NCBI GenBank assembly: GCA_015488755.1
Contig: WFNB01000014.1
Span: 1 to 64,000 of the forward strand
Direction of reading: 5' to 3'
From: Gammaproteobacteria bacterium
GTDB taxonomy: Bacteria; Pseudomonadota; Gammaproteobacteria; GRL18
DNA: 64,000 nucleotides
In this document: positions 1 through 64,000 of the stretch, piece after piece
How positions within the stretch are numbered: the stretch's first letter is position 1
Layout of the letters: every line of letters starts with the position of its first letter
Notes under the pieces: generated by a model
What the model saw: the letters and a program-made list of their open reading frames with translations, nothing else
Told to the model about the DNA's origin: nothing
The model's database searches: none
Position numbers and translations under genes: made by a program

Positions 1-408
1 TAATTAACTATTTCAGTATCTCGACCTTTAAATCAAAATGTAACTCTCCAGTCCCTTATGTATGAAATTGATAAATTTAATGTAAGCAAATTGGTTACAG
101 TTGTCAAATTGAGTTTTAAAACTAAATAAATCAGTTGAATCGTAGCGAGAATGATCAGAGTGCTGGAGATACAAGGATTTACAGGTTATTTTGGCTTTAT
201 TCGTAGTCACCCTTGTATAATGAAGTCAAAATATTCTGCAAAGCCTTGTAGATTCAGTACTATGGACATTCGCAGTAGGTTCAACTGATTTATTTAGGTT
301 AAAGCCTACGCCGATTCAACTCTGAAGTGCAACACAGGAAATTCCAGTTCTTGAAAATAAGTTCAAAATATTGATTAGTCTCGTTCCTTATCCGCATAGA
401 AACAGATA
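1..408. other. Non-coding region downstream of yqaA
   Basis: I see no convincing gene here. Short open frames exist on the minus strand, but they lack ribosome sites and protein-like composition. The stretch contains one large inverted repeat (listed separately) and AT-rich sequence. I see no clear terminator for the long minus-strand gene cluster that ends at 409. Confidence 0.6.
119..300. repeat. Palindromic repeat, long form with about 125-base insert
   Basis: The outer arms are 119-139 and 280-300, complementary at 20 of 21 positions and sharing the core CTAAATAAATCAGTTGAA. The 140-base interior has a second, imperfect inverted repeat near 160-184 and 237-261, each carrying an ACAAGG/CCTTGT core. 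A compact version with the same arms lies at 28388-28443. There the sequence passes directly from TCGTAGCGAG to TAGG, which are the two flanks of the extra DNA here. The simplest reading is one dispersed element seen once with and once without an insertion. No coding capacity is visible. Confidence 0.75.
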
Positions 409-828
409 TCAGACAGGAATGTAACTCAATAAAATATAACGTACCATTTTTCCTGTAGAAATAAAAATAATGGACTGTAACCAATGAATTTTCATTAGGC
501 CTGCGGCCATACACAATAAGTCACCAACAACAGGGAGAAAACTAAAAAATAAGATCGGAGCACCAAATTTTTGCAGTTTTTTTTCTACTAGGATGTAGTG
601 CTTACTTTCTAAAAGCCCTTCTTTTTGCTTATGCAAACCTTTACGAATTAACACACCCAAAACCCAATTACTCATACCGCCAAGTGAATTGCCCATGCCC
701 ACAACAAGGATCAAAACAAGAGTATCCCATTGTTCTTGTGCCAGCATTAACAAAAACAGGCTTTCTGAACTGCCCGGTAAAAAGGTTGCTGAGCTAAAAC
801 CACTAATGAATAAGGCCAGTAATGACAT
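409..828 (-). CDS. yqaA: YqaA/DedA-like small membrane protein
   Basis: This predicted inner-membrane protein of about 139 residues has hydrophobic segments near residues 1-20, 35-60, 90-110 and 115-137. The opening (ALFISGFSSATFLPGSSE) and the late FLPVVGDLLCMAAGLMKI match the YqaA branch of the DedA/SNARE-associated (VTT) family as I know it. Relatives are implicated in membrane homeostasis or lipid flipping, but YqaA itself has no firm function. I chose the ATG at 828 because it begins the hydrophobic segment and clears the dnaE stop. An earlier ATG at 855 would overlap dnaE, and neither has a strong ribosome site. It is the last gene of the minus-strand cluster, where many relatives carry accA after dnaE. 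Confidence 0.7.
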   Translation of the reverse strand: MSLLALFISGFSSATFLPGSSESLFLLMLAQEQWDTLVLILVVGMGNSLGGMSNWVLGVLIRKGLHKQKEGLLESKHYILVEKKLQKFGAPILFFSFLPVVGDLLCMAAGLMKIHWLQSIIFISTGKMVRYILLSYIPV

Positions 829-833
829 AATAC

Positions 834-3800
834 TTAGCGATACTTTATCTGGCAAGCAAGCTGTGTTAACTGCTCAATTCTATGCAATAACTCATTGTTT
901 AAATAGATCCGCCAGTCCTTGGATAGATGCAACATAGCCTTAGCTTTCTCTCCCTCATATTGGCAGACAATAGGACACTCTCCTGCCTCTAGAAACGGTG
1001 TTAGCACTTCTTTAAGTTGCGTGATAAAGGCATCATTAACTTGAGCATGCACCAAAGGAATAAGCAAACGTCTGGCATAATGATTACGTGCCGCATCTAA
1101 ATCATAGATCACATCCACCGTTACTCTGGCATTGCCTGAATAATGATCCAAGCCCAATTCTCCCACTAAAACAATAATGGAGTCTTTAATTAAAATATCT
1201 TTATACAATTCATATTTATCAGAGAATAGGGCAATTTCTTGACGACCACTGCGATCATCAATGGTAATAAAGGCCATTTTATCACCCCGTTTCGTATTCA
1301 TTGTGCGCATGGCAATGATTAGACCGGCAATAACAATATTTTGTTTTTTATCTGGACTCAAGTCCATTAATTTATGGGTCGTGAATTGACGTATTTCGCC
1401 TAAGTACTGTTCAATAGGATGTCCAGTAAGGTATAAGCCTAAGGTTTCTTTCTCTAAACGCAGTCGTTCATCTTCAGACCATTCTGGTAATTGACTAAAG
1501 TTACTCGAAGCCTCTCCAGAGGTACTATCCATCGCCCCCGTATTAAAGAAATCCCCACCAAATAAATCATCTTGCCCCACAGACTGAGCTTTAGAAAATT
1601 GCTCTGCTGCTTTGGTTGCTTCGGGAATGGCATTTAATAAGGTCGCTCGGTTACCAACAAAATCATCCAATGCGCCCGCTTTAATTAACGTTTCCATGAC
1701 CCGTTTATTACAACGGCGCAAATCAACCCGATTACAGAAGTCTTGAAAATCATGATAGGGGCCACCTTTTTCACGTCCTTCAATAATCGTTTCTATCGCC
1801 CCTTCACCAACACCTTTAATTGCTCCCAGTCCGTAAACAACTTCATCTTTGTCATTAACTGAGAATTTATATTCAGATAGATTGACATTCGGTACCGTAA
1901 CTATAACATTGGCATCACGACATTCTTCAATCACCATGACCACTTTTTCAGTATTGTCCATATCTGCTGATAATACAGCAGCCATAAAGGCTTCAATATA
2001 ATGCGTTTTTAACCAGAGCGTTTGATATGACACCAGAGCATAAGCAGCAGAATGTGATTTATTAAAACCATAGGCGGCAAATTTTTCCATTTGGTCAAAA
2101 ATATGTACCGCAATCTCTTTATCAACGCCATTGGCAACCGAGCCATCTTCAAAAATAGATCGCTGTTCTGCCATAACTTCCGGTTTTTTCTTACCCATAG
2201 CCCGACGTAATAAATCAGCACCGCCTAAGGTATAACCTGCAAGAACCTGCGAAATTTGCATCACTTGTTCCTGATACAGGATAGTACCATAGGTCGGTTG
2301 TAAGATAGGTTCTAGTGAAGGGTGTGGGTACTCTACTTTTTGTCGACCATGTTTACGATCAATAAAGTCATCCACCATACCCGATTGCAATGGCCCTGGG
2401 CGAAACAGAGCCACTAGAGCGACAATATCTTCAAAACAATCCGGCTGTAAACGCTTAATTAAATCTTTCATACCGCGGGATTCAAGCTGAAAAACCGCAG
2501 TGGTATCACTGGCTTTAAGGGTTTTAAAGGAAGCTCTATCAGCTAAATCAATCTTAGCAATATCAATAGGCGTTTCACCCAATCTTGCTTTTTTAGCATT
2601 AATTATTTTTAATGCCCAGTCAATGACCGTTAATGTTTTTAAACCTAGAAAGTCAAACTTGACCAGCCCTACTGTTTCAACATCATTTTTATCATATTGG
2701 GTAACAATGCTTTGTGAATCTTCTTCACAATAAATGGGAGAAAAATCATTAATATCACTGGGTGAAATAACCACGCCACCCGCATGTTTACCAACATTTT
2801 TAGTGATCCCTTCTAATGCCAAGGCCATATCAATTAAGTCACGTACGGCTTCATCATCATCATAACGCCGTTGCAATTCTTCTTCCTGTGCCATTGCTTT
2901 GGATATGGTAATACCGATATCCATAGGGATCAGTTTGGCTAAAGAATCTACAAAACCATAGCCCTGACCTTGCACTCGTCCCACATCACGAATGGCTGCT
3001 TTGGCCGCCATAGAACCAAAGGTAATAATTTGTGACACCCTGTCACGACCATAGGTTTCTGCCACATATTGAATAACTCTATCACGGCCATCCATACAAA
3101 AATCAATATCAAAATCAGGCATAGAAACCCGTTCTGGATTTAAAAATCGCTCAAAGAGTAAATCATATTCTAAGGGATCTAAATCGGTAATAGTCATCGC
3201 ATAGGCAACTAAAGAACCGGCACCTGAACCACGACCAGGCCCAACAGGCACATCATTTTCTTTTGACCACTTGATAAAGTCAGCAACGATTAAAAAGTAG
3301 CCGGGAAAGCCCATTTGAATGATAACATCCAGCTCAATATCAAGACGTTCCCGATAGGATTTTATTTTATCTGTATAATTTTCATCATCTAAGCAACCCT
3401 CGCCAAATAGTTGAGCAAAGCGTTCATTTAAGCCCTTATGAGAGATCAAGCGAAAGTGCTCATCCATACTAAGTCCTTCAGGGATAGGACAATCGGGCAG
3501 GAAATTTTCCCCAAGATGCAAACTAACATTACAGCGTTTGGCAATTTCTAAGGTATTTTCAATCGCTTCAGGAATATCTGCAAACAAAGTACACATCTGT
3601 TGCTGAGACTTAAAATACTGTTCTGGTGAGTAGTCATGTGGCCGGTTTTTATCCGCTAAAATTCGTCCCTGATTGACACAAACACGCGCTTCATGGGCAG
3701 CAAAATTAGCTTCTTCAAGAAAGCGTACGGCATTAGTGGCGACCACAGGCAAGCCTGTTTGTTCTGCCAAAGCAACTGCCTGATGCAAAAAAGTTTCATC

Positions 3801-4331
3801 ACCACTGCGGTTCGTCCTATGCAACTCAAAGTAAACACTTTGTGGAAACAGTTGTTGATAAAAAGTTAAGGCCTGTTTTGCTTCTGTGTATTTGTCTGCA
3901 AGTAACAATTCACCCACATCACTGTGCTTGCCAAGCAAAGCAATTAAGCCATCAGAGTGTTGATGCAACCATTCTCGTTCTATTATCGCCTTACCTAAAT
4001 GTTGGCCATGTAAATAACTTTGGCTAATTAATTTTTTTAGGTTTAAATAGCCTTCATTATTTTTACATAAGACCAGCAAGCGAAATGGTTTAGCAGGCTC
4101 TACCTCATTTTTTAGCCAGAGATCAGCACCTAAGATGGCTTTAATACCTGCATTTAAGCAGGCTTGATACATTTTCACCAGAGCATATAGATTACTTTGA
4201 TCGGTAATGGCAATAGCCGGCATTGCCATATTCTTCACCATACTAACCAATGGTTTGAGACGAACAATACCGTCAACAATTGAAAATTCTGTATGTAGAT
4301 TTAGATGAATAAATTGTTGGCTATCGGACAT
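834..4331 (-). CDS. dnaE: DNA polymerase III subunit alpha
   Basis: The replicative polymerase catalytic subunit extends DNA within the cytoplasmic holoenzyme. The 1165-residue length is standard for DnaE1. An N-terminal PHP domain opens with HLNLHTEFSIVDG. The palm carries the catalytic aspartates in PDFDIDF (about residues 401-407) and a third in KFDFLGLKTLT (about 555). The fingers (FNKSHSAAYALVSYQTLW) are followed by helix-hairpin-helix and OB-fold regions (VIAGLIIAMRTMNTKRGDKMAFITIDD). It lies 60 bases after rnhB, as in enterobacteria and pseudomonads. Nothing is truncated. Assignment is very secure. Confidence 0.98.
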   Translation of the reverse strand: MSDSQQFIHLNLHTEFSIVDGIVRLKPLVSMVKNMAMPAIAITDQSNLYALVKMYQACLNAGIKAILGADLWLKNEVEPAKPFRLLVLCKNNEGYLNLKKLISQSYLHGQHLGKAIIEREWLHQHSDGLIALLGKHSDVGELLLADKYTEAKQALTFYQQLFPQSVYFELHRTNRSGDETFLHQAVALAEQTGLPVVATNAVRFLEEANFAAHEARVCVNQGRILADKNRPHDYSPEQYFKSQQQMCTLFADIPEAIENTLEIAKRCNVSLHLGENFLPDCPIPEGLSMDEHFRLISHKGLNERFAQLFGEGCLDDENYTDKIKSYRERLDIELDVIIQMGFPGYFLIVADFIKWSKENDVPVGPGRGSGAGSLVAYAMTITDLDPLEYDLLFERFLNPERVSMPDFDIDFCMDGRDRVIQYVAETYGRDRVSQIITFGSMAAKAAIRDVGRVQGQGYGFVDSLAKLIPMDIGITISKAMAQEEELQRRYDDDEAVRDLIDMALALEGITKNVGKHAGGVVISPSDINDFSPIYCEEDSQSIVTQYDKNDVETVGLVKFDFLGLKTLTVIDWALKIINAKKARLGETPIDIAKIDLADRASFKTLKASDTTAVFQLESRGMKDLIKRLQPDCFEDIVALVALFRPGPLQSGMVDDFIDRKHGRQKVEYPHPSLEPILQPTYGTILYQEQVMQISQVLAGYTLGGADLLRRAMGKKKPEVMAEQRSIFEDGSVANGVDKEIAVHIFDQMEKFAAYGFNKSHSAAYALVSYQTLWLKTHYIEAFMAAVLSADMDNTEKVVMVIEECRDANVIVTVPNVNLSEYKFSVNDKDEVVYGLGAIKGVGEGAIETIIEGREKGGPYHDFQDFCNRVDLRRCNKRVMETLIKAGALDDFVGNRATLLNAIPEATKAAEQFSKAQSVGQDDLFGGDFFNTGAMDSTSGEASSNFSQLPEWSEDERLRLEKETLGLYLTGHPIEQYLGEIRQFTTHKLMDLSPDKKQNIVIAGLIIAMRTMNTKRGDKMAFITIDDRSGRQEIALFSDKYELYKDILIKDSIIVLVGELGLDHYSGNARVTVDVIYDLDAARNHYARRLLIPLVHAQVNDAFITQLKEVLTPFLEAGECPIVCQYEGEKAKAMLHLSKDWRIYLNNELLHRIEQLTQLACQIKYR

Positions 4332-4391
4332 ACGGGTAAATTGCCTTTATAACATAACTTAAGCTGAAGTCTAGGGAGTTGAGATTTACTA

Positions 4392-4991
4392 TTAACTTAA
4401 TTCAATGATTTTTTGTACTGGTTTAAAACTTTTCCGATGGATAGGGCTAATTCCCAATTGCTGTAACGCTTCTCTATGAAACTGAGTTGGGTAGCCTTTG
4501 TGTTTGGCAAAACCATAGCCCGGATAAACAGCATCCAGAGCAATCATTTCATTATCCCGTGCCACTTTGGCTAAAATAGACGCGGCACTGATGGCGGCTA
4601 CTTTTGCATCACCTTTAATAACGGCTTCACAGGGATATGAAATCTGTGGGCAGAAAGTACCATCAACTAAGACTCTATCAGGGATCAGACTTAGACCTTC
4701 AATAGCTCGTTTCATTGCCAACAAGCTTGCTTGAAGGACATTCAATTCATCCACTTCTTCATGTTCTGCCCGAGCAATGCAATAGCATAATGCATGCTCT
4801 TTAATTTGCTCTGCTAATAACTGGCGCTTTTTTTCTGTTAATTTTTTAGAATCCGCTAAACCATCAATCGGCTTATGAGGGTCAAGGATCACCGCTGCAG
4901 TCACTACTGCTCCAGCAAGAGGTCCACGCCCAACTTCATCAACACCGGCAATATTACCCGTTAAATTGGCATAATGGGGATCAAAGCTCAT
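4392..4991 (-). CDS. rnhB: Ribonuclease HII
   Basis: The enzyme cleaves RNA in RNA-DNA hybrids and starts removal of misincorporated ribonucleotides from DNA. At 199 residues it has normal length. The N-terminal [17 protein letters not shown] holds the paired Asp-Glu of the active site. VLVDGTFCP gives the next acidic residue, and [18 protein letters not shown] holds the last aspartate. It sits between lpxB and dnaE in the conserved gammaproteobacterial order. The start is the ATG of [10 protein letters not shown], 30 bases after lpxB. Confidence 0.97.
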
Positions 4992-5021
4992 ATAAATAAG
5001 TCCTATTTAGAAGCAATTAAC

Positions 5022-6188
5022 TCAGTCTGCATTACGCTGTTTTTGCAAATAATCAATAACAGCCTGCGCGGCCATTTGATCGGCATTTTGGCGTAAGAGT
5101 AAATGAATATCATGAAACACTGCCAATTTATTTTTCCATAATTCACTTGATAGTAAGCTCAATAATTTTGGTGCTAAAACCTCTGAACGGACTTCATCTT
5201 GAGTAATTTCTTCTACTAAGGCTTCTCCTGCCAGCAGATTGGGCAGAGAATAGTAAGGGACTTTTAATAAGCGCTTAGCAACCCAATACGTGATAGGGGA
5301 AAGTTTATAAGCAACCAGCATGGGCTTTTTCAACAATAAAGCTTCTAGTGCTGCGGTACCAGAGGCAAGCAATACGGCATTGGATGCCGCCATAACCTCT
5401 CTAGAATGACCATTATGTAAAATAAAACGGGCACGAATATCAGGCTTATAATGAGTATGTAAAGCCAACGCCTGCTCAAAAAAATGGCGTGTTTTATCAT
5501 TAACAAAGGGAATTAAAAATAATAAATCAGGCTGCGTTTTTAAGCACAATAAGAGCGTTTCAAGAAAAGGCTTGGTCAACCGAGTCACTTCTGACATGCG
5601 ACTTCCCGGTAAAACAGCAATCACCGTTTGTTCTATCGGCACATCGAGTTTTATTTTTTTCCGTGCCTGTTCTAAATCAATATGCAAATCAATATCATCG
5701 GCTAATGTATGACCAATGTATTTAACGGAAATATTATGGTTTTCATAAAAACGGGCTTCAAAGGGAAATAAGGTCAGAATAAGATCAACTGAACGAGCAA
5801 TTTTAGCCAGCCGATATTGACGCCATGCCCATACGGATGGGCTGACATAGTGTATGGTACCAATACCTGACTCTTTAAGTTTTGCTTCAACCACTAAGTT
5901 AAAATCAGGGGCATCAATGCCAATAAAGACATCAGGAGGATCGGCAATAAAGTGCTGGGTGAGTTCCTTACGAATAGAAGACAATTCTTTATAATGAGCG
6001 AGAACTTCTACCAAGCCCATAACCGATAATTTTTCTGCTGGATAAAGGGCTTTACAACCTGCTTCTATCATCAATGGCCCAGCAATCCCCTCAAACTTGG
6101 CATCGGGACAATGTGCTAAAATTGCTTTTATAAGCCCTGCTGCAAGAATGTCTCCCGATGCTTCTCCTGCAATAATGCCAATACGCAT
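5022..6188 (-). CDS. lpxB: Lipid-A-disaccharide synthase
   Basis: This peripheral inner-membrane GT19 glycosyltransferase joins UDP-diacylglucosamine and lipid X to form the lipid A disaccharide. The 388-residue protein begins with the typical MRIGIIAGEASGDILAAGLI. It contains PDVFIGIDAPDFN, HYVSPSVWAWR and AVLPGSRMSEV, and a C-terminal half with LASGTAALEALL and YSLPNLLAGEALVEE, all characteristic of LpxB. The start overlaps the lpxA stop by one base, so the pair is probably translationally coupled. Confidence 0.98.
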   Translation of the reverse strand: MRIGIIAGEASGDILAAGLIKAILAHCPDAKFEGIAGPLMIEAGCKALYPAEKLSVMGLVEVLAHYKELSSIRKELTQHFIADPPDVFIGIDAPDFNLVVEAKLKESGIGTIHYVSPSVWAWRQYRLAKIARSVDLILTLFPFEARFYENHNISVKYIGHTLADDIDLHIDLEQARKKIKLDVPIEQTVIAVLPGSRMSEVTRLTKPFLETLLLCLKTQPDLLFLIPFVNDKTRHFFEQALALHTHYKPDIRARFILHNGHSREVMAASNAVLLASGTAALEALLLKKPMLVAYKLSPITYWVAKRLLKVPYYSLPNLLAGEALVEEITQDEVRSEVLAPKLLSLLSSELWKNKLAVFHDIHLLLRQNADQMAAQAVIDYLQKQRNAD

Positions 6189-6988
6189 TAGCGGACAATA
6201 CCTCGAGTGACATCATTACTTAAGAACTCAATCATTAACGATAGCTCTTCGCAATTGGTTGCCAATTCATTTATCTCGGTAATCGCATCGTCAAAAGTAA
6301 GGTTCAAGCGATAAAGAGCTTTATAGGCAGCACGCATTGCTTTAATGGTATCTGAAGAAAAACCATGACGTTTTAAACCTTCAACATTCAAGCCATGTGG
6401 CTTTGCCATGTGCCCTGCAATCATTAAATAGGGGGGAACATCTTTGGAAATAACACTATTCATGGCACTAAACACATAAGAACCAATCGTACAAAATTGA
6501 TGAACCAAAGAAAAACCACCTAAAATAGCATGGTCATGAATGCTTACATGGCCAGCAAGTGCCACATTATTAGCCAGAATAATATTATTGCCAACAACAC
6601 AATCATGAGCAATATGTACATAGGCCATAATCAGATTATCATTACCTAAGGAGGTTGTACCTCGATCTTGAGTAGTGCCACGGTTTAGGGTGGTAAATTC
6701 TCGAATGATATTTTTATCACCGATAACAAGGTGAGTATCTTCCCCTTGGTATTTTTTATCCTGTGGTGCTTCACCAATGGAACTGAATTGAAAAAACTCA
6801 TTATCCTTACCGATAAGGGTTGGACCATTAATCACCACATGAGAGGCAATTTTATTACCGCTGTCAATTTTAACCTTGGCACCAATTACCGTATAGGGAC
6901 CTACTTGAATATCATCTGCTAATTCAGCTGAAGGATCGATAATAGCAGTAGGATGGATCAGAGAATGAGTTAAATTTTCTTGAGGCAT
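6188..6988 (-). CDS. lpxA: UDP-N-acetylglucosamine acyltransferase
   Basis: The enzyme catalyses the first step of lipid A synthesis, transfer of a 3-hydroxyacyl chain from ACP to UDP-GlcNAc. Its 266 residues form a left-handed beta helix of hexapeptide repeats (for example IHPTAIIDPSAELADDIQVG). The catalytic histidine lies in YVHIAHDCVVGNN (about residue 130), and the family signature AGHVSIHDHAILGGFSLVHQ follows. The helical C-terminal domain is complete. It lies between fabZ and lpxB, the classical order. Confidence 0.97.
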   Translation of the reverse strand: MPQENLTHSLIHPTAIIDPSAELADDIQVGPYTVIGAKVKIDSGNKIASHVVINGPTLIGKDNEFFQFSSIGEAPQDKKYQGEDTHLVIGDKNIIREFTTLNRGTTQDRGTTSLGNDNLIMAYVHIAHDCVVGNNIILANNVALAGHVSIHDHAILGGFSLVHQFCTIGSYVFSAMNSVISKDVPPYLMIAGHMAKPHGLNVEGLKRHGFSSDTIKAMRAAYKALYRLNLTFDDAITEINELATNCEELSLMIEFLSNDVTRGIVR

Positions 6989-7041
6989 TTTTAAGATACT
7001 TTTTAAGGCATGTATTGAGACATCTTGAGACAGTCAATTAA

Positions 7042-7497
7042 TCAGGCATCGCGTTCAGCACACATCAGTTCAGCAGAGGCAACCATATTGTCATCAACCG
7101 TTGCAACGGCTTTAAACTTCCAAACACCACGCATATTTTTAATCACTTCAACATTAAGCATTAATTGCTCACCGGGATTTACAGGACGCTTAAAGCGTGC
7201 CTTATCAATACCCACAAGATAGTACAATGATTTACCATCTGGCTTTGAATTTGTTGATTTATAGGCTAAAATTCCTGTTGCCTGCGCCAAAGCCTCGATG
7301 ACTAGAACGCCGGGAAGTATCGGTTTATTTGGAAAATGTCCCGTAAACTGCGGCTCATTATAAGTCACATTTTTAAGTGCTAAAAGTGATTTTCCAGGTT
7401 CAAAATCAAGAACCTTATCGACTAAAAGAAATGGATAGCGATGTGGCAAATGTTCTAATACATCATTAATATCCATTGAATTAAGTTGCTTTGACAT
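7042..7497 (-). CDS. fabZ: 3-hydroxyacyl-ACP dehydratase FabZ
   Basis: This hot-dog-fold enzyme dehydrates beta-hydroxyacyl-ACP in fatty acid elongation. At 151 residues it carries the signatures [17 protein letters not shown] and [21 protein letters not shown], which contain the catalytic His and Glu. It is placed between lpxD and lpxA as in other Gammaproteobacteria, where its activity is balanced against LpxA/LpxC for hydroxyacyl-ACP. The chosen start is [11 protein letters not shown]. An internal Met at residue 8 is an alternative. Confidence 0.97.
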
Positions 7498-7558
7498 TTT
7501 TTTCTTCTTTTTAAAAGTGTATCAATAATATATTATCAGCCTTAAAAAGTGGCCGGAA

Positions 7559-8605
7559 TTACTTTCTTTTGTCTAATTCGTGTAGTTGTCGATCTAATTC
7601 ACTTACACAACGGTACATTTTATCCAGTTGTTTAAAACGGACAAAGTTTTTATGCCAGTGGGCATTTTCTTGTAAAGGGGTTCCCGATGAATACACACCC
7701 GCCTTTGATACGGATTTAGTAACCAAAGAAGTTGCTGTAATATGCACATGATCAGCAATGCTAAGATGCCCTAAAATACCTGCACCGCCACCAATAGCAC
7801 AATACTGGCCAATTGTTGTACTACCTGCGATACCCACACAACCAGCGATGGCTGTATTTTTGCCTATTTTTACATTATGAGCAATCTGAATCAGGTTATC
7901 TAATTTAACACCCTCGGCAATAAAAGTGTCTTCAATCGCACCCCTATCTATCGTGGTATTAGCACCTATTTCAACACGATCACCAATAATAACACCACCT
8001 AATTGCGGCACTTTTAGCCATTCGCCTTGCTCATTGGCGATACCGAAGCCATCACTGCCAATAATAGCACCTGAGTGAATAATACAGTGAGCACCGATAG
8101 TGACCCCCGTATAAATAACAACATTAGGATAAATAATTGTGTTATGGGCAATGCTTACCGCCTCAGCAATAACACAACCCGCATGAATGTGAACATTATC
8201 ACCAATAATAACCTCTGAGCCAATACTGACATGAGAGTCTATGGTCACATTTTTTCCCAGAGTCACACCATTGGCAATAATCGCACTGGATGCAATCTCT
8301 GTTTTTTTAGCCTCTTTTTTTGTCAGCCAAGTGGCTATTTTAGCATAAGCTAAATAGGGATCATCGGCCAAAATAGCATTCGTTGGGCAGTTATTTACAT
8401 CATCGGGATGAAGTATAACGATTGACGCCTTGGTTTTTAATAAAAACTTATGATATTTTCTATTGGCAAAAAAACTTAAATCCGATGCCTTTGCTGATTC
8501 TAATGTCGCAATACCACTAATATAAGCATCCGATTGACCAACTATTTCAGCACCAATAAGATCAGCAAGTTCTTTTATACTGGTTTGTCGAGTTGGAATA
8601 GACAT
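7559..8605 (-). CDS. lpxD: UDP-3-O-acylglucosamine N-acyltransferase
   Basis: The third lipid A step adds a hydroxyacyl chain to the 2-amino group of UDP-3-O-acylglucosamine. The 348-residue protein has an N-terminal uridine-binding domain (IKELADLIGAEIVG...LSFFANRKY) and a hexapeptide beta helix. The catalytic region is IQIAHNVKIGKNTAIAGCVG with GAGILGHLSIADHVHI. The C-terminal helix (RFKQLDKMYRCVSELDRQL) is present. It lies between skp and fabZ. Spacing of about 60 bases on either side suggests one transcript. Confidence 0.97.
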   Translation of the reverse strand: MSIPTRQTSIKELADLIGAEIVGQSDAYISGIATLESAKASDLSFFANRKYHKFLLKTKASIVILHPDDVNNCPTNAILADDPYLAYAKIATWLTKKEAKKTEIASSAIIANGVTLGKNVTIDSHVSIGSEVIIGDNVHIHAGCVIAEAVSIAHNTIIYPNVVIYTGVTIGAHCIIHSGAIIGSDGFGIANEQGEWLKVPQLGGVIIGDRVEIGANTTIDRGAIEDTFIAEGVKLDNLIQIAHNVKIGKNTAIAGCVGIAGSTTIGQYCAIGGGAGILGHLSIADHVHITATSLVTKSVSKAGVYSSGTPLQENAHWHKNFVRFKQLDKMYRCVSELDRQLHELDKRK

Positions 8606-8680
8606 GAACTATTAAATTACCCAGTTTCCTCTTTTAAAGAGAAACAATTAATCAAAAGACGATAATATGAACAAAATGCA

Positions 8681-9196
8681 TTATTTGCCGGAGCGGTATT
8701 GTGTTTTCAATTGTGCCAGAATTTTATCAGTGATATCAATTTGCTTACTCGCATAAATAACGCCCTCACTGACAATAAGATCGTATTTACCCCGTTTAGC
8801 TATTGTCTGTATTGATTTAAGTACCGATTGCTGCAATTTAATCAGTTCTTCATTTTGGCGAATACTTAGGTCTTCTTTAAAAGCCGCTTTATCACGTTCA
8901 AGATCTCTTCTTAATAAAGTTATTTTTCTTTTTAATTTAGTCAATTCTTGGCTAGACAGAATGGCGGCATCCTTTTGAAGTTTTTCTGTATTCTTCTGGA
9001 TCTTTTTTTGTAAACTCACTAAGGATTTATCCCGCTTAGCAAATTCTTTTTGCAATTTATTGCGAGCTGACTCAGCCTGAGGTGCTTTTTGTAAAAGTTT
9101 AGCTTGATTCACAAAAGCAATTTTTTGTTCTGCATAAGCAAACGATACTGAAAAAAGTAATACGATTAAAATAAATAATCGGGAATAATTCGCCAT
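8681..9196 (-). CDS. skp: Periplasmic chaperone Skp/OmpH
   Basis: The protein holds unfolded outer-membrane proteins in the periplasm and delivers them to the BAM complex. The 171-residue precursor has a signal peptide (about residues 1-22, ending FAYA). A highly charged coiled-coil arm follows (residues about 45-110, rich in Lys, Glu and Leu), then a short beta region (GKYDLIVSEGVIYASKQIDIT). Its place directly after bamA and before lpxD is the conserved one. Confidence 0.95.
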   Translation of the reverse strand: MANYSRLFILIVLLFSVSFAYAEQKIAFVNQAKLLQKAPQAESARNKLQKEFAKRDKSLVSLQKKIQKNTEKLQKDAAILSSQELTKLKRKITLLRRDLERDKAAFKEDLSIRQNEELIKLQQSVLKSIQTIAKRGKYDLIVSEGVIYASKQIDITDKILAQLKTQYRSGK

Positions 9197-9293
9197 TTTT
9201 TCTTCCTAAAGTTCGTGTAGTGTAATTTTATTCTAATTAAGTTTATAGAGCACTTTAAAGCATGCTTCATTCAAACTAACAAAGTAATATTAG

Positions 9294-11636
9294 CTAGAAG
9301 CTTTGACCAAATGAAAACTGAAATACTTCGGTATCATCCTGACTCTGTTCATTAAGCGGTGTAGCAATACTAATGCGCAATAATCCAAAAGGACTCAACC
9401 ACGCCCCAGCGATACCGGTTGTATAACGTAACTCACCTGCATCAAAATCTCCAAAGTCAGCATACACATTACCTACATCAACAAAGCCACTTAAACGATA
9501 GGCTGAGGAATCTTTCACAAAGGGCACAGGTAATATAACTTCTGCATTGGCAATCACTTTAAATTTTCCACCAAGTGGATCATCCGTTGGCTCCAACCAA
9601 AAAGGATCACGACCACCAATACTGGGAATATAATGCCGTTGATCATCTCTTGGACCTAGGGTATTAGACTTATAACCCCGAACATCGTTCATCCCACCCG
9701 CATAGTATTTTTCAAAAGGAGGAAATGAATCGCCACCAAAGGTATCACCATAACCAATATTACCTTTAAGCATAAGTGTTGTGGTTCGAGACAGTGGGAA
9801 AAAACGCTGCTGTATATAGTTTAGATGATAAAAAAGTAAATCACTACCTGGTAAAGCAATATCACCTGACAAACGCTGTAAGGCACCACGAGTTGGAAAA
9901 ATTGCTTTATTACGACTATCATGCGACCAATTTGATGAAAACCTTAGGGTTTTAAAGGTATCGCCTTCATCCGCTACAAATTTAAGCACATCATAAGCGG
10001 TGTCACTTAGATCATTAGGTAAGTCAATATGAGTGTTTTCAAAATCTAAGCCAAAGCCAATGCGATCAAATTCATTAATAGGTACACCAAAACCGATACC
10101 GATACTAGCATTATCAGTCGCATAGTTGGCCAAGTTTTCTTCTGACAAATCCGTTTCACGCCATTTAAAGCGTAGAGTTCTACTAATACCATCATCGGTA
10201 AAATAAGGATCAGTCACGCTAAAACTGTATATTGTATTAGCATCACTGGTATTGACAGCAACCGCATAACGATTACCCGTACCCAGAAAATTATCCTGAG
10301 AGACACTAAAATTCAGAGTAAGACCCTGTGATTGAGAGAAACCAACACCGGCATTAATACTACCGGTTGATTGCTCTTCAACAGTATAAACCACATCCAC
10401 TAAATCTGTTTCGCCAGGTACAGCGGGGGTTTCCACACTAACAACCTTAAAAAAGCCCAAACGCTGCAAACGTTGCCGAGAGCGTTCCACATCAGTGGTT
10501 GATATCCATGATTTTTCAAATTGACGAATTTCCCTGCGTACCACTTCATCTGAGGTATTGGTGTTACCAATGACATTAACACGACGTACATAAACACGGT
10601 TTCCAGGATCAACAAAGAAAGTAAGTGATATTTCTTTTGTCTTGTCATCCACTTGTGGAATCGGGTTTACATTTGAAAAAGCGTAACCTGCTTTGCCAAG
10701 TAAATCAACAATCGCTTCACTGGTTTGGGTAATGTGTTTTCTGGAAAAGAATTGCCCTTTCTTAATAGCCACAACAGGAAAGATTTCCTTAGGCTCAACA
10801 ATTAAATCACCGGCTAATTTTACTTCTTTAATGGTGTACTTATCACCCTCTGAAAGGTTGATGGTAATATAGATGGATTTTTTATCCGGTGTAATTGCAA
10901 CCTGAGTGGATTCAATCTTAAAGTTGATATAACCGCGATCAAGATAATAGGAACGTAGTTTTTCTAAATCACCCGCAAGTTTCTGTTTGGAATATTGATC
11001 AGTTTTAGTATAAAACGAAAATAAAGTAGGGGTTGTTAATTCAAGCTCATCTAACAACTCTTCTGTAGAAAAAACCTTATTACCTACAATATTAATTTGG
11101 TGTATGGTTGTGACTCGACCTTCTGAAACATCTAACTTAATGCCAACACGATTACGTTCTAAAGGGGTAACAGTAGACTCAATTCTTACTGCATATTTAC
11201 CACGAGCATAATATTGTCGTTTTAGCTCTTCAACAACCCGTTGTAAAATGGATTTATCATAGACACGACCTTCAGCAAAGCCAATTTGCTTTAGCGCTTT
11301 ACTAAGCTCCTCTGCCTCTAAATCTTTGTTACCTTCAAATTCAATCGAAGCAATTGCCGGACGTTCAAGAACAAATACAATTAAAGAATCACCCTCTCTT
11401 TCTAAGCGTACATCTTTAAAAAAACCCGTTTTATATAATTCACGAATCGACTTAGACACAGAGCGAGCATCAATACTATCGCCTACCTTCAAGGGAAGGT
11501 AGTTAAATACCGTACCCGCTGAAATCCGTTGTAAACCTTCAACCTTAATATTGTCGATAATAAAATTTTCAAACGCATAGGCACTATGCAAAGAAATAAT
11601 AAGGCTAGTAAAAACAAATAAAACAACACGTCTCAT
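9294..11636 (-). CDS. bamA: Outer membrane assembly factor BamA
   Basis: This Omp85 protein inserts beta-barrel proteins into the outer membrane. The 780-residue precursor has a signal peptide ending AYA at about residue 21. Five POTRA domains span about 22-425 (first one FIIDNIKVEGLQRISAGTVFNYLPL). A 16-strand barrel follows, with the GIAGAWLSPFGLLRISIATPLN region near the C terminus. It ends in a phenylalanine after FQFSFGQS, the usual BamA recognition signal. rseP lies upstream and skp downstream, so envelope-stress protease and assembly machinery are made together. Confidence 0.98.
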   Translation of the reverse strand: MRRVVLFVFTSLIISLHSAYAFENFIIDNIKVEGLQRISAGTVFNYLPLKVGDSIDARSVSKSIRELYKTGFFKDVRLEREGDSLIVFVLERPAIASIEFEGNKDLEAEELSKALKQIGFAEGRVYDKSILQRVVEELKRQYYARGKYAVRIESTVTPLERNRVGIKLDVSEGRVTTIHQINIVGNKVFSTEELLDELELTTPTLFSFYTKTDQYSKQKLAGDLEKLRSYYLDRGYINFKIESTQVAITPDKKSIYITINLSEGDKYTIKEVKLAGDLIVEPKEIFPVVAIKKGQFFSRKHITQTSEAIVDLLGKAGYAFSNVNPIPQVDDKTKEISLTFFVDPGNRVYVRRVNVIGNTNTSDEVVRREIRQFEKSWISTTDVERSRQRLQRLGFFKVVSVETPAVPGETDLVDVVYTVEEQSTGSINAGVGFSQSQGLTLNFSVSQDNFLGTGNRYAVAVNTSDANTIYSFSVTDPYFTDDGISRTLRFKWRETDLSEENLANYATDNASIGIGFGVPINEFDRIGFGLDFENTHIDLPNDLSDTAYDVLKFVADEGDTFKTLRFSSNWSHDSRNKAIFPTRGALQRLSGDIALPGSDLLFYHLNYIQQRFFPLSRTTTLMLKGNIGYGDTFGGDSFPPFEKYYAGGMNDVRGYKSNTLGPRDDQRHYIPSIGGRDPFWLEPTDDPLGGKFKVIANAEVILPVPFVKDSSAYRLSGFVDVGNVYADFGDFDAGELRYTTGIAGAWLSPFGLLRISIATPLNEQSQDDTEVFQFSFGQSF

Positions 11637-11664
11637 TAAGTGAGTTCCAAATAAAAGTATTAAT

Positions 11665-13014
11665 CTAATTCAAAAGTCGTACAAAATCATTATACATGGC
11701 AATGCTCATTAGCATAACCAATAATGTAATGCCAATCTTTAGCCCGATTTCCTGCACAGCATCTGATACAGGAGAACCTTTTATCATTTCAACGACATAA
11801 AACAATAAATGTCCGCCATCGAGCATGGGCACAGGTAGTAAATTAACCACACCTAAACTTAAGCTGACAATGGCCAAAAATCTTAAAAAGAATTCGACAC
11901 CCATTTGTGCTGAATGTCCGGCCTCTTTGGCAATAGTAATAGGACCACTGATATTTTTTAGCGATGCTTCACCGGTGACTATTCTACCTAACATTCTTAC
12001 GGTTAGCACTGACAAATCCCAAGTTTTTTCAATTCCTTTGCCAATTGCAGTAAAAACATCGTATTGATGCATGGCATAAAGTGACTTTGGTAAGGGGGTG
12101 ACGGATTTTGGACGTACACCAATTTGACCAATTGTTTTTTTACCCCGCTTCACAGAGCCTATCACCAAAGTAATGGGGATCTTTTTCTGTTCTCTTAAAA
12201 CCTCAATAGTCACTTTAACACCGGGTTTGTTCATAACGGCATGAACTAAATCCCGCCAGTGATCAATCGCTTTACCATTAATAGAGAGGACTTGATCACC
12301 AGCAAGAATACCAGCGCTGGCAGCCGGTGAATTTGCTAAAACCTCACTTAAAATAACCTTTTCTATTGGTAATTTTAAACTAAGACCAATAATCTCATGT
12401 AAATTAGCCGGTTCCAGATCACGAGACAGGTGTTCAAAGTCAAAGGTAATCATACGTTGATCCGCTAAGTGAAGCACCGCTTTCTTATGTTCAATGAAGG
12501 GATCAAGTAGTTGCTCATAAACAGCACTCAAAGTGGGTGTTTCTCTATCCCCTACAGCAACAATATAATCACCCTTACGTAAGCCAGATTGCCAAGCAAT
12601 AGAGTCTGCATCTAAACTCCCCATTATTGGTTTCACTCCTTGAACACCAATAACAAACATCAACCAAAAAGCAAACACGGCAAAAACAAAATTAACAAAA
12701 GGCCCTGCAAAGACGATGGCAAAGCGCTTATAGACCGATTGCCGATTAAATGCTCTAGGTAATTCTTCATCAGCAACCTCTCCTTCACGTTCATCCAACA
12801 TTTTTACATAGCCACCTAGAGGGATGCTCGCTAGCACAAATTCAGTACTATCTTTAACCCCATTAAAACGAAAAAGTGGCGCACCAAAACCAATTGAAAA
12901 CCGTAATATTTTAACATTTAGCTTACGAGCAACCCAAAAATGGCCATACTCATGAATGGCAACAAGCAAGGCAATCGTAAAAATAAAAGCAAGAATAATG
13001 ATGATAATATTCAT
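11665..13014 (-). CDS. rseP: Site-2 zinc protease RseP
   Basis: This inner-membrane metalloprotease cuts the anti-sigma factor RseA and clears signal peptides. At 449 residues it has the zinc motif HEYGH at residues 21-25 in the first membrane helix. Two PDZ-type regions lie between about 115 and 305 (second: SPAASAGILAGDQVLSINGKAI). The second active-site motif NLLPVPMLDGGHLLFY lies near residue 400, followed by membrane helices. It sits between dxr and bamA, the standard position. Confidence 0.97.
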   Translation of the reverse strand: MNIIIIILAFIFTIALLVAIHEYGHFWVARKLNVKILRFSIGFGAPLFRFNGVKDSTEFVLASIPLGGYVKMLDEREGEVADEELPRAFNRQSVYKRFAIVFAGPFVNFVFAVFAFWLMFVIGVQGVKPIMGSLDADSIAWQSGLRKGDYIVAVGDRETPTLSAVYEQLLDPFIEHKKAVLHLADQRMITFDFEHLSRDLEPANLHEIIGLSLKLPIEKVILSEVLANSPAASAGILAGDQVLSINGKAIDHWRDLVHAVMNKPGVKVTIEVLREQKKIPITLVIGSVKRGKKTIGQIGVRPKSVTPLPKSLYAMHQYDVFTAIGKGIEKTWDLSVLTVRMLGRIVTGEASLKNISGPITIAKEAGHSAQMGVEFFLRFLAIVSLSLGVVNLLPVPMLDGGHLLFYVVEMIKGSPVSDAVQEIGLKIGITLLVMLMSIAMYNDFVRLLN

Positions 13015-13095
13015 AAGATATCAATTAATTCTCTTGAAATGTGATCACTATTATCCATGGTTTAAATTTCTATTTTTTGACGGTTAATTAAGGGC

Positions 13096-14328
13096 TTAGG
13101 CAGTTAAATTGGACTGACACAGCATTTGAGAAAATTTTCTGGCTTCTAAATCAGCATTGAGAATATTATCTAAAGAATCAGCAGGCACAGCATTAACACC
13201 TTCAATTGTTTGTTGAACAATTTCTGCAATTTGGGTAAAGCCAATTTGTTCTTGTAAAAAGGCTGCAACCGCAATTTCATTGGCCGCATTTAATATTGCT
13301 GGTGCCGTTCCTCCTATACGCAAGGCATCATAGGCAAGCTTCAAGCAAATAAAACGTTCAAAATCAGGTTCTTGAAAATTAAGCTGTGCTATTTTAAAGA
13401 TATCCAAGGGGGCAACACCAGAAGGCATTCGCTTCGGCCATGCCAATGCATGAGCGATAGGGGTACGCATATCAGGATTACCTAACTGAGCAAGCACGGA
13501 GCCATCACTATAAGCAACCATAGAGTGAATAACGCTTTGAGGATGAATAACCACTTGAATGTCATCAGCCGAGGCATTAAAAAGCCAACTGGCCTCAATA
13601 ACTTCTAAGCCTTTATTCATCATAGTAGCTGAGTCAACCGATATTTTACGTCCCATTTCCCAAGTTGGGTGTGCACAAGCCTGATCCGGTGTAACGTCTT
13701 GCAGTTGTGTCAAATCTTTATTTAAAAAGGGACCACCAGAAGCGGTCAGTAATATTTTTTCAACGCCATAAGCATCTAAATTACTGCTTTGCCCATCTGT
13801 ATACTCAGCAGTATTAGCACTAACAGCATTCAGTTTTTCTGGCATGGACTGAAAAATAGCATTATGCTCACTATCAATAGGCAACAATGTTGCGCCATTG
13901 TCCTTTACCGCTTGCATAAACAAAGCACCTGACATCACTAAAGATTCTTTATTTGCCAGCAGTATGCGCTTGCCACTATAAGCTGCAGCCATGGATGAAC
14001 GTAAACCAGCAGCCCCAACAATAGCAGCCATGACATAATCAACTTGTTTATGAGAAGCAACCTCATCTAAGGCTTTAGAGCCATGAAGCACTTGAATGGT
14101 CTGTGTTTTAGGATTGTTTTTTAAGCGTTCTCGCAGTTCAGTAGCACTGCTCTCATCCACCATAACAGCAATATCAGGAATAACTCTAAGACATTGTTCA
14201 TACAAACGCTCAACATTGCTATGGGCAGTTAAAGCAAAGGCTCTAAAGCGCTCTGTTTGTCTAGCAATCACATCCAAAGTGCTCGTACCAATAGAGCCAG
14301 TGGAACCTAAGATAGCAATATTTATCAT
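13096..14328 (-). CDS. dxr: 1-deoxy-D-xylulose 5-phosphate reductoisomerase
   Basis: The enzyme converts DXP to MEP with NADPH, the committed step of the non-mevalonate isoprenoid pathway. It therefore feeds both undecaprenyl phosphate (uppS nearby) and squalene (hpnCDE at 28-34 kb). At 410 residues it opens with the nucleotide-binding [16 protein letters not shown]. It contains [23 protein letters not shown] and [13 protein letters not shown], which carry the metal and substrate residues, and a complete helical C-terminal domain. Confidence 0.98.
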
Positions 14329-14365
14329 TATGACAATCCTATAAGTAAGTAGTATCAGTACACAC

Positions 14366-15214
14366 TTAAGTTAATGGGTACAGCCATGAAAGAATAATGC
14401 AAAATACCGGTGCTGCGGCTGTGACACCATCAATTCTATCTAAAATACCACCATGTCCGGGTAATATATGGCCACTGTCTTTAATATCAGCTTGCCGTTT
14501 AAACATGCTTTCTGTTAAATCGCCTACAATAGAAAAAATAACAACAATAGCAGTCAGACCAATAATATGTAGATAATCCTGAGCACCAGCTCCTGCCCAT
14601 ACAGCAAAAAGACAGGTGATTATTATGGCCAAAGCCAAGCCACCATAAACCCCCTCTATGGATTTTCCTGGACTTATTTTTGGTGCCAGTTTGTTTTTAC
14701 CAAAGCGTTTACCTGAAAAATAAGCACCGGTATCTGCTGCCCATATAAGCATCATTACTGAGAATACCAGATAGGGACCAGTAATACTGATCTGGGCAAA
14801 TTTTAATGATTCAATAGCATGAATCGAAATCAAAGCATACCATGTAATGCTTAATAAAAAGATCCCCATAACAGCAATGATCAGGCTTTTATTTGTCCAA
14901 AAACGTGCACTGGCAGGAAAGCCAAGCACCAAGATAAGCGCATACAGCCAAAAGGCACTGGCCAAAGTATTGAGCACACTCAGTGGTAATAAAAAATTCA
15001 CCAACCAAATAGAAAAAATGATAGTACCCACAATAACGACATAAGCCAATTTAGACAATACTGAGGGGAATTTAGCAAAACCAGCCCATTCATACGCACC
15101 AAGTAAGATTATAAAGCCAGTCAGCGCTGCGAAGTAATCATTTGAAAGGAATAAAATGCCATAGACGGCAAAGGGAAAGAGAACTAAGGCGGTTATTACT
15201 CTTAATTTTAACAT
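14366..15214 (-). CDS. cdsA: Phosphatidate cytidylyltransferase
   Basis: This integral membrane enzyme makes CDP-diacylglycerol from phosphatidate and CTP for phospholipid synthesis. It has 282 residues with about eight hydrophobic helices. The C-terminal CDP-DAG signature spans [20 protein letters not shown] and continues GILDRIDG, with all conserved Lys, Asp and Gly residues. It lies between uppS and dxr, as is typical. Confidence 0.97.
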
Positions 15215-15247
15215 ATTAGGGGTACTTGCTCTTTATATAGGTATCGA

Positions 15248-16000
15248 TTATTGATCGTGTGTGAGTTGTTCACCCGTGCGACCAAAACGTCTCTGTCTGG
15301 AGTGAAATGAATCAACCGCATCCTGAAAAATTTCTTGGTTAAAATCAGGCCATAAGACATCTGTAAAATAGAATTCACAATAGGCTAATTGCCATAAAAT
15401 GAAATTACTGATCCGTTTTTCTCCACCAGTACGGATAAATAAGTCGGGTTCAGGGAGATGCTTTAACGATAAGTGCTCTTCAATAGTCACTTCAGTGATG
15501 TCTTGACTATGTAAACGACCATTTTGGACTTTCTGTGCAATTTGTCTGGTTGCCTGAGTAATATCCCAACGCCCCCCATAATTAGCAGCCACATTAAGGG
15601 TCAAACCACTATTATCTTCAGTAAGTGCAAGCGCATCACTAATCAAACCTCTGATTTTATCTGAAAAAGCACTTAGGTCACCAATAATGCGCAGTTGGAT
15701 ATTATTTTCATGCAACTTTTTTACTTCACGAGTAAGTGCCGTGGCAAATAATTCCATCAACAAGTTGACTTCTTTTTTAGGTCGACGCCAGTTTTCACTA
15801 CTAAAAGCAAAAATTGTCAGAACGTCAAGATCTTGTTCAACACAACTACTGACAATTTTTCGTAATGCGCCTAAACCTGCTTTATGGCCTGCAAATCGAG
15901 GCATAAAACGTTTTTTTGCCCAACGACCATTACCATCCATAATAATACAGATGTGTTTTAAATTATTTCCTTTGGCACAGGTTGGGTTATCCGCAGGCAT
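15248..16000 (-). CDS. uppS: Undecaprenyl diphosphate synthase
   Basis: This cis-prenyltransferase makes the C55 lipid carrier for peptidoglycan and O-antigen. The 250-residue protein has the catalytic MDGNGRWAKKR (Asp near residue 22), FAFSSENWRRP, NVAANYGGRWDI and the C-terminal DLFIRTGGEKRISNFILWQL. It is followed by cdsA and preceded by frr with only two bases between the stop and start, so it is probably co-translated. Confidence 0.97.
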   Translation of the reverse strand: MPADNPTCAKGNNLKHICIIMDGNGRWAKKRFMPRFAGHKAGLGALRKIVSSCVEQDLDVLTIFAFSSENWRRPKKEVNLLMELFATALTREVKKLHENNIQLRIIGDLSAFSDKIRGLISDALALTEDNSGLTLNVAANYGGRWDITQATRQIAQKVQNGRLHSQDITEVTIEEHLSLKHLPEPDLFIRTGGEKRISNFILWQLAYCEFYFTDVLWPDFNQEIFQDAVDSFHSRQRRFGRTGEQLTHDQ

Positions 16001-16002
16001 TT

Positions 16003-16560
16003 CTAGATTTCCATCAAATCTTTTTCTTTAATAGCTAAAATTTGATCAACTTCCTTCACATGAGCATCTGTTAACTTTTGTATTGCATCCTGACCACGGT
16101 GCTCATCATCTTCAGATATTTCTTTTTCTTTTTCTAATTCTTTTAGTGAATTATTAGCATCTCTACGGATATTTCGTATGGCAACTTTGGCATTCTCACC
16201 TTCACCACGTACGACTTTAATTAAATTTTTACGTGTTTCTTCTGTTAAAGGTGGTAGTGGTATACGAATTAACTCGCCATTTGTTGCTGGATTTAGACCT
16301 AAATCAGACTTTAAAATTGCTTTTTCAACAAGCGGTGTCATTTGTTTTTCCCAAACTTGGACAGATAACGTTCTGGCATCAAGAATAGAAATATTGGCCA
16401 CCTGATTTAAGGGAGTCTCATTACCGTAATAATCAACGCTAATACTATCAAGTAGACTGGTATGAGCACGCCCTGTTCTGACTTTCATTAAGTCTTGTTT
16501 AAGTGAATCAATTGTTTTCCCCATTCGGGTATCAGCATCACTTTGAATTTCATTAATCAT
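16003..16560 (-). CDS. frr: Ribosome recycling factor
   Basis: The factor splits post-termination ribosomes with EF-G. The 185-residue, tRNA-shaped protein has the signature [20 protein letters not shown] and the long-helix segment [20 protein letters not shown]. Both the two-domain length and the C-terminal [17 protein letters not shown] are typical. It sits 121 bases after pyrH and directly before uppS. Confidence 0.98.
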
Positions 16561-16681
16561 ATTTAATCTCCTGAATATCCTAGAAGGATTCCAGATAAAG
16601 AAGTGAATTACAATAAAAATAATTAGTGACTAATAGTCCCTAAGTCATCGCCAAGTAAACAGTGGCAATTCAGGTAAATTT

Positions 16682-17392
16682 TTAGCTAACTAAGGTACCT
16701 TCCTGTTCACCATTTATTATCTTATCAAGTGCTCCGGACTTCACCATATTATAAACACGGATAGGCATTTTGTGGTCTCGGCATAGAACGATAGCCGTTG
16801 CATCCATTACATTAAGCTTTTTCTCTAATACTTCATCATAATTCAAATCACGATAAAGTGTGGCTGAAGGGTCTTTAACAGGATCAGCTGAATAAACACC
16901 ATCAACCTTTGTGGCTTTAATCACAACATCCGCTTCAACTTCAATACCTCTAAGGCTAGCAGCTGAATCTGTGGTAAAAAAAGGATTTCCAGTACCCGCC
17001 GCAAAAATAGCAACCCGTCCTTTTTCTAGATGACGAATTGCCCTACGACGAATATAATCTTCGCACACTTGATGGATAGGTAAAGCCGACATAACTCGTG
17101 CAGACACGCCATGTTTTTCCAAAGCATCTTGCAGAGCCAATGAATTGATAACCGTGGCCAACATGCCCATGTGATCACCTGCAACCCTATCCATACCAGA
17201 TGCAGCTAGGCCAACACCACGAAAAATATTGCCACCACCAATGACCAGAGCAACTTGAACGCCCTGCTGAGTAACATTTTTTATTTCTTCAGACACATAA
17301 GAAAGCACCTGTGGGTCGATACCAAAATTTTGTTCTCCCATTAATGCCTCACCACTGAGTTTTAATAAGATCCTTTGATAGTGTGCACTCAC
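16682..17392 (-). CDS. pyrH: Uridylate kinase
   Basis: The enzyme phosphorylates UMP to UDP; it is a hexameric amino-acid-kinase-fold protein unrelated to eukaryotic UMP kinases. At 236 residues it has [44 protein letters not shown] and [20 protein letters not shown], all diagnostic. It follows tsf by about 136 bases, a gap that may hold a secondary promoter, although I could not define one. Confidence 0.98.
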
Positions 17393-17528
17393 AGGTAATT
17401 CTCCTTTCTCTTAATAATCGTTCTAAACAAATAAGTGTTCTACTCTTTAAGTTTTATTAACTCATTAGAGGTTATATTGCATATTACTATACACATATAC
17501 GCACCAATAAGTCATTTAATCACTTAAG

Positions 17529-18407
17529 TTAGCTACCAATTTGAGCCATTACTTCAGCAGCAAAATCTTCATTTTTCTTTTCCATGCCTTCACCCACTTC
17601 AAGACGGGTAAAACCAAGCACAGTTGCATCGGCTTTTTTCACTAATTGCTCAACAGTTATATCAGGATCTTTAACAAAAGCTTGTCCCATTAGAGTATTA
17701 TCCTTAATAAATCGCTTGATTTTACCTTCAACAATTTTTTCAATAATATTTTCTGGTTTACCACTATTAGCTGCTTCTGCTGCTGCAATTTCTTTTTCTT
17801 TAGCCAACTCAGTAGCGTCTAGAGAAGACTCATCAAGTCCCTTAGGATTACTGGCTGCAACGTGCATGGCAATATCTTTGATTAATTCTTGATCGCCACC
17901 TTGCATATCAACAACAACACCAATTTTAGTACCGTGCAAGTACGCACCTAACTGACCTTCTGTGGCAAATGTTACAAAACGACGCACTGACATATTCTCG
18001 CCAATTTTTGCAATCATTGTTTTTAAAACCGTATCAATGTCCTCAGAACCATCTTCTAAAGGCATGCTTAATAAGGTTTCTACATCAGCAGGCGCATCGC
18101 TTAGAATACGTTTAGCAACGGCACTAGAAAATGCACCAAACTCATCACCCATAGCAACAAAATCAGTTTCGCAATTTACTTCAAGCATAACGCCTTTTTT
18201 AGCATCATCACTGAATTCAACAACCACCTTACCTTCTGTGGCAATACGACCGGCTTTTTTATCTGCCTTAGCAAGACCGGTTTTACGCATTAGCTCAATT
18301 GCTGCTTCAATATCACCATCAGTCTCAACCAATGATTTTTTACATTCCATCATGCCCGCACCCGTGCGATCACGTAATTCTTTAACTAACTTGGCGGTAA
18401 TTGCCAT
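17529..18407 (-). CDS. tsf: Translation elongation factor Ts
   Basis: The protein is the guanine-nucleotide exchange factor for EF-Tu. The 292-residue protein opens with the UBA-like MAITAKLVKELRDRTGAGMMECKK motif region and contains the EF-Ts signature EVNCETDFVA. Two core subdomains and a dimerisation module complete it. It lies downstream of rpsB, separated by 143 bases that hold a strong hairpin, which fits lower or adjustable tsf expression relative to rpsB. Confidence 0.98.
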   Translation of the reverse strand: MAITAKLVKELRDRTGAGMMECKKSLVETDGDIEAAIELMRKTGLAKADKKAGRIATEGKVVVEFSDDAKKGVMLEVNCETDFVAMGDEFGAFSSAVAKRILSDAPADVETLLSMPLEDGSEDIDTVLKTMIAKIGENMSVRRFVTFATEGQLGAYLHGTKIGVVVDMQGGDQELIKDIAMHVAASNPKGLDESSLDATELAKEKEIAAAEAANSGKPENIIEKIVEGKIKRFIKDNTLMGQAFVKDPDITVEQLVKKADATVLGFTRLEVGEGMEKKNEDFAAEVMAQIGS

Positions 18408-18432
18408 TTTTTAACCCTCATATAATTCAAAA

Positions 18433-18471
18433 CCGGACAATACCATGCTATTTTTTGCTGGTATTGCCCGG
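18433..18471 (-). terminator. Intergenic hairpin between rpsB and tsf, candidate attenuator
   Basis: CCGGACAATACCA (18433-18445) pairs with TGGTATTGCCCGG (18459-18471) with a single mismatch, and the loop contains a T-run. Read on the minus strand, the stem is followed by TTTTG. This resembles a weak intrinsic terminator placed after rpsB and before tsf. Partial termination here would set the S2 to EF-Ts ratio. It could also be an RNA-processing site. Confidence 0.55.
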
Positions 18472-18550
18472 AATTTTATTGTCTATCGTAATGACTGCCC
18501 ATCAACATAGCTAGACTATGTCTAATCAGCCTATTAATAAGTCTTAAAAA

Positions 18551-19318
18551 TTAAGAACTCGCTGCTTCAGATGCCTTATCAGCACCTTTTGCACTATCAA
18601 CTTCTACAAATTCATCTGTAGTAGCTTTTTGAGTGTTTGCTGCTTTAGCATCTAAAACAGATTCAGCTGCCGTCTCAACATATAAGTTAATGGCACGAAT
18701 AGCATCATCATTACCAGGAATGATATAGTCAATATCATCTGCTTTATTATTTGTGTCAACAATGCCAATCACTGGAATACCCAGTTTTTTTGCTTCTAGT
18801 ACAGCAATCTTTTCATGGCCTACATCAACAATAAATACTGCTGAAGGTAATGAATTCATATCTTTAATACCACCCAAGCTTTTTTCAAGCTTTTCCATTT
18901 CACGGGTGTTCATCAGTGCTTCTTTTTTAGTTAGGGTATTAAATGTGCCATCTTCAGACGCTTTTTCTAAGTATTTCAAGCGCTTGATTGATTGCTTAAC
19001 TGTTTTAAAGTTAGTCAACATACCACCTAACCAACGATGGTTAACATAAGGCATGCCACAACGTAAGGCTTGCTCTTTAATTGATTTACCGGCAGCACGC
19101 TTGGTGCCGACAAATAATATTTTGCCGCGCTTAGCAGCGATTTGACCAACAAAGTTCATGGCATCATTGAACATAGGCAATGTGCTTTCTAAGTTGATAA
19201 TATGAATCTTGTTACGATCACCAAAGATATACTGCCCCATCTTCGGGTTCCAATAACGGGTCTGGTGACCAAAATGAACGCCTGCTTCAAGCATTTGACG
19301 CATTGTGACTTTTGCCAT
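18551..19318 (-). CDS. rpsB: 30S ribosomal protein S2
   Basis: This ribosomal small-subunit protein has 255 residues. It has the S2 signatures [34 protein letters not shown] and [25 protein letters not shown] (given here as motif regions). The C-terminal tail (residues about 228-255) is acidic and low-complexity. A good ribosome site (AAGGA, about eight bases upstream) precedes the ATG. It is the first gene of the minus-strand cluster and is divergent from map. Confidence 0.98.
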
Positions 19319-19789
19319 GATAAATATTCCTTAATATAAGGGTTAAATCTTCCATACATCCCATAAACCAACTTGATTTATCACTATTTATACTTAGGCA
19401 ACAAAATAGCTAAGCAATACTAAAATAGTGTCCAAGCACCCAGGTTTACGTGTCGATATAGGGTCGGAGTAATAAAGCTAGGCCTTATCTTACACATGAG
19501 TTATTGCGATAGCTTATTACAACTTACACAGATACTCGCATAACAAGGCGTGCGTATTATTCCATAAATCAATAAAAACAACAATCTTTGTTTACGCTAA
19601 ATAATTGCTATTTAGTTACTCTTATCACTACTATAGCTGTGATATTTGAAACACTCTCTAATTTTGGCTAAATACTTTCATATGATTTTGTATCATTCAA
19701 AGGGTATAATAGCGCCTCATTGTTTTCCTAGTAATTTTGCTGATTTTTCTAGGTTTACCAAGTCACCTATTTTAAGAACCTTAAACGTT
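19319..19789. other. Divergent promoter region between rpsB and map
   Basis: This 471-base gap separates oppositely transcribed rpsB and map. It is AT-rich and must hold both promoters plus the rpsB leader RNA, which often carries the S2 autoregulatory site in Gammaproteobacteria. I could not identify that site or a convincing -35/-10 pair. An open frame extends map upstream to 19646, but it lacks the family's N terminus and is probably untranslated. No tRNA or other RNA gene was seen. Confidence 0.5.
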
Positions 19790-20554
19790 ATGAGTATTAG
19801 TATAAAAACACCTGATGAAATTAACAAAATGCGCATCGCCGGTAAGCTAGCAGCTGAGGTTCTGGAAATGATAGCGCCTTATATGCAAGCAGGGATCACG
19901 ACAGATGAGCTTGATAAAATCTGTCACGAATACATTGTTAATGAACAACAGGCAATACCCGCACCATTAAACTATCATGGCTTTCCAAAATCAATTTGCA
20001 GCTCAGTAAACAACCAGATCTGCCATGGTATACCCAGCGATAAAAAACTAAAAAATGGTGATATTGTTAATATTGATATTACTGTGATTAAAGACGGCTA
20101 CCATGGCGACACCAGTAAAATGTTCCTTATTGGCAAGCCATCCATATTGGCCAAGCGTTTATGTCGCATCAGCCATGAGTGCTTATTCATTGGTATTGAT
20201 ATGATAAAGCCGGGGATTCATTTAGGCGATATAGGCCATGCCATTGCCAAACATGCCCAAAAGAATGATTTTTCCGTTGTTCAAGAATACTGTGGTCATG
20301 GCATTGGTGCCAATTTTCATGAAGATCCTCAAGTATTACATTATGGTAAGCCCGGTACTAAAGACAAACTTGTAGAAGGTATGACCTTTACCATTGAACC
20401 GATGATTAATGCTGGTAAACGCCACATTCGGGTATTACCTGACAAATGGACTGTGGTGACCAAAGATCGCAGTTTGTCTGCCCAATGGGAACATACCTTG
20501 TTAGTCACTGCTGATGGCTGTGACATATTAACCTTACGCGATGAAGAACAATAA
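19790..20554 (+). CDS. map: Methionine aminopeptidase type I
   Basis: The enzyme removes the initiator Met from nascent proteins using a dinuclear metal site. With the start at MSISIKTPDEINKMR the protein has 254 residues, matching the family. Metal ligands are visible in DIVNIDITVIKDGYHGDTSK (two Asp), EYCGHGIGANFHEDPQ (His) and TFTIEPMINAG (Glu), with the last Glu in SAQWEHTLLVT. Upstream in-frame codons to 19646 are unlike the family and were excluded. It is followed by glnD, the usual pair. Confidence 0.97.
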   Translation: MSISIKTPDEINKMRIAGKLAAEVLEMIAPYMQAGITTDELDKICHEYIVNEQQAIPAPLNYHGFPKSICSSVNNQICHGIPSDKKLKNGDIVNIDITVIKDGYHGDTSKMFLIGKPSILAKRLCRISHECLFIGIDMIKPGIHLGDIGHAIAKHAQKNDFSVVQEYCGHGIGANFHEDPQVLHYGKPGTKDKLVEGMTFTIEPMINAGKRHIRVLPDKWTVVTKDRSLSAQWEHTLLVTADGCDILTLRDEEQ

Positions 20555-20618
20555 GAAGTACTCACCCGACACAGAGCATTTTTCTACCCTATAAGCGATC
20601 AACAATTAACAGGTCAAT

Positions 20619-23342
20619 ATGAAATTAGTCATCCCTCCGTCTTTAGAGCGTCTCTTTGATTTTAATGCCCTACAAACAGAATTAAAACAAAGCAAAATGC
20701 CCTTAATGCCTTTAAAAAATGCGCTTAAGGCTATTTATGATAAACAACAGGAACAGTTTCAGGCCAAACAAAACATTGTTCACCTTATCCGAGAACGCTC
20801 TCAGGCTATTGATATCATTTTAAGCCTAGCATGGTCCTATTATAACCTAGGTGATAATGCTGCCCTCTTAGCCGTTGGGGGATATGGACGAGGTGAGTTA
20901 CATCCTTATAGTGATGTTGATTTACTTTTATTACATGATGCTAAACACGATCTTGAAGATGAATCAGAAGCCAACAAAGAATTTGTTGATAACTTACACC
21001 TATTTATTGCTCTACTTTGGGATATTGGATTAGAAATCGGCCATAGCGTGCGCACAGTGGATGAATGTATATCTGAAGCTAAAAATGATATTACCATTAT
21101 TAGTAATTTAATGGAGTCCCGTCTCATTACGGGTGATGAGATGCTATATGCACAATTATCTTCACAATTAAGCCCCAAAAATATTTGGCCAACCAAAGAT
21201 TTTACTGCGGCTAAAATTGCTGAAAAAAACAAACGTTATCTTAAATTTAATGAAACTGCTTATAACCTAGAACCCAACATAAAAGAAGGGCCAGGGGGAC
21301 TGCGTGATATTCAAATCATTGGTTGGGTGGCTAAACGGCACTTTGATGTTGATAATTTAAAAGAATTAGTCGGCCATAACTTTTTGACTTCTCATGAATA
21401 CGAACAACTCGAACATGGGCAAAATTTTCTCTGGAAAATTCGCTTTGCCCTGCATGTACTATGCAAGCGTCATGAAGAACGTTTATTATTTGATTATCAA
21501 CGAGAACTTGCGCAACAATTTGGCTATAGCGACTGTGAAGGTAAACTAGCCGTCGAATGCTTTATGACCGATTATTATCAAACGGTTATGCAGTTAGAAC
21601 GCTTGAACGAAATGTTGCTGCAATATTTTCAGGAAATCATTATTTTTAGTGATAGTAATGCCAAACCCATAAAGATTAACCGTCGCTTTATTAATTATAA
21701 AGGCTATATTGCCGCTATTAACCAAAGTGTTTTTAGAAATTATCCCTTTGCCTTATTAGAAATTTTTCTGTTACTTTGCCAAAACCCAGAGCTTAAAGGT
21801 GTACGAGCCAGCACCATACGTTTGATCCGAGCACATGGTTATTTAATTGATGATAGTTTTCGTAAAGATCTACGTTGCCGCTCATTATTTATGGAAATTT
21901 TACGTCAGCCATTTGGCATTACTCATGAAATGAAGCGCATGAATCGTTATGGTGTTTTAGCTGCCTATATTCCTGAGTTCAAGCAAATTGTTGGTCAGAT
22001 GCAACATGATTTATACCATGCTTATACTGTTGATGAACACACGCTTAAAGTATTACGCAATGCCAGACGTTTATTTGTACCTGAACATAAACATGAACTG
22101 CCCCTAGCAAGCAAAATTGCTCATTACTTACCAAAGCCTGAACTACTCTACTTGGCTGCTTTATTTCACGATATCGGCAAGGGTCGAGGTGGACGACATG
22201 AAGAATTGGGTGCTATTGATGTTGAACAATTCTGTCAACTGCACGATCTGAATCATAAGGATACTCGATTAGTAACTTGGCTAGTACGTAACCACTTAAT
22301 AATGTCCATGACCGCACAGCGTAAAGATATTAATGATCCTAACGTCATTCATGAATTTGCCCTTCAGGTCGGTGAAAGCCAATATCTTAATTATTTATAT
22401 ATGCTAACCGTCTCTGACATTCGTGCCACTAGCCCAAAAGTCTGGAATAATTGGAAAGATTCTTTATTGATTCAATTATACAAATTAACCAATGCAGCCC
22501 TAAGTAAAGGTCTGGAAAATCCTCAACAACTCGATGAATGCATTAAGGACACACGAGCCGTTAGTCTTAAAAAACTACTTGAGAAAAACTATTCAGAAGA
22601 GCTTATCACACAACTTTGGGCAACATTACCCAAAGAATATTTTATTAAATTTCAGGTTGAAGAAATTGTTTGGCAAACAGAAGCGATATTAGAGGCTTAT
22701 AAAAGCGATCCAAAACACATGCTCTGTACATCAACTCATACAAAAAAACCCATCATTCTCATTAAGACACATGAAGAACTTGGTGGGACAGAAATTTTTA
22801 TTTATACCCAAAAAGAAGAGCATGTTTTTGCACTGGTTACCGCCACACTATCACAATTGGTATTGGATGTGACAGAAGCAAAAACCATCTCATCCAGCAA
22901 TGGTTGCACCTATCATACCTATTTTGTCTTAGAAGGTGATGGCTCCATAGTAACCGATCAAGAACGTTTTGCTCTTATCAAATATGAGTTAGAAGCAAAA
23001 CTCTCTCAAGAAAACTTTATTTTACCCAGCTTATCGCAAAGATTAAGCCGAAGCCAAAAACAGTTTTCTTACAAAACCAATGTTCATTTTGATGAGGATT
23101 TAGAAAACAACCAAACCCTAATGACCATTTCAGCCTCTAATCGCCCAGCTTTATTATCCCGCATAGGGCAGGCATTAATAGAATGCAATATCTCACTGGA
23201 TAGCGCCAAAATTTCAACCTTTGGTGAAAAAGTTGAAGATGTTTTTATTATTCGTGATAAAAATCAGCAAATTATTACCGATATAAAAAAACAAGAGGCC
23301 ATTCGTCGCACCATTATTCAATTAGTTGATGAATTGGAATAA
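20619..23342 (+). CDS. glnD: PII uridylyltransferase/uridylyl-removing enzyme
   Basis: This bifunctional nitrogen sensor uridylylates PII at low glutamine and deuridylylates it at high glutamine. The 907-residue protein has the nucleotidyltransferase site GGYGRGELHPYSDVDLLLL (about residues 87-105). Its HD hydrolase motif is LFHDIGKGRGGRHEELG (about 515-531). Two C-terminal ACT domains lie at about 735-810 and 830-905 (second: ISASNRPALLSRIGQALIE). All key residues are present. It implies that PII and glutamine synthetase control exist elsewhere in the genome. Confidence 0.98.
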   Translation: MKLVIPPSLERLFDFNALQTELKQSKMPLMPLKNALKAIYDKQQEQFQAKQNIVHLIRERSQAIDIILSLAWSYYNLGDNAALLAVGGYGRGELHPYSDVDLLLLHDAKHDLEDESEANKEFVDNLHLFIALLWDIGLEIGHSVRTVDECISEAKNDITIISNLMESRLITGDEMLYAQLSSQLSPKNIWPTKDFTAAKIAEKNKRYLKFNETAYNLEPNIKEGPGGLRDIQIIGWVAKRHFDVDNLKELVGHNFLTSHEYEQLEHGQNFLWKIRFALHVLCKRHEERLLFDYQRELAQQFGYSDCEGKLAVECFMTDYYQTVMQLERLNEMLLQYFQEIIIFSDSNAKPIKINRRFINYKGYIAAINQSVFRNYPFALLEIFLLLCQNPELKGVRASTIRLIRAHGYLIDDSFRKDLRCRSLFMEILRQPFGITHEMKRMNRYGVLAAYIPEFKQIVGQMQHDLYHAYTVDEHTLKVLRNARRLFVPEHKHELPLASKIAHYLPKPELLYLAALFHDIGKGRGGRHEELGAIDVEQFCQLHDLNHKDTRLVTWLVRNHLIMSMTAQRKDINDPNVIHEFALQVGESQYLNYLYMLTVSDIRATSPKVWNNWKDSLLIQLYKLTNAALSKGLENPQQLDECIKDTRAVSLKKLLEKNYSEELITQLWATLPKEYFIKFQVEEIVWQTEAILEAYKSDPKHMLCTSTHTKKPIILIKTHEELGGTEIFIYTQKEEHVFALVTATLSQLVLDVTEAKTISSSNGCTYHTYFVLEGDGSIVTDQERFALIKYELEAKLSQENFILPSLSQRLSRSQKQFSYKTNVHFDEDLENNQTLMTISASNRPALLSRIGQALIECNISLDSAKISTFGEKVEDVFIIRDKNQQIITDIKKQEAIRRTIIQLVDELE

Positions 23343-23379
23343 GCTACCGACAACCGAGTAGAAGTAACATCAAAGTTAA

Positions 23380-23868
23380 TTATTCCCCTGTTGCAGGCAA
23401 TGCCGTTGTTATTTTTGATAGTCGATCATACATAACAATACTGCCTGCCACGGCAACGTTAAGACTAAAACTACCGGGCAATGAGACCACTGCATGACAT
23501 TCATCTACTATTTTTGGTGACAAGCCTATTTGCTCATTACCAAGTAAATAGGCTGCTCGACATGGGTGCTCAAATTGTGCCAGAGAAACCGCTTGCTCTA
23601 CTATTTCAACCGCAACTAATCGAGTGGAATATGGCAAGTTAGATTTTAAATCGGCAAAGCTTTTATAGTGATATAAAGGAATTTTAGTCCAAGAACGAGT
23701 AACATCACTGCGTTGTTGTTTGTATTTTTTATCCACCGTAAAAATAAACGATGCACCGAGTATATAGGCTGAACGCCATAATGTGCCAATATTAATTTCA
23801 TTGACATTATTAACAATGCCAATACCAAAAAAACAGTTGGACTCATAGTGATGTTTTACTCTCGCCAT
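23380..23868 (-). CDS. TrmH/SpoU-family RNA 2'-O-methyltransferase
   Basis: This is a SPOUT (trefoil-knot) methyltransferase that would use SAM to methylate a ribose in tRNA or rRNA. The 162-residue protein has motif 1 as NIGTLWRSAYILGAS with the conserved Asn and Arg. Motif 2 is YLLGNEQIGLS, and motif 3 is VSLPGSFSLNVAVAGSIVMYD (key residues Pro, Leu-Asn). It is short, about the length of TrmL, and lacks an extra N-terminal substrate domain. The RNA target cannot be told. It is convergent with glnD. Confidence 0.85.
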   Translation of the reverse strand: MARVKHHYESNCFFGIGIVNNVNEINIGTLWRSAYILGASFIFTVDKKYKQQRSDVTRSWTKIPLYHYKSFADLKSNLPYSTRLVAVEIVEQAVSLAQFEHPCRAAYLLGNEQIGLSPKIVDECHAVVSLPGSFSLNVAVAGSIVMYDRLSKITTALPATGE

Positions 23869-23877
23869 AATTTTACC

Positions 23878-24009
23878 TTAGTCAGATAATATTTCATCAA
23901 CCAATTTATTTTGCTTCAATAACTGTTGAAAAAAAGTATTGAGTTGAGCCATTTCTATTTGCCGAACAAATTTCTCTGGAACTAAAGTCTCTAAACGCTT
24001 TAATTCCAT
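23878..24009 (-). CDS. Small ORF in frame after the mtnA stop; uncertain
   Basis: After the mtnA TAA (24067-24069) the same frame stays open for 62 codons to a TAA at 23878. The first ATG in it is at 24009, giving 43 residues (MELKRLETLVPEKFVRQIEM and onward), amphipathic and probably helical. No ribosome site precedes that ATG, and no GTG or TTG lies between it and the mtnA stop. It may be a small protein, a readthrough extension of MtnA, or a decayed gene. I do not recognise it. Confidence 0.3.
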   Translation of the reverse strand: MELKRLETLVPEKFVRQIEMAQLNTFFQQLLKQNKLVDEILSD

Positions 24010-24066
24010 TTCAATAAATTGATTAAGCTCTGAGATTGGCGCTATTTTTGCTAGCTCTTTTTGAGC

Positions 24067-25134
24067 TTATAGTGTGGTCATCATGACCGTTATTTTTTCC
24101 AGTGTTGGTTTTAACACAACGCCTTTTTCAGTTACAATGGCATCCACTAACTCAGCGGGAGTTACATCAAAGGCAGGGTTTCTTGCCTGAGCACCGGTTG
24201 CGGCTATCTGTTGGTCTGCAAAACCCAGCACTTCATTTGTAGAACGCTCTTCAATAGGAATATCAGCGCCACTGCTAATGGCCATGTCAATGGTGGTTGT
24301 GGGGGCCACCACCATAAATTTAATACCATGATAGCGAGCTAATACGGCCAGAGCATAGGTACCAATTTTATTTGCCACATCACCATTAGAGGCAATTCGA
24401 TCAGAACCAACAATAACCCAGCGAATAGGCTTATCGGTATTTTGCGAGGTTTTCAGCATATGGGCAGCAGCGCCTTCTACTAGCAGAGACACCGGAATAT
24501 CATCCTGTACCATTTCCCATGCGGTTAAACGAGCACCTTGTAGCCAAGGGCGAGTTTCATCCGCAAAGACATGGGTAATTTTATTATCTGCAAAAGCGGT
24601 GCGAATAACCCCAAGAGCCGTACCATAACCGCCCGTTGCCAGAGCACCCGCATTGCAATGGGTCAGCACCGCACAGGGTTCCTTAATAAGTTGTGCACCT
24701 AAAGCCCCCATTTTTACATTAGCGGCAATATCCTCTTGATGAATGTTTTGTGCCTTGGTTAATAAAGCCGCAATGGGATCACTTGTCGATAGTGATTTAA
24801 TAAACTCACGCATTAAATCAATTGCCCAGAATAAATTCACCGCTGTAGGACGTGATTGGGCAAGTACAGATAAATCAGCTTCTATCGCACGTTGCCAATT
24901 ATCTGGATGCTCTGCTAAGCGAGCCCGTGCCGCAATAACAACCCCATAAGCAGCTGTAATACCGATAGCCGGAGCACCTCGTACCACCATGTCAGTAATG
25001 GCCTGAGCCACCTCATGTACGGTTTTTAAGGTAATATAACGATGCTCTGCTGGGAGCAAACGTTGATCCAATAGTTGTAAGTTGTCATCTTGCCAGATAA
25101 TGGGTTTGATTGAGTCGTATGCTTTGTCAGACAT
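24067..25134 (-). CDS. mtnA: Methylthioribose-1-phosphate isomerase
   Basis: The enzyme isomerises 5-methylthioribose-1-phosphate to methylthioribulose-1-phosphate in methionine salvage. The 355-residue protein contains [13 protein letters not shown], the catalytic cysteine in [15 protein letters not shown] (about residue 160), and the catalytic aspartate in [18 protein letters not shown] (about 242). The C terminus [18 protein letters not shown] is normal. It diverges from the mtaD-like gene with about 100 bases between, so the two MTA-handling genes probably share a regulatory region. Confidence 0.96.
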
Positions 25135-25238
25135 TTGCGCTACTTTCCTTTATTCAATGTAAGCTATATCTTATAATCAATTGCCTTCAAGGTGTAGGCT
25201 GAAATAAAAAATAAGACGATTTATTGAGAGTTGATACA

Positions 25239-26582
25239 GTGCCCATCAAGCAAACCCACCAACAACACGTTGATACCATTATTCATGCCCGCTGGATTAT
25301 TCCAGTAGAACCTGACAATACCGTATATGAGTATCATTCTTTAGTGATCCAACATGGCCGCATTATTGATTTATTGGCCACACCGAAATGCCTTAAAAAG
25401 TATACCAGTCAGAGCGAACATCACTTAGAGACACATGCTCTGACCCCAGGCTTTGTTAATACCCATACCCATGCAGCCATGAGCCTAATGCGAGGCATTG
25501 CTGATGATTTACCTCTTATGGAGTGGTTATCTGAACACATCTGGCCTGCTGAGGGAAAGCATGTCGATTATACGTTTGTCGAAGAAGGCACGGAACTGGC
25601 CATTGCCGAGATGTTGCGTAGTGGTACAACAACCTTCAATGATATGTACTTTTTCCCTGATGCCGCCGCAAAGGCTATAGAAAAATCCGGTATTCGAGCA
25701 ACCATTGGTCTGATTATGATCGATTTTCCTTCTGCATGGGCAAAAGACGCCGATGATTATTTACATAAGGGCTTACAATTACACGAGCAATATCACCATC
25801 ATCCTCTTATTTCCACTGCCTTTGCTCCTCATGCGCCTTATACTGTATCGGATAAGCCCTTAGAAAAAATCAAAACCTATGCTGAAAAGTTGGATATTCC
25901 TATTCACATGCATTTACATGAAACTGAGCATGAGCTTAACGAGTCTATTAAGAATTATGGCATGCGCCCCATTGCCCGCTTGCAAAAACTGGACTTACTC
26001 TCCCCTCTTTTAAGCGCTGTTCACATGACTCAATTGGAGGATGAAGAAATCACCTTGCTAGCACGTTATGGCGTACATGTGGTGCATTGTCCTGAGTCAA
26101 ACTTAAAACTGGCCAGCGGTTTTTGCCCTGTAGGAAAACTGATTGACAGCCAGATTAATGTTGCCTTAGGAACCGATGGTGCTGCCAGTAATAATGATTT
26201 GGATATGATTAGCGAAATGCGCAGTGCCGCACTCTTAGCTAAAGCCGTATCAGGCAACGCTGCCACTCTCGCTGCTCATGAGAGCTTAAAAATGGCCACA
26301 CTTAATGGTGCTAAAGCATTGGGACTAAATGACATAACGGGTTCCTTAAGTATTGGTAAAGTGGCTGATATTACTGCTATTGATCTCAATAAAATTGCAA
26401 CTCAGCCGGTTTATCACCCTGTATCACAGATTGTTTATTCTGCCAGTCGAGAACAAGTAAGTGATGTTTGGATACAAGGTAAACATATCGTAAATAATCG
26501 TCAACTAACGACATTAGATGAGCAACGCATTTTACAAAATGCCATAAAATGGGGGCAAAAAATGGCTAATGAGTTTTCTTAA
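25239..26582 (+). CDS. mtaD: 5-methylthioadenosine/S-adenosylhomocysteine deaminase
   Basis: This amidohydrolase of the TRZ/ATZ family probably deaminates MTA and/or SAH to the inosine forms. Zinc ligands and substrate residues are visible in [42 protein letters not shown] and [15 protein letters not shown] chose the GTG at 25239 because GAGAG lies about eight bases upstream; a TTG at 25224 would add five residues. At 447 residues it has family length. Its position opposite mtnA supports a role in methylthioadenosine turnover. Confidence 0.88.
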
Positions 26583-26674
26583 ACCTAAATAAAGCCTTTG
26601 ATTTATTGTATAATGAGGCCATTACCCCATATTCATTTAATATGGCAAAAAATCCAAACCATTCAGGACACATA

Positions 26675-27421
26675 ATGACTATTGCACCAAAGCAAACAAC
26701 GGCACAAGCGGATCAATTTAGCAATGTTGATCCTAATGAAGTGGCTAAATTTGAGGCTATGTCAATGCGTTGGTGGGATAGAGAGGGCGAATTTAAACCA
26801 TTGCATGATCTAAACCCTGCCCGTTTAGATTACATTAAAACACGCTCTAATGGCTTATCGGGCAAAAAAGTCTTAGATGTGGGCTGTGGTGGTGGTATTT
26901 TAGCCGAAAGCATGGCACATGAAGGCGCCGATGTCACTGGTATTGATATGGGGGATGCCAATTTAACCATTGCTAAAATGCATTTATACGAATCAGGTGA
27001 AAAGGTCACTTATGAAAAAATAACCGTAGAAGAACTGGCATCTAAACAGGCTGGTCACTACGATATTGTCACTTGTATGGAGATGCTTGAGCATGTCCCC
27101 GATCCTGCTTCCATTATTGCTGCTTGCCAAAAATTACTCACACCGGCTGGGCATATCTTTTTCTCTACCGTCAATCGCAATGCCAAATCATACGCTATGG
27201 CCATTATTGGAGCTGAGTATCTTATGAAACTATTACCAAAGGGAACTCACGATTTTAAAAAATTTATACGCCCTGCTGAACTGGATCAATGGATACGTTG
27301 TGCTGATTTAACAACACAACACATTTCAGGTATGACTTACAACCCATTAACCGGACATTGTGTTCTAAGTGATGATGTCGATATTAATTATCTTATTCAC
27401 GCCCAAAATCCCACAGAATGA
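26675..27421 (+). CDS. ubiG: Ubiquinone biosynthesis O-methyltransferase UbiG
   Basis: This SAM-dependent enzyme performs both O-methylations in ubiquinone synthesis. The 248-residue protein has the N-terminal [26 protein letters not shown]. It also has the SAM-binding [27 protein letters not shown] and the C-terminal TYNPLTG. The ATG at 26675 has AGGA about seven bases upstream. An open extension to 26606 lacks family similarity and was not used. The next gene starts one base after its stop. Confidence 0.97.
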
Positions 27422-27422
27422 T

Positions 27423-28082
27423 ATGAGTAAGAGAATTAAAGCCGTTTTATTTGATTTGGATGGCACCTTTGCTGATACCGCCCCAGATCTTGCTGCGGCA
27501 TTAAATCAAGTGTTAACAGAAGAAGGAAAAACACCGCTGAGCTTTGATAAAATACGCCCAGTCGTTTCTCATGGTGGTATTGCTTTAATTAAACTGGGCT
27601 TTTGTGATCTGCATGAACAGCACATTGATTTTGAACGTTTAAGACTAAGGCTGCTTGATATTTACTTAGCCAATATCAGTCGTTTAACCACCGTTTTTGA
27701 TGGTATCAACGAGCTCTTGGAACACTTAGAAAAACAGCAGATTATTTGGGGCATTGTGACCAATAAGCCTTCTTGGTTAACAGATCCATTAATGCAACAA
27801 ATGGGTTATACACAACGAGCAGCAACCATCATTAGCGGTGATACAACAAAACAACGCAAGCCCCATCCAGAACCCTTATTCCATGCCTGCAAAGAGATTG
27901 GCTGCCAGCCTAATGAATGCTTATATATTGGTGATGCCCAACGGGATATTATAGCGGGTAATACAGCCGGTATGACAACATTGCTTGCGTTATATGGTTA
28001 TATTGAAGATCACGACCGACCTGACACCTGGGAGGCGGATGCTATGATTAAGCATCCAGAAGAAATTAACGCCTTTTTATAA
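27423..28082 (+). CDS. mupP: HAD phosphatase, MupP/Gph-like
   Basis: This 219-residue haloacid-dehalogenase phosphatase has motif I VLFDLDGTFADTAPDL, motif II VTNKP, the motif III lysine near KQRKPHPEP and motif IV YIGDAQRDIIAG. Its position immediately after ubiG matches pseudomonad MupP, which dephosphorylates MurNAc-6-phosphate in peptidoglycan recycling. Sequence alone cannot exclude phosphoglycolate phosphatase. yciK, often next in that cluster, lies 6 kb away, with the squalene genes between. The start follows the ubiG stop by one base. Confidence 0.8.
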   Translation: MSKRIKAVLFDLDGTFADTAPDLAAALNQVLTEEGKTPLSFDKIRPVVSHGGIALIKLGFCDLHEQHIDFERLRLRLLDIYLANISRLTTVFDGINELLEHLEKQQIIWGIVTNKPSWLTDPLMQQMGYTQRAATIISGDTTKQRKPHPEPLFHACKEIGCQPNECLYIGDAQRDIIAGNTAGMTTLLALYGYIEDHDRPDTWEADAMIKHPEEINAFL

Positions 28083-28118
28083 GAGACATAAACAAACTAC
28101 TTGATAAGAATTGCCTAA

Positions 28119-28349
28119 CTAAAAAACATCATCCACGGCTTTTTTTGAATCATTATATAGTTCCTCGCTCTTATCACTGACATCTTTTTGCAATTCTTTA
28201 AATTTTTTATTAAATTCAGTTAATGAACTTCTTTGCGCAAATGGGTTAGACAATAATGGCTGGTTTTTACCTAAATTCACACCAAACCACAAGCCCACTA
28301 TGCCACCAATTAATAAGCCTAATAATAAATCTTTCACAATAGAACCCAT
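28119..28349 (-). CDS. Small membrane-anchored protein, unknown
   Basis: This is a small protein of about 76 residues. One N-terminal hydrophobic helix (IVKDLLLGLLIGGIVGLWFGV) is followed by a charged helical tail (LTEFNKKFKELQKDVSDKSEELYND). The pattern resembles YtxH-like small proteins, but I cannot assign a function. ATG 28349 was chosen; a GTG at 28337 is better spaced from the GAGG at 28350-28353, and a TTG at 28379 would be longer. It is convergent with the MupP-like gene and ends near a strong palindrome. Confidence 0.6.
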   Translation of the reverse strand: MGSIVKDLLLGLLIGGIVGLWFGVNLGKNQPLLSNPFAQRSSLTEFNKKFKELQKDVSDKSEELYNDSKKAVDDVF

Positions 28350-28387
28350 CCTCAAGCTAAATAAAAAATACGTAAGCAATAACCATC

Positions 28388-28443
28388 ATCCTAAATAAAG
28401 CAGTTGAATCGTAGCGAGTAGGTTCAACTGCTTTATTTAGGAT
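28388..28443. repeat. Compact palindromic repeat, empty form
   Basis: Perfect 21-base arms (28388-28408 and 28423-28443) end in CAGTTGAA/TTCAACTG and enclose a 14-base loop TCGTAGCGAGTAGG. The same arms and loop ends occur at 119-300, where about 125 extra bases separate TCGTAGCGAG from TAGG. It lies between the small membrane gene (28349) and hpnC (28540), and would form a very stable hairpin in RNA from either strand. Confidence 0.85.
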
Positions 28444-28539
28444 CATATCAACGTAGTCATTTGATAAGCCTTGGAGTATAGTCTATTTTCATTTAAAAAG
28501 TGCAATTAATTCTCTTATTTTGGCTTAATTTAATAAAAA

Positions 28540-29433
28540 ATGACATTAGCAGAACCACAATTACAAAGTGCCTATAGTCACTGTCTCCATATTGCCCAGA
28601 GTCATTATGAAAATTTTCCGGTGGCATCAAAATTACTGAATAAGCAATTGCGTTTGCCCATCAGTGCTGTCTATGCCTTTGCTCGTAGTGCAGATGATTT
28701 TGCTGATGAAGGGGATTTAAGCCAAGCCCAACGACTAAAACGACTCAATGAGTATATAGTAGAGCTTGATCAGATAAAAAAAACTCTGGCACAGACACCT
28801 CCTGTGGTATTACACCCAAGCAATAATCCTATATTCATTGCTTTAGCAGACACTATTTATTCGTACAAAATACCTATTGATCTCTTCTATGATTTAATTA
28901 CTGCCTTTAAACAAGATGTTACCGTCCAGCACTATACTGATTTTAATGACATACTCAACTATTGCCAGCATAGTGCTAACCCTGTGGGACGCATTTTACT
29001 CTATCTTAATAAGAGTGCTTCTGCTGAAAATCTAAAAGACTCGGATTCAATATGCACAGGCTTACAATTAATTAATTTTTATCAGGATATTGCTCAGGAT
29101 ATGGATGAAAACAATCGTCTCTATATACCATTGAATGAGCTCAATACCTTTTCTGTTAGCAAAGACAATATTAAAAATCACCTTAATAACCCACACACTC
29201 AAGCATTATACTTGGCTCAGATAAAACGTGCTCAAACTATCTACCAGTCTGGCCAAGCACTTGCTTGTCGCTTATCAGGGCGTTTTGGCCTAGAAATTAA
29301 AATGATTTACGCTGGGGGAGAATTAATGTTAAATAAATTGGCAAAAAAATCAGACTCTATTTACCAGCGTCCCAGATTAACACGCCTAGATAAGCTTAAA
29401 ATAGTATGGCGTGGCATATTTGCTTGCCTTTAG
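28540..29433 (+). CDS. hpnC: Squalene synthase HpnC
   Basis: This trans-isoprenyl head-to-head synthase superfamily member has 297 residues. The two aspartate-rich motifs are AFARSADDFADEG (about residues 46-58) and NFYQDIAQDMDENNRLYIP. In the HpnCDE route, HpnC converts presqualene diphosphate to hydroxysqualene. hpnD and hpnE follow at 31589 and 32427, so the pathway from farnesyl diphosphate to squalene is complete. No squalene-hopene cyclase is in the window, so the end product (hopanoid, C30 carotenoid or free squalene) is unknown. Confidence 0.92.
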   Translation: MTLAEPQLQSAYSHCLHIAQSHYENFPVASKLLNKQLRLPISAVYAFARSADDFADEGDLSQAQRLKRLNEYIVELDQIKKTLAQTPPVVLHPSNNPIFIALADTIYSYKIPIDLFYDLITAFKQDVTVQHYTDFNDILNYCQHSANPVGRILLYLNKSASAENLKDSDSICTGLQLINFYQDIAQDMDENNRLYIPLNELNTFSVSKDNIKNHLNNPHTQALYLAQIKRAQTIYQSGQALACRLSGRFGLEIKMIYAGGELMLNKLAKKSDSIYQRPRLTRLDKLKIVWRGIFACL

Positions 29434-29532
29434 AGAAACAAATTAGGACAATGACTGATACTCAAGCAAGATAAAAATGCTCTTTGGGTAGACACTGAAT
29501 TAATCGTATTCATGCAATGATAAAAAGACCTA

Positions 29533-31164
29533 ATGACACATAGAAATTTAATAGCCACCCCTCACTCAGTACAAAACAGGCTGACCCGTGATCTCATCTT
29601 TTTAGTGCTGATACTCATCACTTTATTTATTATTTTTTCATATAGTTATGTTAAACAAATCCAAAATAATATTACTCAGGCAATTATCAACTCATCTGAA
29701 AAAATGGTTATTGATAAAAACCATCGTATTTTTGACCCCATTAGTAATAATTTAACATTATCTCGCAAATGGGCAGAACTTGAAGCACTTACCCCTGAAA
29801 AGCAACAAATTTTTAATAAGCGTTTTATTCCTATCTTAGAAACACTGCCACAGATATCCTCTGTGATCATTGCCTCATCCAATGGCAGTGACTATTATTT
29901 TTCCCGTCAGGGTGACAATTGGGTTTCTCGTTACACACCGGCCAATGAGAAAAAATCCAACAACACGATGGCACAATGGCAATTATGGAGCAGTAATAAT
30001 AAAAGCCTTAAAAAATGGCAACAAAGCACCGACTATCGTGCTATTGATCGCCCTTGGCACGCTTTGGGATTAAGCACTGACAGTAAAACACCCATAAAAT
30101 GGACTGCTCCTTACCTTTTCTATACCCAACAAACCCCCGGTATTACGGGCGTTACCAGTTGGAAAAATAGTAATAATGAACAATTCATTCTTGCTTTTGA
30201 TGTCACTCTGACCGATATTGCCAAAACACTCTCAGATATTCACATCAGTGATATGGATATTGCTTATTTGATCACCCCTGAAGGTAAGGTTATTTTACCT
30301 CCACAAGAAAATAGCCCTCAATTAGCAGGCTCTGCCAGCCACGGTTTATTGTACACCCCGAGTAAAAATGATAATAATTACATTATTTTTGATGCTGTTA
30401 ATGACTGGTTGGCAAAAGAAAGCCAACCTAATCACATCACTAGCTTTTCTCGCAATGGTAAACTCTGGTGGTATAAAGTTTTTTCATTAGGTACTTATCA
30501 TAATTCAATTTATGCCAGCATTATTGTTCCAGAAAAAGAATTACTGGATATTATCAGTGATAATATTATGTTTATTCTTATTGGTATTGCAGTATTACTT
30601 GGCTTGGCTTTTGCCATGTCCTATTTTCTCGTTAAAAAATATGCTCACCAACTCAAAGATGTTCCTAAAACAAGCATCCTAGCACAGGATTTTAATAATG
30701 AGATTTATCATTTATTACGTCAGGGTGAGAGTGAAACATTAGAGTTTAAGTCCACTATGCGAAAAAATCTTAAAACAGGCAAAAATGGCAAAGAAATAGA
30801 AATTGCATGGCTAAAAGGCTTGGTTGGTTTTATGAATACTCACGGTGGTATTTTACTTATTGGGGTTGATGACGATGCTAATATTTTAGGTCTTGATAAT
30901 GATGAGTTTGACAATGAAGATAAAATTTTACTGCATTTTAAAAACTTACTGAGTCAGCACATTGGATTAGAATTTTCTAATAATATCAATCTGATCATTA
31001 ATCAAATTGATGGCAAAACAATTTTAGTCATTGAGTGTGAGCGCTCAAATAGACCGGTCTTTTTATACCATAAAAATAATGAAGAGTTTTATATTCGAAG
31101 TGGCCCTGCCAGCGTTAAATTAAGTGTTAGCAAGGTACTTAACTATGTAGCACAGCGCTATTAG
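29533..31164 (+). CDS. Membrane sensor fused to Schlafen/AlbA_2 domain
   Basis: The 543-residue protein has a membrane helix at about 18-38, then about 300 residues of predicted periplasmic domain, and a second helix at about 343-366. The periplasmic part (ITPEGKVILPPQENSPQLAG, SRNGKLWWYKVFSL) resembles a double-Cache sensor. The cytoplasmic end (about 390-540) is an AlbA_2/Schlafen-type domain: RQGESETLEFKSTMRK, THGGILLIGVDDDANILGL and EFYIRSGPASVKLS. Such domains bind nucleic acid or nucleotides. No kinase, HAMP or GGDEF region is seen. It splits hpnC from hpnD. The role is unknown. Confidence 0.75.
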   Translation: MTHRNLIATPHSVQNRLTRDLIFLVLILITLFIIFSYSYVKQIQNNITQAIINSSEKMVIDKNHRIFDPISNNLTLSRKWAELEALTPEKQQIFNKRFIPILETLPQISSVIIASSNGSDYYFSRQGDNWVSRYTPANEKKSNNTMAQWQLWSSNNKSLKKWQQSTDYRAIDRPWHALGLSTDSKTPIKWTAPYLFYTQQTPGITGVTSWKNSNNEQFILAFDVTLTDIAKTLSDIHISDMDIAYLITPEGKVILPPQENSPQLAGSASHGLLYTPSKNDNNYIIFDAVNDWLAKESQPNHITSFSRNGKLWWYKVFSLGTYHNSIYASIIVPEKELLDIISDNIMFILIGIAVLLGLAFAMSYFLVKKYAHQLKDVPKTSILAQDFNNEIYHLLRQGESETLEFKSTMRKNLKTGKNGKEIEIAWLKGLVGFMNTHGGILLIGVDDDANILGLDNDEFDNEDKILLHFKNLLSQHIGLEFSNNINLIINQIDGKTILVIECERSNRPVFLYHKNNEEFYIRSGPASVKLSVSKVLNYVAQRY

Positions 31165-31179
31165 CCGATTTACTTTGCA

Positions 31180-31446
31180 CTAGCTATTGTCAAAGTCCAT
31201 CTGAATACCAACCGCCATACCCGCTCTGGAAAATTTACCATGATATTTACGAGCTTTTTCCAGATCATTGGTGCGCTTAATAACAATACGCCCCACCTCT
31301 TCATTAAAAAACTTTGCCAACACTTTTTCTTTTGACAGACGAGTAATATTCATGATATTGGCAATCACTTGTTTTTTTTGAAACCCCGTGATGATCTCGC
31401 CCATAAATATAACCGAGTAATTGACTTCTTTATCAATTGAAGACAC
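31180..31446 (-). CDS. Conserved-looking small protein, unknown
   Basis: The 88-residue protein has the pattern NYSVIFMGEIITGFQKKQVIANI followed by KVLAKFF and RIVIKRTNDLEKARKYHGKFSRAGM. I recall this kind of short alpha/beta module at the start of several uncharacterised membrane and pilus-related proteins, but cannot name it. It lies opposite the flanking genes, between the Schlafen-fusion gene and hpnD. No signal peptide or membrane helix is visible. Confidence 0.6.
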   Translation of the reverse strand: MSSIDKEVNYSVIFMGEIITGFQKKQVIANIMNITRLSKEKVLAKFFNEEVGRIVIKRTNDLEKARKYHGKFSRAGMAVGIQMDFDNS

Positions 31447-31588
31447 TGTTTATTTCCTTTTGCTATTAACTCATGCGAACACCTTTTATAATAGCGGTTT
31501 ATTAAGATAAAAGATGTGCATCGCGTACAAATTCACACAATTTCCTTTTATTTTTACCCCTAAAATCAAAAAAAGCAGTAGTTATACT

Positions 31589-32446
31589 ATGACACCCGAT
31601 GAGTATTGCCAAGAAAAAACGCAACAAAGTAGCTCTAGCTTTTATTATAGTTTTTTATTTTTAACCGATCAGCAGCGTCAGGCAATGACAGCACTATATG
31701 CTTTTTGTCGTGAGGTTGATGATGTGGTTGATGAATGCAGTGATCCTTGTGTAGCGGCTCAAACACTCAACTGGTGGCGAGAAGAAGTCAATAGTATCTT
31801 TCATGGCCAACCCAACCATCCAGTGAGTATTGCTTTACAAACAGCAAAGCAACAATTTCCTTTGTCAGAGACACATTTACAGGCATTAATTAATGGCATG
31901 GAAATGGATCTCCAGAAACATCATTATCCCACCTTTACTGAGCTAGAAACTTATTGCTATCATGTTGCCAGTGTTGTTGGTCTATTGACGATTGATATTC
32001 TTGGGTATCATCATCCACAGACTTCTGATTATGCACATAATCTAGGCATTGCTTTGCAATTAATTAATATTTTAAGAGATGTTAAAGAAGATGCCCAGAG
32101 GGGACGGATTTATATCCCCCAAGATGAGTTAACTCGTTTTGGTGTCAGTAAAGATAGGCTGATGGCCTCTGAAAACACACCTGAAACGCTACAATTATTT
32201 CAATTTCAGGCTGAACGTGCTCAACAGTATTATCAAAAAGCCTTTAGCGCCCTCCATAACGATGATCGATATAGCCAAAAAACGGGCATTATCATGGCTG
32301 AAATTTATTATGCCTTATTAAAAAAAATTCAGGCTCAAAATTACCCCGTATTAGCCCAGCGTGTTAAAGTCAGCAAACTCAAAAAATTGTGGTTAGCTTG
32401 GAGCACCGCCCGTCGAGAATACAAACTTGCCCAAACACTCAAATAA
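31589..32446 (+). CDS. hpnD: Presqualene diphosphate synthase HpnD
   Basis: The enzyme condenses two farnesyl diphosphates to presqualene diphosphate. The 285-residue protein carries the paired Asp-rich motifs FCREVDDVVDE and INILRDVKEDAQRGRIYIP. I placed the start at MTPDEYCQEKT (31589), the usual HpnD N terminus (residues up to SSSFYYSFLFL conserved). The open frame continues upstream to 31514 but without family similarity. Its stop overlaps the hpnE start region, so the two are coupled. Confidence 0.94.
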   Translation: MTPDEYCQEKTQQSSSSFYYSFLFLTDQQRQAMTALYAFCREVDDVVDECSDPCVAAQTLNWWREEVNSIFHGQPNHPVSIALQTAKQQFPLSETHLQALINGMEMDLQKHHYPTFTELETYCYHVASVVGLLTIDILGYHHPQTSDYAHNLGIALQLINILRDVKEDAQRGRIYIPQDELTRFGVSKDRLMASENTPETLQLFQFQAERAQQYYQKAFSALHNDDRYSQKTGIIMAEIYYALLKKIQAQNYPVLAQRVKVSKLKKLWLAWSTARREYKLAQTLK

Positions 32447-33869
32447 TAAGCACGCACATAAACACCCTGCCCACAAACACCCCGTCATTATCATTGGTGG
32501 CGGTTGGAGTGGCCTTGCCTGTGCCATCACATTGGCAGACAATAACATACCTATTGTCTTACTCGAATCTGCCCCACAACTCGGTGGTAGAGCACGTGGT
32601 GTTCATTTCAAACAATTCTTAAATACCGCTGATAAGAAAGCCTATAGCACTCAAGCAAACAGATCTCATCAACAACTGGATAATGGCCAACATATTATGT
32701 TGGGTGCTTATCATACAACTCTGTCATTATTTCACTGTTTAGGAATTGACACTAAAAAGGTCTTGCAACGTCAAACTCTACAATTATCACTTTTCTCACC
32801 CAAGACAGATAACAATAAAAAACAGGCCATTCATTTAACAACACCCAAATTACCCGCACCATTACACTTAATTATTGCACTAGCAACAACACAGGGCTTA
32901 AGCGTTAAGGAGCGTTTTTCGGCCATTAGTATGTCGATTAAACTGGCCATAAAACAGTTTACACTTAAAAAAGATATCAGCGTTAAGGCCTTATTAAACC
33001 ATTATCAGCAATCAGCCTTTCTCATACAGGTATTATGGGAACCATTATGTTTAGCCACAATGAATACCCCCATTCATAGCGCCTCAGCGCAAGTCTTTCT
33101 TAATGTCCTTAAAGACAGCTTTGGCCATAAAAGGAGCGATTGTGATTATTTGTTTTTTAAACAGAACCTATCTGAATGCTTTTGTCAGCCCGCTGAAACA
33201 TTTATTGAACAACATGGTGGTAGCATTCATCTCTCAAGTAAGGTGATTGATATCATACCTAAGGCACACTCTTTTATTATTAATACCGCCTATGGACAAT
33301 TTGAGTCAAGTAATATTGTCTTAGCCACACCCGCTGCAATTAGCCAAAAAATTCTATCAAAAAGTCCAATAGCTTCACCCTATCTTTTACCAAGAAAAGC
33401 CTCATTAGAGTTTCAATACGAACCCATTTGTACTGTCTATTTGCAATACCCAAGTAGTACTCAATTACCCCAGACAATGATCGGCTTATTTGCTACCTTG
33501 TCACAATGGATCATTGATCGTTCACTCTGTCAGCAAGACGGTTTATTGGCTATTGTGATCAGTGGCTCTGGCAAGCACTTAACAATGGCTCAGCAAGACT
33601 TAGCTCAGCAGATTCATAATGAATTATCAGCCTGTCTGGACAAACTGCCCCAGTTTATTGATTATCAAATCATTATTGAAAAAAAAGCCACCTTCAGTGC
33701 CAAAGTTGATATAGAAAAACAACGCCCTAGCAATAAAACCCAGATTAATGGACTGTTTCTTGCTGGTGACTATACCCAAACACGCTATCCATCAACTCTA
33801 GAAGGTGCAGTAAAAAGTGGTATTTGTGCAGCTCAATTGGTTTTAGAAAAAATCAATACCCAGCAATAA
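32427..33869 (+). CDS. hpnE: Hydroxysqualene dehydroxylase HpnE
   Basis: This FAD flavoprotein reduces hydroxysqualene to squalene and is related to phytoene desaturases. The 480-residue protein has the dinucleotide-binding VIIIGGGWSGLACAITLADN with VLLESAPQLGGRARG. The C-terminal FAD motif is GLFLAGDYTQTRYPSTLEGA. No ATG or GTG lies ahead of the FAD motif. The only usable start is a TTG at 32427, which overlaps the last 20 bases of hpnD, so translation probably depends on coupling. Confidence 0.92.
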   Translation: MPKHSNNKHAHKHPAHKHPVIIIGGGWSGLACAITLADNNIPIVLLESAPQLGGRARGVHFKQFLNTADKKAYSTQANRSHQQLDNGQHIMLGAYHTTLSLFHCLGIDTKKVLQRQTLQLSLFSPKTDNNKKQAIHLTTPKLPAPLHLIIALATTQGLSVKERFSAISMSIKLAIKQFTLKKDISVKALLNHYQQSAFLIQVLWEPLCLATMNTPIHSASAQVFLNVLKDSFGHKRSDCDYLFFKQNLSECFCQPAETFIEQHGGSIHLSSKVIDIIPKAHSFIINTAYGQFESSNIVLATPAAISQKILSKSPIASPYLLPRKASLEFQYEPICTVYLQYPSSTQLPQTMIGLFATLSQWIIDRSLCQQDGLLAIVISGSGKHLTMAQQDLAQQIHNELSACLDKLPQFIDYQIIIEKKATFSAKVDIEKQRPSNKTQINGLFLAGDYTQTRYPSTLEGAVKSGICAAQLVLEKINTQQ

Positions 33870-33954
33870 ATTCTAAATCCTTGCTTTACCCCTTAGAAAA
33901 ACAAAGCTAGAATAACAGGTTATATTTGCTTTTTATTATTTAAGGATCCTTTGC

Positions 33955-34701
33955 ATGCATACCTATTCTGCTCCCGAGCAATTGTTAAAAGAGCGCGTTA
34001 TTTTGGTTACAGGTGCTGGTGATGGCATTGGTAAAGTCGCCGCAAAAACATACGCTCACTATGGTGCAACTGTTATTTTACTTGGTCGAACCATTGAAAA
34101 GCTCGAATTAGTTTATGATGAAATTGAACAAGAAGGTGGCGCACAACCAGCCATTTATCCCATGAATCTTGAAACCGCTACGGGTAAAGATTATGAGGAT
34201 ATGCAGGTCACGTTAGAAAATGAATTCGGCCACCTCGATGGTATTTTGCATAATGCGGCTTTGCTAGGCTCTTTAACACCCATTGCCCAATACGACATGG
34301 AACACTGGGATAAAATCATGCAGGTCAATCTTAATGCCCCTTATATGATCACCAGAATGTGTTTGCCCTTATTAGCAAAGGCTGACTCGGCTTCTGTTAT
34401 CTTTACCAGTGATGAAGTCGGCATGCACGGCAAGGCGTATTGGGGGGCTTATGGCATTAGTAAGGCCGCTGGTGATAATATGATGCAGATACTAGCTGAT
34501 GAAATGGAAGTTAATACGAATATCCGCTTTAATAGTATTAACCCCGGTGTTATTGCCACCAAACTTCGCTCTAAAGCATATCCTGGAGAAGATCCGACCC
34601 CTCTCAAAAAACCAGCCAATATTATGAACCTTTACTTATACCTTATGGGAGAAGACAGTAAAGAGATTAATGGTCAAATCATTAATGCTCAAGGTAAATA
34701 A
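33955..34701 (+). CDS. yciK: YciK-type short-chain oxidoreductase
   Basis: This NAD(P)-dependent SDR of unknown substrate has 248 residues. It has the Rossmann motif VTGAGDGIGKVAAKTYAHYG, the LHNAALLG segment and the catalytic YxxxK in WGAYGISKAAGDNMM. The tail GQIINAQGK is typical of YciK. In pseudomonads yciK follows ubiG-mupP, and here the squalene genes separate them. AAGGA about eight bases before the ATG is a good ribosome site. Confidence 0.88.
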   Translation: MHTYSAPEQLLKERVILVTGAGDGIGKVAAKTYAHYGATVILLGRTIEKLELVYDEIEQEGGAQPAIYPMNLETATGKDYEDMQVTLENEFGHLDGILHNAALLGSLTPIAQYDMEHWDKIMQVNLNAPYMITRMCLPLLAKADSASVIFTSDEVGMHGKAYWGAYGISKAAGDNMMQILADEMEVNTNIRFNSINPGVIATKLRSKAYPGEDPTPLKKPANIMNLYLYLMGEDSKEINGQIINAQGK

Positions 34702-34756
34702 TCAGGATAAAGCCCAAGGCTTAATGATTGTATTGAGGCCATAAAAATCAGCACAT

Positions 34757-37700
34757 TCAAACCAGTTCAGCGCTATTTTTTAGATAAGCACTCATTTCAT
34801 CAGCAGACATTGGCTTACTATAAAAATAGCCTTGAATATGATAACAGCCATGTTGAATTAAAAACTCTTTTTGTTCTTTCGTTTCAACGCCTTCGGCTAT
34901 CACTTTAAGATTTAATCCCTGTGCCAGAGCAATGATCGTTTTGGTAATGGCTCTATCTTCATCATCATCGGGTAAGCCTTGAATAAAAGACTGATCAATT
35001 TTTAATTTATTAAGGGGAAACTTTTTAAGATACGATAATGAAGAATATCCGGTACCAAAGTCATCAATAGCCAATTGAATTCCTATTTCACTAATTTGTT
35101 TTAGTGTTTTTATCGCTTCTAATGGTTTAGTCATCAACTGACTTTCTGTGACTTCAAGCTCAAGCCACTGGGGCTTACATTGAGTGTCCTTTATCACCCT
35201 TAATAACACATCAATAAAGTCCTTTTGTCTAAGTTGCTTGATGGCTAAGTTAAGAGCAAGTTGTCCAGGATTGAGATTTTGGTGATACCATTTGGTCATT
35301 TGCTGCATGGCTTGTTTCATCACCAGTCGATCCAACTCAACAATTAAGCCCGTTGTTTCTGCTAAGGGAATAAATTTAGCCGGTGAAATCATTCCCAATT
35401 CAGGATGTTGCCATCTTACTAGCGCCTCCATGCCAATGAGTTGATCGCTTCTACCATCGATCTGTGGTTGATAATAGACAACAAAGTCATTATTTTTTAA
35501 TGCTTGTCGCAGTTGTGCTTCCATATGCACTCGTTCACAAGCTAATTCAGTCATTTCAGCACGATAATACTGAAAATTATTTCTGCCCTCATCTTTGGCC
35601 TTATACATGGCAGAATCTGCATATTTGAGCAAATTTTGAGGATTTGTTCCATCATCTGGAAACAAACTGATACCAATACTACTGGATATATAAAGACTAT
35701 TATTGTCAAAATTAATAGGCGCCGCAAGTTGGCTAATAATTTTTTGGGCCAGCACTGAGGCATATTCACCTGACTCTAAACCTTCGATAATAATCGTAAA
35801 TTCATCTCCGCCTAAACGAGCTAAGCTATCTTCTTTACGTATGGTCTGTTTAAGACGTTGCGCCACTTCTTTTAATACCACGTCACCTGCATCATGACCC
35901 AGTGAATCATTGATTTCCTTAAAATGATCCAAATCAATAAAAAGCAAAGCCATTGTTAATTCTCTACGCTTTGATTTTTCAATACTTCTTGTTAGTCTGT
36001 CATTAAATAAAAGACGATTAGGCAAGCCCGTTAAAATATCATGATGCGCTAGGTGTTCTAATTGCTCTTTTTGTTGTAGTAAAGATTGTTGAGCAATTTT
36101 TCTATCGGTGATATTCATAATCACCTCCATTTTACTCCTCGTGCCATCTGAGTTTTTTATGGGGGTGGCCACAATCTCAAATAATTGCCCATCGGGTGTT
36201 TTAGGCTCATAAGTGACTTTTTTATTACCAACAATCACTTCTTGAAGCCTGCAATAAGCACAGGGCTGATCCAGATTTACCACCGAAGAATAACAAACTT
36301 TACCACTTTGATCGCCAAACCATCGTTTCATGGTTTTATTCATATAACGAATATGAAAATCTTCATTGACCACAAAAAGGCCAATATTAATTTCATCAAC
36401 AACATCCAGATACTGCTGAAGGTTGTAATTATTTTCTGCCAAGACCTCTTCAGCTCGTTCCCTACTTTCTTGTTGTAATAACAACCACCACACCAACAAA
36501 CTCATTAACACCGCAAAAATGACAAAAAAGTTAATTAATGCGTCTTTTAATGCCATCAGTGCTTGTTCATTTAAGTGTTCACTCTGAGAGGTGTATATCA
36601 TCCAACCAAAAATGGAGACAAAAAATAGTAACAAAGTGGTGATCAAAGTAAAATCAAAAATCCGTAATGAGTCTTTTGCAGAAATTTTATCAGCAAATAA
36701 TTGACTCAGTCGTTGACCAATTTTTGTATGCAGTGGGTGTTTGTTATTTTTTTTGCATCGGTCATGGCAAAGAGAATCTAATGAACAACACAAAGAACAA
36801 ATGTGTACTTTATGTAATGGGCAATAAGCCATATCTTCTTGTTCATAGTCAATATTGCAGACTTGGCAGTGATAATGCGATTGTGAACTTTTCAGCAACT
36901 CATTATCATGATCAATATAGTATTTTCCTTTCGTTAGCCAAGCAATAATGGGAGCCAGTATAAAAGCAATCAACATAGCAATGACAGCAGAATAACTCTG
37001 GGCAATTTCACCAAAAAAACCCATAAATGAAATAATCGCAATAATGGATGCAAAACCGGTACTGACAACACCCACCGGATTAATGTTGTATAAGTAGGCT
37101 CTTTTAAATTCAATTATTTTAGGACTCAAACCCAATGGTTTATTAATAATTAAATCAGCCGTAATCGCACTAATCCATGCAATGGCAATATTCGAGTATA
37201 AGCCTAACACTCTTGCTAATACATCAAATACACCCAGCTCCATAAGCAATAGTGCAATACCAATATTAAAGACCATCCAGACTACACGACCGGGGTGAGA
37301 ATGGGTCACACGAGAGAAAAAGTTGGACCAAGCTAACGAGCCAGCATAGGCATTAGTCACATTAATTTTAATTTGTGAAATAACAACAAAGAGGGTTGCC
37401 ATTGCCAGCGCAACACTCGGGGAATCAAAGACATATTGATAGCCGACATAATACATCTGTATGGGTGTTTTTGCTTCATACAATGACAGGCCTGACAATA
37501 GGACAATCGCCGCTAGAAAGATACCACCCATCTGCTTTAAAAAACCAATTAAAATCCATCCAGGCCCTGCCGCCAGCATTGCCAACCACCAACGGATACG
37601 GTTTTCCTTTCTCAATGGTGGCATAAATCTCAAATAATCGACTTGCTCACCTATTTGAGCAATAAGAGACAGCGAAATGCCAAGAGCAAAGCCAAAATAA

Positions 37701-38308
37701 TAAAAATTAAAATCAGCACTGCCTGATAGTGTGCCACTAAAATTAACAAAACGATTAACCGCTTCAGGTTCTTTAAGCAAAACCGCAATAAAGGGGCTGA
37801 TCATCATAAGTAACCACACGGGTTGCGACCAAAATTGTAATTTGTTGATCAGGGTAATGCCATAAAACACCATAGGAATAATAATCAGTGAACTAAGGAG
37901 ATAACCCCAAACTAAAGGTAAGCCTAAGTAAAGCAGTAATGCCTGAGCCATAATAGCCGCTTCCAAGGCAAAAAATATGAAACTAAACGAGGCATAAATC
38001 AAAGAAGTAATGGTTGAACCCACATAACCAAAGCCTGCACTTCGAGTAATAAGGTCAATATCAATATTATATTTTGCCGCATGATAACTAATGGGAATAG
38101 CTGTGATAAAAATAATAATTGAAGCGCTTAAAATCGCCCAAAAAGCAGTTGCAAAACCATAATGAATCGCAATAGATGCACCGATTGCTTCTAAGGCTAA
38201 AAAAGAGATACTGCCTAATGCGGTATTAGCAATTAATAGCTCTGACCACTTACGAAAGGATTTAGGTGTGTAACGAAGTGCATAATCCTCCAGTGTTTCA
38301 TCCGCCAC
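34757..38308 (-). CDS. NCS1-like permease fused to PAS-GGDEF-EAL
   Basis: This 1183-residue membrane signalling protein starts with about 470 residues of NCS1 (cytosine/purine permease) type with around 12 helices (ETLEDYALRYTP, SFLALEAIGASIAIHYGF). A Cys/His cluster (CQVCNIDYEQEDMAYCPLHK with CSLCCSL and CHDRC, about 479-526) follows, then two helices (about 555-615), a PAS domain (about 640-755), GGDEF (RLGGDEFTI, about 832) and EAL (GMEALVRW, about 961; DDFGTGYSSL). Both catalytic motifs look intact, so it could make or degrade cyclic di-GMP in response to a transported or bound solute. The annotated start is GTG; a non-standard upstream start is possible. Confidence 0.9.
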   Translation of the reverse strand: MADETLEDYALRYTPKSFRKWSELLIANTALGSISFLALEAIGASIAIHYGFATAFWAILSASIIIFITAIPISYHAAKYNIDIDLITRSAGFGYVGSTITSLIYASFSFIFFALEAAIMAQALLLYLGLPLVWGYLLSSLIIIPMVFYGITLINKLQFWSQPVWLLMMISPFIAVLLKEPEAVNRFVNFSGTLSGSADFNFYYFGFALGISLSLIAQIGEQVDYLRFMPPLRKENRIRWWLAMLAAGPGWILIGFLKQMGGIFLAAIVLLSGLSLYEAKTPIQMYYVGYQYVFDSPSVALAMATLFVVISQIKINVTNAYAGSLAWSNFFSRVTHSHPGRVVWMVFNIGIALLLMELGVFDVLARVLGLYSNIAIAWISAITADLIINKPLGLSPKIIEFKRAYLYNINPVGVVSTGFASIIAIISFMGFFGEIAQSYSAVIAMLIAFILAPIIAWLTKGKYYIDHDNELLKSSQSHYHCQVCNIDYEQEDMAYCPLHKVHICSLCCSLDSLCHDRCKKNNKHPLHTKIGQRLSQLFADKISAKDSLRIFDFTLITTLLLFFVSIFGWMIYTSQSEHLNEQALMALKDALINFFVIFAVLMSLLVWWLLLQQESRERAEEVLAENNYNLQQYLDVVDEINIGLFVVNEDFHIRYMNKTMKRWFGDQSGKVCYSSVVNLDQPCAYCRLQEVIVGNKKVTYEPKTPDGQLFEIVATPIKNSDGTRSKMEVIMNITDRKIAQQSLLQQKEQLEHLAHHDILTGLPNRLLFNDRLTRSIEKSKRRELTMALLFIDLDHFKEINDSLGHDAGDVVLKEVAQRLKQTIRKEDSLARLGGDEFTIIIEGLESGEYASVLAQKIISQLAAPINFDNNSLYISSSIGISLFPDDGTNPQNLLKYADSAMYKAKDEGRNNFQYYRAEMTELACERVHMEAQLRQALKNNDFVVYYQPQIDGRSDQLIGMEALVRWQHPELGMISPAKFIPLAETTGLIVELDRLVMKQAMQQMTKWYHQNLNPGQLALNLAIKQLRQKDFIDVLLRVIKDTQCKPQWLELEVTESQLMTKPLEAIKTLKQISEIGIQLAIDDFGTGYSSLSYLKKFPLNKLKIDQSFIQGLPDDDEDRAITKTIIALAQGLNLKVIAEGVETKEQKEFLIQHGCYHIQGYFYSKPMSADEMSAYLKNSAELV

Positions 38309-38519
38309 CAGACGATTGTATTCACGTCGTACATTTTCAATATTATGGATAGTGGTTCACTCCCTATAGTGGCCTATCATACCAATACTACTTTTATTAC
38401 TAGCTAATAAAGCAATTAAATTTTAGCTGTCTTAATTAACTATTAGCTCTATCAGAATCATAAATAGCAAATAGATGAACCACTTCTGTGGAGCTTTTAA
38501 CTTAAATAGAGTATAGAGC

Positions 38520-40031
38520 TTATTCACTATTATGAATATCTAAAATCTCATTTTCTTTATCCAAACTGCTTTGCATGGCGTTATCATTACGACGCTGATC
38601 AATATCATCCAGATAATTCTGATCAATATCACCCGTAACATATTCACCATTAAAAACCGAGCAGTCAAATTGCTCAATCTGTTTATTACCACGATGGCAA
38701 GACTGAATAAGATCCTCTAAATCTTGATAAATAAGCCAGTCTGCACCAATTTCTTGGGCAATTTCTTCTGATGAACGTTGGTGAGCAACAAATTCTGTAG
38801 GCGATGGCATATCAATACCATAGACATTCGGGTATTTTACTGCGGGGGATGCTGAAGCGAAATAGACCTTTTTAGCACCGGCTTCACGAGCCATTTTGAC
38901 AATTTGACTGGATGTTGTACCACGTACAATAGAGTCATCAACCAACAACACATTACGGCCTTTAAACTCAAGTTCCATGGCATTAAGTTTCTTTTTCACA
39001 GAGCTTTTTCGTTCTTTTTGACCCGGCATAATAAAAGTGCGGCCAATATAGCGGTTTTTAATAAAGCCTTCACGATAGCGCACACCTAACACATTGGCTA
39101 ATTCTAAGGCCGACGAGCGGCTGGTGTCTGGGATTGGCATGACCACATCAATATCATGTTCTGGATGGATTTTTAATATTTTATTGGCCAGTTTCTCACC
39201 CATACGAAGACGTGCTTTATACACCGAGATATTATCCATAATGGAGTCAGGGCGGGCAAAATAAACATGCTCAAAAATACAAGGATGATATTGAGGCTTC
39301 TCAGCACACTGGCGCACAAAGACCTCACCCTTGGCGGTAATAATTATCGCTTCACCGGGTTTAATATCATCAATAAGTTCAAAACCTTGTACATCCAAAG
39401 CAACACTTTCAGAGGCCACACAATATTCAACGCCATCACTGGTACTGCGTTTACCATAGACAACTGGACGAATACCGTGGGGATCACGAAAACCAACAAT
39501 ACCATAGCCGGTGATCATGGCCACACTCGCATAAGCACCGCGACAACGTTTATGCACAGCACTGATGGCATTAAAGACATCATCTTCATCAATACGCAAT
39601 TTATGTGAGCTTTGTAACTCATGGGCAAAGACATTGAGTAATACTTCAGAGTCAGATTCTGTATTTAAGTGGCGAAGGTCTTGATTATAAATCTCTTCTT
39701 TTAACTCATTGGCATTGGTTAAATTGCCATTATGTGCCAAGGCGATACCATAAGGGGAATTGACATATAAAGGCTGTGCCTCAGCAGAAGAGGAGCTGCC
39801 CGCCGTCGGATAGCGTACATGCCCAATACCCATATTACCTTGTAATCGCATCATATCATGGGTGGAAAACACATCTTTAACCAGCCCATTGCCCTTGCGC
39901 AAATGCAAACGTTTATCATCATAGGTGACAATGCCAGCAGCATCCTGCCCTCTATGTTGAAGAACGGTTAAACCATCATATAGATCTTGATTGACGCAGT
40001 TTTTTGCAACAATACCAATAATGCCACACAT
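38520..40031 (-). CDS. purF: Amidophosphoribosyltransferase
   Basis: The first step of purine synthesis turns PRPP and glutamine into phosphoribosylamine. The 503-residue protein begins [11 protein letters not shown]; the Cys after Met is the glutaminase nucleophile, so the ATG at 40031 is the start and the 13 extra upstream codons are excluded. An AGGTG ribosome site precedes it. The PRPP site [17 protein letters not shown] is present. It follows cvpA in the classical cvpA-purF order. Confidence 0.98.
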
Positions 40032-40047
40032 ATGTTTTGCACCTAAG

Positions 40048-40545
40048 CTAGTAGTGAATTTTTGCAGCAATTTCAGGAGGTAATAAGTCCATCATAAGCA
40101 CTGCAAGTTGTTGAAAATGTGAAATTAGAGCCGATTCTTGCCACCATGGGTCTTGGGGAACTAAAGTGAATCCAGCCAGTAAGACAATAATACCGACAAT
40201 AATAATGCCCCGCGCAATACCAAAGAGCATACCAATCGCCCGATCAGTACCTGACAAGCCTGTTTTATCAACCAATTGACCCACCATATTGGTTACTAGA
40301 GCACCGATAATAAGCGTCATAATAAATAATAGGACAAAGGCAACTAAAGCCAGTATAGAAGGTGGTAAGTTTAAATAGGGTTGAATCACAATGGCCATGG
40401 GATGCATATAAGCAAAGCTGACCCAAACTGCTAGAATCCACCCTGCCAATGCCAATGATTCACGCACAAAACCGCGTAGCAGACTAATGACTGTAGAAAT
40501 ACTAATAATGACAATGATAATATAATCAGGCCAGATTAAAGACAC
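40048..40545 (-). CDS. cvpA: CvpA family membrane protein
   Basis: The 165-residue inner-membrane protein has four hydrophobic helices. It starts [21 protein letters not shown] with the family's [20 protein letters not shown]. CvpA was named for colicin V production and is linked to envelope robustness; its molecular role is not settled. It precedes purF by 16 bases and follows the SPOR-domain gene. Confidence 0.95.
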
Positions 40546-40656
40546 AAATTATTCTCAATTAGTTATTGTGGTTCAGGAAAGTGCGCTATTTTAGCATGCC
40601 ATGCCATTAATTAAATCATTAATATAAAAATATTAGCCTCATAATAATACATTGGC

Positions 40657-41349
40657 TTAGGTTTTATATTTCACAATGACCGTATTTTTTAGTTTAAACT
40701 TTTTTTCAATTTGACTACGAATGCTAGCAACCTGATTAAATTTTAAATACGGTCCCACTCGCAAACGATAAACCTTACCCTTTGCTGTAACAATAGACTC
40801 AATATAGGCCTTAAATTTCTTTTTACGCAATTTATTTTGTAAATTAAAAGCATTCGACTTTTTACTAAAACTAGCAATCTGTATGGCATAGGCCTTATCT
40901 ATTTTTTTTGTTTTTGGTTTATAGGCTTTATCATAACGGTTATCGGTCACACGACTGGACTTATAAGTTGCTGTGGTGACTTTCGCTTTGGTGGTATTTT
41001 TTTTTGTCGTATTAAGAGCAATATTTTTTGTTGCTGGTTTTTTTACCACGTTACTCTTAGTGGGTTCTTTGTGAGGTATTTTTTTATTTTCAGGGGGGTC
41101 ATCCAATTCAGGAACAGAGGCAATCACTTCAGCCTTAGGCATTAACATAGGCTTAGGGATGTTTGGTAGTTGTTTGCTCAACTCAGGAGGCATTGGGGGG
41201 ATATTGTTTTGCAAACGAACCGAGTCACGCTGGATACCGCCATTAAGGAAAAAAGGGATAAATATCACCCCTAGGGAGACCAGCACCAGAGCACCTAAAA
41301 TGCGTTCTTTAATATTAACGGTTTGTTGCTCTTGTTGTTGGTCACTCAT
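40657..41349 (-). CDS. dedD: SPOR-domain protein, DedD-like
   Basis: The protein is a probable cell-division factor: a bitopic membrane protein whose C-terminal SPOR domain binds denuded septal peptidoglycan. The 230-residue protein has a membrane helix at about 17-36 (LGALVLVSLGVIFIPFFLNGG). A Pro/Lys/Thr-rich linker follows, then a SPOR domain (about 148-230: AYAIQIASFSKKSNAFNLQ, YRLRVGPYLKFNQV). Its place between folC and cvpA is that of DedD. Its start overlaps the folC end by eight bases. Confidence 0.9.
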   Translation of the reverse strand: MSDQQQEQQTVNIKERILGALVLVSLGVIFIPFFLNGGIQRDSVRLQNNIPPMPPELSKQLPNIPKPMLMPKAEVIASVPELDDPPENKKIPHKEPTKSNVVKKPATKNIALNTTKKNTTKAKVTTATYKSSRVTDNRYDKAYKPKTKKIDKAYAIQIASFSKKSNAFNLQNKLRKKKFKAYIESIVTAKGKVYRLRVGPYLKFNQVASIRSQIEKKFKLKNTVIVKYKT

Positions 41350-42730
41350 AAGAAATAATGGCTTCTTCTGTTGATAATAAATTCAATGCAGCACTGACGC
41401 TAAAAAAGGAGCCAAACACTAATAATAAGTCATTTCCCCTATTACCAGTGTGTTTAAAATGATCATAAGCATCAGTAAAGTTGGCAAAAACATCCGCCGA
41501 AACAGCTCGCTTATTTGCTATAGCCACTTCCTCTAATAGGCTTTTTATCTCTTGAGCGGGCATGGCTCGTGGTGTTGGCAAATCAATGATATGCCAATGA
41601 TGAATAAGGGGCAAAAGCAATGACAACACAGCTGAGACATCTTTATCCTTTAGCATCCCTATAATAACATGAATACGTAAAGAGCGATTATCAGCAGTCA
41701 TAGTATTTATATTCTGCTGTTTTTCTAGCATAATTTCTAGGGAGTGTTTTAATTCGGTAACAGCTTGCAGATTGTGCGCAACATCAACAATTGTTAAGGG
41801 ATTCTTAGTGATAATTTGAAACCGCCCTGCTAATTGAACCTTGCTCAGAGCAGAACGGATCTGAGCACCACTGACTGGAAATTTTTCTGCCAACAATTGC
41901 AAAATCATTAACACATTACTGGCATTTTTAAACTGTATCTCACCGGATAGATTGGGCTTGGGTAAACCGCTATACTCTGCTTTGATATTATTGTGATAAG
42001 ACCAATCCCACTGTTTTAAATCATCGGCTAGTTGATAGCAATAATCCTCTGAAAATTGATAAAACGAGAGCTGTTTTTGCTTCACTAGCTCAGCAATACT
42101 ATTGGGCATATTGATATCGCCATAAATAGCAGGCTTATCTGCACGGTAGATCCCCGCTTTTTCTAAACCAATGGTGTCTCGATCACTACCTAACCAATCC
42201 TGATGGTCAATATCAATGGTGGTCACTAAGGCAATATCAGGGTCGATACAATTTACCGCATCCAAACGACCACCTAAGCCCACTTCTAAAATAGCAATTT
42301 GGCAGTTTTGTTGATAGATAATATCAATAGCCGCTAAGGTACCAAACTCAAAATAACTCAGTGAAATATCACCTCTTGCCTGATCAATACGCTCAAATGC
42401 TTGACAAATAAGAGTATCGCAAACGGCTTGCTGATTAATCTTAATACGTTCATTATAGCGCAGAAGATGAGGCGAGGTGTAGCTACCCACCTGATAACCT
42501 GCATGGCTGAGAATGGCTTCAAGCATTGCCACAGTCGAGCCTTTACCATTGGTTCCAGCAATGCTAATAATGGTAAAGGGAAAGACAGCAGGAGAGTTTT
42601 GCTGAGAACTGGGGTGACACTCAGGCAAGAGTCGCTTCAGCACTTGGGCGACTCGTTCTAAGCCCAGATCAATTTCCTTAGGATGCAATGTCTCTTGCCA
42701 ATGGAGCCACTGCGATAGAGTTTTGGACAT
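41342..42730 (-). CDS. folC: Dihydrofolate/folylpolyglutamate synthase
   Basis: The enzyme makes dihydrofolate from dihydropteroate and adds gamma-glutamates. The 462-residue Mur-ligase-type protein has the P-loop ISIAGTNGKGSTVAML (Gly-rich loop about 59-66), YTSPHLLRYNERIKI, EVGLGGRLDAVN and a C-terminal domain with TIVDVAHN. It follows accD by 11 bases, as in most Gammaproteobacteria. Confidence 0.97.
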   Translation of the reverse strand: MSKTLSQWLHWQETLHPKEIDLGLERVAQVLKRLLPECHPSSQQNSPAVFPFTIISIAGTNGKGSTVAMLEAILSHAGYQVGSYTSPHLLRYNERIKINQQAVCDTLICQAFERIDQARGDISLSYFEFGTLAAIDIIYQQNCQIAILEVGLGGRLDAVNCIDPDIALVTTIDIDHQDWLGSDRDTIGLEKAGIYRADKPAIYGDINMPNSIAELVKQKQLSFYQFSEDYCYQLADDLKQWDWSYHNNIKAEYSGLPKPNLSGEIQFKNASNVLMILQLLAEKFPVSGAQIRSALSKVQLAGRFQIITKNPLTIVDVAHNLQAVTELKHSLEIMLEKQQNINTMTADNRSLRIHVIIGMLKDKDVSAVLSLLLPLIHHWHIIDLPTPRAMPAQEIKSLLEEVAIANKRAVSADVFANFTDAYDHFKHTGNRGNDLLLVFGSFFSVSAALNLLSTEEAIISYE

Positions 42731-42741
42731 GAGCGAAACGT

Positions 42742-43599
42742 TTATTGAGCTTGTTTATTCATCAACATTGATAAAATATTAACCAGTCTATCACCCATTT
42801 CAAGGCGAGGGACAATCATATCAATTGCACCATGCTCAAGTAAAAATTCACTGCGCTGAAAGCCCTCGGGTAATTTTTCTCGAACCGTCTGCTCAATCAC
42901 CCGTGGTCCGGCAAAACCAATAAGCGCATTGGGTTCGGCAATATTGATATCACCTAAGGTAGCAAAACTGGCTGACACGCCACCCATTGTCGGATCGGTC
43001 ATAACTGAAATAAAGGGCAAGCCACGACGGCGCAGTCGACCCAGTGCTGCACTGGTTTTTGCCATTTGCATTAAGGAAAACAAGGCTTCTTGCATTCGCG
43101 CACCACCACTGGCAGAAAAACACACCAAGGGGAGATCGTTTTCTAAACAGTGGTTGACAGCTCGAACAAATTTTTCGCCTACCACTGCTCCCATTGAACC
43201 ACCCATAAAACGAAATTCAAAGGCCGCAATAACCAAGGGAAAGTCTTTTATTTTACCTTCTACTGTAATTAAGGCATCTTTTTCATCCGTTGCTTTTTGA
43301 GCCGCAATAATACGATCTTTATACTTTTTAGAGTCCTTAAACTTTAATTCATCTACAGGTTCTAAATTTTCTGATAACTCAATCAGTGAACCTTCATCCA
43401 ATAAGTTATCAAGACGCTTGCGAGCAAAAATACGCATATGATGATCGCATTTAGGACAGACTTCCTGATTACGTTCTAATTCAACTCGATAAAGTACCGC
43501 ACTACAGGCTGGGCACTTATCCCACAAACCTTCTGGAACCGCTTTTTTAGAAGCGCCTGTGGTGGTAATTGAGGGTAATAAACTTGTAAACCAATTCAT
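42742..43599 (-). CDS. accD: Acetyl-CoA carboxylase carboxyltransferase subunit beta
   Basis: Together with AccA the protein transfers carboxyl from biotin to acetyl-CoA. The 285-residue protein has the N-terminal zinc ribbon (Cys29, Cys32, Cys48, Cys51 in CPAC and CPKC). The crotonase-like core has [20 protein letters not shown] and [16 protein letters not shown]. It lies between trpA and folC. accA is not found after dnaE, so it must be elsewhere. Confidence 0.98.
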
Positions 43600-43660
43600 A
43601 ATTATTTCTCTATTTTGGCCAATATTTTCTAAGTATATGCTATTTTTTACTCTATTATGT

Positions 43661-44482
43661 TTAAACGTCCAGCGCCGTTCGCATTGATACTAATACTTGG
43701 CTAATATCTGCTGTAATTTTCTTGTTGCCTTCTTCATTACTTAAAGAACGAGCATTTTGTTCCACCAGATTAACCAAAGCACTGCCAACAACAACCGCAT
43801 CGGCAACCTGCCCGACAGCAGCTGCTGTTTCGGCATTTTTAATCCCAAAACCAACCCCAATAGGCAAATCAGTCACTTCTTTAATAACCGCCAAACGCTT
43901 AGCTACTTCATCCGTATCTAAGGCAGAGGTTCCTGTGACACCTTTGACAGAGACATAATAAACAAAGCCACTAGCGTATTGGCAAATAATCGTCATACGA
44001 TCTTTCGTGGTGGTTGGTGATAATAAAAAGATGGGATCAAGCTCACACGCTCGTAATGCTGGAATATAGCTCTGTGCTTCTTCTGGTGGAATATCAACAG
44101 TTAAGACACCATCCACACCGGCATCATGAGCGGCTTTAGCGAAGCACTCATAACCCATCACTTCAATGGGATTGAGATAGCCCATTAATACCACAGGTGT
44201 ATCATTATTAGTTAGACGAAAGGTTTTGACCATCGCCAGTACATCACTTAACGAGGTACCATACACTAAGGCTCTTTCACTGGCCTTTTGAATAACAGGA
44301 CCATCAGCCATTGGATCAGAAAAAGGTACGCCCAGCTCAATAATATCGGCACCCGATGCCACCATAGCATGCATTAAATCAACGGTGATCTCAGGGTTTG
44401 GATCACCCGCTGCCACATAAGGGATCAGAGCTTTTTTATGTTCTTGTTTTAGTTGAGCAAAACAGCCTTTTATACGACTCAT
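43661..44482 (-). CDS. trpA: Tryptophan synthase alpha chain
   Basis: The subunit cleaves indole-3-glycerol phosphate to indole and passes it to TrpB. The 273-residue TIM barrel has the catalytic Glu49 in [16 protein letters not shown] with Asp60, and the phosphate loop [11 protein letters not shown]. It lies 36 bases after trpB, so co-expression of the alpha2beta2 complex is expected. Confidence 0.98.
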
Positions 44483-44518
44483 TGGATATATCTTCTCTTT
44501 TTTATAACAAACCAGATA

Positions 44519-45742
44519 CTAAAATTCAATGCCATCAATGGTGGCAACGGTATGAATGTCTTTATCACCACGACCGGATAAGTTAACCACAATAAACTGA
44601 TCCTTATCCATTGTGGGCGCTAATTTCTTCACATAGGCCATGGCATGACTGGACTCTAAGGCCGGCATAATCCCTTCTATACGGGTCAGGTCATGAAAAC
44701 CACTCAGCGCTTCTTCATCCGTTACCGAGACATAGTTAGCTCGACCAATATCTTTAAGCCATGAGTGTTCAGGACCAACACCGGGGTAATCCAAACCGGC
44801 TGAAACCGAATGCGTAGGAATAATTTGCCCGTGTTTATCTTCCATTAAGTAGGTACGATTACCATGTAATACCCCAGGTTTTCCGGCACACAAAGGCGCT
44901 GCATGTTGACCGGTTTCTAAACCATGTCCGGCGGCTTCAACGCCATACATGGAGACCTCCTGATCATCGACAAAGGGGTAAAATAAACCAATAGCATTGG
45001 AACCACCACCGATACAGGCAACTAAGGCATCGGGTAAACGGCCTTCATGTTGCATGCTTTGCTCTCTGGCTTCTCGACCAATCACCGCCTGAAAGTCTCT
45101 TACCATCGCAGGATAAGGATGAGGCCCTGCCGCTGTACCGATAATATAGAAGGTTCTATCAATATTAGTGACCCAGTCTCGCATGGCCTCATTAAGTGCA
45201 TCTTTTAAGGTTCTTGAACCGGACTCTACTGAGACCACCTGAGCACCTAACAATTTCATCCGATAGACATTTAATGCTTGGCGCTGAATGTCTTCGGCCC
45301 CCATATAAACCACACACTCAAGCCCTAAGCGAGCGGCGACGGTCGCAGTAGCCACGCCATGTTGACCCGCTCCGGTTTCGGCGATAATACGGGTTTTACC
45401 CATACGCTTGGCTAATAACATTTGCCCAACGGTATTGTTTACCTTGTGAGCACCGGTATGGTTAAGATCTTCACGCTTAAGGTAAATCTTAGCGCCACCG
45501 AGTTCTCGACTCCAACGTTCCGCAAAATAAAGGGGGGACGGACGGCCAACATAATGAGCTAAATCATTATCCAATTCTGCTAAAAACTCAGGGTCTTGAA
45601 AATAGTTAATATACGCCTGATTCAGTTCATCCAAAGGTTCCATCAAGGTTTCTGGAACGAACATACCGCCATATTGACCAAAATGCCCGTTATCATCAGG
45701 CATATCAGACAGTTTGTTTTCCGTCTGCTGTTCTATTGTCAT
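44519..45742 (-). CDS. trpB: Tryptophan synthase beta chain
   Basis: This PLP enzyme joins indole and serine to form tryptophan. The 407-residue protein has the PLP lysine (Lys100) in [13 protein letters not shown], the [13 protein letters not shown] loop and [16 protein letters not shown] complete C-terminal [13 protein letters not shown] is present. It lies between trpF and trpA; the other trp genes (trpE, D, C) are not in the window. Confidence 0.98.
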
Positions 45743-45783
45743 TAAAATTACTACCGTTTTATCAAAAATTTATAAACGAATCG

Positions 45784-46416
45784 CTAGCGAACCTGAGCCA
45801 TAAACTGACTGATTTTTTGCTGATCTTTACCTTTTTTAGCTACTTTTGCTCCAGAATCGGCAGAATATTCCACACCACCGCTGACATCAACCGCATAGGG
45901 TTTTACTTGTTTAATTGCCTGAGCTACATTATCAGCGACCAAACCACCAGCAAGAATAATAGGCAAGTGTAAATCATGGGGGACTTTATCCCAATTAAAC
46001 ACTTCACCCGTACCACCTGGAATACCTTTTTTATAGGTATCTAAGAGCAAACCTCGAGCACTGCTATAGTGTTTATCCAGCGCATATAAATCCAGCCCAT
46101 CTTTCATACGAATGGCCTTAATATAATCACGCTGAAAAGACGTACAAAAAGGCTCATCTTCATCACCATGAAACTGAATAATATCAATACTGACCTGTGC
46201 TAATACATCATCGATCTCATGTTTTGAGGCATTAACAAATAAGGCAACCACTGTTACAAAAGGTGGCAAACTGGCAACAATCTCAGCCGCCTGATCCTTG
46301 GTGACATAACGTGAACTGGGTGGATAAAAAACCAAACCAATGGCATCCGCACCAGCATCACATGCCGACTTTGCATCCTTTGTACTGGTAATACCACAAA
46401 TTTTGACCCGAGTCAT
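45784..46416 (-). CDS. trpF: Phosphoribosylanthranilate isomerase
   Basis: This tryptophan-pathway enzyme is a 210-residue TIM barrel. The catalytic Cys7 is in VKICGIT. Other motifs are DAIGLVFYPPSSRYV, IIQFHGDE, ILAGGL, and the catalytic Asp in AVDVSGGVEY. It begins the trpF-trpB-trpA-accD-folC-dedD-cvpA-purF run, and the upstream gap of nearly 400 bases presumably holds the operon promoter. Confidence 0.97.
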   Translation of the reverse strand: MTRVKICGITSTKDAKSACDAGADAIGLVFYPPSSRYVTKDQAAEIVASLPPFVTVVALFVNASKHEIDDVLAQVSIDIIQFHGDEDEPFCTSFQRDYIKAIRMKDGLDLYALDKHYSSARGLLLDTYKKGIPGGTGEVFNWDKVPHDLHLPIILAGGLVADNVAQAIKQVKPYAVDVSGGVEYSADSGAKVAKKGKDQQKISQFMAQVR

Positions 46417-46810
46417 TTATTGTTTCTACCTATGATAAGTCTTATCAATCAGATATTTCTTGCAACACTATTTACAACACCAAGAGCCTTATTTAAGGGG
46501 GCAAATTATCCCATATTTTGTACTTCATTCCTACATAATAGATAACAATATAACAAATGTTCATCTATAATATCACTCATGTTTCAGTCTACGCATTTTT
46601 ATTGTCGGTATTATCCTAAAAATCTGGGTAATTACGCTATAAATACTGAACATCTAATCAAAAGTCGTAAGTTGGTCTCTAGCTAATAAAATGATAATAA
46701 TTCAATTCGTACCTAGTTATAAAATGATACTGCTCTTGAAACTGGGACTTCAATCCCATACATCTTGCATGGCTAAAGCCCTAACTCCTTTTCAATAGTA
46801 AAGACAAACG
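46417..46810. other. Intergenic region between trpF and a histidine kinase
   Basis: This 394-base AT-rich gap separates divergent genes and presumably contains both promoters. I saw no trp leader peptide or attenuator hairpin and no riboswitch that I recognise. Near its right end (46738-46780) is a sequence that is also found, inverted, at 62422-62463. Confidence 0.5.
46738..46780 (+). repeat. Dispersed short repeat, copy A
   Basis: The first 20 bases (GAAACTGGGACTTCAATCCC) match the reverse complement of 62444-62463 at 16 of 20 positions, and a shared GCTAAA follows at a similar distance. In the other copy this part is a perfect six-base hairpin; here it has diverged. Function is unknown. 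Confidence 0.4.
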
Positions 46811-48202
46811 ATGAAAATAGAAGATAAAAAACATCTTTGGTGGTTATCAAGCGATAATAGTATTGCCCAAGAACAACTTAACTTACTATTTAAACATTCT
46901 TTAAATGCTAATTATACCGTCATTATTGGTACTCTTTTCATTATCTATTTTCTATTTAACACCGCTACCCATTTGTCATTGATATCTTGGGGAGTCACAA
47001 TGTGTCTGCTTGCTATTGTGCGGATTTTATTAGCAAAAAATAGCCATTTTGGTTCGTCAGAAAAAAACCAACAGCTTGCTAAAAGCTATTTATTATTAAC
47101 CTTTTTCATGGGATGTATCTGGGCTTTACTGCCCATCTTATTTTTTGATAGTGACTTAGTGGGTGGGGGCTTTATTGTTATTATTTTTATGATTGCCACT
47201 TCTGGGATTATTATTTTATCTTCTATACTCATCATCACCCCTGCTTATATTATCCCTCCCTTAATGACATTGGCTTATTCATATTATACTCAAGACAATA
47301 ATGGCCAATTTATTGCTATTGCCATAGCCTTCATTGCCCTGCCCTTATTTTTACGCTCAGCAATCACCTATAATTCATATATTCTATACACACTGAATCT
47401 TTCTGCTCATTTAAAAAAATCCTTAGCACTGGAGCAACACAATAAGAAAACACTTGAACAACAAAATAGTGCCATTAAAGAACAATCACTGGTATTACAA
47501 GAAGCCCAGAGAAAAGCAGAACATGCCAGTCAGGCAAAGTCACAATTTTTATCTCATATGAGTCATGAGCTAAGGACACCACTGAATGCCATTCTTGGAT
47601 TTTCTCAACTGCTCGAATTAGACAAAGAACAATTTGATCATACTCAGCAAGATAATATTCAGGAAATTCTTAATGCCAGTCGCCATTTACTTGATCTTAT
47701 TAATGAGATACTAGATCTTGCTAAAATTGAATCGGGTAAATTAGAAATTTCTAAAACCCATGTGCCCGTAAATGACCTATTACAAACCTGCATACAGCTT
47801 ATCTCACCACAAATGAATGAGAGAAAAATCACCCTCACGGATAATATCACAGTACAAAATCTAACGGTATTTACTGACCCTCAACGATTTAAGCAAATCT
47901 TAATCAACCTGCTTTCTAATGCCGTCAAATACAATAGGAAACAAGGTACGATTATATTAGATGCAAAAACAAATGAGCATGGCCGTTTATGCCTTTCTAT
48001 TAGCGATACCGGCAATGGTTTAAGCCAAGAAGAAATAAACACACTTTTTACCCCGTTTAACCGTTTGCATAGTGCCCATGAAGTCGATGGCACAGGCATT
48101 GGTCTGGTGATCAGTAAGCATTTAATCGAGCTTATGGGGGGCAGTATCGGCGTTCAAAGTACCGTTGGTCAGGGTAGTACCTTTTGGATAAAATTCAGCT
48201 AA
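46811..48202 (+). CDS. Orphan membrane sensor histidine kinase
   Basis: The 463-residue kinase has an N-terminal membrane region of about five to six helices (residues 33-195) with almost no periplasmic loop. A coiled linker (about 200-245) follows. The HisKA H-box [20 protein letters not shown] carries phospho-acceptor His252. The ATPase domain has an N-box ([11 protein letters not shown]), SDTGNGLS and [14 protein letters not shown]. It lacks a receiver domain and no response regulator is adjacent, so its partner is elsewhere. It ends 195 bases before the CRISPR array. Confidence 0.93.
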
Positions 48203-48396
48203 TATTTTTCAAGTAACATCTACTCTATCAAATTTACTGATTATTTTGAGACGTTCGTGTGGCTTATTCGTATTGCCAAGCTTCTACTAAGCAAATTCAT
48301 AAAGCACCCTATCAATCGCTACAATACCGTAGCCATATTATTAATACCTAGCCGTCTTGCACCAGATTGGGAAGTGAATACGCCCGCTGGTGTTGA

Positions 48397-48641
48397 GTTT
48401 TCATCCCGTTCTAATGTCCGGTCGTCTCACGTCCTGATTTTACAATACCTACGGTACGTGAACCGAGTTTTCATCCCGTTCTAATGTCCGGTCGTCTCAC
48501 AAATTCAATGCGGAACCGTTATTTATTGTGATTTTGAGTTTTCATCCCGTTCTAATGTCCGGTCGTCTCACAATAAAGCAAAACTGGACTGTGATATTGA
48601 AAATCTTGTTTTCATCCCGTTCTAATGTCCGGTCGTCTCAC
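48397..48641 (-). CRISPR. CRISPR array, four repeats and three spacers
   Basis: Four identical 34-base repeats lie at 48397-48430, 48467-48500, 48538-48571 and 48608-48641. On the plus strand each begins GTTTTCATCCCG and ends CGGTCGTCTCAC. The three lower-coordinate copies also share GA just before, making 36 bases; the 48608 copy has TT instead. Spacers are 36, 37 and 36 bases and unrelated. Read on the minus strand the repeat ends in GGGATGAAAAC, like the GAAAC-type 5' handles of type III crRNAs. The array is therefore probably transcribed leftward, in line with the cas operon that ends at 48891. Confidence 0.95.
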
Positions 48642-48890
48642 CCTGCCACTATAACTCTTTGATTTTGAAAAGCAAAAAGTGACTGGATCGGCGCAAGTAT
48701 TGTGCTTTATCCCATTATCATCCCAATAGGCTAAAATTAGCAAGTCAGCGTGAGTTTTTCTTTTAAAATCAATGATCTGCGCAACCTCCTTTTGTTTTAG
48801 TTATAAATTTTAGTATAATCAATATATTAGCTCTTTTCTGTCTATTTTTTAAGCACTTTAACTATTTGCGCCGATATTAATGATTCTTAT
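48642..48890 (-). promoter_or_regulatory. Probable CRISPR leader
   Basis: This AT-rich, gene-free stretch of 249 bases lies between the last gene of the cas operon and the first repeat in the deduced direction of transcription. Its position and composition fit a leader carrying the array promoter. I could not define the promoter. The array might also be read from the cas operon transcript. Confidence 0.5.
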
Positions 48891-49175
48891 TTATGTTTTT
48901 TTGATAAATTCTCTTATACGATATTCTTTTTCTTGTAAATTATGGCCGTCCCATTGTTTATGATACTCAGGCCATTGCCCCTGTAGTTCTTTTTGGGGAA
49001 TATGCCAACCAACTTGTCCTGTTGGTAAATCTATCATTAACACAGGATAATCAGGCTCATTAGAGTCACCAGCAATACCTACAGCATATCCTTGTAGCAT
49101 TGCTAATTTTGCCATTGCCATAACGGCTTGGTTGCGTTCATAATAAATTTTATCTTTTAGATTTAGGTTTTTCAA
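48891..49175 (-). CDS. Small CRISPR-linked protein, unknown
   Basis: The 94-residue protein starts inside the end of the three-RAMP gene (26-base overlap), so it belongs to the same operon. Visible motifs are YYERNQAVMAMAKLAMLQGY, LMIDLPTGQVGWHIPQKEL and WDGHNLQEKEYRIREFIKK. I recall short proteins with similar LPTGQ-WH and WDGH patterns from phage and plasmid contexts, but cannot name a family or function. It has no signal peptide or membrane helix. It could be a small effector subunit or an accessory. Confidence 0.65.
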   Translation of the reverse strand: MKNLNLKDKIYYERNQAVMAMAKLAMLQGYAVGIAGDSNEPDYPVLMIDLPTGQVGWHIPQKELQGQWPEYHKQWDGHNLQEKEYRIREFIKKT

Positions 49176-52100
49176 TGTATTTATGCCGTGTAAGAGTTGG
49201 TAAGGGTTTATTGCTTATAGGTATCATTGCTTCTAGCGCTGCCTCTATCTTTCTCTGTGATTTCTTTGATCCAAAGTCATTAGCAATAAACCATTTATAA
49301 TTTTCTTCTTCTATAGAGGCTTTTTCTACTTGAGGATAGTGTACTGGGCATTGAATATTTTTAGGATCACCCAATCGTGTAATTGCTTGTTCGATATCAC
49401 TGTCCATTTTTTGAGAAAAACGATTACGATAGTCTTTGAAATCTAAGTTATTATGGTAGCGTTCTGCACTTATTGTATCTTCACTATAGCGTTTTTTACG
49501 ATTAATAGTTTTTATTTCCTGAATCTCTATTTTAACCGATCCTAAACCAATCGGTTTGCCCATTCCCAATTTATGGCAAAATTCATTATTTGGTTGTACG
49601 GCATAACAGAGTAAGCCCAATTCCCAAGCACTTAAATTAGTAAAATCAATATCAAATTGAAATACTGTACCAGTTTTAATTGGTTTTATTTTTACTTTGA
49701 GCTCGCTATGTTCATCGGGCTTAACACTTTGCCAAGGAAATTCTGCACTATCATTATTCCCAATTCCCTCGGTGTTACTAAGCTTTTGTACCTCTATGCC
49801 ATCCTTTTTGCGTAATGCATGAAGGTATGTTTTCCTACCCTGAGGTTCATGTAAAAGTTTATTTAATTTATCTTTAGAGATATAAGGATTGTTTTGTATC
49901 TGCTTAGGCTTAAAATATAATGCAGGTGAGGGTAATTTCGGTGCGGAAAGTGCTTTTAAGGTTATGTATTTTGACTCTTGAATATTTTTTATTGACGATT
50001 CTTTGAGTTGTCCGGCATTAATACATACTTTTCCTGCAAAGGATAGTAAGTGTGGATGTTCTTTTTTATTTTCTTCTTCATCTTGTTCTACAAAACCAAA
50101 CAATAGCTCTGCTGGCGAAAGTGAATGTCGTTGTGAATTAAACGGCCTTAATTCTTCAGGGAAAAAAGCATGGACATTATCAGCAACTTTGCCTCGCCAA
50201 ATGGCAGAAAAAGCAATTTCATCAACTTTATTTTCCTTTTTTGAAAAATAAACCAAATCATAATTTTGCAATACTAATTGACAGTAGTCATCTTCTCGTT
50301 TTCTCTGGGTTCCTTTTAAGTGAAAAGGCTGCCATTGATTTGACTTACAAGTAATATCTTTTTTTAAGTCTTTATTATTTTTTTGTGCTTTAGAGCATTG
50401 ATTAGCAATGAGTTGAAAATTGGACACCGCTTGTTCAGAAACCCTAATTGAGTTGTTCTCCTGCACAAATCTTTTATAATCAAATGTATTGCTCTTAGTA
50501 TCAATATATTTTTTTTCTATTTTAATAAACAATTCATGTTTTTTATTCTCTAATTTATCTTCTCTCCCTTCTTTACCTAATATTCTTAGAATACCGCAAT
50601 GCATGCCCTCTTGGTATTGCTCTTTTGGTACCTCATTAACATCAGAACCTAAATAATAAACATGGTTATGGTTCGGAGACCATGAGTGTTTGTTTGATAA
50701 AAAATCCTTCATTGTATGACTGTTATAAGCATAAGCATTTTTTAATTTAATGATCTTATCAGTCATGGTAATTAGTTGCCAAGTCCCCTCTTTATTTTCA
50801 TAGATCATACCCAAGTTTTTCAGTGGTGCTTCTACTTTTTTTCGAAAAGTCATTAAAGCATTATCCAATACTCTCAATGCTGAGTTACTGGCTGCTTCTG
50901 CTAGTGATGCAATCATTCCTCTCAATGAGCTTGCTGGAATGGCAAGTTCATTATTAAGCTGATAGGCTTCTTTTATTATGGCTCCATTCTCACTCTGTTT
51001 TTTAGTTTGGCTATCATTAACACCTATAAAAAAAGGAGTTTCAGCAGTCAGTTGGCATATTATTTTGCCATGATAAATATCATTGCCTTGTTTATCTTTA
51101 TCTCGATAAAATGCATGCGAATGATGTGTGCTTTTAGTGGCAAGTTTTTCTCTTTTTAGCCATTTGTCTGTATCAGCTGGTTTAACGGGAATAAAGTGAT
51201 AGGGATTATGAAATTTATTATTTGGATGATTATTTATGTTCTCTTTTTGTGGTGATTGTTTTGCTGTTTTTTGATGGGAAGTAACCTTATCAAAAGTAAC
51301 ATTATCACAATGGTACTGCTTACAATGGTACTGCTTACAATGTTGCCTAAAATTATCAATATCTAATGCTGAAATATCAGCTTCATTATTGATTAATACA
51401 CGGTCAATTTTTCCATATCCTTTATTTTTACCAAAACCAAAATGAATATCTCCTTCTTTTAAATCTCTAAAGATCAATCCTAAAAAGCCTTTCCTCCAGC
51501 TAAGTTCATCTTTCTCCTTATCTTTATTTCTAAGCATCAGTTTAAGGTGACCGGTAAGTTTTGGCCGTTGAGTATGTTGGGCACTAAACAAGGCTCCTTC
51601 CATACCTCCTCCATGAAAGCGATCGATTGCTATAAACTGTTGCTCTACTTTATCTTCTGTTTTATCTTTTGTGAAATCCGTAAAATTACTTATATCAAGT
51701 GTGGTTTTCCAACCTGTGCTACCAAAAAACTCACAAATTAAACACGGAGTGGATTGAGTTTTACACGGTGTTTGGCTATCACAACAATTTACCCCCATCG
51801 TCCTAAGAATGCGTTCGGCCTGAGACCGAAGTGCCCCACGAAATGATTTGGCAGGTAATATGCTTTTACCATCCTCATTGGTTAAAATAAGATAATCGGC
51901 GGTATTTTTATCTTTATCTTTTTCTTGCTTCGCTGGGTCATTGACCATAAAGGGTCCTGCAAATTGCAGTGTTATGTCATATTGTGGTGCTTGCTCCAAA
52001 GATATAAACTCAGGGGACTGCTTTAGGAGTTCTTCTATCTTAGAGTGTTCAAGTTTCTGTAAATATTGTGTACTTGGCACTGAATCGCACTCTTTATTTA

Positions 52101-52791
52101 GCCATTTAATAATATTATCTTGATCCAGAGATTTTACCTCTAACGTGTCTATTGTGATCTTTCCTTTATCATTGGCCGTATCTGCTCCTAAAATAAGTGG
52201 TTGTGTGTTTTCCCTAAATAATTTCAATGTTTTAATAATCAAGGCCGCATCTTGATCCTTCATATCGCCGCTAATGCGTAATTTAAAACAACTGCTTGGC
52301 GCCACACACTCTTGGTAATGTAAACTGCCATCTAAAGCGGTGCGAGTATGTCGATTAATTGCCGTTGATGCTTCGATATAAGTTTGCCTTTTGTTATCCC
52401 AATTAGGATAGGGTTTATCATGCATCATCATATCCTGTTCAAATAAAGCATCATGAAATTCAGCAACACCCCCTCTACCCTGCTCTGATTGACTTATATA
52501 TGCTTGACCAAATACATTGTTAATTATTTTTGTATCTTGTAGATGTTGACTCAAATAGGCTCTAAGTATTCCTTTTAAGGTGGAACCAGGGATAATAGGC
52601 AGACCATCAAGACCTTTAATGCAAGGATTAACCTCTACCTCGTTCTGATTTAATTTTGTAGTTGAGATATCACCACTGCCAATATGTAGTGCTGTTGTTG
52701 TTCTTAATATTGCTGTAATTTCCCAACGTTTAAGCTGTGTAAATGACCATGACTTTAATTTTGATGAAAGTTCTTCTGTTTGATTTGTCAT
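49150..52791 (-). CDS. Type III CRISPR effector with three fused RAMP (Cas7) modules
   Basis: The 1213-residue protein appears to be three RAMP units in one chain. Module 1 (about 20-225) has TTALHIGSGD, IIPGSTLKGILRAYL and GGVAEFHDALF. Module 2 (about 270-480) has ILPAKSFRGALRSQAE, a Cys cluster ending CLICEFFGSTGW, and the Gly-rich FGFGKNKGYGKI. Module 3 (about 545-1100) starts FHNPYHFIPV, has AIPASSLRGMIASLAE and ends HKLGMGKPIGLGSVKI, like the TIGR03986 RAMP family. It would form most of the crRNA-binding backbone. Module 2 keeps an Asp (NTADYLIL) where Cas7 cleaves target RNA; module 1 has no Asp there. The start lies two bases after the previous stop. Confidence 0.88.
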   Translation of the reverse strand: MTNQTEELSSKLKSWSFTQLKRWEITAILRTTTALHIGSGDISTTKLNQNEVEVNPCIKGLDGLPIIPGSTLKGILRAYLSQHLQDTKIINNVFGQAYISQSEQGRGGVAEFHDALFEQDMMMHDKPYPNWDNKRQTYIEASTAINRHTRTALDGSLHYQECVAPSSCFKLRISGDMKDQDAALIIKTLKLFRENTQPLILGADTANDKGKITIDTLEVKSLDQDNIIKWLNKECDSVPSTQYLQKLEHSKIEELLKQSPEFISLEQAPQYDITLQFAGPFMVNDPAKQEKDKDKNTADYLILTNEDGKSILPAKSFRGALRSQAERILRTMGVNCCDSQTPCKTQSTPCLICEFFGSTGWKTTLDISNFTDFTKDKTEDKVEQQFIAIDRFHGGGMEGALFSAQHTQRPKLTGHLKLMLRNKDKEKDELSWRKGFLGLIFRDLKEGDIHFGFGKNKGYGKIDRVLINNEADISALDIDNFRQHCKQYHCKQYHCDNVTFDKVTSHQKTAKQSPQKENINNHPNNKFHNPYHFIPVKPADTDKWLKREKLATKSTHHSHAFYRDKDKQGNDIYHGKIICQLTAETPFFIGVNDSQTKKQSENGAIIKEAYQLNNELAIPASSLRGMIASLAEAASNSALRVLDNALMTFRKKVEAPLKNLGMIYENKEGTWQLITMTDKIIKLKNAYAYNSHTMKDFLSNKHSWSPNHNHVYYLGSDVNEVPKEQYQEGMHCGILRILGKEGREDKLENKKHELFIKIEKKYIDTKSNTFDYKRFVQENNSIRVSEQAVSNFQLIANQCSKAQKNNKDLKKDITCKSNQWQPFHLKGTQRKREDDYCQLVLQNYDLVYFSKKENKVDEIAFSAIWRGKVADNVHAFFPEELRPFNSQRHSLSPAELLFGFVEQDEEENKKEHPHLLSFAGKVCINAGQLKESSIKNIQESKYITLKALSAPKLPSPALYFKPKQIQNNPYISKDKLNKLLHEPQGRKTYLHALRKKDGIEVQKLSNTEGIGNNDSAEFPWQSVKPDEHSELKVKIKPIKTGTVFQFDIDFTNLSAWELGLLCYAVQPNNEFCHKLGMGKPIGLGSVKIEIQEIKTINRKKRYSEDTISAERYHNNLDFKDYRNRFSQKMDSDIEQAITRLGDPKNIQCPVHYPQVEKASIEEENYKWFIANDFGSKKSQRKIEAALEAMIPISNKPLPTLTRHKYIEKPKSKR
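51307..51342 (-). repeat. In-frame 15-base tandem repeat in a RAMP linker
   Basis: ACAATGGTACTGCTT occurs twice in a row (51307-51321, 51322-51336) followed by ACAATG. On the coding strand it adds repeated CKQYH units (CKQYHCKQYHC) in the linker between RAMP modules 2 and 3. It is likely recent slippage. Confidence 0.85.
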
Positions 52792-52793
52792 AC

Positions 52794-54689
52794 TTAATTT
52801 TCCTCAGCAATCGTTATAAGGTCAATTTCTGAACTATTATCATTCAATATTGTTACTTGCTCAGGCATTTTAAGATTAACTGCAATTTCACCATAGCCGT
52901 TTTGTGGTATAAAAGGGCAAGTTTTCCATTGTTCTGACTCTATTTTACTTATTGAATAATAGCTACAGGTACTATTTGCTAATGGTAAGCCATTATTGAG
53001 CCATTGTATTATTTTTTCTTGAGCATCTTCTTGTACATCATCGTTATTTGCTTTTAAGACAAAGACACTTCCCGCTTCGCTTAAAAGCCAAGGCTTATAG
53101 TCTTTACATTGAAATATGCATTTTTGATAGTCACCGCCTGAGAGTTTTTGTCGGGCAAAAAACCGAACCAGTTCTAAAGAATTTTCACTTATTTCACGCC
53201 ATGCCTTTTGATACATTGACCATAATTGATCATGCCCACTACTCTCATTTAACGCTTCTGGTGAACCCAGTAAACTGTCAGTTTGCAGCGTAAGCACCCA
53301 AAATTTATTATCAGGCATTTGAGTATTGGATAATATACTTGCTGGTATGTTTTCTATGGCATGAAAACTGATTCCTACGGGTGTTTTTGTCTTACCTAAG
53401 CCCATAAAGCCTTCACTTAATAAGTCTTCAAACTGAGAGAAAACATTTTTTCTTAGTGATTTTTCAATACGAGATAAATCCAGTTGTGCTTGCCAAACCT
53501 GTTCATTAGGAATAATTTGCTCATAGGAAAATAATTTATTTTCTTCTGAGCGTTTAGCTGTTCGATCAATACCGGTTCGTACTCGTAACTCTGAATCCAG
53601 AGAGGTCCAGCCCCAATCTTTTAAACGTAAATAAGGCCACGGGTACTGTGTAAGTGTTTCTTTGGTGTTTTTCCAGTCCAAAGAAAAGTCAGGTGCTTGT
53701 TTGGCAATTAAACATGGTTTGCTTAATAAGCAAATATCGTATAACTGATTAGAGCCTATAGAACATAAGCTTAGTGGTGCAACAACAGGACGCTGATTGG
53801 TTGTCGATGATTCGACAGGAAAAGCATGAGAAATACGCAATAAGCTAAAATTCTCTACTAATGCCTGACGTTTTGAATCATTATCAACATAGGATAAATG
53901 TAAGTCTAATAAGTGACTCCATGTACTGGCAATACTCCCTAAAATAGCTCCACCAGAAATAATAGCATCGGATTCAAACAAATTATTTGATTTAGGTTTT
54001 CCTGCCAAGCAAAATGAGTATAGAGGTTTCAGGGTCAGGGCAATTTTTTCTTCATTATTATAGCTAAAGTCCTCTATTACTTGGTTGTTATTTTGTTTTG
54101 TTTGTATCTCATTATTAAATTTAACACCCACTACTTGGCCAAAACCGATACTTTTCATACTTCCTATTTGAGTTAACCAATTAAAGGCTGTTTTTAGATG
54201 TTTTATTATATTATCTTGCTTACTTTCTGGTGCAAAAAAATGTAAGTGCCCATAAAAGGTATACTCTTTACCACTAATAAAGGGACTTTCAATCATAACA
54301 ATATGCTGATCTTTTGCTGTTCCTGTTGCTTGTTCAATGGTAATTCGGTCTCTTATTTCACCATTTTTTAATTCCTTAATACCCTTTAGATCTAATATAA
54401 AATCTGAACAATATATTTGTTTTCTCTGTGGAGAATAATCCGTACTTTTTTTACCAAACCATGTATTAACCTCTGGTTTAAACCATTGGCATTTATCTGC
54501 AACGATGTCATCAAGTTCTTCTAATGCTTGACGTAATTTCCCTGTAATTAGAGTCCCAGCTAAATAAGGTGTTTTTTCATTATTAATGGCAACAACCCTA
54601 TCCAAACCCAATTCACCCGGAGAGCTTGATTGTGTGAGCAAAGGCCCCGTAAGTGTTAAATGAACATCCATAATAATCTGTTTTATCAT
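52794..54689 (-). CDS. csx10: Csx10-like RAMP protein with two RAMP modules
   Basis: The 631-residue protein looks like a Cas7-like unit joined to a Cas5/Csx10-like unit. Module 1 (about 5-210) has VHLTLTGPLLTQSSSPGELG, LDRVV with a Cas7-type aspartate, PYLAGTLITGKLRQALEEL and GSMKSIGFGQVVGV. Module 2 (about 225-600) has SDAIISGGAILGSIASTW, the Csx10-like RTGIDRTAKRSEENKLFSYE and a C-terminal GYGEIAV. The ATG overlaps the cas10 stop as ATGA, with GGAGAG six bases upstream, so the longer open frame to 54743 was rejected. It probably caps the crRNA 5' handle. Confidence 0.82.
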   Translation of the reverse strand: MIKQIIMDVHLTLTGPLLTQSSSPGELGLDRVVAINNEKTPYLAGTLITGKLRQALEELDDIVADKCQWFKPEVNTWFGKKSTDYSPQRKQIYCSDFILDLKGIKELKNGEIRDRITIEQATGTAKDQHIVMIESPFISGKEYTFYGHLHFFAPESKQDNIIKHLKTAFNWLTQIGSMKSIGFGQVVGVKFNNEIQTKQNNNQVIEDFSYNNEEKIALTLKPLYSFCLAGKPKSNNLFESDAIISGGAILGSIASTWSHLLDLHLSYVDNDSKRQALVENFSLLRISHAFPVESSTTNQRPVVAPLSLCSIGSNQLYDICLLSKPCLIAKQAPDFSLDWKNTKETLTQYPWPYLRLKDWGWTSLDSELRVRTGIDRTAKRSEENKLFSYEQIIPNEQVWQAQLDLSRIEKSLRKNVFSQFEDLLSEGFMGLGKTKTPVGISFHAIENIPASILSNTQMPDNKFWVLTLQTDSLLGSPEALNESSGHDQLWSMYQKAWREISENSLELVRFFARQKLSGGDYQKCIFQCKDYKPWLLSEAGSVFVLKANNDDVQEDAQEKIIQWLNNGLPLANSTCSYYSISKIESEQWKTCPFIPQNGYGEIAVNLKMPEQVTILNDNSSEIDLITIAEEN

Positions 54690-56299
54690 GTCTTCTCTCC
54701 ATCTAAGGCAACATAATCCCACAATTCCATTAGATGCAACCAATAGATTTTGCTTTTAAAAGTAGTGTTTAAAGCAGTGAGCTGATCTTTATAGCACGTT
54801 TGTTGTTCCTCTGAGAAAGTATACTTACTTAGATGCTTGCCTATTAATTTATCATATAATTCTTCTGCTTTTTCTGAATTGTCATTTCTATAATGATTAA
54901 CTATTTGATATATTTTTCGCTTAGGAAAATCATAATCTTTAAGCGCCTTAATACATTTTTCAATTTTATTCATATCTTCAGCCTTAATAAGCAATTCTGA
55001 CGTATCAGAAGCCAACCCCTGAATACGTGCCTCTTGTTCAGAACTCAGTTTATTCCCAGCATGATCAAATGATTCTAATACCTGATAAGCAATATGATTA
55101 CTCGTTTTATCCCGCTTGGCAAAATCATCGGCTAACTTTCTAGCTAATTGATCAATACGGTGAATGGGGGCATTATGTTTACAAAAGATAAGAGCGGAAC
55201 CATGAAAAAGGGGTTTATTATTAAATGTTAATCCCTGTGATAATTGGTAAAATTGATCAAGCATCCACCACCCTTGCCATGCAGGAACAACCCAGATTAT
55301 TTCATCTCCCCCCCATAAGAGGGTTTCTAATTGAAGTTTTTTATTATTATCATCAATAAATATCCAATCTTCTTTGCCTTTTATCATAAAAAGGATTTCT
55401 TTAAGGGTATTATTTCTGAATTTTCTTGTTATTTGATCAAAATCTCTTTGATCTTTAGCCGTTTTAGAACTCCTTTGTTTTTTGCCAAATTCATTACCAT
55501 CAATATAAATAAAAGCAATTTTTCCATTTAAGTTTGTTTGCTTTGTTGAACAACTCAATGTTGATAAATCTTGAGTGAAATTCAAGTTAAAATCAGTAAT
55601 ACTATAATAAAAGTCTGATTTTTTCTTATTACCTCCGTATTCTTTACGTTGAAATACTGAATCTGAAATAGAAACATTTTTATTATTCATTTTAATTTTT
55701 TTTGTTGCAGGGCGTACTTTGTCTAGCACACATGGTGAAGCAGTCATCATATTTTTGGTAATCGCTATAGATGGAGTTTGAAGTTGCTGATAATGATTAA
55801 GAGTTTGTAATTTACTTCGATCTAAAACATATGATTTATCATGTGTACATTTGTAAATATCGACCATAATAGTTGCATGTTTATAGTTGGAATCTTTATT
55901 AAAAAAATCCATAACTTCCTGTTTTATAAGAATTGCATCTTTACAATCTATATTCTTAATATCATATAAGCCCCACGATGCACCATTAGTTATGGTATTG
56001 ATAGAATTCTTTACATTAAGGCGTTTTGCTTTATTTTTTTTTATTTTTACCTTAATATTTTTTCTTTTATTTTTTAGTGCCTTATCATTTATCTGTTTTT
56101 GTACTACCGATTCTAATTCTTTTTCAAGCCCCTTAATCTTAATATCTATCAGCTTTGATAAATAATTTTGTACCAAATTTTCAATTTCAGTAGTTGCATG
56201 TAATAATAACAAACTACCACCTCGTATAACCTGAAGATTATTGGTATCATAAATGAAATCACCTAAATTCACTCCTTCTATTCTTAGATAGTAATTCAT
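54686..56299 (-). CDS. cas10: Cas10 with GGDE palm, no HD domain
   Basis: This is the large subunit and probable cyclase of the type III complex. The 537-residue protein starts with a palm-like domain (MNYYLRIEGVNLGDFIYDT), has a Lys-rich linker (about 75-100), and a second palm with IAFIYIDGNEFGK (about 261-273) and LLWGGDEIIWVVP (GGDE at 330-333). No N-terminal HD nuclease is present, so DNA cleavage is not expected. The usual zinc-finger region seems reduced to SPCVLDKVRPATKK. The intact GGDE suggests nucleotide signalling on target binding. It starts as an ATGA overlap with the CorA-like gene. Confidence 0.88.
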   Translation of the reverse strand: MNYYLRIEGVNLGDFIYDTNNLQVIRGGSLLLLHATTEIENLVQNYLSKLIDIKIKGLEKELESVVQKQINDKALKNKRKNIKVKIKKNKAKRLNVKNSINTITNGASWGLYDIKNIDCKDAILIKQEVMDFFNKDSNYKHATIMVDIYKCTHDKSYVLDRSKLQTLNHYQQLQTPSIAITKNMMTASPCVLDKVRPATKKIKMNNKNVSISDSVFQRKEYGGNKKKSDFYYSITDFNLNFTQDLSTLSCSTKQTNLNGKIAFIYIDGNEFGKKQRSSKTAKDQRDFDQITRKFRNNTLKEILFMIKGKEDWIFIDDNNKKLQLETLLWGGDEIIWVVPAWQGWWMLDQFYQLSQGLTFNNKPLFHGSALIFCKHNAPIHRIDQLARKLADDFAKRDKTSNHIAYQVLESFDHAGNKLSSEQEARIQGLASDTSELLIKAEDMNKIEKCIKALKDYDFPKRKIYQIVNHYRNDNSEKAEELYDKLIGKHLSKYTFSEEQQTCYKDQLTALNTTFKSKIYWLHLMELWDYVALDGEKT

Positions 56300-57975
56300 T
56301 TTTTATTCCCTTTTATAGTAACGAATAAATAAAAAGCGACACTAAAAACAATAATAATTTCAAAAATAAAGCTACCAAACGAACCACAACCTATATCCAA
56401 ACAATTAATAAGAGGTAGTTCATTCATACCAAAAACTCCAGCAATTAAACTTCCTGTAGCAATAGGAATACCATATTTTGCCAGTTTATTTGCACTTTCA
56501 CTTAACTCATTTGCTAGGCTTGTTTCTAAAAATTCATGAGAACTATTAATTTCTTGCTGTATCTCAGTAAAAAAATTATCAACTTCAAAATATTTTCGAT
56601 TTATCTCTAACATTTCCATAGACTGCTGTTGATGAGAAATAATTGGAAATTGATATAAAACAGTAAATATAGAAAATTCTTTACGCAAATCATACAAACT
56701 TTTACGTTTATCATTATCAGGATCATTATTGCTAAAGATATCTGTTAACTCTTTACTAAAACGGAAAAGTGTCATACGGATATAAAAAAGGAGTAAGGTT
56801 GTATCAAAATAATAGGAACTCCAGAACTCAAAAAATTCCTTTTTTCCAATCATAGCTCCAGCATGATAACAATATCCATAGACACTCCCTTCTTCTTCCC
56901 AACGCGTATAAGTTCTTTCTTTAACCCAATTTTCTTCAAATGAAGTAATAGATTGATGTGTATACAAAGCAGATTGATAAGCATTTTCATTTACGTTGAA
57001 AGGTGGTTGATCAACATTAAGCAATTTCACCCAATGCCCAGATTTAGAAATATTTAGTTTTACATCTTTTTCTTGCAAACAATTACTACCATCTTCTAAC
57101 AGTGCAGCAGTCCATACATAAGTCCGATTATCTGCATAAATTTGCCAATTTTTTCCATCACATACCTTTCCTTTGTTATAACTGAGGTTGTATGAATTTT
57201 CAAACCAAGCTTCGGGTAACAACTGATAAAAAGACTTTCCTTCTCTAATCGGTATCTTTAAAAGTTTTATCCATCGCTCAAAATAAAGCCTAAATTTTTC
57301 ATTAATAATATCATCCTGAGTTCTAGAGTTTTCAGTATGAGGCTGTCTTTCATATTCAGTCGGTATACCACTAAACCTATCCTTAAAAATTTTAGCATGA
57401 TCATCATAGGGCATTCCAAAATAACGGAAAAATTCATTTAAAATTAATAAATCATCTAGTGTTGGTTTTTCTTCTTTATTAGCAAAGTAAATATCTACAA
57501 AGAGAAAACCTGTCTTTAATAATTCCACTTCATCCATTCTTTCATTAAGATAACTTAGTTGGGTATTATTATTTTTATTGCTTGCTTCAAATAACACTAT
57601 TCTAGGGGGTAACATACCAAGAGTGAATTCATTTTTTTTTAATTTAACCTTAACTTGTTCTTTTCCCCATTCTGTTTCCTCCCAAGCATCTGACATGTCT
57701 AGCCATAGTGCTCTATCATATAAAGTTGTTGCAGTTTCTTGAATAAAATATTTATGTCGCTTTATAAAGGATAAATTATCTTGAGAATTTATTTTATAAA
57801 ATAAACCATCCTTTCCCTTAGATGTATCATTTTTACTTATGCAATAAGCAAAGGGTAAAACAAAGCGACTAAATGTTGCACCATTAGTTTCAGCTTTATT
57901 TTTTGATGTTGAATAATAGCCATCTTTAGGTTTTCCTATAACCAATTCAAGATTTGTATCTGTTTTTTTAGTCAT
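56296..57975 (-). CDS. CorA-like membrane protein of a type III CRISPR locus
   Basis: The 559-residue protein has a long soluble N-terminal region (about 1-490). Its end resembles CorA divalent-cation channels: helix KYGIPIATGSLIAGVFGMN with the GMN selectivity motif at about 516-518, a short loop, and a second helix EIIIVFSVAFYLFVTI. It is embedded between cas6 and cas10 with ATGA overlaps on both sides. CorA-family proteins are known partners of some type III systems, where a Cas10 product (SAM-AMP in Bacteroides fragilis) activates them. The N-terminal part is larger than in transport CorA proteins. Confidence 0.82.
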   Translation of the reverse strand: MTKKTDTNLELVIGKPKDGYYSTSKNKAETNGATFSRFVLPFAYCISKNDTSKGKDGLFYKINSQDNLSFIKRHKYFIQETATTLYDRALWLDMSDAWEETEWGKEQVKVKLKKNEFTLGMLPPRIVLFEASNKNNNTQLSYLNERMDEVELLKTGFLFVDIYFANKEEKPTLDDLLILNEFFRYFGMPYDDHAKIFKDRFSGIPTEYERQPHTENSRTQDDIINEKFRLYFERWIKLLKIPIREGKSFYQLLPEAWFENSYNLSYNKGKVCDGKNWQIYADNRTYVWTAALLEDGSNCLQEKDVKLNISKSGHWVKLLNVDQPPFNVNENAYQSALYTHQSITSFEENWVKERTYTRWEEEGSVYGYCYHAGAMIGKKEFFEFWSSYYFDTTLLLFYIRMTLFRFSKELTDIFSNNDPDNDKRKSLYDLRKEFSIFTVLYQFPIISHQQQSMEMLEINRKYFEVDNFFTEIQQEINSSHEFLETSLANELSESANKLAKYGIPIATGSLIAGVFGMNELPLINCLDIGCGSFGSFIFEIIIVFSVAFYLFVTIKGNKK

Positions 57976-58826
57976 TGTACTATGCTCTCAATCATATATT
58001 TTCCCAAACCAAAGCTCGTTTTATTCCCCACATGTACCCATTCACCCAAGGCCAGATAAGGTAAAAAGGGTTCTAGATCACCTTGATAGCTAATACTGCC
58101 CCGTAAACCACCAAATTTCATCCATTTTTTTTGTCTGCCAGAAAAACGTTGCCAGTCATCCCAGTGGATATTATGGTCTATGGTTTGTATTTGTTGAGCG
58201 TCTTTTAGTAAGTGATTGGCATCATGCAGGTGTTGTTTGTCTGTATTGCCATAGGCCATTTCTAATGTTTTTAAACGGCCTATCAAACGCTCAAAAAATA
58301 AAGCAAAGGATGGTGCCTTACGGACTAGATGGTTGTCTTTTTTAAAGCGTAGTCGGGAAGGAAAAATAAGAGTGGCATGATGTGAAGATAAACTAGGGAC
58401 TCTGGTTTGGATAATTTCTTGTGCTTCTATGGAATGTCCTTGTGGCATAGCTTGCTCAATGCCAACAACTTTATAACATCCTTTGTTATACCCTAAGCCC
58501 ATTTGTAAGCCCATATATTCAATGGCAGCCTGACAGATTGCATAGTGTTGAACAGCTTCACCTATAAGGGTCAGTTCACAATGAAACTGAAAACCAATGG
58601 GATAATGTTCAGTTTCATCTAATGGGGGTAATATGACTAAGGGTTTTGGCCAACTGCCTTGCCTATTAGGCTCATAAAAATAATGATACCACGTCGGGGA
58701 TATTTGCATTAAGGCATGGCCGAACGCACCATGAAAGGTGGAACCTTTATAAGGAGGTAGCTTAATTTCATCAATGGCTTCTAAGGTAAAACGGTATTTA
58801 GCCAGTTGTAAGTGCTTAGTTAGCAT
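57972..58826 (-). CDS. cas6: Cas6 pre-crRNA endoribonuclease
   Basis: The enzyme would cut the array transcript within repeats to free crRNAs. The 284-residue RAMP protein begins LAKYRFTLEAIDEIKLPPYK with GSTFHGAFGHAL. It contains LQMGLGYNKGCYKV and the C-terminal glycine-rich loop HVGNKTSFGLGKYMIE, typical of the PF10040-type Cas6. GGAG five bases upstream supports the ATG at 58826 over 58847. It is the first gene of the operon, 116 bases after the preceding gene, and its stop overlaps the next start (ATGA). Confidence 0.88.
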   Translation of the reverse strand: MLTKHLQLAKYRFTLEAIDEIKLPPYKGSTFHGAFGHALMQISPTWYHYFYEPNRQGSWPKPLVILPPLDETEHYPIGFQFHCELTLIGEAVQHYAICQAAIEYMGLQMGLGYNKGCYKVVGIEQAMPQGHSIEAQEIIQTRVPSLSSHHATLIFPSRLRFKKDNHLVRKAPSFALFFERLIGRLKTLEMAYGNTDKQHLHDANHLLKDAQQIQTIDHNIHWDDWQRFSGRQKKWMKFGGLRGSISYQGDLEPFLPYLALGEWVHVGNKTSFGLGKYMIESIVQ

Positions 58827-58893
58827 GGCGACTCCATGAGTAATCACCTGTTATTTATAGGGAAACTAGAAGTCTAGGATATTTTAGGGAATT

Positions 58894-58922
58894 AATCTAG
58901 CTTTCTTATGGATAATTTGTAA
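58894..58922 (-). promoter_or_regulatory. Candidate promoter of the cas operon
   Basis: On the minus strand TTACAA (58922-58917) and TAGATT (58899-58894) are separated by 17 bases, about 70 bases before the cas6 start. This is a plausible sigma-70 pair with a weak -35, inferred by eye only. Confidence 0.3.
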
Positions 58923-58942
58923 CGCTCAGTCGAGGGAGGATA

Positions 58943-59701
58943 TTAATTGATATTCACGATTGAATATTCAGGTAAAACAAAGAGTTTGTCAGAAACATCT
59001 TCTTGTTTAAAGCCCATTAATGTTCTTGAGCGTTTTATATCTGCTATTTTACCTGACTGTCCAATGGCCTGAATCATCATAGGGAAGCCTTTTTCCAAAT
59101 GGCTTTGAGGGTAAAAGGTGTGGCGAGCCAGATCGCAGGCTTCATTCAGATCCGCTGGTATATAACGTAAGGTTTCGGCTTGTTGTCCAGCAAGGACTTG
59201 ATTAAAGTTTTTCATTGCCAGCACCGCATCAGGCATCAGTTTGGGTATGGTAATTAGGTTATAGCAGAGTTTATCATTGACCCTTAACTGAAAGTTTTTA
59301 GCTTTTTGGCCTTTAATTAAAGGGGCATTGTCAGCGATTGGTAACTCGTCTAAGGTGACATGTAATTCAATGGGGGATGGAATGCTAACAGCAGCGTATT
59401 TAATTTTTATGATCTGCTGTTCTTCTTCACTAACACTGTATATTTCTTTTTTTAAACGATCATATAAAACAAAGTCGTTATTTTTTTGGTGCTTATCATC
59501 TGATAATTCATTAATATTATCATCAATGCGCAGATAACGTTTGGTCACGGTCATGGTGACTAACACCTTACCTGTCATTTGTTCATAATCTAAAAATTGT
59601 ATAATGGTGGCTGGTTCTGCCAAACTTACTATTGGGTATAGCAATAATAGGTAGGTGCTCAGTGCTTGCCTTATTTTTTTTAAAAAAATAGTGTTTATCA
59701 T
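58943..59701 (-). CDS. Secreted protein of unknown function
   Basis: The 252-residue precursor has an N-terminal signal (about 1-28, hydrophobic QALSTYLLLLYPIVSLAEP). The mature part is beta-rich: VTKRYLRIDDNINELSD, FVLYDRLKKEIYSVSEEEQQ. This recalls DUF4412-like periplasmic proteins, only as an impression. A single pair of cysteines (in DKLCYNLI and NEACDLA) may form a disulphide. It lies five bases after the DUF1853 gene, so the two are co-transcribed. Confidence 0.65.
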   Translation of the reverse strand: MINTIFLKKIRQALSTYLLLLYPIVSLAEPATIIQFLDYEQMTGKVLVTMTVTKRYLRIDDNINELSDDKHQKNNDFVLYDRLKKEIYSVSEEEQQIIKIKYAAVSIPSPIELHVTLDELPIADNAPLIKGQKAKNFQLRVNDKLCYNLITIPKLMPDAVLAMKNFNQVLAGQQAETLRYIPADLNEACDLARHTFYPQSHLEKGFPMMIQAIGQSGKIADIKRSRTLMGFKQEDVSDKLFVLPEYSIVNIN

Positions 59702-59706
59702 AAGGA

Positions 59707-60822
59707 TTACTCTTTGTCTGTTGATAATTTTTGTTTGTCAGTGGGTCTGCTCTTAGCGTATTTGACCATAGTATCTAAGGTTCGTTTAAACGTTGGCCAA
59801 TATTTATCAACCACCATCACCCGTTGTTGTTCTAGCCAGAGTTGCGACTGTTCATCGTATTCTAAGCGGGCAATTAAGACACTGCGCAAACTATTATGAA
59901 AATGGGCTTTTAATTTATAAGCCATTTCCTTGGCCGTATAAAAGGTGTCATGAAACGATGCGTAAATTTGCGGTTCTAGCCATGAAAGCTTGTCAATCAT
60001 TACCCAGTAACCAAGTTCACTAGGATCGGCTAAATACCAGTTATTAATCGTCCCCCAAGTGGCACTGATACAATCTGGGTTGAGTAATTGTTGTTCACTA
60101 TCATTTAATGAGCCTTCACCGGTCACCGGTAGGAATATCATCCCTTTCATTAAGCCCTGAGTCTGTAATTGTTGTTTATTTTCTGGGATATTAAAATGCT
60201 GAGCCAATGCCTGACGGGTTTGGATGTGTTGTGATAAGGCCAGTTGTTTTTTAAATAAGTGGCCAACTTTGCGTTCGAGCCAATCACCACCATTGGGGCC
60301 AATCAAACGTTCAAAGCCAAATTCATCGGGTTTTAGCAAATAAAATTTAACGGCAATTTCAAGGTGGGTTAATGCATGATTGTTATTGCATTTTAAGCCT
60401 TCTTGATAGACAAAATCCAGTTCTCCTAAGGTGGCTTGCAGGGCATTTTTTTGACCTTGAATTTGTAAATGTGCCACATAGTCTGGTAGCTGGTGCTGTT
60501 TTTTTAATTGCTCAAAGATAAAATTCCAGTAAGCTTCAAAACGTACTCCTAAGCGCCATGATTTAAAATGTTCTAAGTATGCTCGTAACTCACTTGGCTC
60601 ATTATCTAATTGTGCCAGAAATGGGCTTAATTGATGGTAAATATCAGCACACCATGAGGTCTTCATCCATTTTGAATAGTCACCCTTTTCATTTATCAAA
60701 GAAGGACTTAATAAAGACCACACCAAGGCACGCACCTGAGGGTCTTTATAACGGCTATATATCTGCATGGCATCGGTCATTAATAAGCTCATTTCTATTA
60801 GCGAATAGTTAGCGTTAGGCAT
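59707..60822 (-). CDS. DUF1853 family protein
   Basis: The 371-residue cytoplasmic protein matches my knowledge of DUF1853: FKSWRLGVRFEAYWNFIFEQ, TLGELDFVYQEGLKCN, HLEIAVKFYLLKPDEFGFE and GPNGGDWLERKVGHLFKKQL. The acidic and Lys pattern (ELDF...HLEIAVKFYL) looks nuclease-like, but no activity is established. The ATG abuts the palindromic element at 60824, which supplies the CAGG that would serve as ribosome site. Confidence 0.8.
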   Translation of the reverse strand: MPNANYSLIEMSLLMTDAMQIYSRYKDPQVRALVWSLLSPSLINEKGDYSKWMKTSWCADIYHQLSPFLAQLDNEPSELRAYLEHFKSWRLGVRFEAYWNFIFEQLKKQHQLPDYVAHLQIQGQKNALQATLGELDFVYQEGLKCNNNHALTHLEIAVKFYLLKPDEFGFERLIGPNGGDWLERKVGHLFKKQLALSQHIQTRQALAQHFNIPENKQQLQTQGLMKGMIFLPVTGEGSLNDSEQQLLNPDCISATWGTINNWYLADPSELGYWVMIDKLSWLEPQIYASFHDTFYTAKEMAYKLKAHFHNSLRSVLIARLEYDEQSQLWLEQQRVMVVDKYWPTFKRTLDTMVKYAKSRPTDKQKLSTDKE

Positions 60823-60823
60823 T

Positions 60824-61009
60824 TAACCTGAACTTTGGATAAGATGATCTTGAAATAACTTCAGAGTGTTGATTAGCCTGTATTTGTGAAAGAAGTCTCT
60901 TTGGCATGGATGCCAAAGTGAAGCCTACAAGGATGTATTTACGGCGACTTCTGTAACAAATGCAGGCTAATCAATACCTTACTAATTCAATTATCCAGAA
61001 CTCAGGTTA
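60824..61009. repeat. Large nested palindromic element
   Basis: Three nested inverted repeats share one centre region. Outer arms are 60824-60842 and 60991-61009 (16 of 19 paired). Middle arms lie near 60866-60897 and 60946-60978, built on GATTAGCCTG/CAGGCTAATC. An inner hairpin CTTTGGCATGGATGCCAAAG spans 60899-60918. The right part of the centre (CCTACAAGGATGTATTTACG) resembles a repeat I recall from many gammaproteobacterial genomes. It lies between metZ and the DUF1853 gene and may terminate metZ. Confidence 0.75.
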
Positions 61010-61050
61010 TTTAAGGATAACTCTGTGTAGTACCTACCTATGAGTAACTA

Positions 61051-62259
61051 TTACTTAATTTGCGCCAAGCCCCGTTGTAGATCATTTTTAATGTCATCAA
61101 TCGACTCTAAACCAACGGCAATGCGTAATAAGCCATCACTGATCCCAGCTTTTTCTCTTTCCTCAACCGGTACTCGCCCATGTGTTGTGGTTGCTGGATG
61201 GGTAATGGTGGATTTTACATCACCAAGATTGGCGGTAATTGACAATAAGCGAGTATTGTCCACTACTTGCCATGCTTGCTGACGACTCTTATTGTGCAAT
61301 TCAAAGGATAATAAACCACCAAAATCACTTTGTTGACGGCTCGCTAATAGGTGATCGGGATGATTATCAAGACCGGGATAATACACTTTACCAACTGCAG
61401 GGTGCTGATCCAACCACTGTGCCAGCGCCATTGCATTAGCACAATGTGCCTTCATTCTTAAATTCAGTGTTTCCAGACCCTTTAAAAAAATCCATGCATT
61501 AAAAGGACTCATGGTGGGGCCAGTTGTTCGAAGTACACTATAGACTTCACCCCCCACAAGATCATGCGAACCTAACACGGCTCCCCCTACTGCCCTGCCT
61601 TGACCATCAAGGTATTTGGTAGCTGAATGAATAACAATATCAGCCCCCATTGCCAAGGGTTTTTGCAAGGCTGGTGTGCATAGGCAATTATCCACAACCA
61701 ATAGGCAGTCGTACCGATGTGCTAACTCTGCTAATTTTTCTAAATCGGCAATTTCAACCAAAGGGTTTGATGGGGTTTCTAAAAAGAGTAAGCGCGTATT
61801 ATCTTTTATGGCTTCTTCCCAAGCTGTTAAGTCGGTTAGATCAACATAATCAGTTGCCACCCCAAAACGCGCCATATAGTTATTAAACAGCACCACGGTG
61901 GAGCCAAAAATAGAGCGGGATGAAACAATATGATCCCCTGTTTTTAACAACCCCAAACAGGTACTCATAATGGCGGCCATACCCGATGCCGTTGCCACAC
62001 AACGTTCAGCACCTTCCAAAGCAGCAAGACGCTCTTCAAAGGTTCTTACGGTCGGATTGGTAAAACGTGAATAGATATTACCCGGTTCGTCGCCTGAAAA
62101 CCGAGCGGCAGCCTGAGCAGCAGAGTCATAGACATAGCTTGATGTGGGAAATATTGCTTCATTATGTTCTGCTTCTTGGGTTCGCTTATAACCTGCTCTT
62201 ATTGCTAGAGTGTCAAAACCAAGTTCTGTTTCAAATTCAAAAAGATCATCACCATTCAT
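61051..62259 (-). CDS. metZ: O-succinylhomoserine sulfhydrylase
   Basis: This PLP enzyme of the Cys/Met metabolism family makes homocysteine from O-succinylhomoserine and sulfide. The 402-residue protein starts FDTLAIRAGYKRTQEAEHNE, typical of MetZ. It has YSRFTNPTVRTFEERLAALE, the PLP lysine in VIHSATKYLDGQGR (about residue 212) and LRTTGPTMSPFNAWIFLKGLE. Cystathionine gamma-synthase is the main alternative, but the N terminus favours MetZ. In pseudomonads metZ follows purF; here it is 20 kb away. Confidence 0.93.
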   Translation of the reverse strand: MNGDDLFEFETELGFDTLAIRAGYKRTQEAEHNEAIFPTSSYVYDSAAQAAARFSGDEPGNIYSRFTNPTVRTFEERLAALEGAERCVATASGMAAIMSTCLGLLKTGDHIVSSRSIFGSTVVLFNNYMARFGVATDYVDLTDLTAWEEAIKDNTRLLFLETPSNPLVEIADLEKLAELAHRYDCLLVVDNCLCTPALQKPLAMGADIVIHSATKYLDGQGRAVGGAVLGSHDLVGGEVYSVLRTTGPTMSPFNAWIFLKGLETLNLRMKAHCANAMALAQWLDQHPAVGKVYYPGLDNHPDHLLASRQQSDFGGLLSFELHNKSRQQAWQVVDNTRLLSITANLGDVKSTITHPATTTHGRVPVEEREKAGISDGLLRIAVGLESIDDIKNDLQRGLAQIK

Positions 62260-62575
62260 ACAATTATCTCAAAAAAGTCCTTAAAAAATTTAGCGTTAGC
62301 ATAATTCATTTATTTGCTATTGGCTAGAATAGAGTTGACTATTATTACTAGAATTAATCCATAGACCTTTATTTTCATATTATTCAAACTATGATTAAGC
62401 TAATGGATAATAAGACATTGGTGATTTAGCTCCACAAACACTCGGAACTAAAGTCCCAGTTCCAAAAAGTTGACAATCAAGAGCTTATATTATCTTGCCA
62501 GTTAAGTATGCAAGTACCTCCAAGTTATTCAAAAGGTTTAAACAAAAGCCATTCACCCTATTTTTAGGAAACACC
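62260..62575. other. Divergent intergenic region between metZ and an acetolactate synthase gene
   Basis: This 316-base gap must hold promoters for both genes. I saw no SAM riboswitch or Met box that I can support. It includes the hairpin GGAACT-AAAGTCCC-AGTTCC (62444-62463), part of a short repeat shared with 46738-46780. Confidence 0.5.
62422..62463 (-). repeat. Dispersed short repeat, copy B with hairpin
   Basis: GGAACT (62444-62449) and AGTTCC (62458-62463) pair around an eight-base loop. The element read on the minus strand resembles copy A at 46738. It lacks a T-run, so it is not a standard terminator. Confidence 0.4.
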
Positions 62576-64000
62576 ATGAAAGCATCGGATTTATTGGTTA
62601 AAGCACTCGAAAATGAGCAGGTTGAGTATATTTTTGGTATCCCTGGCGAAGAGAATCTGGATTTTCTGGATTCATTAAGGCATTCATCCATCCAGCTTAT
62701 TTTAACCCGTCATGAACAAGGGGCTGGTTTTATGGCGGCTACTTATGGCCGTCTTACTGGTAAACCCGGTGTCTGTCTGTCCACCCTTGGGCCTGGGGCA
62801 ACCAATTTAGTCACGGCGGCAGCTTATGCTCAACTCGGGGGCATGCCGATGATGATGATCACCGGACAAAAGCCGATTAAAAAAAGCAAGCAAGGTCAAT
62901 TTCAAATTGTCGATATTGTTCAGATGATGAAGCCTCTGACCAAATACACTCGACAAATAGTCAATGCCAGTAGTATTCCATCGGCCATTCGAGAAACCTT
63001 TCGCCTTGCTATGGAAGAAAGACCTGGTGCCGTCCATATCGAATTGCCCGAAGACATTGCCAGTGAAGAGGTTTCCGAACGACTGTTTGAGCTGGTGGAT
63101 TATAAGCGTCCTGATGCTGATGAGTTAGCCATTGCACAGGCGGCTAAAATGATAGAACATGCCCGTATGCCCTTATTATTAATCGGTGCCGGAGCCAATC
63201 GCAAATCAACTCAAAAGGCTTTATCTTATTTTATTGAAACCACGGGAATACGTTTTTTCAGCACCCAAATGGGCAAGGGCGTGGTGGATGAACGCCATCC
63301 TCAATTTTTAGGCACAGCGGCTCTTTCGGATCATGACTTTCTTCATTGTGCCATTGCCCGTGCGGATCTTATTGTGAATGTCGGCCATGATATTATGGAA
63401 AAACCGCCTTTTATTATGGAAGAAGGCGGCAAGCAGGTCATTCATGTCAATTTCTTTCCTAATCAAGTAGATGATGTCTATTTCCCTCAGCTGAATGTGG
63501 TGGGGGATATTTCCACTTCCGTGCAAAAAATTGCCGAGTGTATTGAAGATAATAGTAATTGGGATCTCTCCTATTTTAATAAAATCAAAAAAGAAGTGGA
63601 TACGCATCTAAGCAAATATTCAGCTGATCAACGCTTCCCCATTTTACCGCAACGTGTGGTTAAGATTATTCGCGAACAGATGCCCGACAATAGCATTGTT
63701 ACCTTAGATAATGGTGTTTATAAAATCTGGTTTGCCCGTAATTACCCTTGTTATCAACCCAATACCTTATTATTGGACAATGCACTGGCCACTATGGGAG
63801 CAGGCCTGCCCTCAGCCATTGCCGCTAAACTCATTAACCCCGATAAAAAAGTCATTGCTGTATGTGGTGATGGGGGCTTTATGATGAATTCTCAGGAGAT
63901 GGAAACAGCCGTGCGTCTAAAACTTAATTTAGTCGTTATTATTTTAAATGATAGTGCCTTTGGGATGATTAAATGGAAACAACAAGGCAGTGGCTTTGAT
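62576..64000 (+). CDS. Acetolactate synthase-like ThDP enzyme, 3'-truncated by window end
   Basis: The window holds 475 codons of a gene that runs off the edge. It has the N-terminal catalytic glutamate in YIFGIPGEENLDFLDSL, RHEQGAGFMAATYGRLTGK, GPGATNLVTAAAYAQLGG and the ThDP motif CGDGGFMMNSQEM followed by LVVIILNDSAFGMIKWKQQG. This matches single-subunit acetolactate synthases (AlsS/IlvB-like), which form acetolactate from two pyruvates for acetoin or for valine and isoleucine. No small subunit is visible. AGGAA lies five bases upstream of the ATG. Confidence 0.9.
   Translation, partial: MKASDLLVKALENEQVEYIFGIPGEENLDFLDSLRHSSIQLILTRHEQGAGFMAATYGRLTGKPGVCLSTLGPGATNLVTAAAYAQLGGMPMMMITGQKPIKKSKQGQFQIVDIVQMMKPLTKYTRQIVNASSIPSAIRETFRLAMEERPGAVHIELPEDIASEEVSERLFELVDYKRPDADELAIAQAAKMIEHARMPLLLIGAGANRKSTQKALSYFIETTGIRFFSTQMGKGVVDERHPQFLGTAALSDHDFLHCAIARADLIVNVGHDIMEKPPFIMEEGGKQVIHVNFFPNQVDDVYFPQLNVVGDISTSVQKIAECIEDNSNWDLSYFNKIKKEVDTHLSKYSADQRFPILPQRVVKIIREQMPDNSIVTLDNGVYKIWFARNYPCYQPNTLLLDNALATMGAGLPSAIAAKLINPDKKVIAVCGDGGFMMNSQEMETAVRLKLNLVVIILNDSAFGMIKWKQQGSGFD

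Follow-up and report, generated by a model that had tools for sequence, protein, structure and literature searches.

A palindromic MITE family with a full-length and a probably internally deleted copy in one gammaproteobacterial window, and its likely IS1380-like mobiliser

This analysis revealed that two hairpins of the window (the whole stretch of 64,000 nucleotides under study) carry the same 19-bp arms. Very probably, one is a full-length copy and the other an internally deleted copy within a single family of non-autonomous MITEs, which is probably mobilised in trans. The initial annotation had described a single palindrome in two states and had assigned it to a mobile hairpin family. Both statements hold: the two states lie at 121-298 and 28390-28441 (Table 1), and the family is recognised by dispersed copies, 5-bp duplications and unoccupied sites. 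In the mechanism that we propose, other elements would encode a DDE transposase belonging to an IS1380-like subgroup, and this enzyme would bind the MITE ends in trans and move the MITE to an NTNAN target, which would be duplicated on repair. The 52-bp copy would have arisen after insertion, when the interior was lost between short matching bases, a kind of loss to which palindromic DNA is prone during replication. The genome of the window would have obtained its present variant from another genus and would now be without the transposase, and its copies are probably stranded unless the enzyme is supplied again.

Table 1. Coordinates of the MITE features in the window
Feature	Position	Strand	Basis or remark
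Full-length MITE copy, 178-bp imperfect palindrome	121..298	.	interior matches to copies in the same genome, folding
Left terminal inverted repeat, long form	121..139	+	first base A, consensus C
Right terminal inverted repeat, long form	280..298	-	
Left 5-bp target site duplication TTAAA, long form	116..120	.	
Right 5-bp target site duplication TTAAA, long form	299..303	.	
Long-form interior, continuing the imperfect palindrome	150..275	.	taken earlier for an insert
52-bp MITE copy, best read as internally deleted	28390..28441	.	between divergent genes
Short-form arms	28390-28408 and 28423-28441		
Left 5-bp target site duplication ATCAT, short form	28385..28389	.	
Right 5-bp target site duplication ATCAT, short form	28442..28446	.	
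Possible decayed solo end, uncertain	26584..26602	+	3 mismatches over 18 bases, TTAAA before it

The terminal repeats are 19 bp long in both forms, with the family consensus CCTAAATAAATCAGTTGAA. The ends of the long form read (A/C)CTAAATAAATCAGTTGAA, and those of the short form are identical except at one position that is altered in both arms: arm position 11 is T in the long form and G in the short form, and the opposite arm is changed correspondingly. This difference had been described as an A/T change in mid-arm, which was incorrect. The arms themselves had been recognised correctly, but their reported length of 21 bases included flanking letters of the direct repeats, which are perfect and 5 bp long at both hairpins (TTAAA beside the long form and ATCAT beside the short one). 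With up to three mismatches allowed, the arm pattern occurs five times in the window, compared with 0.71 expected and a maximum of four in 100 shuffles. When folded as single-stranded DNA and compared with 200 shuffles, the long form reached z = -9.7 and the short form z = -11.0. The sole ORF overlapping 121-298 is a mechanical one of 60 aa; a coding reading of the interior was considered, both halves of which open with ATG when read inward. The window showed no Rfam match at the gathering score, nor did the element match anything in the plasmid collection. The long copy is located downstream of an ORF that runs leftward and ends at 409. Two divergent start codons, at 28349 (leftward) and 28540 (rightward), flank the short copy at distances of approximately 40 and 100 bp. 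The window also contains a second MITE-like palindrome at 60826-61016, with ends like ACCTGAACTTTGGATAA / TTATCCAGAACTCAGGT, a relative of which adjoins an arm remnant in locus L022, as well as a short CRISPR-like array at 48397-48641, comprising four direct repeats GTTTTCATCCCGTTCTAATGTCCGGTCGTCTCAC spaced by 70-71 bases.

The genome of the window (3.53 Mb in 122 contigs) was searched with the arms and with the interior alone, as the initial annotation had suggested. Arms proved to be numerous, and the interior (140-279) gave 39 matches at E up to 10. Fifteen of these are direct matches at E 1e-8 or better, a count that leaves out one self-complementary palindrome match in the same E range; the other rows either are self-complementary as well or have E > 0.03. 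An arm within two mismatches adjoins 14 of the 15, and the fifteenth (contig C109, L041) belongs to a decayed copy whose arms are degraded. Among the other complete copies in this genome, five share 89-91% identity with the interior of the long form and a sixth shares 76%. Elements with two arms (at most four mismatches) number nine, seven of 175-178 bp and two short ones of 43 and 52 bp. The target-site duplications proposed as a check are present in all nine as identical 5-bp flanks. A tenth element, a 37-bp stub (L017), falls below the length limit, and its flanks agree at 4/5 positions by eye. In L007 (1-197) and L011 (1-329), on contigs C47 and C69, a MITE copy appears to be split by an insertion with the 8-bp repeat GCTGGAGA, the border of which looks like that of an IS66-type element.

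With regard to other genomes, the element was matched at E up to 0.001 in 21 of 40, the window's own included; all 21 belong to the window's own family and to 3 of 20 genera. When named genomes were scanned for exact occurrences of the arm, at least 115 stretches were found, mostly from uncultured Gammaproteobacteria, and among the arm matches listed are MAGs labelled Methylomonas, Methylococcales, Cellvibrionaceae and Thiohalomonas, and one labelled Saprospiraceae. The pooled set comprises 103 distinct elements of 38-300 bp with both arms within four mismatches. Their 5-bp flanks are identical in 73 cases and agree at 4/5 positions in 18, together 91 of 103, the rate of such agreement or better in random 5-mer pairs being 0.023; the remainder agree at 3/5 (four), 2/5 (three), 1/5 (two) or no position (one), or run off the contig (two). 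By length, 59 elements measure 170-182 bp, seven are shorter than 70 bp, 15 fall at 70-169 bp and 22 exceed 182 bp, with element length variants spanning 43-279 bp. The family displays the features of a MITE, namely terminal repeats, a constant 5-bp duplication, a short body without a transposase gene, and dispersed copies with empty sites, together with a related autonomous transposon with similar ends, found in relatives and not in the window's genome.

The frequency of these duplications bears on the possibility that the hairpins are of the REP/BIME type and are moved by a Y1 (RAYT) transposase; a REP-associated Y1 had been named in the initial annotation as a transposase to look for. The elements are indeed short intergenic palindromes, and the genome of the window contains four Y1 matches. 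Nevertheless, to our knowledge no target duplications are expected of REP/BIME elements with RAYT, whereas duplications at 4/5 or better accompany the great majority of the pooled elements, and none of the four Y1 loci contains an arm at up to four mismatches. We regard a Y1 origin as almost certainly wrong.

As some longer elements have quite different interiors, the ends define a group that is larger than one interior. Seven loci from Methylomonas-labelled MAGs (L109, L110, L117, L118, L140, L146 and L149) have the same ends around an unrelated interior of 238-241 bp, of which L140 also holds a 45-bp stub. Two long arm pairs, of 1647 bp (L111) and 1710 bp (L128), were considered as autonomous elements and rejected, as the DNA that they enclose consists of ordinary genes, or of a MITE together with a stray end; a pair of 3224 bp (L174) is listed as a possible autonomous element.

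Empty sites and unoccupied orthologous regions show that these elements insert. The joined flanks of 84 elements were searched against the collected loci, and three elements matched unoccupied sites: the matches were clean for L181 (to L074) and L100 (to L135), while in that of L135 (to L100) the right flank has diverged. In the four other rows of this search, the flanks had matched the loci from which they came. All five alignable sister genomes (L228, L229, L230, L231 and L236) lack the short hairpin between the two genes that flank it in the window; the alignments are only about 66-72% identical there, and the exact target base is unreadable. This mobility, seen in the insertion duplications and the unoccupied sister sites, argues against use as transcription terminators or regulatory sites as the reason why the hairpins are maintained and their spread was selected. 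The strength of the hairpins and the position of the short form between two divergent start codons would suit such a role, which we nonetheless find highly improbable as an explanation of the family.

The initial annotation had counted about 125 bases splitting GCGAG from TAGG, in good agreement with the 126 bases found (GCGAG ends at 149 and TAGG starts at 276), and had regarded the long version either as a founder form or as the host of a small nested element. In the latter case, the ancestral mobile unit would be the short hairpin, into which a second small element would have inserted to give the long form. The interior does have its own inverted repeat, and a GC-rich hairpin of about 23 bp occurs mid-element in some copies of other genomes. 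However, no target duplication was found at the junctions of the interior in the long form, and the arms and the interior form a single continuous imperfect palindrome; on these two grounds the interior was rejected as a nested element, and the proximity of its genomic matches to an arm points the same way. Without the arms, the inner halves are still 65% identical, compared with a mean of 50% and a maximum of 59% in 200 shuffles. Furthermore, approximately 176 bp is the commonest length (59/103), and the 52-bp core, at up to three mismatches, occurs only once in 24 genomes of the family. Taken as a whole, a nested origin is very unlikely, and the founder reading of the long version stands. 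Either in full or in part, the GC-rich hairpin (CCCCAAGGGCACTTCCTTCGGGG or its complement) was seen mid-element in some MITE copies and also in remnants (L100, L164, L142 twice, L120 and L005); it is a genuine candidate for a nested insert of small size, and is absent from the window's copy.

Given that its core is unique among the 24 genomes, internal deletion of the long form is the best reading of the short form. The left part as far as GCGAG and the right part starting at AGTAGG are both preserved in it, overlapping by 2 bases, which is the pattern expected of an internal deletion. When ten shorter elements, the short form included, were compared with a full-length copy, their junctions fell at differing places, and 2-5 overlapping bases were present in six of the ten, two-base overlaps being singly within chance; four of the ten do not fit a simple deletion of the full-length parent compared. 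A 45-bp stub occurs at two sites (L140 and L185, Methylomonas-labelled or pooled contigs), which reflects either repeated deletion or movement of the stub; the window's short form, too, may have moved as such. With regard to the arms, nine changes are found in both arms and 44 in one arm only (49 elements), shuffles giving a mean of 1.0 two-arm changes and a maximum of 5 in 1000. Four of the nine come from related copies of one genome; without that genome, the counts are five and 40 (45 elements). The pattern, as if one arm had corrected the other, is suggestive only. Matched two-arm changes in single copies were seen in the window's short form (28390-28441) and in L265.

The CCTA ends, together with AT-rich duplications of 5 bp, are reminiscent of ISEcp1, a member of the IS1380 family, and PF13701 was therefore searched first. 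No PF13701 transposase was found in the genome of the window by profile or protein search. Within the family, 8 of 24 genomes match this profile, five of them above the cut-off. Locus L187 contains an IS of 1688 bp with a TTAAT duplication and the ends CCTAAATTAATCACTT/CCTATTTTAATCAGTT, the transposase of which is broken by a stop, and L186 contains an open transposase of 522 aa (PF13701 E 3e-19; best NCBIfam match IS1380). The IS proteins score 122.7, 104 and 83.2 bits and remain below the NCBIfam IS1380 cut-off of 180; judged by sequence, the linked transposases look like a diverged IS1380 subgroup, hence the term IS1380-like. One genome (G002) has 34 transposase matches, many of which are fragments at contig ends.

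The ends of these ISs resemble the MITE arms in the pattern CCTA....AATCAGTT. The arm occurs within three mismatches 12 times in 41 IS loci, compared with a mean of 0.11 and a maximum of 1 for 100 scrambled arms, although several of the 12 are copies of one IS and so not independent. No autonomous element carrying the arms exactly was detected, and even the nearest IS ends deviate at 3 of 19 positions. By eye, MITE and IS showed no common interior beyond the ends, and no locus other than the IS loci gave a transposase match. The best evidence comes from the target: among the five flanking bases, the second is T and the fourth is A (NTNAN) at 21 of 22 IS ends and in 97 of 102 MITEs, against background rates of 0.103 and 0.09, and the lone exception among the IS ends (L223) looks like a chance match away from an IS. 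Because this rule is common to both, IS and MITE point to the same kind of transposase. The ends and 5-bp duplications are also as found in IS1380 elements, as expected of an IS1380 derivative. An IS1380-like DDE transposase of related genomes is thus the likely mobiliser, by which we infer that the MITE is moved in trans. Of the two transposase types that the initial annotation had pointed to, the REP-associated Y1 type was not borne out, and the IS type was found, in relatives.

A different transposase that produces 5-bp duplications, for instance one of the Tn3 family or of another DDE family, would be an unlikely mobiliser. Tn3-family elements also give 5-bp AT-rich duplications, according to the accessible part of PMC4133298, and the profile searches covered PF13701 and PF01797 only. 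Tn3 ends, however, start with GGGG in the portion of PMC7864471 available to us, in contrast to CCTA here, and the IS1380-like elements match the MITE in both end sequence and NTNAN target.

The distribution of the copies suggests exchange between genera. A tree was built from 47 copies hand-picked from the matches of the 40-genome search: seven from the window's genome, 22 from nine other species of its own genus and 18 from six species of another genus, g3. Six of the seven full copies of the window's genome group with g3 copies and one (C104, L040) with its own genus; the dividing fork has a support of 75/99, from a bootstrap that had not settled and a short alignment. The window-genome copies are on average 91% identical to g3 copies and 84% to own-genus copies. 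No such closeness is seen in dnaE, which is 75-78% identical to the own genus and 73-77% to g3 (main matches). Identical MITE copies also occur in different g3 species. Cross-genus transfer is the simplest reading; several g3 genomes appear to be MAGs with a common naming scheme, and some mixing between their bins may have occurred. A broader reading joins repeated horizontal transfer of a transposase-free palindrome between genera, hairpin-driven shrinkage to stubs of 43-52 bp, copying of mutations from arm to arm and persistence in genomes without any matching transposase; as a whole, we consider it possible but rather doubtful.

Through these results, two puzzling hairpins become part of a defined mobile family, with its borders and target rule known and a likely transposase at hand; the family could serve to test trans mobilisation by IS1380-type transposases. 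The results also suggest that full-length palindromic MITEs can decay to bare hairpins, which would otherwise be mistaken for terminators or REP elements. In the literature searched, which left subscription papers mostly outside its scope, neither an IS1380-linked MITE nor the arm sequence was found. The MITE family is ordinary but well supported and includes an unusually clear full-length/deleted pair; what is new is the family, not the kind of element.

Several known systems resemble this family in part. REP/BIME elements with RAYT are likewise intergenic hairpins, and differ from this MITE in the target duplications found here. TIMEs, which the available text of PMC4133298 presents as Tn3-derived miniature elements, share its 5-bp AT-rich duplications and mobilisation in trans, but the Tn3-type ends are absent here. 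For ISEcp1, the accessible sections of PMC7864471 give the IRL as CCTAGATTCTACGT, an IRR whose complement starts with CCTAAAT, and 5-bp duplications; the CCTA-starting ends and the duplications correspond to those of the MITE, which differs from the IS1380 family in having no transposase, while the linked transposases stay under the NCBIfam cut-off. Among bacterial MITEs, those of Thiomargarita have been described (PMC4853749, in the part available), and MITEAba12, as presented in the available part of PMC6382973, is short and non-coding, with terminal repeats, 9-bp target duplications and presumed mobilisation in trans. As far as these sources extend, MITEAba12 and other bacterial MITEs are like the present family in being short, non-coding elements with terminal repeats and target duplications, spread across related species. 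In contrast to MITEAba12, with its other ends and 9-bp duplication, the family described here duplicates 5 bp, is palindromic throughout and exists in many length variants.

Follow-up and report, generated by a model that had tools for sequence, protein, structure and literature searches.

The 64,000-nt window analysed here (positions 1 to 64,000 of contig WFNB01000014.1, assembly GCA_015488755.1, from a gammaproteobacterium) carries a CRISPR operon whose second gene, at 56296-57975, encodes a CorA-type CRISPR effector belonging to a III-D2-like system, an arrangement that is already known. Judging from operon structure and comparison of related loci, the CorA-type protein is very likely the output controlled by Cas10, and the reading of the whole locus as a III-D2-like membrane effector governed by a Cas10 messenger is probable. 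As for the identity of that messenger, the sequence evidence speaks, although it is no proof, against a mere duplicate of the SAM-AMP pathway described in B. fragilis.

The operon contains, in one direction, cas6, corA, cas10, cas5, and a fused multi-Cas7 gene; beyond these come a 94-aa ORF and an array of four repeats:

57972-58847, minus strand: cas6, 291 aa, with an ATGA overlap with corA (Pfam CRISPR_Cas6, 4.6e-16)
56296-57975, minus strand: corA-type CRISPR effector, 559 aa, with a cytoplasmic part of ~500 aa and a C-terminal CorA transmembrane region (ORF, PADLOC CorA 1.9e-28, hhalign to genuine CorA)
56422-56430, minus strand: GMN motif, CorA residues 516-518 (alignments)
54686-56299, minus strand: cas10, 537 aa, no HD domain, GGDE palm motif (PDB 9wxh_B Cas10, 1.7e-128)
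55301-55312, minus strand: codons for GGDE, residues 330-333, in the palm2 active site of Cas10 (invariant in all 8 members of the clade described below)
52794-54689, minus strand: cas5-like RAMP subunit, ATG start in the cas10 overlap, the mechanical ORF starting from TTG at 54743 (PADLOC Csm4/III-D 1.7e-78; PDB 9wxh_C 1.4e-203)
49150-52791, minus strand: fused multi-Cas7 subunit, 1213 aa, TIGR03986 family (TIGR03986 1.4e-88, over cut-off; PDB 9wxh_D, E 0)
48891-49175, minus strand: small WDGH-domain-like ORF, 94 aa, overlapping the end of cas7 and not known to be part of the system (Pfam WDGH 8.5e-4, below cut-off; PHROG 16023 7.4e-12)
48397-48641, minus strand: CRISPR array with 4 repeats of ~34 nt (GTGAGACGACCGGACATTAGAACGGGATGAAAAC) and 3 spacers

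The ATGA overlaps of corA with cas6 and cas10, already noticed in a sequence-only reading of this DNA, were both read directly in the sequence (57972-57975 and 56296-56299, respectively), and a third one, common to cas10 and cas5, sets the start of cas5 at 54689. Exact 23-nt cores of the 3 spacers are absent from the viral contigs searched. Assignment to III-D is based on the PADLOC III-D Csm4 and Csm3 profiles, the TIGR03986 match over its cut-off, homology to PDB 9wxh, and a Cas10 without HD. Since Cas10, Cas5, and Cas7 are homologous over almost their full length to the subunits of the Cas10-Cas5-Cas7 structures 9wxh, 9wxi, and 9wxj (1.7e-128, 1.4e-203, and 0, respectively), which also share GGDE, the window complex is III-D2-like with an architecture that has already been solved; the Cas10 of 9wxh differs in having Thr at the position equivalent to E151 of B. 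fragilis Cas10, where the window protein has Arg. The HD nuclease is absent from the window Cas10, which starts directly with the first palm domain. Most Cas10 proteins have GGDD instead of GGDE. The GGDE form is a recognised variant in loci with effectors (PMC11229360), and the window Cas10 is thus likely to be active.

According to the PADLOC CRISPR CorA profiles, the similarity of the window protein to this family is far beyond chance (PDLC01174, 1.9e-28 over residues 164-554; PDLC01043, 9.4e-28 over residues 149-518). The Pfam CorA family PF01544 is not reached by the window protein alone, which is too diverged; 11 of the 17 members of the larger profile set match it individually. Profile-profile alignment with genuine CorA proteins gives an hhalign probability of 91.7% (E=7.7e-7) for a two-member profile of the window protein and its relative in locus L043, and 97% (E=9e-11) for the 17-member profile, with GMN placed on GMN. 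The earlier placement of this motif at its usual C-terminal site is borne out (residues 516-518), as is the soluble front, which had been put at 490 residues and comprises ~500 residues ahead of GMN. The two C-terminal helices that had been claimed are recovered in part: a Kyte-Doolittle scan shows a strong hydrophobic helix at ~525-557, after GMN, and a marginal first helix. The same reading had named a CARF or SAVED domain, or lack of similarity to the CorA fold, as findings contrary to it. Neither domain was detected in the window protein by Pfam, NCBIfam, or PADLOC, nor was any other domain by Pfam or NCBIfam, and the profile-profile alignments show similarity to genuine CorA proteins at the sequence level. 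The AlphaFold model of the monomer, computed from a two-row alignment, has a mean pLDDT of 35, too low for the model to be used. In scans for close relatives, the window protein alone retrieved none from the genome contigs, the pair alignment retrieved only L043 (as L068), and none was retrieved from the viral contigs.

A class-wide search of 369 genomes, together with one plasmid match, gave 7 related loci beyond the window. All 8 (L036, L037, L038, L039, L040, L043, the Tistrella plasmid locus L071, and the window) have a GGDE Cas10, and their Cas10 proteins form a clade with support of 97/99. Every locus of this clade carries a CorA (8/8), those of L039 and L040 being cut off by contig ends. 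Six of the 7 relatives were first found by the CorA search; an independent Cas10 search of the same 369 genomes gave the same six, with one further, far weaker match (L058, 4.0e-5), and the Tistrella locus was found by Cas10 alone. Another weak match to the Cas10 profile, L103, was rejected as a member, having GGDD, no CorA match, and a position outside the clade. The CorA proteins belong to three lineages, namely the window with L043, L036/L037/L039/L040/L071, and L038 with a family of CRISPR-unlinked (orphan) proteins. A CorA-type effector is thus kept by this Cas10 clade across CorA lineages. Operon coupling, the presence of CorA in all eight loci, and the lack of both an HD domain and a CARF effector make CorA very likely the Cas10-controlled output, which strengthens the earlier proposal that it is the probable output of the CRISPR system.

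Several members of the clade have features of their own. The CorA of the Tistrella locus has a long N-terminal extension, and that of L037 (7952-10768) has ~330 extra N-terminal residues with no Pfam or PADLOC match; the idea that the L037 extension contains an NrN was not supported. In L040, a Cas6-reverse transcriptase-Cas1 fusion of 1004 aa (598-3612) adjoins the CorA locus. The GMN motif is not intact in the CorA C-termini of L036, L037, L038, and L039 (VIN, SVD, GGN, and HSN), and therefore Mg2+ selectivity is probably not what III-D CorA proteins conserve. The orphan family (L041, L042, L044-L046, L088-L101) consists of proteins of ~550 aa with the architecture of CRISPR CorA, about half identical to each other and with no Cas gene recognised nearby; the CorA of L038 groups with it in spite of standing beside a III-D cas10.

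The existence of such a CRISPR-unlinked family with the same architecture in many Pseudomonadota, as well as the intact GMN of the window protein, could suggest that the latter is a common ion transporter that ended up among the cas genes by accident. This explanation is very improbable, however, given the ATGA coupling on both sides of the gene and the CorA found in 8/8 loci of the clade. Moreover, the window protein groups with the CRISPR-linked L043 and not with the orphans (100/100), and only CRISPR-linked members have an Asp close to the Arg in the putative ligand site: at least one Asp occupies the two places before this Arg in all eight CRISPR-linked CorA proteins with sequence covering them, and in no case among the nine orphans examined.

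In B. fragilis, the acidic residues D70 and E151 of Cas10 favour SAM over ATP as acceptor, and when both were replaced, with N and R, SAM-AMP was no longer made and pppApA synthesis rose (PMC10600005). With this numbering confirmed on PDB chain 9lq5_B, 5/5 alignments put Ile of the window protein opposite D70, where the rest of the clade shows gaps or residues that are not acidic. Opposite E151, 4/5 alignments put Arg for the window as well as for all clade relatives included, and Thr for 9wxh; the remaining one does not place E151. The mapping of both residues crosses a stretch of low identity, hhalign aligning only palm2. The Cas10 sequence therefore speaks against SAM being selected in the way known from B. 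fragilis. As for CorA, mutation of R152-R153 and D219-D220 abolished immunity in B. fragilis (PMC10600005). The two III-B CorA proteins examined have exactly one RR pair (GRRIYP) and one DD pair (DDRMFV) in common; these presumably correspond to the mutated residues, the DD being mapped to D219-D220 as the only conserved one. At the pairs so mapped the window protein has R184-Y185 and D282-N283, and thus keeps one residue of each.

With respect to removal of the messenger, eight proteins from the operon and its surroundings, scanned with profiles for NrN, ring nucleases, CARF, and Csm6/Csx1, gave no match, in agreement with the sequence-only reading, which had seen no NrN-type gene, CARF protein, or Csm6/Csx1. 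It had also advised a search of the remaining genome. There, the CorA-linked NrN profile matches nothing, with a positive control matched in genome G145, and a TIGR02584 ring-nuclease-family protein and CARF effectors are present. Two DHH proteins of the genome were considered as NrN and rejected, since neither matches the CorA-linked profile; one of them is a genus-wide gene, since most of the same-genus genomes searched keep it at 64-75% identity, with the window CorA present in none of these genomes. The suggestion that the off-switch is unlinked or missing altogether is only half borne out: no NrN-type gene is found in this genome, but absence of an off-switch is not general for such operons: in L043 an intact NrN with its DHH motif lies 16 nt after cas7 (PDLC01149, 1.4e-39; PDLC01071, 3.8e-70). 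The CorA fusion of Tistrella ends in an NrN-like tail motif (YYGGGGECLFFGAEDRT) that scores ~7 standard deviations above shuffles against Arcobacter NrN; since this tail has no DHH and no NrN profile match, it is only a possible remnant. In the window, the place that NrN takes in L043 is occupied by the 94-aa WDGH-like ORF overlapping the cas7 end, which might accordingly be seen as the system's own off-switch replacing NrN. Such a role is, however, highly unlikely: no other locus of the clade was seen to contain the ORF, the related small proteins, none of known activity, come from haloarchaeal viruses and from phages of Streptomyces and Bacillus, and the limits of the ORF are unsure, as it starts at TTG or at a later ATG.

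The messenger itself is most likely a non-cyclic AMP conjugate. If the system simply worked like that of B. fragilis, Cas10 would join ATP and SAM, SAM-AMP would open CorA, and an unrecognised or unlinked enzyme would remove it; this is a candidate somewhat less likely than not, and SAM-AMP is a doubtful messenger here. It is favoured by the CorA homology seen with PADLOC, by R184 and D282 retained in the window protein, by the NrN-like tail in Tistrella, and by the intact NrN in L043, the closest III-D relative. The NrN of B. fragilis is reportedly specific for SAM-AMP, which is why its counterpart in L043 counts as an argument for this molecule. On the opposite side, both SAM-selecting acidic residues of Cas10 are missing, Arg stands at the E151 place as in ATP-accepting Cas10, the genome yields no NrN match with the control positive, and the B. 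fragilis system, when reconstituted, required NrN for immunity (PMC10600005). The analogy with SAM-AMP signalling in B. fragilis drawn earlier is weakened, since neither D70 nor E151 is conserved. An ATP-derived linear product, or a conjugate with another acceptor, is at least as likely as SAM-AMP and comes close to an evenly balanced call.

Cyclic oligoadenylate made by Cas10 and sensed by CorA, with the signal shared by the other CARF proteins and the TIGR02584 protein, is less likely and on the whole improbable. The Arg at the ATP2-contact position of Cas10, the presence of CARF proteins and of the TIGR02584 protein elsewhere in the genome, and the proposal of cA6 for an Actinomyces CorA (PMC11229360) are compatible with it. 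The CARF genes, however, lie outside this operon on different contigs, two of them accompanied by a separate GGDD cas10, the closest relative has NrN and not a ring nuclease, and B. fragilis CorA does not bind cA3 (PMC10600005). It can tentatively be proposed that the CorA-bearing III-D systems of the GGDE clade signal through a molecule other than SAM-AMP and cyclic oligoadenylate, which their CorA proteins sense; such a compound could perhaps be a linear ATP-ATP product or a conjugate of AMP with another metabolite.

In the 2025 classification (Makarova et al. 2025, PMC12669027), III-D loci are described as having no known SAM-AMP-cleaving enzymes, and the ligand of their CorA as unclear. 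The window resembles these CorA-bearing loci in combining III-D cas genes and CorA with no NrN-type gene in the locus, and differs in that its Cas10 residues have been examined and lie away from B. fragilis-type SAM selection. Since III-D was not reported with NrN in that classification, L043 provides a counter-example. This locus (JALXFQ010000375.1, from a gammaproteobacterial MAG) has the same cas6-corA-cas10-cas5-cas7 order and a CorA that is 38% identical with GMN kept, but it carries NrN downstream of cas7, and its cas7 is not fused. In comparison with the III-B Cmr-CorA-NrN system of B. fragilis (Chi et al. 2023, PMC10600005), the window shares a CorA with a large cytoplasmic part in a type III locus and partly keeps the R and D pairs. 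In contrast to B. fragilis, it is III-D2-like with fused Cas7s instead of Cmr1-6, has GGDE and not GGDD, conserves neither D70 nor E151, carries no NrN, and has cas6 beside corA.

Under the preferred reading, the crRNA-guided Cas5/Cas7 complex would bind foreign RNA and switch on the HD-less GGDE Cas10, which would then make a soluble adenylate messenger. The CorA-type protein would bind this messenger via its large cytoplasmic part, and its presumably pentameric transmembrane region would open or damage the inner membrane, halting the infected cell in a host that appears to have no recognisable NrN-type enzyme to remove the messenger. The scheme builds on the observed operon structure, family membership, HD loss, invariant GGDE, and clade-wide CorA linkage, and its remaining steps are predicted.

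The same genome contains further CRISPR loci. A second type III system (L069, G000:C69, 1720-13208) comprises a GGDD cas10, RAMP subunits, cas6, a Csx1-like CARF-HEPN protein, and a Card1-type CARF nuclease. An adaptation module (L061, G000:C47, 1670-6409) has cas1, two cas2-like ORFs, a weak PrimPol-B-like match, and a 10-repeat array with a different repeat, and carries the TIGR02584 protein of the Csm6/ring-nuclease family. Type I-F cas1 and cas3 are located at L062 (G000:C95, 8695-13832). The window CorA was not found in the same-genus genomes searched, which would fit its arrival by transfer.

The messenger of CorA-bearing III-D systems is an open question in the literature, and this locus makes it testable. 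Together with its NrN-bearing sister and the solved homologous complex, it offers a concrete comparison in which the SAM-selecting residues are not conserved and CorA is always kept. If the messenger is new, it would represent a third signal class for type III CRISPR, and a host that also has CARF effectors in a separate type III system may require signals free of crosstalk.
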